Positions 1-34,109 of a DNA stretch of 34,109 bases are shown one piece after another. The notes beneath the pieces are model-generated. The model was given only the letters and a program-made list of their open reading frames with translations. It was not told where the DNA came from and searched no databases. Positions within the stretch are counted from its first letter, which is position 1. Every line of letters starts with the position of its first letter. The DNA comes from a virus. Location: the IMG/VR virus record IMGVR_UViG_3300024346_000269, positions 1-34,109 of that record. The stretch is one strand, 5' to 3'. Position numbers and translations under genes: made by a program.

Positions 1-132
1 GCGAATTATTATGACTATGTAAACAAAGGTGTAAAGGGTGTAGGTGGCACAGGAGCAAAGCTAAAAAGAACAACTGGGGATTATTCATTTAAAACAATTA
101 AAGCAGGAAGGGCATTACCTGCTGCTATATTT
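1..132. repeat. Left copy of terminal overlap (circular genome)
   Basis: Bases 1-132 match 33978-34109 with a single difference (T at 6, G at 33983); 7-132 is an exact 126-base match. The match lies inside one reading frame that is whole only when the ends are joined. An exact match of about this length at contig ends is what a de Bruijn assembler leaves on a circular molecule, so I read it as an assembly overlap of a circular or circularly permuted genome rather than a biological terminal repeat. Confidence 0.93.
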
Positions 133-408
133 GGATGGTTGAACAAAGCGAGGAAGTCGGTAACAAAGTACACACCTATTTCTAAATTAGAAAAGAAAAG
201 AAAGAAGCTAAAGAAAATGTTAACAGAGGCAGACAATAAAAAAAGATTAGCCTTTGCAATATCAACTAACATTAAGAAGAACGGATTAAGAGGAACAAGG
301 TATTTCGACCAAGCAGTAAAAACAATTTTAAATAAAGATTTTCAAGAAGCAATGGCAGTAGCATTAAAAGCAGATGTAACAATACAAATAAGAAAAGCAT
401 GGCAATAA
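1..408 (+). CDS. HK97 gp10-like neck/tail-completion protein, 3' part (partial)
   Basis: This is the C-terminal part of a gene that starts at ATG 33711 near the other end; across the circle it gives 224 residues. The frame is open from base 1. The central part (AKYYDYVNKGVKGVGG, partly in this piece) and the later GLRGTRYFDQA segment resemble HK97 gp10-type proteins, which sit at the head-tail joint and have a stretch placing a tyrosine-rich strand before a Gly-rich loop and a C-terminal helix. A Lys-rich helix around KLEKKRKKLKKM follows. Position fits: just after the tail chaperone and before the large tail genes. Its stop overlaps the next gene by 10 nt. Base 6 makes the third residue of this end Asn, while the other copy gives Lys. 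The family assignment is by recognition only; a minor tail protein is the alternative. Confidence 0.55.
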   Translation, partial: ANYYDYVNKGVKGVGGTGAKLKRTTGDYSFKTIKAGRALPAAIFGWLNKARKSVTKYTPISKLEKKRKKLKKMLTEADNKKRLAFAISTNIKKNGLRGTRYFDQAVKTILNKDFQEAMAVALKADVTIQIRKAWQ

Positions 409-1598
409 CGATTTTAGATACACCAGCGAATTATTCATCAATGCATGATGATTTATGGTTTACCTCTTCAAGTACCAATAGCGGTACTACTAACTTTAAG
501 TTTGTTTACGATGTAAAAGTAAACGGAAGTTTAGTTGCAAGGTCAAAGGTATTCCCAGACATAGTAGGAAGCTATGGAGTATTTAATGCTGCACCAATAG
601 TAAGGGCATATTCAAGCCAATACTTTGAACCAAGTGGTTCTTCTATCTTAGTTGAATCAAATGATAAACTAAAAGTTATTTACAAGGTAGAGATAGGAGA
701 AGAAGTAAGCGGTGTAGTAACTACCAATATGGCATCTGGAGAGTATAGCGGTTACAATTACTATCAGCCTTTGTTTGCTGATATGTTCAAGACCAGTGCA
801 ATAACTTTATCTACATACTATGATGCTTTGCTATCAACTAACTTTTCAGATAACTTTTTAACTGAAAGGGATGGAGATGAAATAAAAGCTACCTATGGAG
901 AAAACTTTTTTGTAAGCTATTGGAAGAAGACAGGAGGAACTTATATTGCAAAGGTTGATGTAATTAATGCGGACCAGACAATAGCAACCTCTGTTAGTGC
1001 AAACATTACTCTAACAGGGGAATTTAATATGTTCAACCTAAATGCTGCTAATGTTAATGCATGGGCAGGGTCTACAATAATCACAAATAATACTTATGCT
1101 TATGACTTTTATTTGGTGCTATCAAGTGTATCCTCCAGAAAGATTCGTATATCACAGGACTGCAACGGGAAATTCACACCATATAACATTCACTTTCTCA
1201 ATAGGGTAGGTGGTTGGGATACCTTTAAGTTTGGATTGGTTAACAAAAGAAATTCAGAGGTACAGAAATCATCATACAAAAAGAGTGAGTGGCAGTTAAC
1301 AGGTTCATCAATGTCCAATTCAGATGTTTACAATAAGTTTAATGAAACCAATGTTGATTACAATATTAAGCATACTAATAGATATCATTTAGTAGCTGAT
1401 TATATCAATGAGCAGAACTATGAATGGCTTGGTCAGTTGATTGCTTCGCCATCTGTTTACATGGAGGTGCAAGGTGCTTACTTCCCAGTTTCGGTTAGAA
1501 ATAACAATTACGATTATAAGAAATTGATTTCAGATAAGTTGTTCAATCTTGAAATAGATGTTGAGATAAACAAAAATATAAATAGTCAATTCAGATAA
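399..1598 (+). CDS. Tail-associated structural protein of unknown role
   Basis: 399 residues, starting at ATG 399 inside the end of the preceding gene (10-nt overlap) and ending at TAATG shared with the next gene. I do not recognise a named domain. The protein is rich in Tyr, Asn, Ser and aromatic residues, has no signal peptide or membrane segment, and reads as alternating beta strands. The late part carries a motif around NRVGGWDTFKFGL followed by a Tyr/Asn-rich stretch, as seen in Bacteroidota phage virion proteins. Its place between the gp10-like gene and the tape measure, translationally coupled on both sides, argues for a tail-tip or baseplate component such as a distal-tail protein. 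Function is inferred from context only. Confidence 0.6.
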   Translation: MAITILDTPANYSSMHDDLWFTSSSTNSGTTNFKFVYDVKVNGSLVARSKVFPDIVGSYGVFNAAPIVRAYSSQYFEPSGSSILVESNDKLKVIYKVEIGEEVSGVVTTNMASGEYSGYNYYQPLFADMFKTSAITLSTYYDALLSTNFSDNFLTERDGDEIKATYGENFFVSYWKKTGGTYIAKVDVINADQTIATSVSANITLTGEFNMFNLNAANVNAWAGSTIITNNTYAYDFYLVLSSVSSRKIRISQDCNGKFTPYNIHFLNRVGGWDTFKFGLVNKRNSEVQKSSYKKSEWQLTGSSMSNSDVYNKFNETNVDYNIKHTNRYHLVADYINEQNYEWLGQLIASPSVYMEVQGAYFPVSVRNNNYDYKKLISDKLFNLEIDVEINKNINSQFR

Positions 1599-3625
1599 TG
1601 AGGACAGAAATATACATTGAAGATTACCAGCTTGATTTAACCCAAGACATTAGCACCGACTTTGTTTATTCAGTTGATGATATAATGGATTTTGGTAGTA
1701 AGAATACCAGTTATAGCAAAACAATAAACATAGCAGGGTCAGCAAATAACAATAAGTTGTTCGGGTTTATTTTTGATTTGGGAAATGCGAATTTCACTGA
1801 CAATCTTTTGCCTAATATTGGTTATAACTTTAATGCTTCCAAGTCTGCACAATGCAGAATCTTTATAGATAGAATACAGATATTTAAAGGTGTTTTAAGG
1901 CTATTAGAGATAGTAAACGACAATGGAAGGATAGAGTATCAATGTTCAGTATTCGGGGAATTAGGAGGCTTTATATCGGCTCTGGGCAATAAGAAAATAG
2001 AAGAGTTAGATTTTAGTACTTATAATGAGGCATGGACTTCAACTAATATCACAGATAGTTGGACAACTGTAAGCGGTTCAGGTGTTTACTATCCTTTGAT
2101 TGACTATGGTGCAGTATCTTCTAACAAGGTTGACTTCCAATTTAATGCTTTTAAACCTGCTTTATATGTAAAAGAATACCTTGAAAAGATATTAAGTGGT
2201 TCTGGGTATACTTGGAACTTTCCGTTTTTAGATACCAACCTAATGAAAAGGTTAGTTATACCTAATAACCAAACCCAAATATACACCACCGCTACCTCTA
2301 CGGCTTTTGATGCTGATGCTACTGCTGCAACTTATACTTCTATTCAGTATGCAAGGTATACAATAACCACATTAGGGTCTTTTACTGCTAATGGAACTAA
2401 CGATACCTTTACTTATACACCTGCAACCCCTTTAAATACTAATATTTATTGTGCTTATGCAGGTCAGGTAAATACGCTAACATCTACCCCAGCAACAATA
2501 ACCTTTTCTTTAAAGAAAAATAGCACAGTTATTTCCTCCCAAAGTGTTTTTGCTACGTTTACACCAAGACCTTTTGGAGTTACCTTATCTGTAAACAATA
2601 TTACATTTAACACAGGAGATACATTGAAGCTGGAGATTAGCAGTAACGTTATACAGATACAACAATATGGCGGTGCATTAACCATTACATCTACTGCCCC
2701 TGCACAAATACCAGTAAGCTATGGAGATACACTAAACATGAATGACTTAATACCTAAAGGAATATTCCAAAGGGATTTCTTTATAAGTATTTGCAAGATG
2801 TTTAATCTCTATGTTTATGATGACCAATTTGATGATAAGAAACTTATAATAAAACCTTACATAGATTTTTATGATGGCAGTGCTATTGATTGGAGTAATA
2901 AAATAGATAGGGCAAAGCCTTTGAGCATTAAACCAATGTCTGAAATCAATGCAAGGTATTATCAGTTTAAATACAAACAAGACAATGACCATTATGCAGA
3001 AAATTACAGAAAGAAATTCAATGAGGGTTATGGTGATTATATATTTGATACTGAATTTGATTTTGTTAAAGATACTGATACAACTGAAGTAATATTTGCT
3101 AATAGTGTTTTATATCAATACACAGGAACTGATAAGATTTACCCTGCTATTTATAAGTTATCAAATTCAAACATTTCTGAAGACCCTATTGATTCAGTAA
3201 TTAGAATACTACAAGCTAAACGTATAACTGGTAGGACTTCTTGGAAGATAAAGAATGGCGGTACTGATTTAGTAACATTAACAGAGTATGGTTATGCTGG
3301 GCATTTAGATGACCCATTAACATTAGGAAATGATATTGCTTTTGGCGCACCGAAAGAGATTTACTTTGATGCAACATCTTATCCAACTACCAATCTATTC
3401 AATGCTTATTATTCAGACTACATGGCAGAGGTTACGGATAAGAATAGTAAGTTATTATCATGCAACGTATTACTAAATACTTTGGACATTCTTAATCTTG
3501 ATTTTAGTAAACTTATATATATAGATGGCAGTCTATTCAGGCTAAATAAGGTTACTGGTTATAACCCGATAGATTATCAAACAACCAAAGTTGAATTATT
3601 AAAAGTTATAAATAAAATATTCTAA
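1598..3625 (+). CDS. Large tail-tip/baseplate-type protein
   Basis: 675 residues from ATG 1598 (TAATG overlap with the previous stop) to TAA 3625 (TAATG overlap with the tape measure). The N-terminal 150 residues (MRTEIYIEDYQLDL, then a KTINIAGSANN segment) resemble hub-like tail proteins of Bacteroidota siphophages. The middle (roughly 230-370) is Thr/Ser-rich and looks like a beta-sandwich insertion, which could bind a sugar. The C-terminal third has alternating Tyr/Asp-rich strands. No catalytic motif or membrane segment is visible. Lying directly upstream of the tape measure, it could be the tail-associated hub, although hub genes usually follow the tape measure. Call rests on size, composition and neighbours. 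Confidence 0.55.
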   Translation: MRTEIYIEDYQLDLTQDISTDFVYSVDDIMDFGSKNTSYSKTINIAGSANNNKLFGFIFDLGNANFTDNLLPNIGYNFNASKSAQCRIFIDRIQIFKGVLRLLEIVNDNGRIEYQCSVFGELGGFISALGNKKIEELDFSTYNEAWTSTNITDSWTTVSGSGVYYPLIDYGAVSSNKVDFQFNAFKPALYVKEYLEKILSGSGYTWNFPFLDTNLMKRLVIPNNQTQIYTTATSTAFDADATAATYTSIQYARYTITTLGSFTANGTNDTFTYTPATPLNTNIYCAYAGQVNTLTSTPATITFSLKKNSTVISSQSVFATFTPRPFGVTLSVNNITFNTGDTLKLEISSNVIQIQQYGGALTITSTAPAQIPVSYGDTLNMNDLIPKGIFQRDFFISICKMFNLYVYDDQFDDKKLIIKPYIDFYDGSAIDWSNKIDRAKPLSIKPMSEINARYYQFKYKQDNDHYAENYRKKFNEGYGDYIFDTEFDFVKDTDTTEVIFANSVLYQYTGTDKIYPAIYKLSNSNISEDPIDSVIRILQAKRITGRTSWKIKNGGTDLVTLTEYGYAGHLDDPLTLGNDIAFGAPKEIYFDATSYPTTNLFNAYYSDYMAEVTDKNSKLLSCNVLLNTLDILNLDFSKLIYIDGSLFRLNKVTGYNPIDYQTTKVELLKVINKIF

Positions 3626-5397
3626 TGGCAGAGCAATTAAGTTTACAGATAAATATAGGTGGTAAAGAACAATTACTAACTTCTTTTGGTGAAATTAAAA
3701 AAGCCATTAAAGATGCAGAATTTCAAGCACTTGCATTAAGTCAACAATTTGGGGAATCTGATAAAAGAGTACTTGTATTAAGAGAAGAGATAGGTAATCT
3801 AAAAGATACTATTGAAGATTCAACAGCAGCAACAAAAAACTATGCTGGAGCATCTGCTATATTTCCAGCACTTGCAAAAAGTGTTCAAGGTATTGCATCT
3901 GGATTTACTGCTGTTCAAGGTGCAATGGGCTTGCTTGGTGTAGAATCAAAAGATGTTGAAAAAACCTTACTAAAGGTTCAATCAGCAATGGCTTTATCTC
4001 AAGGTATTGGTAGTTTAATAGAGGCTAAAGATGCTTTTGTTAACTTAGGTGGTGTTATAAAAAATAGCACTGCATTTATAAAGTTAAATGAACTTGCTAA
4101 TAAAGCAGCAGCAGGGGCAATGAAACTTTTTGGAGTTGCAGTAGAAACAACCTCAACATCATTTAAAGTTTTAAAAGGTGTAATAGCAGCAACAGGTATT
4201 GGATTACTTGTAGTTGCAGTTGGAGAGTTAGTGTCAGCATTTCAAGACTATCAAGGTGCAGCAGAGAAAGCAAAGAAAAGTCAAGAGGATTTAAATAAAA
4301 CTATCCAAAGTGGTGCAAAAACTGCATTACAAGCAGAATTAGCATCTATTGAACAGACTGGAAAATTATTAGTTGCACAGGCAAAAGCAAAAGGTGCATC
4401 TGAAAAAGAAATACTTGAAATAGAAAATCAAACAAGAAGATTAAGAATATCAGCACAAAATAGATACCATGAGGAGATTAAAAAAATAGACTTAGAAGCT
4501 GCTATGGAAGCAGAAAAAGAAGTCAAAAATCAACAGACTGATATTCAAATTGCAAATCTTGGTTATGCAGCGAACCAATTAAAAGCAAGACAAGAAGCAA
4601 ATAAAAAAATAATTGAAGAAGAAAAAGCAAGAGAGGAAAAATTAGAAGAAGGAAGATTAAAAGCAAGAAAAGCTGGTGAAGCATTTACAAACTTAGTTTT
4701 AGATAATAAAGAAAAACAAAAACAAAAGGATAAGGAAGATGCTGAAAAACAAGCAGAAATTGATGATGCAAACATTGCTGCTCAATTTGCTAAACAAGAT
4801 GCAATTGATGAAGCACTTTTAGCTAAAAAAAGTAAAAAGGCTATTGAAGATAAAAAGTTTAAAGAAGATGATTTAAAAGGTACAATTGAATTAGAAGATG
4901 CAAAGTTAGCAGTTGTAGAAGGTGCTTTGCAGTTAGCAATGGGATTAGCAGGTAAAAATAAAGCTATTGCAGATGCCATTTTTATAGTTGATAAGGGGTT
5001 AGCTATTGCAAGAATTATAGTAGATACACAAAGGGAGATAGCAGGTTACGCAGCTAACCCATTATGGACTGCATTACCAGATGGTGGTGCATTGATTAAA
5101 GGTAAATATATATTAGGTGCAAAATTAAGAGCAGGAGCAAGTATTGCTACTATTGCAGCAACTACTATTGGTAAATTTACAACTGGCAGTACACAAGGAT
5201 TTGGAGGAGGTGCAGGTACTTTAGGATTATCAGCACCATTACAACCACAAGGGCAGCAAGCACAGTTAACGCAATTGAATCAATCAAGTATAAACGCACT
5301 TGGAAATCAAGCAATGAGAGCCTATGTGGTAGAAACAGATGTAACAACAAGCCAACAGAGAATAGCAGCTATTCAACAAAGGGCAAGGTTTAGTTGA
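3625..5397 (+). CDS. Tail tape measure protein (short)
   Basis: 590 residues. The first 70 residues hold a helical segment with coiled-coil character (EIKKAIKDAEFQALALSQQF), followed by Ala/Gly-rich helices and a strongly hydrophobic stretch at about 185-206 (GVIAATGIGLLVVAVGELVSAF), typical of tape measures. Residues 210-420 are Lys/Glu/Ala-rich coiled coil, then another Ala/Gly-rich hydrophobic segment and a Gly/Gln-rich C-terminus. Tape measures set tail length and occupy the tube lumen; 590 residues would imply a short tail, on the order of 90 nm by the usual rule of about 0.15 nm per residue. It is coupled to the upstream gene by TAATG. No lytic transglycosylase or peptidase domain is seen. 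Confidence 0.85.
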   Translation: MAEQLSLQINIGGKEQLLTSFGEIKKAIKDAEFQALALSQQFGESDKRVLVLREEIGNLKDTIEDSTAATKNYAGASAIFPALAKSVQGIASGFTAVQGAMGLLGVESKDVEKTLLKVQSAMALSQGIGSLIEAKDAFVNLGGVIKNSTAFIKLNELANKAAAGAMKLFGVAVETTSTSFKVLKGVIAATGIGLLVVAVGELVSAFQDYQGAAEKAKKSQEDLNKTIQSGAKTALQAELASIEQTGKLLVAQAKAKGASEKEILEIENQTRRLRISAQNRYHEEIKKIDLEAAMEAEKEVKNQQTDIQIANLGYAANQLKARQEANKKIIEEEKAREEKLEEGRLKARKAGEAFTNLVLDNKEKQKQKDKEDAEKQAEIDDANIAAQFAKQDAIDEALLAKKSKKAIEDKKFKEDDLKGTIELEDAKLAVVEGALQLAMGLAGKNKAIADAIFIVDKGLAIARIIVDTQREIAGYAANPLWTALPDGGALIKGKYILGAKLRAGASIATIAATTIGKFTTGSTQGFGGGAGTLGLSAPLQPQGQQAQLTQLNQSSINALGNQAMRAYVVETDVTTSQQRIAAIQQRARFS

Positions 5398-5415
5398 TAA
5401 TAATTAAAAAATAAA

Positions 5416-5424
5416 ACATTTATA
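5416..5424 (+). promoter_or_regulatory. ACATTTATA box before protease gene
   Basis: ACATTTATA lies 3 nt before ATG 5428. The same nonamer is at 6032, 8223 and 33698, and a shorter form at 7622, always 3-4 nt from the start of a structural gene with a real intergenic gap. It could be a late promoter element, an A/T-rich ribosome-recruiting leader, or both. Confidence 0.45.
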
Positions 5425-5427
5425 GTT

Positions 5428-6012
5428 ATGGAATTTCCTATATACGAATTAAGAATAAGCGAAGACTTAGACGATAACGCAGAAGTATCATACGTGGCAC
5501 TTGTGGACAGACCAGCCATTCAAAGGAATTGGAATGCATTTAAACAAAACTTTAAATTTGAAATCGTTTCAGAAGAAAAAAGAATTATTTCTGGTCCTCT
5601 TATGTTATCTGATTCACCTATTTATCGCAATGATTCTACTCATGGGGAGTATTATGTGGTGTTTAGTAAAGATACCATTTTCAAGATTGCACAAAAGTTT
5701 TTCAAGAAAGGATACCAGAACAACGTTAATCTAATGCATGACCAAAGTCAGCAGGTAGATGGCATCACAATGTTTGAATCATTTATTAGTGATAAAGAAA
5801 GAGGTATATCACCAATGAAAGGTTTTGAAGATGCACCCGATGGCAGTTGGTTTGGTAGCTTTAAAGTAGAGAATGATGAGGTATGGGCAAAGGTAAAGTC
5901 TGGTGAGTTTAAAGGTTTTAGTGTAGAGGGGATTTTTGAATATAGCAAAGCCAAAACCAAAGAACAGGAATTACTTGAAATGATAAAGGAAATTTTATTT
6001 TCTGTTAAGTGA
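5428..6012 (+). CDS. XkdF-like prohead protease
   Basis: 194 residues. The N-terminus (ELRISEDLDDNAEVSYVALV) matches the start of XkdF-type putative serine proteases, where the Ala-Leu-Val-Asp-Arg-Pro-Ala segment is characteristic (residues 24-30). Likely catalytic residues are His104 in NLMHDQ and Ser165 in FKGFSVEG, the His/Ser arrangement of S78-like prohead proteases. The enzyme would cleave scaffold and capsid N-termini during head maturation. It sits directly before the scaffold and major capsid genes, the normal place. About 30 nt separate it from the tape measure stop, with an ACATTTATA box in the gap. Third catalytic residue not identified. Confidence 0.8.
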   Translation: MEFPIYELRISEDLDDNAEVSYVALVDRPAIQRNWNAFKQNFKFEIVSEEKRIISGPLMLSDSPIYRNDSTHGEYYVVFSKDTIFKIAQKFFKKGYQNNVNLMHDQSQQVDGITMFESFISDKERGISPMKGFEDAPDGSWFGSFKVENDEVWAKVKSGEFKGFSVEGIFEYSKAKTKEQELLEMIKEILFSVK

Positions 6013-6031
6013 TAATTAAAATAACAAATAA

Positions 6032-6040
6032 ACATTTATA
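6032..6040 (+). promoter_or_regulatory. ACATTTATA box before scaffold gene
   Basis: Second copy of the nonamer, 3 nt before ATG 6044, in the 31-nt gap after the protease gene. Upstream bases (AATTAAAATAACAAATAA) are A-rich like those before 5428. Confidence 0.45.
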
Positions 6041-6043
6041 AAC

Positions 6044-6616
6044 ATGAACGCAAAAGACGCAATTCTAAAAATCAGAGCATTGTTTGAAGATATGCCTGTT
6101 GAACCAGTAGCAGAAGAAAAGCCTGCCGAAGAAGTAAAGGTTAAAATGGCTGAATACTCTTTGATAGATGGCACTAAGGTTATGATTTCTGCACTTGAAG
6201 TAGGTGGAGAAGTTACATTGGAAGATGGAACACCTGCACCAGATGCAGAACACGAACTTGCTGATGGCATGAAGATAGTTACTGTTGAAGGTAAGATTAC
6301 AGAAGTAAAGCCTAAAGAAGAAGAAATTGAAGTTGAGATTGAATCAACTAAGATTGAAGAAATGGTAAGTGAGTTTAATTCTATTTTCTCAACGTTGATT
6401 GCAGAGAATGTTAAACTTAATGATAAGATTAAAGACATTGAATTTAAGAACAAGCAAGGTTTTGAAATGGTAGTTGCAATGTTTGAGGAGTTTTCTAAAA
6501 TCCCAAACGCAGACCCAATAGACAAACCAGCTTCTTTTAAATTTGAGCAGACAAAAGATATTAAGTTTGAAAGACTTAACAAATATCGTAACGCAATTCT
6601 AAACAATAAAAATTAA
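6044..6616 (+). CDS. Head scaffolding protein
   Basis: 190 residues, acidic and low in aromatic residues. A short N-terminal helix is followed by a Pro/Glu/Val-rich linker (residues 18-32), a small beta unit (about 35-85, MAEYSLIDGTKVMI then LEDGTPAPDAEHEL), another Glu/Lys-rich linker, and a C-terminal coiled coil (about 105-165). A coiled-coil, acidic protein between protease and major capsid genes is the usual form of a scaffold, which assembles with capsid subunits and is removed by the protease. The gap to the capsid gene is 5 nt. Similar proteins with the same small beta unit are common in Bacteroidota phages. Assignment is by composition and synteny. Confidence 0.72.
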   Translation: MNAKDAILKIRALFEDMPVEPVAEEKPAEEVKVKMAEYSLIDGTKVMISALEVGGEVTLEDGTPAPDAEHELADGMKIVTVEGKITEVKPKEEEIEVEIESTKIEEMVSEFNSIFSTLIAENVKLNDKIKDIEFKNKQGFEMVVAMFEEFSKIPNADPIDKPASFKFEQTKDIKFERLNKYRNAILNNKN

Positions 6617-6621
6617 ATAAA

Positions 6622-7578
6622 ATGGCATTTAGCGTAGGTTCTCTCGCAGATTACACAAAAGAAAACGAAGCATTGCTCGTTACTTCTTCTGTTCTTGGTG
6701 CAAAAACTGCACAACTTATTAAGTCAGCTGGCAATGTAATGGTTGGAGTTAAGTCTTCAGAAACCATCAACATTATGGATACTGATGCCTTCTTCCAAAG
6801 TGGTGCATCATGTGGTTTTAACGCTTCAGGAACTACTTCTTTTACACAAAGACCAGTAGTTATCGGAAAGATTAAAATCAACGAAGCACTTTGTCCTAAG
6901 AATCTTGAAGCTAAATATCTTCAGAAGGCATTGCCAACTGGTTCAAGATATGATTCAATTCCTTTTGAGCAAGAATATTCTGAAAAGAAAGCTAATGTAA
7001 TTGCTTCTCAACTTGAAACTGCAATTTGGCAAGGTAACACTGCTTCTGCAAATGGTAACTTGAATAAGTTCAAAGGATTGATAGTACACGCATTAGAGGC
7101 TTCTGCTTCTGTAATTGCTGCTAACGCATCAACTTACATTTCAGGTGGTCCAGTTGCTTCTATCACTTCAGCTAACGTAATTGCTGCTTTTGATGCAGTT
7201 TACTTGGCTATCCCTGCAAAGGTTGTAGCTGCTGATGATATGACTATTTTCTGTGGTATGGATTTGTTCAGAACTTACACTGTAGCCCTTAAGAATAGCC
7301 AGTCATACAACTACACAATAGATGTAAAAGCTGATACAGAGTTTGTTCTTCCCGGCACTATGATTAAAGTTGTAGCAGTTCAAGGTTTGAATGGTACAAA
7401 CAAAATCTATGCAATGAGACTTTCTAACTTGTTCTTGGGTACTGACCTTTTGAACGAAGAAGAAAGATTTGAAATCTTCTACGCAAAAGAAGCAGACGAA
7501 GTAAGATTTGTATCTGAATTTAAATTCGGTGTAAACTTTGCTTTCCCTGACGAAGTTGTAGAGTTCAAACTTCCATAA
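6622..7578 (+). CDS. Major capsid protein (HK97-fold type)
   Basis: 318 residues. It follows protease and scaffold, has the even hydrophobic/polar mix of an HK97-fold shell protein, and contains segments recognisable from Bacteroidota phage capsids, such as the Cys-containing INEALCPKNLEAKYLQKAL and the later PAKVVAADDMTIFCGMDLFR helix-strand. Codons differ from the neighbours: many GCT, TCT, AAG and AAC, a pattern often seen in very highly expressed genes. A strong terminator follows within 6 nt of the stop. No Ig-like or decoration domain is fused to it. The N-terminal portion might be trimmed by the protease. Confidence 0.85.
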   Translation: MAFSVGSLADYTKENEALLVTSSVLGAKTAQLIKSAGNVMVGVKSSETINIMDTDAFFQSGASCGFNASGTTSFTQRPVVIGKIKINEALCPKNLEAKYLQKALPTGSRYDSIPFEQEYSEKKANVIASQLETAIWQGNTASANGNLNKFKGLIVHALEASASVIAANASTYISGGPVASITSANVIAAFDAVYLAIPAKVVAADDMTIFCGMDLFRTYTVALKNSQSYNYTIDVKADTEFVLPGTMIKVVAVQGLNGTNKIYAMRLSNLFLGTDLLNEEERFEIFYAKEADEVRFVSEFKFGVNFAFPDEVVEFKLP

Positions 7579-7583
7579 ATAAT

Positions 7584-7609
7584 AGGGGGTGTAAAAAGCC
7601 CCCTTTTTT
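7584..7609 (+). terminator. Rho-independent terminator after capsid gene
   Basis: AGGGGG (7584-7589) pairs with CCCCCT (7599-7604) around a 9-nt loop, followed by six T (7604-7609). It begins 5 nt after the capsid stop codon, so it would end or reduce capsid transcripts before the next gene. Confidence 0.85.
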
Positions 7610-7621
7610 ATAATAAATTAA

Positions 7622-7628
7622 ATTTATA
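7622..7628 (+). promoter_or_regulatory. ATTTATA box before tail tube gene
   Basis: Shorter form of the nonamer (AATTTATA instead of ACATTTATA), 3 nt before ATG 7632 and just after the capsid terminator, where a new promoter or leader would be expected. Confidence 0.35.
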
Positions 7629-7631
7629 ATT

Positions 7632-8150
7632 ATGCCATGTGCATTAACACAAAATTACGTTCTTGATTGCAAGGACTCTTTGGGTGGTTTAACTGAAATT
7701 TATTTTATGCCTGCTGGTGATGTAACAAGTTATGTTGAAGCAAGTGGTGTAATTACAACTTTGGTTAAAGCTACTGGAAAGAGATTTTACAAATACGAAT
7801 TAGTAAAAGGAACATCATCTTTTGTTGAAAATATAAACGCTTCTATTGAGAACGGAACTATATTTTATCAGCAAGAATTGACTTTGATACTTAATAAGTT
7901 GCAAACTAATACAAGGAATGAAATCTTGTTGCTTGCAAAAAATAGATTAGTAGCAGTTGCAAAAGATAACAACGGAACTTTCTGGTATCTTGGACTAACA
8001 AGAGGTATCGACATTACTGCTGGTTCAGCACAAAGCGGTGCAGCAGAAGGTGATAGAAGTGGTTACACCATGACTTTCACTGGTAAGGAAGCAGCACTTT
8101 CTCCTTCGGTAGGTAGTACGGTTGCCACAGCATTGACAACTCCGGGTTAA
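7632..8150 (+). CDS. Probable major tail (tube) protein
   Basis: 172 residues. The C-terminal part has the sequence pattern typical of tail tube subunits: a strand ending in FWYLGLTRGIDITAG, a Gly/Ala loop (SAQSGAAEGD) and a final strand (SGYTMTFTGKEA). The N-terminal part carries two short Cys (residues 3 and 12) and the phrase SLGGLTEIYFMPAGDV. It lies between two terminators, which fits a separately expressed, abundant virion protein. A head decoration protein is the main alternative, because it directly follows the capsid gene and precedes the portal in this unusual gene order. No membrane segment or signal peptide. Confidence 0.6.
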   Translation: MPCALTQNYVLDCKDSLGGLTEIYFMPAGDVTSYVEASGVITTLVKATGKRFYKYELVKGTSSFVENINASIENGTIFYQQELTLILNKLQTNTRNEILLLAKNRLVAVAKDNNGTFWYLGLTRGIDITAGSAQSGAAEGDRSGYTMTFTGKEAALSPSVGSTVATALTTPG

Positions 8151-8174
8151 GATTAGAATGATTTGGTCGAAAGA

Positions 8175-8202
8175 GTGCCTCACTTAATTGTGGGGCATTT
8201 TT
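8175..8202 (+). terminator. Rho-independent terminator after tail tube gene
   Basis: A 9-bp stem GTGCCTCAC (8175-8183) with GTGGGGCAT (8190-8198), two wobble pairs, loop TTAATT, then five T (8198-8202). Its TTTTTG end could double as the -33 part of a promoter for the gene at 8236. Confidence 0.85.
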
Positions 8203-8222
8203 GTTAAATGCCATGAATAATT

Positions 8223-8231
8223 ACATTTATA
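8223..8231 (+). promoter_or_regulatory. ACATTTATA box before gene at 8236
   Basis: Third exact copy of the nonamer, 4 nt before ATG 8236 and 20 nt after the end of the terminator. A TTTTTGTTA string (8198-8206) precedes it by 16 nt, and a similar TTTTTGTTA precedes the copy at 33698 by 20 nt, which favours a promoter reading. Confidence 0.45.
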
Positions 8232-8235
8232 GAAG

Positions 8236-8610
8236 ATGATTCAGTTAAGCAAAGAAGCAACACAATATATATATTTAACTTTAACAGAGAAGCAAACTAT
8301 TGCCTCACCTAATTACTTATTTAGGTTTGTGAATCGTAGTACCAATGAGGAGTTAAAGTTTGTGTTAACTAACGCAAAAGATGTATCATTATTTAAGGAC
8401 AGGTATAATAAGTTTTCAATAGTTACTGATAAATACTTTGCAAATAAATTAATAGGGCAATATACTTATTATGTTTATGAGCAAACAAGTGCAACAAATA
8501 CAGATATAGAAGGGAAAGTGTTATTGGAAAGTGGAATCATGATGCTAAATGAAACAAAAACAATTTATAAGTCATATAAAACAGACGATAAATTTAAAAT
8601 TAGAAAATGA
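8236..8610 (+). CDS. Small beta-rich virion-associated protein
   Basis: 124 residues. Alternating beta strands (YIYLTLTEKQTI, YLFRFVNRST, TYYVYEQT) suggest a single Ig-like or jelly-roll-like domain. Small proteins with a phrase like NKFSIVTDKYFAN and a final GIMMLNET are frequent in structural regions of Bacteroidota phages, but I know no assigned function. It starts a new transcription block after a terminator and overlaps the portal gene by 4 nt (ATGA). A fibre or baseplate attachment domain is a reasonable guess, because the 116-residue protein at 11416 has the same general build. Confidence 0.6.
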   Translation: MIQLSKEATQYIYLTLTEKQTIASPNYLFRFVNRSTNEELKFVLTNAKDVSLFKDRYNKFSIVTDKYFANKLIGQYTYYVYEQTSATNTDIEGKVLLESGIMMLNETKTIYKSYKTDDKFKIRK

Positions 8611-10355
8611 GTTTTCAAATAATACAATTTGCAGAGGCTAAACAACCCGAATACAAAGAGAAGAAGGGTGAAGGATATATTCAGTATGGAGATAAGAACG
8701 ATTACCCATCTTATTTGATTGATTTATTTAATAAGTCTGCCAAGCATGGTGCGATTATCCGTAGCAAAGTGCATTATATCTGTGGAAATGGTTGGAGTGG
8801 TAACGATGCTTTTGTTCAGCATCCTAATAGAACAGAAACTTTAGCTGATTTAAGCAAGAAGGTTTCATTGGATATTGAGTTATTTGGTGGTGCATTTATA
8901 GAAGTTATCTGGGGAACGGGTAGGGTAGCTGAAGTATGGCATTGTGATTACTCAAAATTCAGAACTAATAACGATAATACACAGTTTTGGTATAAGAAAG
9001 ATTGGAAAGATAGAAGCGAACAAGCAATTGTTTACCCTGCTTTTAATCCTAAAGTACCAACAGGTACACAGATATATTATGTAAAGGAATACAGACCAAA
9101 TACAGGCTCTTATTCCCTTCCATCATACTTTGGTGGCTTAAACTACATTGAATCGGATATCGAGGTATCTAAGCACGTTTTAGGAAATGCAAAGACAGGG
9201 TTTTCTGCCAGTAAACTTATTACTTTACCAAATGGTGAACCAAGTCCTGATGAGCAAAGGGTAGTTCATAACAAATTTAAAAATACTTATACAGGTGCTG
9301 ATGGTATAAAGTATATGTTAGCATTTGTTAACGATGCATCAAGAAAACCAATAGTAGATGACTTAGGGCAGTCGGATTTAACTAAAGAAGATTTTAGCAG
9401 AGTAGATGAGTTGATACAGGTTAACATATTTTCTGCCCATCAAATTACTACTCCATCAATTTTTGGTATCGCACAGGCGGGTGCTTTAGGTTCAAGGTCA
9501 GAGATGCAAGATGGTTATGAGATATTTAAGAATACTTATGTCAACCATAAACAAATGGCATTAGAATCCACATTCAATATGTTGAGTGGATTTGCAGGTT
9601 ATCCAGAAGACTTAAAAATTATACCTACTGAACCTATTGGGTTGCAGTTAAGCGAGAATACTTTGTTGGCAATTATGACAAAGGATGAGTTAAGGGAGAA
9701 GATTGGTTTACAGAAGCTAACAGAAATTGCCCAACCTTCTCAATTTGCAAGTGAAGATTTTAGTTTGTTTAATGAGTTTGGCGAATCAGCAGAAAAGTTT
9801 GAGGTATGGAAGCAAAGAGGGGTATTTGATGAGATTCAATTTGCCGATGTAACGCAATTACAAGCCAATGTATTGGACTTAATTGCTAAGGACAAACGTA
9901 TTACTCCAGAGGTTATAGCAGACGTTTTAAAGGAAGATATAGGGGTAGTAAAAAGGATAATAAAGGATTTAGTTGATAGGGGATTCTTAAAGACCAAAGA
10001 GAATAAGATTGGTAGTGGCATTGATGAGAACATTGAGATAGAAAGAAGCCTAACTAAACCTTTGGCTAAAATTATCGAAGAAATTAAGCCTATCACAAGG
10101 GAGTTTTTAGTAAGATATTCTTATGAGTGGAAAGCAGGGTTTAGTGATAGTGATATATCTACTTCAAGACCATTCTGCAAATACTTGGTTACGAATAATA
10201 AAATGTATTCAAGGAGTGAGATTGAGCAAATGAGTTCAAGGGTAGGTTATTCAGTATGGGATAGGAAAGGTGGTTGGTATACAATACCTAAAACAGATAA
10301 GCATTCTCCAGAGTGTAGGCATCAATGGGTTTCTAACGTAGTAACAAGAAAATAA
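8607..10355 (+). CDS. Portal protein with C-terminal winged-helix and MuF-like tail
   Basis: 582 residues. The N-terminal 60 residues (YGDKNDYPSYLIDLFNKS, then HGAIIRSKVHYICGNG) are typical of portal proteins of Bacteroidota phages, which form the dodecameric DNA gate of the head. The core continues to about 400. Residues 430-475 (ITPEVIADVLKEDIGVVKRI, then KDLVDRGFLK) read as a small winged helix. The last 80 residues hold RPFCKYL (about 521-527) and CRHQW (570-574), the Cys/His pattern at the end of Mu gpF-type minor head proteins. So the portal appears fused to a minor-head-like tail; I know this arrangement from related phages but cannot confirm it here. The stop overlaps the next start (TAATG). 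Confidence 0.85.
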   Translation: MSFQIIQFAEAKQPEYKEKKGEGYIQYGDKNDYPSYLIDLFNKSAKHGAIIRSKVHYICGNGWSGNDAFVQHPNRTETLADLSKKVSLDIELFGGAFIEVIWGTGRVAEVWHCDYSKFRTNNDNTQFWYKKDWKDRSEQAIVYPAFNPKVPTGTQIYYVKEYRPNTGSYSLPSYFGGLNYIESDIEVSKHVLGNAKTGFSASKLITLPNGEPSPDEQRVVHNKFKNTYTGADGIKYMLAFVNDASRKPIVDDLGQSDLTKEDFSRVDELIQVNIFSAHQITTPSIFGIAQAGALGSRSEMQDGYEIFKNTYVNHKQMALESTFNMLSGFAGYPEDLKIIPTEPIGLQLSENTLLAIMTKDELREKIGLQKLTEIAQPSQFASEDFSLFNEFGESAEKFEVWKQRGVFDEIQFADVTQLQANVLDLIAKDKRITPEVIADVLKEDIGVVKRIIKDLVDRGFLKTKENKIGSGIDENIEIERSLTKPLAKIIEEIKPITREFLVRYSYEWKAGFSDSDISTSRPFCKYLVTNNKMYSRSEIEQMSSRVGYSVWDRKGGWYTIPKTDKHSPECRHQWVSNVVTRK

Positions 10356-10939
10356 TGAGTTTAAATATTTTATTCATATCAGTAGAAACGATTAAGGAAA
10401 GAACAGGTCTGCATAATAATGTAGATGAAAAACTTATTAAGGCTGAAATAAAAGCAGTTCAAGATATGTTTTTGCACCCTGCTTTGGGTTCTGCTTTGTA
10501 CAATAGATTACAGGAAGGGGTAAGTTGTGGAGATTTGACCTGTGATGAGCAAACACTTTTAGATGATTATATAGTTGATACAATGGTTAACTATACATTG
10601 TCTGAATTGCCACAAGGTTTAAGTTTTCAGTTTTATAATAAAGGATTGCTAAGAAAGACTGGAGATAATTTTGAAAGTCCTTCTATGCAGGATATGATTG
10701 ATATTGCTAATAGGTATAAGGGAAGGGCAGAATTTTATAAGCAAAGATTAATTAAATATCTTAAAGAAAATGAAGTTACGTTCCCGCTTTATAGCAATTA
10801 CGGAAGTGGCTATGATGCTATTGCACCTGACAATGATGCTTATACCTCAACCATTTGGCTTGGGGATAGTTCATGCTGTGCATCAGATAAAACATTTGAA
10901 GAATTGTATCAAGGTAATAACCCATCTTGTTGTCCATGA
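10355..10939 (+). CDS. Head-tail connector (DUF6712-like adaptor)
   Basis: 194 residues. Helical throughout, with a conserved start (ISVETIKERTGLHNNVDEKL) and a pair of helices ending KGRAEFYKQRLIKYLKE, as in head-tail adaptor proteins of Bacteroidota phages. It directly follows the portal, the normal location for the ring that joins portal and tail. The C-terminal 45 residues are Asp/Ser/Tyr-rich and carry two Cys-Cys pairs (GDSSCCASD and NPSCCP), an uncommon ending that could bind a metal or form disulfides in the mature virion. Start ATG shares a base with the portal stop. Confidence 0.7.
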   Translation: MSLNILFISVETIKERTGLHNNVDEKLIKAEIKAVQDMFLHPALGSALYNRLQEGVSCGDLTCDEQTLLDDYIVDTMVNYTLSELPQGLSFQFYNKGLLRKTGDNFESPSMQDMIDIANRYKGRAEFYKQRLIKYLKENEVTFPLYSNYGSGYDAIAPDNDAYTSTIWLGDSSCCASDKTFEELYQGNNPSCCP

Positions 10940-10993
10940 GTAAAGAAGCGAATCTAAAAAATCAAAAGAAACTAAAATTATATTTAACAAAGA

Positions 10994-11419
10994 ATGGCAC
11001 TAACATTAAACATGATAAAAAAACAGATAGAAGATTACGGGACAAGCCATCCCCAAATTAACTATGTTTTTTTTGGTGAAATATATGATAGGTTAAGCAG
11101 TGGAGAAGTAATATACCCTGCTATGTTCTTTGGTTTAGAATCAAGTCAGATTTTGGCTAAACAGATACAATATACTTTTAGTTTATATTTCATGGATAGG
11201 CAGTTACAAGAAACCGAAGGGTTAGAGGTATTGTCTGATATGACTTTAGTGGCACAAGATTTAGTAGCGGAAATAAGAAACAATACAAATGAGTGGTTGG
11301 TTGGTGATACAATACCAATGCAATATTTTGTAGAAGAAGACCCCGATTATATAGCAGGGGTTAGATTAGATATAACATTAACATTAAGTTCGATAAACAA
11401 TAGATGCCAAATACCATGA
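10994..11419 (+). CDS. Tail terminator/completion-like protein
   Basis: 141 residues. Mixed alpha/beta: helix (LNMIKKQIEDYGTSHPQI), strands (YPAMFFGLES, IQYTFSLYFMD), helix (VAQDLVAEIRNN) and a closing strand (GVRLDITLTL). This order is that of small tail terminator or neck proteins, such as lambda gpU-type folds, and it follows the connector gene as such genes normally do. There is a 54-nt gap upstream with no recognisable signal apart from A-rich sequence. The last four bases overlap the start of the next gene (ATGA). Confidence 0.55.
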   Translation: MALTLNMIKKQIEDYGTSHPQINYVFFGEIYDRLSSGEVIYPAMFFGLESSQILAKQIQYTFSLYFMDRQLQETEGLEVLSDMTLVAQDLVAEIRNNTNEWLVGDTIPMQYFVEEDPDYIAGVRLDITLTLSSINNRCQIP

Positions 11420-11766
11420 GCAGTAATTTTAAGCCAGCAAATAATTCAGTAGATATAGTATCAGGTGATACATGGTCAGAAACTTTTGAGCTTACTTTAA
11501 ATACAGTACCAATAGTGCTAACAGGCTCAACCATTGTTATATCCATTTACAAAGGATGTTCAACAACTGCTGCTTTGTGGACTGCCACAAATGGGAGTGG
11601 GGTAACAATAACAGGTGCTGGATTTAATGAAATCAGTTTATCTAAATTAGTAAACTTAGATAAAGGAAATTATATCTGGGATTTAAAAGTTACTTATATA
11701 GGCGGTATTGTTAAGACCTATATATGGGGTGATTTTATCATTTATGAAAATATTAATCAAGCATGA
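11416..11766 (+). CDS. Small beta-rich protein, baseplate/fibre-adaptor type
   Basis: 116 residues from ATG 11416, which overlaps the previous stop by ATGA; an in-frame ATG at 11404 would add four residues and a longer overlap. The sequence is beta-rich: NNSVDIVSGDTWSETFELTL, then TIVISIYKG and a closing YIWGDFIIYEN. The GDTW-type start and Ig-like build resemble N-terminal domains of BppU-like baseplate proteins. It precedes the long fibre gene with another ATGA overlap, so it may be the fibre attachment component. Family membership is a resemblance, not an identification. Confidence 0.6.
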   Translation: MSSNFKPANNSVDIVSGDTWSETFELTLNTVPIVLTGSTIVISIYKGCSTTAALWTATNGSGVTITGAGFNEISLSKLVNLDKGNYIWDLKVTYIGGIVKTYIWGDFIIYENINQA

Positions 11767-14700
11767 GTGTAGAAATAAACGTTACCAATGAGGTAGTAGA
11801 AATCAATGAGGTTAGTGAGATAGTTGAAATAAATGTAACTGGTGGTATTGGACCAGCAGGTGCAGGAGTTCCAGCAGGAGGTACAACAGGTCAGGTTCTT
11901 GCAAAAGATACCAATGATGATTATGATACTGAATGGATAGATATAAATGCTATTCCTTATGTTGGTGCAACTGCAAATGTAGACTTAGGTGAATTTGAAC
12001 TAAAGGCAGGGCAAGTAGAGTTTGACCAAACCCCTACGGGAACGGCTGGAGTTGGTGTAATGAGATGGAATGATACAGACGGCACTGTTGACTTAGGTTT
12101 AAAAGGTGGTAATGTAACGTTACAAGTAGGGCAAGAACAGGTTTTAAGGGTTGTAAACAAGACTGGTGCTGATTTACTTGAATCACAATATAGAGCAGTA
12201 AGAATTAGACTTGTTAGTGAGGGTGGCGCACAAGGTCAGAGATTAGCGGTAGTTTTAGCACAAGGTGATAACGACCCTGATAGCACAACTACAATAGGAA
12301 TAGTTACTGAAACAATAACAAACAATCAAGAAGGCTTTATTACTACAAGCGGTGAGGTAAGAGGAATAAATACTACGGGTTCACTTCAAGGTGAAACATG
12401 GGCGGATGGTGATATTTTATATTTGTCCCCAAGTGTTGCTGGAGGAATAACAAAGGTTAAACCTACTGCACCCGACCATTCTTTACAGCTTGGTTATGTA
12501 GTGTATGCTCATGTTAATAATGGTAAGATATTTGTTAAGGTTGATAATGGTTATGAGATAGGTGAATTGCATGATGTCTACGTTCCTACTCCTTCAAACA
12601 ATGATGGTATATTTTGGAATACTGCAAATCTTCGTTATCAGAATAATAGCATTAGTGGAATATTAGGTTATACACCACAAGCAGCCTTAACGCTTACAAC
12701 AACGGGAACAAGTGGTGCTGCTACATTGGTTGGTGCTACACTTAATATACCGCAGTATAGTGGAACTAATATCTATAATGCAGATGGTACGCTGACGGGG
12801 AATAGGGTTGTTACAATGGGGAGTAATACTCTTTCGTTTGAAAAGGACATAACAGTAAATGGATTATTGATTGGTAGAAAAGCAATACCAAGCAATATAG
12901 TAATAGGTAATGGATTAGGTAGTGCTACAGGTCCAAACAATATAGCTATTGGCAGTAATGCACTAAATTCTTTAATAGGTAGTCAGGGAAATATAGCAAT
13001 AGGGCAGAATGCTTTAAAACTTGCTTTATCATCATATAATACTGCTATAGGTGATAACGCAGGAGCAGCAGTTATAAGTGGTCAAGGTCAAAATACTTTT
13101 ATAGGTGGGTATTCTGGATTTAATGTTTCAGCAGGTCGTAATAATATTTGCATAGGTCAGGATTCTGGAACTGGAATCACAACTGGTTCATATAATACTA
13201 TTATCGGCTCTGCTATTGGTTTAACAACAACACTATCAAACAATATTATTCTTGCAGATGGAGGTGGTAATATAAGAATAAGAGCATTTAATACAGGTAA
13301 TGTAACCATAGATAGTAACACAGATGCAGGCTACAAACTCGATGTCAATGGTACTGCGAGGGTGAGTGGGGCATTAACTTTTACAGGCACATATACTCCA
13401 CCAGTACAAATATCAGGTATAATAGGAGTTGGTCTTTATCTAAATAGACAATTAACGGGAAGTCAAATAGAAGCAACTTCTTTTAGGGATGAGATAATAG
13501 CAAATGCGAATGGTTCTACTTTAGTAGGAGTTAGAATTACACCAACATTTACACTTGGTGCATTTACGGGTTGTGTTACAACTGCTTTACAAGTTTCAGG
13601 TGGAAATACTTCCCTTGCAGGACTTACTGCAACAACAGGAAATTTTTCAGGTTCTTTGCTTTCAGGTTCTGCAACAGTTAATGCATCTTTAACGGGCTCA
13701 TTACCTGAAATTGTTTTTAATACATCAACAGGTGGTTCTCTTTTTGGAGCAGAAAATTCAGCAGCAAATAGAATGCCTGACACTATTAAAAATGATATTT
13801 ATTTAAGATTTGCTTCATCAAGTGTAGCATTTGTTTTAGGAGCATTCGCAAGTCCTAAATTTAAGATTATGGGTACAACAGGGAACTTGTTGCTGCAAGA
13901 TGGTGGCACTTTTACTGATGTTGCATCTTCAAGATTAACTATAAATTCTACTACACAAGGCTTCCTTCCTCCACGAATGACTACTACAGAAAGGAATGCA
14001 ATTGCTACTCCAGCAACGGGGTTACAAGTCTACAATACAACTACTAATGAAAATAATACTTACAATGGTACTGCATGGGTAGCAGCAGGGGGTGGAATGG
14101 CTATCGGTGGAAGCATTACAAGTGCAACGGCTGGTAGTGTATTATTCGCAGGAACAAGTGGAGTGCTTGCACAAGATAATGCTAACTTGTTTTGGGATGA
14201 TACTAATGATAGGTTAGGGATTGGAACTGCTACACCATTTGGTTCATTACATTTAAGAAAATCTTTAGCAGAATTAATAATTGAAACATCAAGCGGAACA
14301 GGTTCTGCTAATGTGAGTGTATCAGTGAACCCAACGTCAGGAGCAAATGCTTATTTTAGGCAATATGGCTCAAGTGCAGCAGGTACGGCATGGGGTTTAA
14401 GTTTAGCAAATTCCACCTTGTTATTTTCAAACGATTCTGCCTATTTACTTATTGGAACACTTAGTGCGCAAAACTTAGTATTTGGTACTGCAAATAATGA
14501 ACGTGCAAGAATTACCGCAGCAGGTCGCTTATTGTTAGGGACTACTACAGAGAGTACTTACTTACTCGATGTCAACGGCACAGCGAGGGTGAGTAATGCT
14601 ACATTAATTAATGGAGATATAATTACTGCAAATGCACAAGGTCAAAAAATAGTTTTAACTACAACAACTAATGGAACAACAAGAGTAGCAATAAACTCTA

Positions 14701-15347
14701 CTGCTGCTGGTGCTAACTTTAATACAGGGTTATCAATAGGAAATGGTACTGTTTCGAAATGGAGTTTAGCAAGTTATGGCACTAATGCTGATTTTGTTTT
14801 TTATAATGATGCAACTGGAACAAATAGCATATTTATCGGAGGGACTACAAATAATGTAGTTATTGGTAGTAGTTCAGATTTGGGATATAAATTTGCTGTA
14901 AATGGTACTTCATATTTTACGGGTAATGCATTAATGAATAGTGCTTTATTTATCGATGGTTTTACAAATCCAACAACTTCATATATATCATTAAGAAGTG
15001 GGACTGCACCATCAGTATCGGGAGGGGTAGGTTTTACTGCTAAAAATCACGCGGATTCAAATGCAGATGGTTTAGGTATTTGGGGAATGGATGGAATATC
15101 TTTTCAAACTGCAATTACTGAAAGAGCAAGAATAACGGCATCAGGTAATTTTTTGATAGGTACTACAACGGAAAATACATCAGCATTACTTGAAGTTACA
15201 TCAACCACCAAAGGCTTCCTCCCTCCTCGTATGACAACAACGCAGAAGAACGCAATAGGAACACCTGCAGCAGGATTGATAGTTTACGATACTGATACAA
15301 ATAAACTTTGTTGCTATAATGGCACAACTTGGAATGATTTATTCTAA
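11763..15347 (+). CDS. Long tail fibre / receptor-binding protein
   Basis: 1194 residues. A short N-terminal segment with a Gly/Pro-rich collagen-like patch (GGIGPAGAGVPAGG, about 27-40) leads to a globular region (50-260). Around 394-490 there are YadA/Hep_Hag-like head repeats (NIAIGSNALNS, NIAIGQNALKL, NTAIGDNAG, NTIIGS), a trimeric beta-roll motif. After that come repeated modules: KLDVNGTARVS near 525, a second copy near 935, a degenerate copy near 1045, and two GFLPPRMTTT modules near 732 and at the C-terminus. The C-terminus ends KLCCYNGTTWNDLF without an S74 chaperone. Built of repeats, it is the likely host-recognition fibre. It is coupled to the upstream gene by ATGA. Confidence 0.85.
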   Translation: MSVEINVTNEVVEINEVSEIVEINVTGGIGPAGAGVPAGGTTGQVLAKDTNDDYDTEWIDINAIPYVGATANVDLGEFELKAGQVEFDQTPTGTAGVGVMRWNDTDGTVDLGLKGGNVTLQVGQEQVLRVVNKTGADLLESQYRAVRIRLVSEGGAQGQRLAVVLAQGDNDPDSTTTIGIVTETITNNQEGFITTSGEVRGINTTGSLQGETWADGDILYLSPSVAGGITKVKPTAPDHSLQLGYVVYAHVNNGKIFVKVDNGYEIGELHDVYVPTPSNNDGIFWNTANLRYQNNSISGILGYTPQAALTLTTTGTSGAATLVGATLNIPQYSGTNIYNADGTLTGNRVVTMGSNTLSFEKDITVNGLLIGRKAIPSNIVIGNGLGSATGPNNIAIGSNALNSLIGSQGNIAIGQNALKLALSSYNTAIGDNAGAAVISGQGQNTFIGGYSGFNVSAGRNNICIGQDSGTGITTGSYNTIIGSAIGLTTTLSNNIILADGGGNIRIRAFNTGNVTIDSNTDAGYKLDVNGTARVSGALTFTGTYTPPVQISGIIGVGLYLNRQLTGSQIEATSFRDEIIANANGSTLVGVRITPTFTLGAFTGCVTTALQVSGGNTSLAGLTATTGNFSGSLLSGSATVNASLTGSLPEIVFNTSTGGSLFGAENSAANRMPDTIKNDIYLRFASSSVAFVLGAFASPKFKIMGTTGNLLLQDGGTFTDVASSRLTINSTTQGFLPPRMTTTERNAIATPATGLQVYNTTTNENNTYNGTAWVAAGGGMAIGGSITSATAGSVLFAGTSGVLAQDNANLFWDDTNDRLGIGTATPFGSLHLRKSLAELIIETSSGTGSANVSVSVNPTSGANAYFRQYGSSAAGTAWGLSLANSTLLFSNDSAYLLIGTLSAQNLVFGTANNERARITAAGRLLLGTTTESTYLLDVNGTARVSNATLINGDIITANAQGQKIVLTTTTNGTTRVAINSTAAGANFNTGLSIGNGTVSKWSLASYGTNADFVFYNDATGTNSIFIGGTTNNVVIGSSSDLGYKFAVNGTSYFTGNALMNSALFIDGFTNPTTSYISLRSGTAPSVSGGVGFTAKNHADSNADGLGIWGMDGISFQTAITERARITASGNFLIGTTTENTSALLEVTSTTKGFLPPRMTTTQKNAIGTPAAGLIVYDTDTNKLCCYNGTTWNDLF
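13338..13367 (+). repeat. Fibre DNA repeat A, copy 1
   Basis: 30 nt coding for LDVNGTARVS, matching 14565-14594 with three third-position differences. Conserved at DNA level more than its surroundings, so it may allow recombination between fibre modules. Confidence 0.8.
13959..14084 (+). repeat. Fibre module B, copy 1
   Basis: Encodes the GFLPPRMTTT ... YNGTAW module. It matches 15213-15336 at protein level over about 42 residues; the first 20 bases are also very similar as DNA (GGCTTCCTTCCTCC against GGCTTCCTCCCTCC). Confidence 0.75.
14565..14594 (+). repeat. Fibre DNA repeat A, copy 2
   Basis: Second copy of repeat A, same codon phase, three mismatches to 13338-13367. Confidence 0.8.
15213..15336 (+). 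repeat. Fibre module B, copy 2 (C-terminal)
   Basis: Second GFLPPRMTTT module, forming the end of the fibre. In place of the Asn-rich stretch of copy 1 it has a Cys-Cys pair (KLCCYNG). Confidence 0.75.
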
Positions 15348-15366
15348 AATATAAAAACAAATAACA

Positions 15367-15663
15367 ATGGCAAAACAAATCTCACCTGTAACATTATGGG
15401 TAAACGGAACAAGCAAAGTAGCAGAGTATTTTCAAGTAACAGGAATCAATGACAATTACGAATCAAGTGCTACAAACTATTGGCAGATGTTCACAAAAGT
15501 TGTGGATGAAGAAGGTGTAGAATCACAAGGCGAAGCAGTGGCACAAGGCAATCTTACTATCAGCGGTCAGGACTACATTAATTGGGGAGACCAGCCCGCA
15601 ATGGCTATTAACGATTGGATTTACGATTGGTCAGCAAGTCAATTAAATTTAGTAATTTTGTAA
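15367..15663 (+). CDS. Small virion-associated protein
   Basis: 98 residues, no recognised domain. It opens MAKQISPVTLWVNG and is rich in Gln, Asn, Trp and Val; the C-terminal 30 residues carry three Trp (WGDQ, DWIYDW). No signal peptide or membrane segment. It follows the fibre stop by 19 nt and precedes another small gene. Short proteins of this build after fibre genes are frequent in Bacteroidota phages; a fibre-associated role is possible but not shown. Confidence 0.6.
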   Translation: MAKQISPVTLWVNGTSKVAEYFQVTGINDNYESSATNYWQMFTKVVDEEGVESQGEAVAQGNLTISGQDYINWGDQPAMAINDWIYDWSASQLNLVIL

Positions 15664-15674
15664 AAATTATAATT

Positions 15675-15797
15675 ATGACACTTGTTGAACTAAAGGCTAA
15701 AGCCTACGACATCCTTGCACAGATTGAGTATCTACAAAAGCAACTCCAAGAAACTAACCAAGCAATTGGTGAAGAGTTGAAAAAAGAACAAGAATAA
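15675..15797 (+). CDS. Small coiled-coil protein
   Basis: 40 residues from ATG 15675; an upstream in-frame start at 15615 would overlap the previous gene and add 20 residues that look like chance translation. The sequence (LVELKAKAYDILAQIEYLQK, then a Gln/Glu-rich helix) is a single amphipathic helix with heptad spacing of Leu/Ile, probably an oligomerising coiled coil. The start is preceded by AAATTATAATT. A terminator follows 7 nt after the stop. Confidence 0.65.
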   Translation: MTLVELKAKAYDILAQIEYLQKQLQETNQAIGEELKKEQE

Positions 15798-15803
15798 TTA
15801 AAT

Positions 15804-15834
15804 GGTTGGGGGTAAAATCCCAACCTAATTTTTT
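15804..15834 (+). terminator. Rho-independent terminator between fibre operon and second fibre
   Basis: GGTTGGG (15804-15810) pairs with CCCAACC (15819-15825), 8-nt loop, then TAA and six T (15829-15834). Seven perfect base pairs. It stops just before ATG 15838, so read-through must provide much of the second fibre unless another promoter exists. Confidence 0.8.
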
Positions 15835-15837
15835 CCT

Positions 15838-17313
15838 ATGGCAGCAATTACAGAATTAACATCTAAGCCAGATACTATTAATGAATATGGTATTACAGAT
15901 GCCGTACCTAATAGCAGAACTTTAACTATTAATGGTACAGGTTATGATTTGTCTGCTGATAGAAGTTGGACAATAAGCGGAACGGGCTTAACTTCTGTTG
16001 GACTTTCTGCACCTACGGGTTTTGATGTTGCAAATTCTCCATTAACTGCAAATGGTACAATAGCTTTATCTTTTTCAAGTGGCTATGCTTTACCAACTAC
16101 AATTAAACAAGGGCAGTGGGATGATGCCTATACATTTGTTACTGGCTTCCCTTCTCAAACGGGTAATAGTGGTAAATATTTAACAACAAATGGAAGCACT
16201 TTATCATGGGGTACTGTAAGTGGTGGTGTAACTGATGGGGATAAGGGAGATATTACAGTAAGTGGTTCAGGTGCTACTTGGACAATAGACAACGCAGTTA
16301 TCGACATAGCTAACTTATCAGCAACAGGTACACCTTCAGGGACTACATATCTTAGAGGTGATAATACATGGGCAACAATAAGCGGAGGAGGTACTCCAGC
16401 AGGTACTACGGGACAAGTTCAATATAATAATGCGGGAGCATTTGGTGGAGCAGCAAACGTAGAAATAAGTAATAACTATTTATGCTTAAAGGATTCGGGT
16501 GCTACTCCTACAGCACCAGCAGTTGGTGCAATGATTCTTTTTACACGTAAAAGAGCAAGTAGACAACTACCTGCTTTTATCGGTCCAGCAGGATTAGATA
16601 CAACCTTACAGCCTGCACTATTTGGAAATAGTATTTATATGTGGTTGCCGGGAGTAGGTACTACTTTGTCAATTAACTTTGGTACTTCATACACAGCAAG
16701 AAACAACGGAACAAATGCTTTACAAGCACATCCTACAAAGGCATCAACAAACGCAATTACATCTTTAAATAGAGCAACCTTTTCTACAGGAACAACTGCA
16801 ACAGGTGCTTCTGGTATTCAATCAGCTTCAACAGTTGCTTGGCTCGGTAATGCTGCAAATCTTGGTGGGTTCTTCTTTTTTGCTCGTTTTGGTTTAGAGG
16901 CAATATCAGGAACTTATAGATGCTTTGTTGGTCTTAGTGCAAATAACGCAACTATGGCAGCAGATTCATCGACTTGGAATAATACAGTAGGTTTTGGTAA
17001 AGATGCAGCAGATACTACATGGCAGTTTATAATGAGGAATAACGGAACTGTTACCACTAAGGCTACAACTGCATTAACTTTTACGGCTGGTACTTTATAT
17101 GATTTATACATATTTGCAAAACCTAATAACGGAGAAATTGAATGGGAGGTCAGAGACCCATTAACAGGTACTCTTTTAGATTCAAATATTGAAACTACAA
17201 ACTTACCTTTAAACACAACTTTTATGTATATGCAAACTCATATACAATCTACAGTGGGAACTACTGCAAAACTTTTAGCTTTAAATAGAATGTACTTAGA
17301 AACCGATTTATGA
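15838..17313 (+). CDS. Second tail fibre / receptor-binding protein
   Basis: 491 residues. The N-terminal half has fibre-shaft phrases ([46 protein letters not shown]) that occur in many phage fibres, and shares PAGTTGQVQ with PAGGTTGQVL of the 1194-residue fibre. The C-terminal 260 residues, from about [10 protein letters not shown], are a single beta-rich region with a [10 protein letters not shown] strand and a WEVRDPLTG strand, the look of a concanavalin-type jelly roll and a likely receptor-binding head. It directly follows a terminator and starts 4 nt after its T-run. Stop overlaps the next start (ATGA). Confidence 0.78.
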
Positions 17314-17516
17314 TAACATCAAAATTTGCAATTAGAAACGCTACTAATATGCTTTGGTATACAGAGAACCATGATGAGCCTATGGAGAATAGGTGGTCAC
17401 CTGATTTCTCAGATGCTCATTTTTATTTAACAAAGGCAGATGCTGAAAGTGAAATAGAAATTGATAATCATGGCTTAGACTATTTTAATATTTTTGAAGT
17501 AATAATAAAATCATGA
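17310..17516 (+). CDS. Small protein of unknown function
   Basis: 68 residues, acidic, Asn/Asp/Glu-rich, with a Trp pair ([18 protein letters not shown]) and a final [10 protein letters not shown] strand. No domain recognised. Overlaps both neighbours by 4 nt (ATGA), between the second fibre and the spanin candidate, so it is translated with them. Possibly a fibre accessory protein. Confidence 0.6.
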
Positions 17517-17992
17517 GAATACTTTTATTAATACCTTTTTTTATTGGTTGCATATCTACAAATAAACTTGCAGAAGTTTGTGCAGAAAGATACCCAGTTA
17601 AGGAAGAAATAAAAGAGGTAATTATTATTGATACCTTATACACTAAGGGAGATACTATCTTAGTGCGTTTTAAGGATAGTACAGCGGTTGTAGTATGTCC
17701 GCCAATACAAACTATTACCAAGACCATAGAGGTCGTTAAAACGATTGAGAATACCGCTAAATTTGAAGCACTAAAAGAAAGCAATAGGAAGGCGGTTGGT
17801 ATGGTAGTTGATAACTACACCCAAGAAAATAAAGAACTGCAAAGAATTATTGATTTAAAAAATAAAGAAATAATTAAAGTGCAAGAAAAATATGATAGTG
17901 CTAAGAAATATAAAACCTATTGGTGGTTGGCAGTATCGGTTATAATCGTTTATTTTGCATTTCGTTTAAGAAAGTGGTTTATCCCTGTGTAG
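17513..17992 (+). CDS. Unimolecular spanin candidate (lipoprotein plus C-terminal TM)
   Basis: 159 residues. The N-terminus is hydrophobic and ends in a lipobox-like FIGC (Cys13), which would be lipidated and sent to the outer membrane. Residues 65-133 are Lys/Glu-rich with heptad spacing, a probable periplasmic coiled coil. A transmembrane segment at about 136-150 (YWWLAVSVIIVYFAF) is followed by a basic RLRKWF. Lipoprotein signal, coiled coil and C-terminal TM in one chain is the plan of u-spanins, which fuse inner and outer membranes in lysis of Gram-negative hosts. The -3 residue of the lipobox is Phe, not the usual Leu, so processing is not certain. It lies at the end of the late operon, away from holin and endolysin. 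Its stop codon lies in the terminator. Confidence 0.6.
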   Translation: MRILLLIPFFIGCISTNKLAEVCAERYPVKEEIKEVIIIDTLYTKGDTILVRFKDSTAVVVCPPIQTITKTIEVVKTIENTAKFEALKESNRKAVGMVVDNYTQENKELQRIIDLKNKEIIKVQEKYDSAKKYKTYWWLAVSVIIVYFAFRLRKWFIPV

Positions 17993-18011
17993 TCTTGCAT
18001 GGGGATTTTTT
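17981..18011 (+). terminator. Late operon terminator
   Basis: ATCCCTGTG (17981-17989) pairs with CATGGGGAT (17998-18006), 9 bp with two wobbles, loop TAGTCTTG that contains the stop codon of the spanin candidate, then six T (18006-18011). It separates the late region from the early promoter at 18046. Confidence 0.8.
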
Positions 18012-18053
18012 ATACAAAAACATTTCCAAAGAAAAAAATAAAGTTTTTGTGTA
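18011..18053. promoter_or_regulatory. Inverted repeat over early promoter (-33 region)
   Basis: TATACAAAAAC (18011-18021) is complementary to GTTTTTGTGTA (18043-18053), 11 pairs with one wobble, 21 nt between arms. The right arm contains the TTTG of the -33 element. It could be an operator for a dimeric regulator or a DNA/RNA hairpin, and the near neighbour is the late terminator. Confidence 0.4.
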
Positions 18054-18080
18054 TTAATTGAATAAATAAGGTTATATTTG
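18046..18080 (+). promoter_or_regulatory. Early promoter (Bacteroidota type)
   Basis: TTTG at 18046-18049 and TATATTTG at 18073-18080 fit the TTTG / TAnnTTTG pattern of Bacteroidota primary-sigma promoters, although the 23-nt spacing is at the long end. It lies in the gap after the late terminator and before the early/replication genes. Transcription would start about 7 nt after the box. Confidence 0.7.
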
Positions 18081-18088
18081 TGGAAATC

Positions 18089-18097
18089 AAACCACTT
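18089..18097 (+). promoter_or_regulatory. AAACCACTT early leader box, copy 1
   Basis: AAACCACTT follows the -7 box by 8 nt and precedes ATG 18101 by 3 nt. The same nonamer is at 31844 and 32390, each 6 nt after a TATCTTT box. Confidence 0.6.
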
Positions 18098-18100
18098 TTT

Positions 18101-18364
18101 ATGACCATTACAAACGTTAAAAACAATGTCTATGAGGTTATCATAGGCAAGGATTACAAGCAATTTTTCAGCGAATTAGAACTTATTGAAGTCATTAAGT
18201 ACAATGACATAGCGGATGTACAGAAAACCTCATTAGGGTATTTAGTGTATACCGATTGGGGTGCTTTATTGCCTCACCAATACATAAGAACTATGTCAGA
18301 GAATGCCAAATGGCTTTTAGAAATGTCTCTTATTGGAATCACCCCACAAATCACAAACAACTAA
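18101..18364 (+). CDS. Early protein of unknown function
   Basis: 87 residues from ATG 18101; an in-frame GTG at 18080 is inside the promoter, so it is not used. Mixed alpha/beta, no known domain: beta hairpin (TNVKNNVYEVIIGKDY), helix, strand (TSLGYLVYTDW) and an Ile/Asn-rich end. First gene after the early promoter, so probably made first in infection. Phage genes in this place often act against host functions; nothing in the sequence proves that here. Two nt separate it from the ERF gene. Confidence 0.6.
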   Translation: MTITNVKNNVYEVIIGKDYKQFFSELELIEVIKYNDIADVQKTSLGYLVYTDWGALLPHQYIRTMSENAKWLLEMSLIGITPQITNN

Positions 18365-18366
18365 TC

Positions 18367-18978
18367 ATGGAATTATCAATCATTCAATCAGAACTTAAAG
18401 CACCTAAAGGAAACTTTAACTCATTTGGTAAGTATAAATACCGAAGCTGCGAAGACATAGTAGAGGCAGTAAAGCCTGTACTATTAAAGCATGGCTTTGC
18501 CCTAATTATTACAGATGAATTATTAAACATTGGTGAGAGGTACTACATTAAAGCTACTGCACTTATAACAAATGGCACTACACATTACAATGCAGTAGGA
18601 TGGGCAAGGGAAGAAGAGATTAAAAAAGGGATGGATGCTGCACAGATAACAGGTTCAGCCTCTTCTTATGCCCGTAAATATGCTTTAAATGGGTTATTAG
18701 CAATAGATGATACAAAGGATGCTGATACTATTGAGCATAAAGATGAAATAGGGGATGATAAAAGACTTTGGCTTATTACCTTGCTTGAAAATTCTACCTA
18801 TGAGGAAAGACAAAAGGAACAACTTGCTTTGAAGATAGAAGCTATTAACTCACAGGTTGATTATGACAAAGCACTTATTAACTTACAAGCTAATCAGATT
18901 GAGGACAAAGACAGGATTGCAATGGGCATGAATTATAATGCAACCGATATTAAGAAAACCCTTAAAAACTTAAAGTAA
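18367..18978 (+). CDS. erf: ERF-family single-strand annealing protein
   Basis: 203 residues from ATG 18367; a start at 18256 in the same frame would overlap the previous gene by 109 nt. The N-terminal half has the ERF pattern: FGKYKYRSCEDIVEAVKPVL (about 18-37), a strand pair (YYIKATALIT) and the helix QITGSASSYARKYALNGLL with the Gly/Ser and Tyr-Ala-Arg-Lys-Tyr signature, followed by DDTKDAD. The family anneals complementary single strands during recombination-dependent replication, as with P22 Erf. The C-terminal 70 residues are a variable acidic/helical tail. Stop shares a base with the next start. Confidence 0.87.
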   Translation: MELSIIQSELKAPKGNFNSFGKYKYRSCEDIVEAVKPVLLKHGFALIITDELLNIGERYYIKATALITNGTTHYNAVGWAREEEIKKGMDAAQITGSASSYARKYALNGLLAIDDTKDADTIEHKDEIGDDKRLWLITLLENSTYEERQKEQLALKIEAINSQVDYDKALINLQANQIEDKDRIAMGMNYNATDIKKTLKNLK

Positions 18979-19346
18979 TGGAATTGGAACAACTACAAAC
19001 AAGATATGAGAACATGACCAAGTTCTTAGAGCAACCCTTGAATAAGGAATACGATGCCCTAATTACCAGAATGGAACACTTAGGGATATTATTGGCAAGG
19101 GCAGGGGAATATATGACAGAGGCAGCCTACAGAATAGATGAGGTGGTAGACATAGAATGTAAAGTAAACCTTGAACTTCTGGATAAGTATTCTGCTTCAA
19201 CTTTTAACATGATGATAAAGGCAAAAGCTAAAGACTGGAATAAAATGAAGCTGGGTTTTGAAAGATGCTGCTCTTCAGCAGTACATCAAATAGATGCCAT
19301 TAGGACTATATTGTCATTTGAGAAAGCAAAAATGAACCTGATATGA
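18978..19346 (+). CDS. Helical protein next to ERF, unknown function
   Basis: 122 residues, almost wholly helical, with heptad-like Leu/Met spacing and no strands. It has two Cys in a row (FERCCSSAVHQ, around 96). No domain recognised. Coupled to ERF by TAATG and overlapping the next gene by 4 nt, so its expression is tied to recombination/replication genes. It might be an accessory factor of the annealing protein; this is only a context guess. Confidence 0.6.
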   Translation: MELEQLQTRYENMTKFLEQPLNKEYDALITRMEHLGILLARAGEYMTEAAYRIDEVVDIECKVNLELLDKYSASTFNMMIKAKAKDWNKMKLGFERCCSSAVHQIDAIRTILSFEKAKMNLI

Positions 19347-19531
19347 ATAATTTCCAAGAGATACCATATTACGAAAGGTCTTTATTCATTGCAAAATTGT
19401 ACAATCATGCATGGTATGATTCAGATAGATTTGCTATTTTAAATGACCTATTGACTGAATGGGAGAAAAACCCATCAAAAGAAGTTAAATTTATGAATGA
19501 TAATTTTAATATTAATAACACAATAATTTAA
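19343..19531 (+). CDS. Small hypothetical protein
   Basis: 62 residues, with Tyr/Trp/Phe-rich helix (YYERSLFIAKLYNHAWYDSD) and an Asn-rich tail. No domain recognised. ATGA overlap with the upstream gene, 2 nt to the next. Translated within the recombination operon. Confidence 0.5.
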   Translation: MNNFQEIPYYERSLFIAKLYNHAWYDSDRFAILNDLLTEWEKNPSKEVKFMNDNFNINNTII

Positions 19532-19533
19532 AC

Positions 19534-19758
19534 ATGGAAAAGAAAGAGTTTGCTAAAGGAATTTTTATTACAGAGAAAACAAGTAAAAGCGGAATCATTT
19601 ACTTAGACATTAACATTGCAGCCGATGGAGGCTATAAGAAGTATGTTGCATTTAAAGGCACTAAAGAGGGCAAATACGGAGGTTTAATGTATTCAGTATA
19701 TGATAAGACAGAAAAAGAAACAAGCACCGCTAATGAGTCTAAAAATCTACCATTCTAA
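19534..19758 (+). CDS. Small beta-rich protein, possible nucleic-acid-binding
   Basis: 74 residues: N-terminal strands (KGIFITEKTSKSGIIYLDIN), a Gly/Tyr/Lys loop (DGGYKKYVAFKG) and an acidic tail ending NLPF. The acidic tail with a terminal Pro-Phe recalls the C-terminal tip of single-strand-binding proteins, which recruits partner proteins. It lies between the ERF group and a DnaA-like gene, so an SSB-like or SSB-partner role is plausible. The chain is too short for a full SSB OB fold, so this is a tentative reading. Overlaps the next start by 1 nt. Confidence 0.5.
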   Translation: MEKKEFAKGIFITEKTSKSGIIYLDINIAADGGYKKYVAFKGTKEGKYGGLMYSVYDKTEKETSTANESKNLPF

Positions 19759-20147
19759 TGAGAGTTGAACAAATACAAAGTATAATTGAAAGCCATAAAT
19801 TATTAATCAAAAGACTGGAAAAAATGATTAAGGCAAGTCCTATAAGAAAGCGAGATTTTACTTGCTTGGTTGAGAATATAATTGAAGAAGTTAACCGAGA
19901 GTTTAAGGTTAATTGTACCGAGCAAACACGCAAGAAATCAATCGTTTATGCAAGGCACGCAGCAAGTTATTTGCTAAAGAAACATACTAATTTAATTTGG
20001 TTAGAAATAGCAACTACTTGTGGAAATACAGACCATTCAACCGCTATGAATAGCTACAGAACCTGTATAGACTTAATGGCAACAGATGAAGACTACGCTA
20101 TTTCTGTAAATAATATTATAAATAGGTTGAAAGTCTTAGAAAATTAG
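19758..20147 (+). CDS. Free-standing DnaA domain IV protein
   Basis: 129 residues. An N-terminal helical part (1-35, Lys-rich) precedes residues 40-115, which match the DNA-binding domain IV of DnaA: NREFKVNCTEQTRKKSIVYA (with helices), then HTH residues TCGNTDHSTAMNSYR (88-102), where the GNTDHSTAMNS part is the DnaA signature. There is no AAA+ ATPase part. It might recognise DnaA boxes or a phage origin without ATP hydrolysis, either loading a partner at the origin or competing with host DnaA. It ends just before the promoter and structured RNA at 20127-20247. Confidence 0.8.
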   Translation: MRVEQIQSIIESHKLLIKRLEKMIKASPIRKRDFTCLVENIIEEVNREFKVNCTEQTRKKSIVYARHAASYLLKKHTNLIWLEIATTCGNTDHSTAMNSYRTCIDLMATDEDYAISVNNIINRLKVLEN

Positions 20148-20157
20148 TTTATATTTG
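20127..20157 (+). promoter_or_regulatory. Promoter driving the structured RNA / replication genes
   Basis: TTG at 20127-20129 and TATATTTG at 20150-20157, 20 nt apart, match the Bacteroidota promoter pattern well. The -33 part lies in the end of the DnaA-like gene. The predicted start (about 20162-20165) coincides with the 5' arm of the first hairpin of the RNA. Confidence 0.7.
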
Positions 20158-20161
20158 ATAC

Positions 20162-20247
20162 ATGAAGGGTTCAGACTTCATATTATTAACTTATTTTATT
20201 CCTAATGGGGGGCGGTGCTGAACAACCAATCCTCATTAGGTTTTTTG
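20162..20247 (+). ncRNA. Structured RNA with kissing hairpin loops, ending in a terminator
   Basis: Hairpin 1: ATGAAG (20162-20167) with CTTCAT (20176-20181), 8-nt loop GGTTCAGA. Hairpin 2: CCTAATGGGG (20201-20210) with CCTCATTAGG (20231-20240), ten pairs with one wobble, inner GGT/ACC (20214-20216, 20225-20227) closing an 8-nt loop GCTGAACA. Loop 1 bases GTTCAG (20169-20174) are fully complementary to loop 2 bases CTGAAC (20218-20223), so the loops could kiss with six pairs. Six T follow (20241-20246), making hairpin 2 a terminator. Predicted transcript about 85 nt from the promoter just upstream. It could be a free RNA or a leader that attenuates the replication gene at 20252. Confidence 0.7.
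20201..20246 (+). terminator. Terminator/attenuator at end of structured RNA
   Basis: Ten-pair stem 20201-20210 / 20231-20240 followed by TTTTTT (20241-20246). Lies 5 nt before ATG 20252, so the same hairpin both ends the RNA and controls read-through. Confidence 0.75.
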
Positions 20248-20251
20248 TTTT

Positions 20252-21013
20252 ATGGAACATCACTTTGATAAAGATATTGCTACTCAATACGGGGTTGATG
20301 AGGCTATAATGTTGAACCATTTAATATTCTGGATAGAAAAAAACAGGGCAAATAAAAGAAATTTTATAGATGGTTATCATTGGACTTATAGCAGTTATAA
20401 AGCGTTTACTGAAATATTTCCGTACTGGAAGGAACTTAAAATAAAAAGAATATTAGATTCTTTGGTAAATAAAGGTTTAATTTTAAGGGGTAACCATAAC
20501 AAAATGGGGTATGATAGAACCTGTTGGTATGCTTTAATAAATGAAGAATGCATATTTCAAAAACGAAATGTCCATATTTCAAAAATGAAAGATGGATTTA
20601 TCGAAAATGAAAGACCTATACCATATAATTTAACAGATAATATAACATATAATATAACAGAAATACAACTATCATTTTTTTCTTTTGAGTATGAGCAACT
20701 ATGGAAAGAATGGAATGAATACAAAAAGGCAGAATTTAAAGATACCTTTAAAACTAAAAAATCAGAGCAAGTAGCAATTAACCAGCTTCAAAAAATATCT
20801 GATAATGATATTGAAATTGCAAAAGAAATAGTAAATTTATCTATATCAAACAGATGGAAAGGACTTTTTAAAATTAAACCACTTAAAACCACTAATAATG
20901 CAAAATCAACTATTGACTATTACAAAGAACATTCAGAAAGAAACCTCAAATGGGCAAACGCTTGGGATGCAGCCGAAGGAAGACCACCTTTTTCTGGAAG
21001 CCAAGAAGACTGA
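20252..21013 (+). CDS. Replication initiator-like winged-helix protein
   Basis: 253 residues. The N-terminal 110 residues follow a winged-helix pattern seen in phage replisome organisers (HFDKDIATQYGVDEAIMLNH, a Tyr-rich YHWTYSSYKAF helix, then LDSLVNKGLILRGN). The middle (130-160) is a Ser/Thr/Asn-rich linker. Residues 165-220 are Lys/Glu helices with a WKEWNEYKKAEFK segment, similar to the C-terminal region of DnaD-like or helicase-loading proteins. Gene follows the attenuator, so its level may depend on the structured RNA. A transcription-regulator reading is possible but the context favours replication start. Confidence 0.6.
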   Translation: MEHHFDKDIATQYGVDEAIMLNHLIFWIEKNRANKRNFIDGYHWTYSSYKAFTEIFPYWKELKIKRILDSLVNKGLILRGNHNKMGYDRTCWYALINEECIFQKRNVHISKMKDGFIENERPIPYNLTDNITYNITEIQLSFFSFEYEQLWKEWNEYKKAEFKDTFKTKKSEQVAINQLQKISDNDIEIAKEIVNLSISNRWKGLFKIKPLKTTNNAKSTIDYYKEHSERNLKWANAWDAAEGRPPFSGSQED

Positions 21014-21632
21014 AAAATTAAAAGCAGTTAACATTCCTATTATCTTACAAGTTATTCAAAAAGGTTTATTACTTTTAGGAATCAAAGGAGATAAGCACCC
21101 AGATGAATTATCAATGCAACTAATAGTTGCTGAATTAAGAAGTCATTATGTAGGCTTATCAATAGGAGAATTAGACCTTGCTTTTACTTTAGCTTCCAGA
21201 GGTCAGCTGGATTTTGACAATAATACGTATCAATCATTTTCAGTATTATACATGAACAGAATGCTATCAAGTTATGCAAGATGGGCAGCTAATAAACACT
21301 TTGTAGAAAGAGTGGTTGAAGTACCGCAATTATCTAACCCATTGCCTGATGATGAACTTATACAAATTTCTTTGGATAGTTACAAAAAGTTTAAACAATG
21401 GTGGTCAATCTTTAACTGTCTGAAGATATTCAATATGCTTTATGAAAAAAAACTTGTTGGGCAAAATATAGATGAAATAGTTAAAATAACTTATGAGGCA
21501 ATGAGGAGAAGGTTAGACAGGGCAGAAAAGGAGGAGAAGAAAGACATAATAGCTGAAATGAAAGATGATGATATTATGGAATTGAACTGTAGAAGAATGG
21601 CAGTAGCTTTATATTTTAATTCTATAATATGA
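20967..21632 (+). CDS. Replication-associated protein, unassigned family
   Basis: 221 residues from ATG 20967, which overlaps the previous gene by 47 nt; an earlier ATG at 20898 would add 23 residues with a 116-nt overlap, and is preceded by a chance or real copy of the early box AAACCACTT (20876). Core contains helices (NIPIILQVIQKGLLLLGI, GELDLAFTLASRGQL) and a QSFSVLYMNRMLSSYARWA segment, a pattern I associate with Bacteroidota phage replication proteins following an initiator. The C-terminus is a Lys/Glu helix (RAEKEEKKDIIAEM). A helicase loader is the best guess. No ATP-binding motif seen. Stop overlaps the next start (ATGA). Confidence 0.55.
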   Translation: MQPKEDHLFLEAKKTEKLKAVNIPIILQVIQKGLLLLGIKGDKHPDELSMQLIVAELRSHYVGLSIGELDLAFTLASRGQLDFDNNTYQSFSVLYMNRMLSSYARWAANKHFVERVVEVPQLSNPLPDDELIQISLDSYKKFKQWWSIFNCLKIFNMLYEKKLVGQNIDEIVKITYEAMRRRLDRAEKEEKKDIIAEMKDDDIMELNCRRMAVALYFNSII

Positions 21633-21919
21633 AATTAAACGCTTCGCAGGCTGAATCATTTGAACTGCTTTACTCCTCTATAAGCAATGCTTTAATCTAT
21701 GCAGAAGATTTAAAGGAAAGTTTGCCCCAATCAATTTACCCATTTATTGTTAAATTAACATGGATGAAAACCAATCTTGAACTTAAAATACCAGAGAATT
21801 TAAGAAGATTAGCAAGGCAACAAGACACTTTATACTTTGATGAGTTATGTAGATGTGTTACTGGTATGAATGAGGAACAAAGAGTAAGATTAGAAACCTT
21901 TATTAATAAGGAATTATAG
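21629..21919 (+). CDS. Helical hypothetical protein
   Basis: 96 residues, helical, with a Ser-rich first helix (SQAESFELLYSSISNALIYA) and a Leu/Arg-rich second half. No recognised domain, no membrane segment. ATGA overlap with the replication-associated protein suggests coupled translation. There is a 47-nt A/T-rich gap after it with no clear signal. Confidence 0.55.
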   Translation: MKLNASQAESFELLYSSISNALIYAEDLKESLPQSIYPFIVKLTWMKTNLELKIPENLRRLARQQDTLYFDELCRCVTGMNEEQRVRLETFINKEL

Positions 21920-21966
21920 AACAAGAATAAGAATAAAGCTGATTTATAACATATAAATAATAAACT

Positions 21967-22167
21967 ATGGCACAACAAACAGCAGTAGAATGGTTGTTCG
22001 AGAAGATAACCGAACAAGGAACTAATCCTTATTGGGATATGAGATTTATTCAAGCCAAACAAATGGAGAAAGAACAGATAATTGATTCTTATATAATGGG
22101 TAGCTATGATATGGCAGCTAAAGAATTTAACCCAGAAAAATACTATAACGAAACATATAACAAATAA
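21967..22167 (+). CDS. Small conserved-looking phage protein
   Basis: 66 residues. AVEWLFEKI at the N-terminus, then AKQMEKEQIIDSYIMG, is a pattern common to short proteins scattered in Bacteroidota phages, but with no assigned function. Acidic and helical, ends in a Tyr/Asn tail. One nt before the next ATG. Confidence 0.65.
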   Translation: MAQQTAVEWLFEKITEQGTNPYWDMRFIQAKQMEKEQIIDSYIMGSYDMAAKEFNPEKYYNETYNK

Positions 22168-22168
22168 C

Positions 22169-22402
22169 ATGAAAGCAACACTTGAATTTAACCTACCAGA
22201 TGACCAGCAAGAATATGATTTGGCAAACAATGGCTTAAACTTTTGGAATGTTTTATGGGAAATTGACCAAGAATTGAGAACCAAGACTAAATATGCAGCT
22301 GATGATTTGCCACAAGATAAGTATGATGCGTACCAAGAAATAAGAGATTTACTAAGAGAATTAATGACAGAAAATAATATTGATTTTAATATAGTAAAAT
22401 AA
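22169..22402 (+). CDS. Small acidic protein of unknown function
   Basis: 77 residues from ATG 22169; a start at 22106 would overlap the upstream gene by 62 nt and adds unlikely sequence. Strand MKATLEFNLPDDQ, then FWNVLWEIDQELR helix and an acidic helical end. Similar short proteins (LEFNLPED-type start) are common in Bacteroidota phages. Function unknown. Confidence 0.65.
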   Translation: MKATLEFNLPDDQQEYDLANNGLNFWNVLWEIDQELRTKTKYAADDLPQDKYDAYQEIRDLLRELMTENNIDFNIVK

Positions 22403-22407
22403 AAATT

Positions 22408-22593
22408 ATGGCAGATATTACAATGTGCAAAGGGTTAGAATGCCCAGTTAAAGAAGATTGCTACAGGTTCAATGCAAAGGCTGATGAGTACCAATACTAC
22501 TTTACTGAAATACCTTATGACAAAGAAAAGAAAAAATGTGATTACTACTGGGGTAATAATTCTCAATCAATTTTTGAACAAATAGAAGCATAA
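22408..22593 (+). CDS. Small Cys-containing protein
   Basis: 61 residues. Cys residues in CKGLECPVKEDCYRF (7, 12, 18) and a later CDYYWG (44) may hold a metal or an Fe-S type site; four Cys in a row of spacing x4, x5, x25. Tyr-rich. Short proteins of this plan are common in Bacteroidota phages. Preceded by 5 nt, ends one nt into the next ATG. Confidence 0.65.
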   Translation: MADITMCKGLECPVKEDCYRFNAKADEYQYYFTEIPYDKEKKKCDYYWGNNSQSIFEQIEA

Positions 22594-22790
22594 TGAAAGA
22601 TTCAATAGTAGAAGCAGTATTGGAAAAGTATGAACGTAGGGCATCATTAGGCTTTATAAAATACAAAACCAATTTAGACAGGGAAGATTTGGATATAGTA
22701 GATTGGATAGACCATGCACAAGATGAAGCAATGGACTTAACTTTATATCTTGAAAAACTAAAGAAATATATAATAGAAAAGAAGTTATGA
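22593..22790 (+). CDS. Small helical protein, MazG-like resemblance only
   Basis: 65 residues. Two helices: VEAVLEKYERRASLG and DWIDHAQDEAMDLTLYLEKL. The second carries acidic residues at helix-turn spacing (D-H-x2-DEAMD), reminiscent of dNTP pyrophosphohydrolase (MazG-like) helices but too short to contain a full active site. Stop overlaps the start of the nested zinc-ribbon gene by ATGA. Confidence 0.6.
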   Translation: MKDSIVEAVLEKYERRASLGFIKYKTNLDREDLDIVDWIDHAQDEAMDLTLYLEKLKKYIIEKKL

Positions 22791-22951
22791 AATGTGAATC
22801 ATGTAAGAAGCTATATACAATAACTAAATATAAAAACAGAATAGGGAACTGCAAATGCCCGTATTGCTACTATGGATTTAACTGCAAGTCAACTAACCAA
22901 ATGGGCAAAGGAAAAGTTAACAGAAATGGGGTGCAGGGTAAACAGGGTTAA
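22787..22951 (+). CDS. Small zinc-ribbon protein (missed short gene)
   Basis: 54 residues. MKCESCKKLYTITKY (Cys3, Cys6) and NCKCPYCYYGFNC (Cys22, 24, 27, 33) form a knuckle pair, CxxC then CxCPxC, like a zinc ribbon. It starts with ATGA overlapping the previous stop and fills the otherwise empty 82-nt gap before the nuclease gene, which it then overlaps by 80 nt in a different frame. The two-Cys-knuckle region lies entirely before the overlap, which supports it as real. The tail past residue 33 is Gly/Lys/Asn-rich and probably disordered. Confidence 0.55.
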   Translation: MKCESCKKLYTITKYKNRIGNCKCPYCYYGFNCKSTNQMGKGKVNRNGVQGKQG

Positions 22952-23186
22952 CAATATCCCAGTCAGAAGAAGGAAGGGAACAATAGAAAAAGGATGGGCA
23001 GACCTTCAAGGTTATACAAACAAAGGTTTATATATCTGTTGCGAAATTAAGAAACTTGGTGACAGATTAAGCCCTGAACAAATGGATAGACTGGAAGACG
23101 TAGTTAATTGTGGAGGTATTGCGTACATTTGCAGTGAGCAAGATAATCAACCCTTGTTTATAGTATGGGGCGAAACGAAATTTTAA
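22872..23186 (+). CDS. VRR-NUC domain nuclease
   Basis: 104 residues. Helical start (TASQLTKWAKEKLTEMGC), then the nuclease pattern: GWADLQG (Asp about 44), CCEIKKLGD (Glu-x-Lys about 58-60) and LSPEQMDRLE (Gln about 70), then GGIAYIC. Asp...Glu-x-Lys...Gln is the catalytic set of VRR-NUC enzymes, which cut branched or bubble DNA. Commonly encoded in phage replication regions. Overlaps the zinc-ribbon frame at its start and the sigma-like gene at its end (22 nt). Confidence 0.82.
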   Translation: MDLTASQLTKWAKEKLTEMGCRVNRVNNIPVRRRKGTIEKGWADLQGYTNKGLYICCEIKKLGDRLSPEQMDRLEDVVNCGGIAYICSEQDNQPLFIVWGETKF

Positions 23187-23653
23187 TTGAATTTTGGCAG
23201 TCAAAAGAAGTAAATGCTGCATTTAAAAAGATGCATCCTGTTGAATTACAGGAAGACTTAAAAAGTGAAGTGTTTTTGATATTGGCTGAATTACCCCATG
23301 ATAAACTAATTGATTTATACGATAAAAAGCAGCTAAGGTTTTATGTGGTAAGGATAATGCTGAACTTGGTGCAAAATAATAAAACCCCATTTTATAAGAA
23401 GTTTAGAAACTTTGTAGAATTTACGGCAAAGGAAGTGGTTGAGGTTGAACAGAACGATATTACCAGTAAGATAGTAGATTCATTTGCAGACTTACATTGG
23501 TATAAAAAAGAATTAATCAGGCTTTATGCAGAAGAGTTTAACTGCAATGCAAAGGAATTAAGCAGGTCAACTAAGATACCATACATGAGTATAATCAGAA
23601 CCTTGAACATAATTAAGCAGGAACTTAAAACTAAAATTAGAAGCAATGATTGA
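23165..23653 (+). CDS. Sigma-factor-like protein
   Basis: 162 residues. N-terminal helices (LQEDLKSEVFLILAEL about 28-43, then LRFYVVRIMLNLVQNNK about 57-73) have the size and order of sigma region 2, and residues 113-157 (KKELIRLYAEEFNCNAKELS, then IPYMSIIRTLNIIKQ) form a HTH like sigma region 4. No region 3 or long spacer. ECF-like sigmas are built this way, and phages may use such a protein for late transcription, but a plain HTH regulator is possible. The 22-nt overlap with the nuclease gene implies coupled translation. Confidence 0.6.
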   Translation: MGRNEILIEFWQSKEVNAAFKKMHPVELQEDLKSEVFLILAELPHDKLIDLYDKKQLRFYVVRIMLNLVQNNKTPFYKKFRNFVEFTAKEVVEVEQNDITSKIVDSFADLHWYKKELIRLYAEEFNCNAKELSRSTKIPYMSIIRTLNIIKQELKTKIRSND

Positions 23654-23891
23654 AATAATAGGAGCAATATGTTTTAGCTTTTTCTTTATTGAAATGCACC
23701 AATTCCATAAGAAATGGAAACTAAATATTAGACCATTTAATTGTGTAAGTTGTTTAGCAGCATGGACAAGTTTAGCACTTTATTGTTTACCAGACTATGC
23801 AACTTTAGGTTTTTTAATTATGTTTGTTTCTGGAGTTTTTGCACCACTATTTATAAAATTATATCAAAGACTTTATTATGGAATTAAATGA
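23646..23891 (+). CDS. Small membrane protein with CxxC (DUF1360-like)
   Basis: 81 residues. Three hydrophobic stretches (about 2-16, 38-55 and 57-72) and between them PFNCVSCLAAW, a Cys-x2-Cys motif seen in DUF1360-like phage membrane proteins. Probably in the inner membrane. Its role is unknown; it is not near the holin. Overlaps both neighbours by 8-14 nt. Confidence 0.65.
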   Translation: MIEIIGAICFSFFFIEMHQFHKKWKLNIRPFNCVSCLAAWTSLALYCLPDYATLGFLIMFVSGVFAPLFIKLYQRLYYGIK

Positions 23892-24150
23892 TAAGGATTT
23901 TTTGGAAGCTAATATTGGGAATTACCACAGCATCCAAATTGGTTACCTTAGAAATATTGAAATAGATATTTTAAATATGTATGAGGCTTTATATAGAAAG
24001 TATTTAAACGCTTCGCACTATATGTGTAAATATTGCAAGGATGATATCTTTAATACCATCCAAAGGCTTTACGAATATTACCTTGCTTTACCACAAGAAG
24101 ATGTACAGAATCTTGTACAACTTAAAAAAAGAGGAAGACCAAAAAAATGA
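23878..24150 (+). CDS. Small protein with AT-hook-like tail
   Basis: 90 residues, helical, Tyr-rich, with a CKYCKDD motif (about 50-56) and a C-terminal KKRGRPKK, an AT-hook-like sequence (Gly-Arg-Pro core) that binds the minor groove of A/T-rich DNA. This genome is A/T-rich, so non-specific DNA binding is plausible. Such proteins are common in Bacteroidota phages. ATGA overlap with the glycosyltransferase. Confidence 0.62.
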   Translation: MELNDKDFLEANIGNYHSIQIGYLRNIEIDILNMYEALYRKYLNASHYMCKYCKDDIFNTIQRLYEYYLALPQEDVQNLVQLKKRGRPKK

Positions 24151-25139
24151 GAATACTTGCAATAACATCTAAGTTTTCAGGGGTAGGTTATCATAGAATA
24201 ATGCTGCCATTGGTTAACATGGAAAAGGATTACTGCCTTATAACCGATACATTAAGCGAGGAAATAATTGATAACAATTACGATATATTTTTAGTTAATA
24301 GATACCTATCTAATATTGAACTTGGTAATATTATACAATGGAAAGAAAAGTATGGTTTTAAGTTTATAGTTGATAATGATGATTACTGGGACTTAGACCC
24401 AAGCCACCCATTATTTGAAAGATATAAGCAGAACGATATACCTGATAAGATAAAGCAATACTTAACCCATGCAGACCTTTGTACCTGCACCCATGAAAGG
24501 TTAGCAGAAGAGATTTATCACTATAATCATAACGTGCATATCCTTCCAAATGCTTTACCTTATGGAGAAGAGCAGTTTCAAGACAATAAAGTAGAATCAG
24601 ATAAGATTAGGTTATTCTGGTCAGGTTCTGGAACTCATGAAAAGGATATAATGCTTCTCAAAAGACCAATGCAGAGGTTAACTAACTTAAATATAAAACC
24701 TGTAATAGCTGGTTATAATGAAATTGAAAAGCCTATTTGGGATAGAATGGTTTCTGCTTTTGGGTATGGGTTAAGATTAAACCCAACTATTTATAATTAT
24801 AATGAGATACAGAAGTATATGAGTGCTTATGCTGATTCTGATATTTCCCTGATTCCGTTATTAGATACCAAGTTCAATAGCATGAAGTCAAACTTAAAAG
24901 TATTGGAAACTGCTGCAAAGAAAAACCCTGCTATAGTCAGCAATGTAAACCCTTATTTAGGTTTACCAGTGCATTATGTTAAAAAACAAAGTGATTGGTT
25001 TAACCATATTAAAGACCTGACTAATGATGAAGAATACAGAAAAGAGAGTGGTGAAGTATTATACCAGTATTGCAGTAAGTATTTTAACTTCAAAGAGATA
25101 AATAACAAAAGAAAAGACATTTATAAGCAAATACTTTAA
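24147..25139 (+). CDS. GT4-like glycosyltransferase
   Basis: 330 residues. N-terminal Rossmann start (RILAITSKFSGVGYHRIMLP, with Gly-rich loop), NAL-P at NVHILPNALPYG, then IRLFWSGSGTHEKDI (second Rossmann start, about 155-170) and the terminal ADSDISLIPLLDTKFN, KSNLKVLETAAKK pattern where the Lys/Glu pair contacts the sugar nucleotide in GT-B enzymes. It likely moves a sugar from a nucleotide donor to an acceptor that I cannot identify: host polysaccharide, phage DNA, or a virion protein. No signal peptide. A further glycosyltransferase (28384) and an LpxA-like gene (27911) are in the same region. Confidence 0.78.
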   Translation: MRILAITSKFSGVGYHRIMLPLVNMEKDYCLITDTLSEEIIDNNYDIFLVNRYLSNIELGNIIQWKEKYGFKFIVDNDDYWDLDPSHPLFERYKQNDIPDKIKQYLTHADLCTCTHERLAEEIYHYNHNVHILPNALPYGEEQFQDNKVESDKIRLFWSGSGTHEKDIMLLKRPMQRLTNLNIKPVIAGYNEIEKPIWDRMVSAFGYGLRLNPTIYNYNEIQKYMSAYADSDISLIPLLDTKFNSMKSNLKVLETAAKKNPAIVSNVNPYLGLPVHYVKKQSDWFNHIKDLTNDEEYRKESGEVLYQYCSKYFNFKEINNKRKDIYKQIL

Positions 25140-25140
25140 C

Positions 25141-25566
25141 GTGCCAGTAATTAAATGCAGTAACTCAAAATACAGGATTGGAAGCGGTGCTTGTATTTAC
25201 GATACAGAAGAAAAGGCTACAAAAGTATGGCAAGCAATATTAGCATCTGGCAAATATAAAGCAGACCCAAGAAAGGTATCTTATGATTATGATGATACAC
25301 TTAGTACGGAGTTGGGGCAAAAGAAAGCAATTAGTGATATAAAAAGTGGGTTATTAGTTTATATAATAACAAGAAGGTCAAAATCACAGGAGGTTTTAAA
25401 TACTGCTAAGAAAATAGGAATACCAGAAAGCAGGGTTATATTTACAAATGGTTCTTTGAAGTGGGAGGCAGTTAAACATTATGGAATAAGTAAACATTAC
25501 GATAACAACGCAAGAGAAATTGAATTAATAAATTCAAGGACCGAAGCACAAGAAATTAAATTTTGA
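25141..25566 (+). CDS. HAD-like hydrolase with N-terminal YRIGSG module
   Basis: 141 residues, starting with GTG 25141 (one nt after the previous stop). Residues 5-37 (KCSNSKYRIGSGACIYDTEE, then helix) form a module seen in many phage proteins, KWRIGxGxC-like. From 46 the chain reads as HAD fold: YDYDDTLS (D-x-D-x-T, 49-53), YIITRRS (motif II Thr), and YDNNAREIE as a weak motif IV. A HAD phosphatase of nucleotides or polynucleotide ends (as in Pnk) is possible. The two-part structure is seen directly; the function is inferred. Overlaps the holin start by TTGA. Confidence 0.7.
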   Translation: MPVIKCSNSKYRIGSGACIYDTEEKATKVWQAILASGKYKADPRKVSYDYDDTLSTELGQKKAISDIKSGLLVYIITRRSKSQEVLNTAKKIGIPESRVIFTNGSLKWEAVKHYGISKHYDNNAREIELINSRTEAQEIKF

Positions 25567-25850
25567 ACAGATTAGAAGAATTAGGCATAAACTTATCTTT
25601 ATCAATTGCAGGTTTCTTTGGTTCATTGCTTGTAATTGGTAAGGAAGGCATTAAGGATGTACGCACTACAATACTTGCAATGTTTGGTGGGGTAGCTTCT
25701 GCGAACTATCTAACCCCAGTAGTATGTGATTTAGTAGGGGTAGTAAAAATCAATCATCAATTTAGCATAGCTTTTATTTTAGGTTTCATGGGTCTTCGTG
25801 GAGTTGAAAAAATAATAATTAAATTGCTAAAGAAAAATGACAATATCTAA
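25563..25850 (+). CDS. Phage holin
   Basis: 95 residues, TTG start at 25563 overlapping the previous stop (TTGA). Three hydrophobic segments: about 11-27 (LSLSIAGFFGSLLVIG), 37-58 (ILAMFGGVASANYLTPVVCD) and 66-80 (QFSIAFILGFMGLRG), with basic ends. This layout (GFFGSLLVIGKEGIKD then ASANYLTPVV and FMGLRGVE) is a familiar holin pattern in Bacteroidota phages. It would make pores that release the endolysin. It ends inside the endolysin start (14-nt overlap). Confidence 0.82.
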   Translation: MNRLEELGINLSLSIAGFFGSLLVIGKEGIKDVRTTILAMFGGVASANYLTPVVCDLVGVVKINHQFSIAFILGFMGLRGVEKIIIKLLKKNDNI

Positions 25851-26271
25851 GCACTTAGAACTTTCGGAACTTATAAGAAGTGAATCCGCTAAAAGATTAG
25901 GGGTAAGTAATATGCCACCAAAAGAACATATTGAAAACCTTAAACTCTTAGCGGTTAATATTTTTGAGCCTATTAGAGAGCATTTTAAAGTACCTATTAG
26001 AATATCAAGCGGATATAGGTCAGCCATTCTAAACAAGGCGGTAGGGGGTTCTAATACATCACAGCATTCATTAGGGCAAGCCATTGATATAGACATGGAT
26101 GGGACAAATGTAAAAAATAGTGATATCTTTGAATTTATAAAGACCCTGCCATTTGACCAACTCATAAATGAGTTTAATTTTGCATGGGTTCATGTATCAT
26201 ATTCAGCAAAGCATAGAAAACAAATTTTACACGCAACCAAACTCAATGGAAAAACCATCTACAAAAGTTAG
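25837..26271 (+). CDS. M15-family endolysin (D-Ala-D-Ala/peptide peptidase)
   Basis: 144 residues. Pattern SQHSLGQAIDID (His77, Asp84) and WVHVSY (His119) supplies the three zinc ligands of M15 peptidases; SSGYRS (58-62) is also typical. Length fits M15A endolysins, which cut cell-wall peptides. No signal peptide, so it needs the holin, whose gene overlaps its start. Catalytic base Glu/Asp is probably in the short loop before WVH. Confidence 0.88.
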   Translation: MTISKHLELSELIRSESAKRLGVSNMPPKEHIENLKLLAVNIFEPIREHFKVPIRISSGYRSAILNKAVGGSNTSQHSLGQAIDIDMDGTNVKNSDIFEFIKTLPFDQLINEFNFAWVHVSYSAKHRKQILHATKLNGKTIYKS

Positions 26272-27220
26272 TCTATGCAAGGAATACAGAACTAAATACG
26301 GATACGAAATGCCTACCTTAAAATTGGCACGTATTATTTATAATGAAAATAAACTTTTATTTACAAACGTAGAATTTGTTCGTACTACACTAAGGGCATT
26401 AGAGGGAAAAGCTGGTCATAAAGTTAAAGGTGTAATTAAAACAGAAGACAGACCAAGAAACCCATACAACCTTCCAGAATCAGATGAAACAATATATGAG
26501 CCTTACCAATTAGAGGCGAAGCGTTTGTTGGTTTTATCTGACATTCACATACCTTACCATTCAATAGATGCCATAACCTGCACATTGGATTATGCAAAAA
26601 AAGAAAAGCCTGATGCCATTCTTTTAAATGGAGATACATTGGACTTCTTTGGTTTAAGTAGGTTTTCAAAAGACCCAAAGAAAAGAAGTTTTGCTCATGA
26701 GTTAGAAGCATTTAGAAATTTTATAGATGTTCTAAAATCTACCTTTGATGCTAAACTTTATTTTAAGATTGGTAACCATGAGGAAAGATATGAGCATTAT
26801 TTATGGATGAAAGCTGGGGAATTAGATGGGGTTGAAGAATTTGATTTGGGCAATATCATTAAAGCAAGAGCAGAAGGCATTGAGATTATTAAAGATAAGA
26901 GAGTAATGAAAGCTGGGGGTTTAAATATAATACATGGGCATGAATACTTCGGTATTACTTCTCCAGTAAACATTGCCAGAGGCTTATACATGAAAGGTAA
27001 AGTTTCTGCAATACAAGGTCATAATCATCAATCGTCAGAGCATACAGAAACCGATATGAATGGTAACATAACAACTACATGGTCGGTTGGTTGCCTTAGT
27101 GAATTGCACCCAATGTATATGCCATTAAATAAATGGAATCATGGCTTTGCAATAGTAGATATAGATAAAGAAGATTTTCAAGTAACAAACAAAAGAATAC
27201 ATAACGGAAAAGTTTTATGA
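26246..27220 (+). CDS. Calcineurin-like metallophosphoesterase
   Basis: 324 residues from ATG 26246, which overlaps the endolysin by 26 nt; an earlier ATG 26168 would overlap by 104 nt. Motifs in order: LVLSDIHIP (Asp99, His101), LLNGDTLDF (Asp130), KIGNHEERY (Asn177, His178), NIIHGHEYF (His230), QGHNHQSS (His259, His261), the complete metal-binding set. The first 90 residues are a Lys/Arg-rich helical extension (RTKYGYEMPTLKLARIIYN) that could bind DNA. Substrate not predictable; nucleases, phosphatases and cyclic-nucleotide esterases are known in the family. Confidence 0.85.
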   Translation: MEKPSTKVSLCKEYRTKYGYEMPTLKLARIIYNENKLLFTNVEFVRTTLRALEGKAGHKVKGVIKTEDRPRNPYNLPESDETIYEPYQLEAKRLLVLSDIHIPYHSIDAITCTLDYAKKEKPDAILLNGDTLDFFGLSRFSKDPKKRSFAHELEAFRNFIDVLKSTFDAKLYFKIGNHEERYEHYLWMKAGELDGVEEFDLGNIIKARAEGIEIIKDKRVMKAGGLNIIHGHEYFGITSPVNIARGLYMKGKVSAIQGHNHQSSEHTETDMNGNITTTWSVGCLSELHPMYMPLNKWNHGFAIVDIDKEDFQVTNKRIHNGKVL

Positions 27221-27405
27221 GTTTACCAAAGAAGATTAACAAGATGAGCATTGAGGAACAGGAAGCATTTCTTATTAAGAAGTTGCAAGATATGTATGAG
27301 GTAGAAACAATTTACAGAAGAGCATTGGCAAAGGTAAGAGGAAAGGTAAAGATAGATATATCAGAGTTAGATAGACCAGATTTAATTTTAATGAAAAGTG
27401 ATTAA
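27217..27405 (+). CDS. Small helical protein
   Basis: 62 residues with a Lys/Glu-rich helix (SIEEQEAFLIKKLQDMYEVE) and a basic turn (AKVRGKVK), no recognised domain. ATGA overlap with the phosphoesterase and 8-nt overlap with the HExxH gene. Confidence 0.55.
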   Translation: MSLPKKINKMSIEEQEAFLIKKLQDMYEVETIYRRALAKVRGKVKIDISELDRPDLILMKSD

Positions 27406-27664
27406 GGTTAAGTATAAAAAGTTAGGCAAAGAAAAGGTTTGGGGTCTTGCTGATTCTGAAGGAATTATTTATTTGGACACAAGATTAAAAGGAAAAAAGC
27501 ATCTTGAGATATTGATACATGAAACATTACATTTACTTTACCCAGAAGATTCAGAGGAATTAATTGTAGAAAAAAGCATATCTTTATGTAACTTAATTTG
27601 GTCGCAAAGGTACAGAAGGATAGAAGAAGATAAGAAAGAACCATTGCAAGATGGAACGTTATGA
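27398..27664 (+). CDS. HExxH metallopeptidase-like protein
   Basis: 88 residues from GTG 27398. Strands (IKVKYKKLGKEKVWGLAD) lead to a helix containing HETLH (His41-Glu42-Thr-Leu-His45) with Glu54/Glu58 following as possible third ligand, a zincin-type motif as in short SprT/ImmA-like phage proteins. Very small, so possibly a single-domain peptidase or a non-catalytic relative. A phage peptidase between lysis and HNH genes could remove a host regulator; speculation. Confidence 0.62.
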   Translation: MIKVKYKKLGKEKVWGLADSEGIIYLDTRLKGKKHLEILIHETLHLLYPEDSEELIVEKSISLCNLIWSQRYRRIEEDKKEPLQDGTL

Positions 27665-27921
27665 AAAAATATACTAAACAATATTTTAGTTATTTCGGTT
27701 ATGCATTAGATGACTTTTTACCTTGTGAAGTTTGTGGTGGAAAAGCAGTAGATATTCATCATATAGATTGCAAAGGGATGGGTGGAAGTACATTAAAGGA
27801 TAACATTGAAAATATAATGGCAGTATGCAGGTCTTGCCATTTAGAATATGGAGATAAAAAAGACCACATACAATTTTTAAGAGAGAAGCATTTAAACTTT
27901 ATGCAATACAATGGCAAATAA
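27661..27921 (+). CDS. HNH endonuclease-like protein
   Basis: 86 residues. CEVCG (Cys22, Cys25), DIHHID (His33, His34), NIMAVCRSCH (Asn51, Cys56, Cys59, His60) form the two zinc knuckles and His-Asn-His core. Small HNH proteins serve in phage packaging or as mobile endonucleases; here it is 2.3 kb from terminase. Overlaps the LpxA-like gene by 11 nt. Confidence 0.78.
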   Translation: MKKYTKQYFSYFGYALDDFLPCEVCGGKAVDIHHIDCKGMGGSTLKDNIENIMAVCRSCHLEYGDKKDHIQFLREKHLNFMQYNGK

Positions 27922-28384
27922 TATACATCCAACTGCTATTATAGGAGATAATGTTGAGATAGGAGATAACAACATAATAGGTGCTTATTGTATAATTGGT
28001 ACGATGGCAGAACATAGAAAGTGCAAACACTTAGGAAAGGTTAAAATAGGAAATGGAAATACAATTACAGGACTGGTTACAATAGATGCAGGAACTGAAT
28101 TTGCAACTACCATTGGAGATAACTGCTATATTATGAAACACGCTCATATTGGGCATGATGCTATTATAGGCAATGATGTTACAATAAGTTGTGGTGCTAA
28201 AGTTGGTGGGCATTCTATATTAGAAGATAAAGTTAACTTAGGTTTAAATGCAGTTATACATCAAAAGATAACTGTACCTAAAAGGTGTATGATTGGTGCT
28301 TCTGCATTTGTAGGAAAGAAAAGTCAATTAAGGGCAGGATATAAATATGCAGGAGTACCTGTAAAAGAATTGGGATTGAACTAA
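27911..28384 (+). CDS. LpxA-like hexapeptide acyltransferase
   Basis: 157 residues. Left-handed beta-helix repeats from the start (NNIHPTAIIGDNVEIGDNN, then IGDNCYIMKHAHIGHDAIIG). The histidines fall where they do in E. coli LpxA: His79 and His82 (HIGHD), His101 (GGH), His117 (IHQ), with His82 corresponding to the catalytic His125. It lacks the C-terminal helical domain of the 262-residue bacterial enzyme. LpxA adds a hydroxyacyl chain to UDP-GlcNAc in lipid A synthesis; the phage version may acylate or acetylate another sugar. Followed at 1 nt by a glycosyltransferase, which supports a sugar-modification pathway. Confidence 0.75.
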   Translation: MANNIHPTAIIGDNVEIGDNNIIGAYCIIGTMAEHRKCKHLGKVKIGNGNTITGLVTIDAGTEFATTIGDNCYIMKHAHIGHDAIIGNDVTISCGAKVGGHSILEDKVNLGLNAVIHQKITVPKRCMIGASAFVGKKSQLRAGYKYAGVPVKELGLN

Positions 28385-28995
28385 TGAAAGTATTAATAGG
28401 TTGCCTTGTTTACGGGAATAGACCATTAGACATAATTCATAGTAACCTTGAAAAAGCAGGTTACCCTTTTGAAGTTATGTTTATAAATAAAGAAGGTATA
28501 GCCAATGCATTAAATGAAGCCATATATAAGTATGAGCAGTACGATGCAATAGGATACTTAGCAAATGATATAGAAGAGCCAGAGGGATGGTTACAAAAGA
28601 AAGTAAATGCTTTGTTAACTTATCCAGAGGCAGGAGTGGTAGCAAGTTCTTTTAGTCCAGTAAGGTTAATAGAATCTGATTTTATTATATCAAATTATTT
28701 AATTTCAAAGAAGGTAATAGAAAAGGTAGGAATGTTTAACTTTGAGTATTACCCTTATGGAGCAATAGACCTTGAATACTTACAGAGATGCTGGGTAGCT
28801 GAATTTAAAACTTATTATGTACAGGATTGCATTGCTAAACATATAGGAAGCCATGCAACGGGTGATGAGTACGGATATAACAAAGAGGAGATGGTTAAAA
28901 AGTATTGGGATAAATATACTCATGAAAGTAACTTGTACAGGAATAAACAAAAAGATATTTGGATATGGCAAAACAAACAGATAGCCGAAAATTAA
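28384..28995 (+). CDS. GT2-like glycosyltransferase
   Basis: 203 residues. Rossmann-like start (KVLIGCLVYGNRPLDII), then a segment around YLANDIEEPEGW (Asp-Ile-Glu in place of DxD, about 60-70) and GAIDLEYLQRC (about 123-133) as the acceptor-side acid. Family GT-A transferases use these to bind the sugar nucleotide and metal. Short for a GT2 (203 instead of about 250), lacking the usual C-terminal amphipathic part. Downstream of the LpxA-like gene, one nt apart. Acceptor unknown. Confidence 0.68.
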   Translation: MKVLIGCLVYGNRPLDIIHSNLEKAGYPFEVMFINKEGIANALNEAIYKYEQYDAIGYLANDIEEPEGWLQKKVNALLTYPEAGVVASSFSPVRLIESDFIISNYLISKKVIEKVGMFNFEYYPYGAIDLEYLQRCWVAEFKTYYVQDCIAKHIGSHATGDEYGYNKEEMVKKYWDKYTHESNLYRNKQKDIWIWQNKQIAEN

Positions 28996-29084
28996 CGTTT
29001 GGCAAAAGGAGAAAAGGTAAAGCTAAAAAATCATTTAATAAACATGATAGAGCAGAACGCAATTACAGAGGTCAAGGTAGGTGA
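28965..29084 (+). CDS. Short basic protein nested between glycosyltransferase and methyltransferase
   Basis: 39 residues, strongly basic (MAKQTDSRKLTFGKRRKG, ending NYRGQGR). It overlaps the end of the glycosyltransferase gene by 31 nt and the start of the methyltransferase by 41 nt, in a third frame. Short proteins ending in a YRGQGR-like sequence recur in Bacteroidota phages as far as I recall, which is why I list it. It could bind nucleic acid. Alternative: chance ORF in a Lys-rich stretch. Confidence 0.45.
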   Translation: MAKQTDSRKLTFGKRRKGKAKKSFNKHDRAERNYRGQGR

Positions 29085-30234
29085 GATTAAAGCCAACCCG
29101 AACAACCCAAGAATCATTAAGGATGATAAGTTTAAGAAGCTGGTAAAATCCATTCAGGAGTTCCCAGAGATGCTTAAATTAAGACCTATTGTAGTAAATG
29201 ATGATATGGTTGTCTTGGGTGGTAACATGAGGCTAAAGGCTTGCAAAGAGGCAGGGTTAAAGACGATACCAATTATAAAGGCAAGTTTATTATCAGAACA
29301 ACAACAGAAGGAATTTATAGTTAAAGATAATGTAGGTTATGGAGAATGGGATTGGGATGACCTTGCTAATAATTGGGATGCAGAGCAGTTAACAGATTGG
29401 GGATTGGATATACCTAACTTTGAGGTTGAAACTTTGGAAGCAGAAGAGGATGATTTTGCAGTACCAGATGGTGGTATTGAAACTGATATTTTACTTGGGG
29501 ATTTGTTTGATATAGGAGAACATAGATTGCTTTGTGGGGATAGCACTCAAACAGATACATTCTCAAAACTAATGGATGGGGAGATGGGAGATATGTGCAT
29601 TACAGACCCACCTTATAATGTAGCTTATGAAGGGAAAACAAAAGATGCATTAAAAATAGAAAATGACTCAATGGGTAATGATGATTTCTATAAATTTCTT
29701 TATGATTTTTATAGTGCATTGACTACTGCGGTTAAAAAAGGTGGAGCAATATATGTTTGGCATGCTTCATCTGAAATTATAAATTTTGGGAAGGCAATGG
29801 TAGATGCAGGTTGGCTATTAAAACAACAATTGATATGGGTTAAAAATACAATGGTTATGGGTAGACAAGATTACCAATGGAAGCATGAACCTTGTCTTTA
29901 TGGTTGGTTAGCAGGAGATAGTCATAAATGGTATTCTGATAGGAAACAAACAACTATTATAGAATGGGATAAGCCTTCACGAAACGGAGAACATCCTACA
30001 ATGAAGCCAATAGGTTTATTTTCTTATCAAATTAATAATAGTTCAAAAATTGGGGATATAGTTATTGATGCTTTTGGTGGTTCTGGAACTACAATGGTAG
30101 CTTGTGAACAACTAAAAAGAAAATCAAGGATAATAGAATACGACCCAAAATACTGCCAAGTAATAGTAGATAGGATGCTTAAACTTGACCCAACATTAAC
30201 AATAAAAAGAAACGGACAACCATATATTAAATAG
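29044..30234 (+). CDS. ParB-domain DNA methyltransferase fusion
   Basis: 396 residues from ATG 29044; a TTG at 28999 would add 15 residues and is less likely if the nested gene is real. N-terminal ParB-like domain (about 8-110): VGEIKANPNNPRIIKDD and VVLGGNMRLKACKEAGL. C-terminal N6-adenine-type methyltransferase: catalytic ITDPPYNVAY (DPPYN at 188-192) and late DAFGGSGTTM (SAM-binding, about 342-351), so the order is catalytic motif before SAM motif (beta class). It may protect phage DNA from host restriction or regulate genes. ParB-MTase fusions occur in many phages. Followed by 18 nt before terS. Confidence 0.85.
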   Translation: MIEQNAITEVKVGEIKANPNNPRIIKDDKFKKLVKSIQEFPEMLKLRPIVVNDDMVVLGGNMRLKACKEAGLKTIPIIKASLLSEQQQKEFIVKDNVGYGEWDWDDLANNWDAEQLTDWGLDIPNFEVETLEAEEDDFAVPDGGIETDILLGDLFDIGEHRLLCGDSTQTDTFSKLMDGEMGDMCITDPPYNVAYEGKTKDALKIENDSMGNDDFYKFLYDFYSALTTAVKKGGAIYVWHASSEIINFGKAMVDAGWLLKQQLIWVKNTMVMGRQDYQWKHEPCLYGWLAGDSHKWYSDRKQTTIIEWDKPSRNGEHPTMKPIGLFSYQINNSSKIGDIVIDAFGGSGTTMVACEQLKRKSRIIEYDPKYCQVIVDRMLKLDPTLTIKRNGQPYIK

Positions 30235-30252
30235 TGAAATAATAGTGAGGAT

Positions 30253-30615
30253 ATGGCAAACGAACAAAATTTAACACCATTTAAGAAAGGCGAGGTTGCT
30301 AACCCTAATGGCAGACCTAAAAAATATGTAAGCCTATTAAGGGATGCAGGATATAAGCTATCAGAAATAAACGATACAATACAGGTAATGATGGCAATGG
30401 ACTTAGATGAATTAAAATCCGTATTTGATAACCCTAAGGCTACCATACTTGAAAAGACTATTGCTAACGCAATGCGTAAGTCATTAAGTAAAGGTTCACT
30501 ATATAGCCTTGAAACGCTTTTAACAAGGGTTTACGGAAAGCCAAAGGAACAGATGGATATTACTACTGATAATAAAATAGAGATTGTTTTTGTTGATGGC
30601 AAGACCATATTATGA
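30253..30615 (+). CDS. terS: Terminase small subunit-like (DUF5681-type start)
   Basis: 120 residues. N-terminal FKKGEVANPNGRPKK (about 10-24) is a KKG...NPxGRPK motif typical of DUF5681-type proteins beside large terminases. Helices follow. It overlaps the large subunit gene by 4 nt. It would recognise the packaging site; being short it may need the long helices as oligomeriser. The call comes mainly from position and this motif. Confidence 0.72.
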   Translation: MANEQNLTPFKKGEVANPNGRPKKYVSLLRDAGYKLSEINDTIQVMMAMDLDELKSVFDNPKATILEKTIANAMRKSLSKGSLYSLETLLTRVYGKPKEQMDITTDNKIEIVFVDGKTIL

Positions 30616-31760
30616 GAATTGAAATACCTAAACCACATACTAATCAAAAATCAATCCTTGATGCAGAAGAAAGGTTTATTGTGGTTATGTGCGGTAGAAG
30701 GTTTGGTAAGTCAGAACTATCCCAGATAAAAATAATTACAGAGGCAGTACAGGGCAAATCAATAGCATACATTACCCCTACTTACTCACTTGCTAAAGTT
30801 TTCTTTAATAGGTTAATTCATGCACTACCTTTTCTAAATAACAAATCAGATTTAAAGTTATCATTCCCAAATGGGGGTTCAGTAGAATTTTTTACAGGGG
30901 AAAGATTAGATAATTTAAGAGGCAGAAAGTTTCATTGGGTTATTGTAGATGAGGCTTCATTTATACCTGACCTTGAACAAGGCTGGTTAAACTCTATAAG
31001 ACCTACGCTAACCGATTATAAAGGCAGGGCATTGTTTCTATCTACTCCAAGAGGTAAGAACTATTTCTATTCTTTATTCATGAAGAATGATAGCGGTTGG
31101 AAGTCTTTTAAGTTTACTACCTACGATAACCCATACATAGATAAGGCAGAAATAGATGAGGCAAGAACCCAACTACCAGAGGCGGTCTTTGAGCAGGAGT
31201 ACATGGCTAACCCTATGGAGAATGCTGCTAACCCTTTTGGCTCTGCTTTTATACGTTCATGCATTGCACCAATAAGCACCAAAGAGATTGTAAGCTATGG
31301 TATTGACCTTGCTAAGTCGGTTGACTATACTTGTATCATTGGCTTGGATAGTGATGGTGCTGTGGCTTATTTTGACCGCTTCCAGATGGATTGGAATAGT
31401 ACCAAGAATGCTATATTATCTTTACCTAAAAGACCGATGCTAATAGATAGCACAGGGGTAGGAGACCCAATAGTAGAGGACTTACAAAGAGAAGGAAGAC
31501 ATATAATAGGGTTAAAGTTTACCAGTCAATCTAAGCAGAACTTAATGGTAGGACTGCAAACTGCCATACAACAAAGAAAGATTACCTTTCCTAAAGGTCA
31601 GATAGTAGATGAGTTGGAGGTTTTTGAGTACCAATATAGTGCCACAGGGGTTAAGTATTCTGCCCCTTCAGGTTTCCATGATGACTGCGTTATGGCATTG
31701 GCTTTGGCTTATCAGAACTTAAACGTAAATACAGGCTCTGGTAGGTACTCATTTATGTAA
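30612..31760 (+). CDS. terL: Terminase large subunit
   Basis: 382 residues. Walker A GRRFGKS (28-34), Walker B WVIVDEA (109-115), coupling motif LFLSTPRGKN (141-150), nuclease motif YGIDLAKSVDYT (Asp232), DSTGVGD (Asp279) and HDDCVMALALA (Asp357/358). All expected ATPase and RNase H-like nuclease residues are present, and length is near normal for the compact Bacteroidota phage type. It packages DNA into the procapsid. An inverted repeat follows 1 nt after the stop. Confidence 0.95.
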   Translation: MRIEIPKPHTNQKSILDAEERFIVVMCGRRFGKSELSQIKIITEAVQGKSIAYITPTYSLAKVFFNRLIHALPFLNNKSDLKLSFPNGGSVEFFTGERLDNLRGRKFHWVIVDEASFIPDLEQGWLNSIRPTLTDYKGRALFLSTPRGKNYFYSLFMKNDSGWKSFKFTTYDNPYIDKAEIDEARTQLPEAVFEQEYMANPMENAANPFGSAFIRSCIAPISTKEIVSYGIDLAKSVDYTCIIGLDSDGAVAYFDRFQMDWNSTKNAILSLPKRPMLIDSTGVGDPIVEDLQREGRHIIGLKFTSQSKQNLMVGLQTAIQQRKITFPKGQIVDELEVFEYQYSATGVKYSAPSGFHDDCVMALALAYQNLNVNTGSGRYSFM

Positions 31761-31761
31761 A

Positions 31762-31776
31762 TGCAACAATGTTGCA
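31762..31776. promoter_or_regulatory. Perfect palindrome after terL (operator candidate)
   Basis: TGCAAC-AAT-GTTGCA, six pairs around a 3-base centre, followed by A-rich sequence and no T-run on the + strand, so it is not a + strand terminator. It lies 33 nt before the promoter at 31810; a regulator such as the XRE protein at 32553 might bind it. Confidence 0.35.
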
Positions 31777-31809
31777 AAAATAATTAAAAAAAAGTTTAGG
31801 GAAATGTAC

Positions 31810-31852
31810 TTTGGTATTAAAGAAAGGTTTATCTTTGACAAACAAACCACTT
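31810..31852 (+). promoter_or_regulatory. Early-type promoter with leader box, copy 2
   Basis: TTTG at 31810-31813, TATCTTTG at 31830-31837 (spacing 16, rather short), then AAACCACTT at 31844-31852 and ATG 31866 after another 13 nt. The 89-nt stretch after terL contains this and the palindrome. Confidence 0.6.
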
Positions 31853-31865
31853 AAAACTAAACAAA

Positions 31866-31985
31866 ATGAAAAAGCAAAAAGTAAAAATCTTAGGTCAGAC
31901 AGTAACAGTAGGTAGCAAGTTGCATGAAAAACTTCTTGCACAGGTAAAGCATTTTAATGATTTAGCTAAATATGAAAATAATTAA
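31866..31985 (+). CDS. Very small early protein
   Basis: 39 residues (MKKQKVKILGQTVTVGSK, then a helical end). Directly follows the early-type promoter and leader box. Strand-loop-helix pattern, basic N-terminus. No family recognised; could be an anti-host factor. Confidence 0.6.
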   Translation: MKKQKVKILGQTVTVGSKLHEKLLAQVKHFNDLAKYENN

Positions 31986-31988
31986 ACC

Positions 31989-32099
31989 ATGACCAACAAA
32001 AAGCAAACCCAGTACGAAAAGGAAAGCATTCAAGGAAATGTAGCCTTTGTAATAATAGCCATAATAATAATCTTCATTTTAATATCTGATAACCTATGA
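31989..32099 (+). CDS. Very small single-TM protein
   Basis: 36 residues. Polar N-terminus (MTNKKQTQYEKESIQGN) then one hydrophobic segment (VAFVIIAIIIIFILI, about 18-32) and a short tail. 3 nt after the previous stop, and stop overlaps the next start (ATGA). Such micro-membrane proteins may alter superinfection or lysis; function unknown. Confidence 0.6.
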   Translation: MTNKKQTQYEKESIQGNVAFVIIAIIIIFILISDNL

Positions 32100-32371
32100 T
32101 ACTTTACGCATTAGTAACCGAGCAAATGAGAATGGTGGCAGCAAGAAACCATGATAAGACTTTAACCCTGCAAAACAAAATGACTAAAGCCTATGTAGGG
32201 GTGGTAGATTACATTGAACCAATAATCATGTACACCCATGATATAAAGGAATCAATCCTATACACAGAGGAAGGTCTGCCCAAAGCAGTTAAGCACCTAA
32301 AGAAAAATAAAATAGAGTTTACAATTTGCCCATTAAAAAAGGTTGGGCATTCATATAAGTTTGAGAATTAA
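32096..32371 (+). CDS. Small early protein of unknown function
   Basis: 91 residues, mixed alpha/beta, with strands (MILYALVTEQ, GVVDYIEPIIMY, FTICPLKKVG) and Lys-rich helix. No known domain. ATGA overlap with the upstream micro-membrane protein; it ends 5 nt before the next -7-like box. Confidence 0.55.
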   Translation: MILYALVTEQMRMVAARNHDKTLTLQNKMTKAYVGVVDYIEPIIMYTHDIKESILYTEEGLPKAVKHLKKNKIEFTICPLKKVGHSYKFEN

Positions 32372-32375
32372 TACT

Positions 32376-32398
32376 TATCTTTATAATCTAAACCACTT
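32376..32398 (+). promoter_or_regulatory. Early-type -7 box with leader box, copy 3
   Basis: TATCTTTA at 32376-32383 (one base off TAnnTTTG), 6 nt, then AAACCACTT 32390-32398, 3 nt before ATG 32402. No well-spaced TTG upstream, so it may be a weak promoter or depend on an activator. Confidence 0.5.
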
Positions 32399-32401
32399 AC
32401 C

Positions 32402-32620
32402 ATGAACTTAATCCAAAAAGGCGAACACGAAAGAATGATTACAACTTTAGGTTGTATACTTGAAGCAATCGAATGCAACTACATGAACAGACAGACATTT
32501 GATATGTTGATTCAATTTGCATTCTTAACAGACGAAACCAAAAAACAAATATATGAGTATCGGGAACATCCTCAAGGAAAACAGGAAAGCAGCAAACTTA
32601 ACACAGAAGCAGTTAGCTGA
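32402..32620 (+). CDS. Small early protein upstream of XRE regulator
   Basis: 72 residues, helical (IQKGEHERMITTLGCILEAI, then TDETKKQIYEYREH). Follows the third early leader box by 3 nt. The last 68 nt overlap the XRE gene in another frame, and the C-terminal 22 residues (Lys/Ser/Gln-rich) look like a shadow of it, so functional parts are probably residues 1-50. Confidence 0.5.
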   Translation: MNLIQKGEHERMITTLGCILEAIECNYMNRQTFDMLIQFAFLTDETKKQIYEYREHPQGKQESSKLNTEAVS

Positions 32621-32765
32621 AAAGAGTAAAATCAGTTTTGTAAGCATCAACAGAATCGAAGGAGGTAGTTCACCAAGACTATCTATTATTTCCCAACTAT
32701 TTGGGGCAATGAATAAAAAGATAGATTATGTTATTACAGATAACGAAGTTGTTACTATTGGTTAG
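32553..32765 (+). CDS. XRE/Cro-type HTH regulator
   Basis: 70 residues. Classic XRE pattern: IGNILKENRKAANLTQKQLA then SKISFVSINRIEGG, HTH at about 16-36, then FGAMNKKIDYVI. Length of a small Cro-like repressor. The lack of any integrase or CI partner suggests it regulates lytic timing, maybe through the palindrome at 31762 or the repeat at 18011. Overlaps the upstream gene by 68 nt and the next short membrane ORF by 38 nt. Confidence 0.8.
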   Translation: MSIGNILKENRKAANLTQKQLAEKSKISFVSINRIEGGSSPRLSIISQLFGAMNKKIDYVITDNEVVTIG

Positions 32766-32862
32766 GACTTTATTAGTATGCATTTTATTTTTCCCTTTAT
32801 TTATCATTTGCTTTTACATTTGGCTTGAAAAATTAATCAAAAGTTATGTGGAGTTCTATTAA
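32728..32862 (+). CDS. Small membrane protein in the gap after the regulator
   Basis: 44 residues from ATG 32728, or 34 from TTG 32758. The core LLVCILFFPLFIICFYIWLEK is one long membrane segment with a basic end (KLIKSY). It fills the 80-nt gap between the XRE gene and the chaperone gene, which otherwise would have no gene, and overlaps each by 38 and 17 nt. Start uncertain; chance ORF cannot be excluded. Confidence 0.45.
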   Translation: MLLQITKLLLLVRTLLVCILFFPLFIICFYIWLEKLIKSYVEFY

Positions 32863-33520
32863 TGTTTTTCAATATCAGCAGTTATTCCCAGTCTTAAAGA
32901 TTGAGGATGTAACTGAACAGAATAGCAGACTTATTGCTATTGTGAATGGATGGACAGAGAATGAGGTTGATAGTCTATCCGTATCTGATTACGCAAAGGA
33001 AAAACAAAAGCTAACTTTTCTTAATGAAGAAATAGGAGGAAAGCCAGTAAAAGAAATTAGGGTAAATGGGAGAAGGTATAAATGCGTTTACGATGTACGG
33101 AGGTTGCCTTCTGGAAGATACATAGAATCAAAAGTCTTTTCTGCTGATTTCGTGACAAATCTTCACAAGTTGGCAGCCTCTATGGTACTACCTATGAAGA
33201 AGACCATCTTTGGGTGGAAGTTAGACAAGTACGATGCAAGTAGGCATGAGGAATACGCTGATGATATGTTATCGGCTAAGATACCTGACATATACAATTC
33301 GGTTGTTTTTTTTTATCATGTCTACAGAAATTGGATGGAAGTTTCAAAGGGTTATTTGATACAGGCAATGATGAAGGTGGGGATGAGCAAGGAACAAGCA
33401 GCAGAGGAGGTAGCAAATTTATTGAGTATTATGGATGGCAATATTGCACCAAGAATGTTGCCGACCATGAAAATATCACAGTTGACCAAGGGTATGAGTT
33501 ACCCATTATCCAATACCTAA
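32846..33520 (+). CDS. Tail assembly chaperone G-like protein (0 frame)
   Basis: 224 residues. Helical protein with strand pair (EIRVNGRRYKCVYDVRRL) and conserved-looking FVTNLHKLAASMVLP and DASRHEEYADDML segments, found in chaperone-like proteins near tail genes of Bacteroidota phages. Lies at the start of the tail gene block. The last 32 residues (after the slippery site) look unstructured, while the -1 frame in the same place encodes compact helices, which is a hallmark of the G/GT pair. Tail chaperones coat the tape measure during assembly. Identification from context plus frameshift rather than clear homology. Confidence 0.6.
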   Translation: MWSSINVFQYQQLFPVLKIEDVTEQNSRLIAIVNGWTENEVDSLSVSDYAKEKQKLTFLNEEIGGKPVKEIRVNGRRYKCVYDVRRLPSGRYIESKVFSADFVTNLHKLAASMVLPMKKTIFGWKLDKYDASRHEEYADDMLSAKIPDIYNSVVFFYHVYRNWMEVSKGYLIQAMMKVGMSKEQAAEEVANLLSIMDGNIAPRMLPTMKISQLTKGMSYPLSNT

Positions 33521-33570
33521 ACACCCTTGCTTATATAAAAGCAGAGAGAGATTACAAAAAGCAGAGTTAG
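32846..33570 (+). CDS. Tail assembly chaperone GT-like product (-1 frameshift)
   Basis: Predicted transframe protein of 241 residues: 192 from the 0 frame through the slippery site, then 49 in the -1 frame (open from 33289 to stop 33568-33570). The extension (IEYYGWQYCTKNVADHENIT, then ELPIIQYLNTLAYIKAERDY) has regular helix patterning. The required slippery heptamer is in phase at 33415-33421 with a stem-loop 15 nt downstream. Standard G/GT logic: a minority of ribosomes make GT, which links G to the tail tube. Its 3' end overlaps the tRNA-like element by 10 nt. Confidence 0.6.
33415..33421 (+). promoter_or_regulatory. -1 frameshift slippery heptamer A AAT TTA
   Basis: Codons GCA AAT TTA in the 0 frame give A AAT TTA in X XXY YYZ phase, the same heptamer used by Rous sarcoma virus. 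After slipping, AAA and TTT still pair with the same tRNAs. Confidence 0.65.
33437..33462 (+). other. Stem-loop downstream of slippery site
   Basis: GGCAATATT (33437-33445) pairs with AATGTTGCC (33454-33462), nine pairs with one wobble and an 8-nt loop GCACCAAG. It starts 15 nt after the heptamer, longer than the usual 5-9 nt spacer, so its role as stimulator is likely but not sure. Confidence 0.55.
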
Positions 33571-33645
33571 TGAAAGAGGCATACTGATGTCCATTTAGTA
33601 ACATTTCGCAGGTGCGAGAATATGGGTGCAAATCCCATACTTTGC
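33561..33645 (+). tRNA. Class-II tRNA-like sequence with enlarged anticodon loop
   Basis: Acceptor GCAGAGT (33561-33567) pairs fully (one wobble) with ACTTTGC (33639-33645). T8 A9; D stem GTG/TAC with loop AAAGAGGCA containing GG; anticodon stem GATGT (33586-33590) with ACATT (33601-33605); long variable arm TCGC/GCGA (33606-33617); T stem ATGGG/CCCAT with 7-nt loop TGCAAAT. So all arms are present. Odd points: the anticodon loop is 10 nt (CCATTTAGTA) instead of 7, T-loop position 55 is G, no encoded CCA, discriminator T. Shape is Leu/Ser/Tyr class; TAG (Leu) is one possible anticodon. It overlaps the GT stop by 10 nt and precedes a terminator. Confidence 0.6.
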
Positions 33646-33649
33646 TTTT

Positions 33650-33673
33650 ACCCCCTTCATTGGGGGTTTTTTT
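33650..33673 (+). terminator. Rho-independent terminator after tRNA-like element
   Basis: ACCCCC (33650-33655) with GGGGGT (33662-33667), loop TTCATT, then seven T (33667-33673). Starts 4 nt after the tRNA-like acceptor, so the element would be at the 3' end of the transcript. Confidence 0.85.
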
Positions 33674-33697
33674 GTTAGATACTTTCCTGCTATTCGG

Positions 33698-33706
33698 ACA
33701 TTTATA
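33698..33706 (+). promoter_or_regulatory. ACATTTATA box before gp10-like gene
   Basis: Fourth exact copy of the nonamer, 4 nt before ATG 33711 and 24 nt after the terminator, with TTTTTGTTA at the terminator end 20 nt upstream. Likely start of the late tail block. Confidence 0.45.
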
Positions 33707-33710
33707 ATAG

Positions 33711-34109
33711 ATGGATAAGGCACAGGCAGAGATATTAGCAAATGGATTCTTAGCCTCATTAGGTGGAAACTATGATAAGGTAAGTGAAGAAGACCTGCCT
33801 GTAATAGAAGCTATGTTATTTGCGGTAGGGGTAGATTTTAATAAGCAGATACAAGAGAACCTAACCAAAGCCAAAGCAATATCCAGTGGGGATTTAATGG
33901 ACATTAGCTTTCCCCAAGTTTATCAGAAAGGAAATGGTTTTGTTTTAGAGGTTGGTTATCCTATCAACTCTAAACAAGCGAAGTATTATGACTATGTAAA
34001 CAAAGGTGTAAAGGGTGTAGGTGGCACAGGAGCAAAGCTAAAAAGAACAACTGGGGATTATTCATTTAAAACAATTAAAGCAGGAAGGGCATTACCTGCT
34101 GCTATATTT
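33711..34109 (+). CDS. HK97 gp10-like neck/tail-completion protein, 5' part (partial)
   Basis: 133 residues to the end of the window, continuing at base 133 of the start when the circle is closed (224 in total). Starts at ATG 33711. N-terminal helix (DKAQAEILANGFLASLGG), helix pair (IQENLTKAKAISSGDLMDIS), strands (GNGFVLEVGYPINSKQAKYY) and Gly-rich loop (KGVKGVGGTGAK): the pattern SGxLxDS...vgy...YYxYVxxG of HK97 gp10-like proteins. It opens the tail block after the terminator. Confidence 0.6.
   Translation, partial: MDKAQAEILANGFLASLGGNYDKVSEEDLPVIEAMLFAVGVDFNKQIQENLTKAKAISSGDLMDISFPQVYQKGNGFVLEVGYPINSKQAKYYDYVNKGVKGVGGTGAKLKRTTGDYSFKTIKAGRALPAAIF
33978..34109. repeat. Right copy of terminal overlap
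   Basis: Counterpart of 1-132, differing only at 33983 (G, giving Lys instead of Asn). Removing either copy gives the 33,977-bp circle. Confidence 0.93.

Follow-up and report, generated by a model that had tools for sequence, protein, structure and literature searches.

What stands between a phage promoter and a replication initiator gene, when the short stretch that separates them can be folded into two hairpins with complementary loops, and how might it act on the gene that it precedes? This question is raised by an IMG/VR virus record, here analysed over its whole length of 34,109 bases (the window), which encodes a large terminase, an ERF recombinase and replication proteins, identified by Pfam and PHROGs; a tRNA-Gly (TCC) is located at 33560-33647, near the end of the record. 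An earlier note on this DNA had placed a promoter, two hairpins, a six-T run and the complementary loops within positions 20127-20246, and each of these elements was found at the coordinates claimed. The region comprises the following features:

19758-20147, + strand: upstream gene, a DnaA C-terminal helix-turn-helix protein of 129 aa (Pfam PF08299, E 9e-14)
20127-20157, + strand: predicted promoter TTG-N20-TATATTTG, a match to the Bacteroidota-type pattern, with the TAnnTTTG box at 20150-20157
20162-20246, + strand: RNA unit of 85 nt, from the predicted start to the end of the U-run (85 ungapped columns in six phages)
20162-20181, + strand: hairpin 1, stem ATGAAG (20162-20167)/CTTCAT (20176-20181), loop GGTTCAGA, from sequence and RNA folding
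20169-20174, + strand: kissing strand 1, GTTCAG, exact complement of 20218-20223
20182-20200, + strand: A/U-rich linker of 19 nt, first bases ATTATTAA
20201-20240, + strand: hairpin 2, outer stem CCTAATGGGG (20201-20210)/CCTCATTAGG (20231-20240), ten pairs with one G-U
20218-20223, + strand: kissing strand 2, CTGAAC, exact complement of GTTCAG
20241-20246, + strand: U-run of six T, completing a predicted intrinsic terminator; U-rich in all phage loci
20252-21013, + strand: replication initiator/DnaD-like protein of 253 aa (PHROGs 11233, 6493 and 678)
20552-20620, + strand: three 22-nt iteron-like repeats (ATATTTCAAAAAYGAAA) within the initiator gene, scoring above 100 shuffles
20617-20677, + strand: AT-rich tandem repeat 3′ of the iterons, candidate unwinding region

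Inside its outer stem, hairpin 2 contains a 3x3 internal loop, then a 3-bp stem (GGT/ACC) and the loop GCTGAACA; five nucleotides separate the U-run from the ATG at 20252. Judged from the window sequence alone, the unit departs only moderately from chance. Its folding z is -3.6, while the TTG-N20-TATATTTG pattern occurs once in the window against 1.2 expected occurrences and is not significant by itself; a purpose-made descriptor (two hairpins, 6-nt complementary loops and a U-run) found 3 matches in 40 random single-strand windows, and about 0.15 chance matches per window are expected from it on both strands. The unit can be considered real because 14 other phage contigs repeat it with compensated loops, and the existence of a structured RNA family with a kissing loop is almost certain.

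A protein search led to L001, a contig that has the gene as well and an RNA in which both loops are changed together. Viral contigs were then scanned for further relatives with sequence patterns and a protein profile, and a covariance model applied afterwards matched 14 loci, the window among them; L093, L106 and L134, whose RNA units are identical and were counted once, came from a hairpin 1 pattern, giving the window plus 14 others (15 replication-gene loci). The RNA is present in every relative, found via a 244-aa replication protein, whose contig spans the place (the L055 contig stops short of it), and the phage records searched whole contain one strong match each. The hairpin 1 pattern fits 77 places, most of them devoid of a loop partner; L138, with a chance loop complement and no hairpin 2, was rejected. 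An exact-pattern scan of genome contigs gave two matches, neither with a loop partner, and blastn of the RNA against phages and plasmids returned short chance matches or none. The flanking-gene DNA and the 244-aa protein had no match in the phage collection searched, in which the closest terminase matches have about 35% identity; a search of 395 genomes for the 244-aa protein was also empty, a result that carries no weight; these phages have no close cultivated relatives in that collection, and their promoter type suggests Bacteroidota as the host phylum. The earlier note knew of no named RNA family of this form, and the Rfam scans agree: Rfam 15 gave no match in the window at gathering score; with E allowed up to 10, the matches near the RNA were at chance level, and none fell on the RNA in the relatives or in L058. 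No kissing-loop phage RNA with a terminator in Bacteroidota was found in the literature searched, and the family is apparently undescribed.

The main evidence for the structure is covariation, the check that had been proposed with the original claim: stems and loop pairs are compensated across the related phages. Considering all the structure in 12 distinct sequences, 98.3% of 300 cells are paired and 11 of 25 pairs are doubly changed, with a covariation score of 0.391 compared to a shuffle mean of 0.136 and to values not exceeding 0.104 when slid. For the kiss alone, all 72 cells are paired, exclusively by Watson-Crick pairs with no G-U, double changes occur at four of the six pairs and the score is 0.712 (0.161 when shuffled); the kiss was absent from the alignment model, which consisted of the two hairpins and included loop consensus letters, so these counts are not favoured by a fitted structure. 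Pairing of the loops is thus kept by compensatory change, as expected for a kissing-loop RNA, and a loss of complementarity beside retained flanking genes was looked for in all the related phages, in each of which complementarity held. An RNA of about 85 nt whose loops kiss and which ends in a terminator of its own is therefore supported, the kiss by covariation, the promoter and the terminator by consensus. Six loop alleles occur among the phage loci:

GTTCAG: window, L003 and L013
TGTCCG: L001, L028, L032 and L048
AGTCAG: L046
TAGCCG: L049, L051, L052, L054 and L056
TAGCAG: L053
TGTCAG: L093, L106 and L134

Each of the six is a full match to its own partner only, one arrangement among 720 pairings, and the predicted cognate loop duplexes range from -8.3 to -11.9 kcal/mol, compared to no better than -7.5 kcal/mol for phage non-cognates. 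Little variation is seen in the stem of hairpin 1, which has one compensated change in L053, or in the bases that follow it; the linker measures 17-20 nt across the phage group, and the hairpin 2 stems covary among the phage loci; the internal loop, mostly 3x3 and larger in L052 and the L049 group, is purine-rich and unconserved in sequence. As DNA, the nearly invariant dyad ATGAAG-N8-CTTCAT lies over the predicted start and might also serve as an operator for a protein; the window and six related phage genomes each have a single copy of it.

Change in the loops outpaces that in the sequence around them. Between L001 and L013, 8 of the 16 loop positions are different, while the rest of the RNA is identical and the upstream sequence 91% identical (Fisher p 5e-5 for loops versus upstream), and L003 and L046, whose flanks are 97-98% identical, have 18 differences in the 85 RNA positions (p 4e-10); both p-values are optimistic, because positions are treated as independent and paired loop changes are not. 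The allele does not track the initiator type, two alleles are common to distant phages, and on the upstream-gene tree, many forks of which are weakly supported, the alleles require six changes. Such fast change hints, from the sequences, at self-specific sensing in trans, and it can also be neutral compensatory drift or recombination.

Some 1,300 distinct genomes, to which a Bacteroidales MAG had led, were searched with covariance models, and three more loci, all in bacterial genomes (L058, L151 and L152), were identified at E up to 5e-4 per genome, values that are marginal over hundreds of genomes. L058 was part of model R3, and its R3 score is consequently not independent, while its R2 match is. 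Complementarity of the loops lay outside the requirements of the model structure, and all three have it: GTTGCCG/CGGCAAC in L058, AGTGCAG/CTGCACT in L151 (hairpin 1 stem ATTCAG/CTGAAT) and CTGGCA/TGCCAG in L152 (stem GATG/CATC), the last being a type of match that arises in about 2% of shuffles. These loci are probable members of the RNA family, with three further kissing alleles, bringing the total to nine. The copy in L152 lies inside a prophage with terminase-like and portal genes, directly after the portal gene; downstream of the L058 copy come a small gene and an integrase-like gene, and the L151 copy is followed by small genes, of which two have matches among phage protein families. An ORF begins 12-19 nt past the unit in each of the three. 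Relatives of the gene downstream in L151 exist in Bacteroides and other phages, and the RNA was absent from the four such regions examined. About 600 nt from the RNA copy of L058, a match to the Acido-Lenti-1 RNA was detected (L058:2104-2150, minus strand; 29.7 bits, below the gathering score of 37). The original placement directly before replication genes thus holds for the 15 phage loci and does not extend to the distant copies, which precede other mobile-element genes.

What the RNA would do at the replication genes is suggested by its surroundings. A transcript map from flavobacteria places the TAnnTTTG box at -12 to -5 (PMC9723704); with this spacing, transcription in the window is predicted to start where hairpin 1 does, at 20162, in agreement with the start originally claimed. 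The distance from the first base of the box to hairpin 1 is 12 nt in 11 of the 15 loci and 13 nt in the other four, so that hairpin 1 begins at the predicted start or 1 nt later; the box is degenerate in L032 (TATTTTAG), in L048 and L052 (TATATTCG) and in L093 (TATCTTCG). On the other side, the unit is followed by the ATG after 4-6 nt in all 15 loci. The order of promoter, structured leader and terminator before the gene, with promoter and terminator assigned by consensus, is found in 15/15 loci. At least four unrelated-looking types of initiator N-terminus occur behind this constant arrangement: the first 450-700 nt of the gene have been swapped outright between phages that are about 90% identical on either side, and the junction coincides with the 3′ end of the RNA. 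The initiator N-terminal half can be described as an exchanged cassette (window 20252-20900; also L001, L003 and L013). Type-specific iteron-like repeats are contained inside three initiator types (genes of the window, L001, L003, L013 and L093), and the mid-gene iterons together with the AT-rich repeat form a candidate origin of the lambda-O type. The next gene of the replication region starts within the initiator gene, in another frame and with a 116-nt overlap (20898-21013), an arrangement recurring in relatives.

The favoured explanation, to which an even chance of being right is given, is that the unit serves a Bacteroidota phage as a kissing-loop attenuator, a structured leader RNA folded as a cis kissing-loop pseudoknot. 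Transcription would begin at hairpin 1; hairpin 2 and the U-run would act as an intrinsic terminator and free an RNA of about 85 nt, in which hairpins 1 and 2 would kiss via 6-7 Watson-Crick loop pairs. Between the terminator and the ATG there is no gap of promoter size, so the anatomy suggests that the initiator gene and its iteron region would be transcribed solely by readthrough past hairpin 2, and the leader would set the level of initiator and origin transcription; the initiator gene could instead use an unrecognised promoter inside the RNA. The kiss may tune termination, RNA stability or access to the start codon, and freed RNA copies might act in trans as competitors for the loops. By our estimate a linker of 17-20 nt can span the stacked helices, making cis pairing possible, and the sequence fits kissing in cis and in trans alike. 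Since the kiss joins loop bases only and is compatible with the terminator stem, the unit has no classical terminator/antiterminator switch. Control of replication cannot be the general function of the family, because the probable chromosomal copies in L152 and L058 precede non-replication genes. Among the roles first suggested for the RNA, which included a nuclease-resistant RNA, an attenuator for replication is the one that best fits the anatomy.

Next to the attenuator leader ranks a stand-alone phage sRNA, a doubtful but serious candidate, according to which the unit is a complete small gene whose RNA is made compact and stable by the kiss and acts in trans, either on a target in host or phage or via a protein, with the next ORF close merely from phage genome packing. 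Indeed, promoter, body and terminator are all present, the distant copies sit in differing contexts, and the near invariance of the hairpin 1 stem and the ATTATTAA tail in the main group resembles a protein or RNA contact. However, the next start codon lies at constant spacing, and the loops, which are the most exposed bases, vary between near-identical phages, making it unlikely that they read a conserved RNA target; furthermore, no second 8-nt loop match is shared among the window and six related phage genomes, compared as exact 8-mers. The same hypervariability, with loops always self-complementary, alleles mutually discriminating and independent of the initiator type, is what would be expected of a self-sensing RNA for copy number or superinfection specificity. 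This would be an extension of the attenuator: freed RNA would kiss loop 1 or loop 2 of nascent leaders in trans and alter termination, and phages with the same loops would control each other, those with other loops not. Both parts of such a scheme have parallels, as in IncK plasmids a single base change in RNAI alters compatibility and only loop positions matter (PMC10724649), and the CI RNA of satellite phage P4 blocks the replication operon through induced termination (PMC4825925). Self-sensing is nevertheless rather unlikely: with both kissing partners on one RNA, pairing in cis should win, the sequences are few and include the two alleles shared by distant phages, and no promoter for an antisense partner was found. 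Within about 350 nt, 14 of the 15 loci have no TAnnTTTG box, the only type searched, on the opposite strand, and L052 has an isolated one. Of the copy-number, antisense-like RNA put forward in the earlier note, a sense-sense version is thus possible, while the antisense form finds no conserved promoter box.

Still less probable is that the RNA modifies RNA polymerase, as HK022 put does, or that hairpin 1 is a protein operator, the kiss being involved in shaping only. Two hairpins lying right at the 5′ terminus of an early transcript and the nearly invariant ATGAAG-N8-CTTCAT dyad spanning the start site would suit this proposal; to our knowledge, however, put RNAs do not end in a U-run of their own as this unit does, and a DNA operator leaves the loop-to-loop double changes unexplained. 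A ligand-binding riboswitch of a new class is very improbable. Its two-hairpin kissing layout, two hairpins joined by a flexible linker with a loop-loop kiss, resembles that of the guanidine-II (mini-ykkC) riboswitch (PMC7544219), but the neighbouring genes have no common metabolic theme and Rfam gives no match; ligand sensing, another of the roles first suggested, is disfavoured because the loops change freely and the internal loop is not conserved. Hardly credible, finally, is a coding leader peptide (AUG AAG ...) in place of a structured RNA: hairpin 1 starts with ATG in the phage group and the codons read MK[GVE][SA]D[FI]I, but the ATG is missing in L058 and L151, loop changes are mirrored in hairpin 2, and the linker varies by 1 or 2 nt between loci, so that the peptide frames do not continue, a change of length by which this reading is largely refuted.

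Several known RNAs share some of these features. The phi29 prohead RNA (pRNA) also has two complementary loops on one molecule, which covary from phage to phage; it acts between molecules in the packaging motor, whereas the RNA described here lies beside replication genes and the window carries an ordinary large terminase. Lambda oop is a small phage RNA beside the initiator gene O, which carries the origin iterons inside; unlike the present RNA, oop is antisense and has no kissing pair. The loops of guanidine-II are conserved and bind guanidine, whereas nine loop alleles are present here. By layout guanidine-II is the nearest relative, and by working principle the ColIb-P9 repZ pseudoknot and P4 CI RNA. 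In the account of ColIb-P9 (IncI-alpha) given in PMC8383071, the leader of the initiator mRNA pairs over a distance into a pseudoknot (Asano and Mizobuchi 1998, cited there) located just upstream of the initiator ribosome-binding site; there the competitor is an antisense RNA and the regulated step is translation, and loop bases determine specificity in the related IncK plasmids (PMC10724649). For the phage RNA, by contrast, a search for an antisense gene found none, and hairpin 2 is a terminator. P4 CI is likewise a small RNA of a leader region, with complementary segments on the same transcript and termination before phage replication genes, but it is processed and pairs as an antisense with separate sites, seqA and seqC (PMC4825925), while both partners here are hairpin loops of one short terminated RNA; second sites of the CI type were not seen among exact 8-nt loop matches shared between genomes. 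Antisense copy control of the plasmid type found no antisense partner by TAnnTTTG boxes. Because an antisense partner, a second site and an Rfam match were not found, the phage RNA is not assigned to any of these three systems.

The finding adds a well-supported pseudoknotted RNA family, absent from Rfam, from phages of a phylum in which little is known of phage regulation. Lying between a promoter and an initiator gene with a candidate origin, it makes RNA control of replication in Bacteroidota phages directly testable. Loops that change fast, yet are always compensated, raise the question of whether phages have RNA compatibility groups like those of plasmids. In one speculative and rather improbable form, the released leader would count its own template by kissing nascent leaders with the same loops, as a sense RNA without an antisense gene; if this were true, Bacteroidota phages and mobile elements would carry loop compatibility groups that diversify like plasmid incompatibility. 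The natural alleles provide a ready-made set of discriminating loop pairs.
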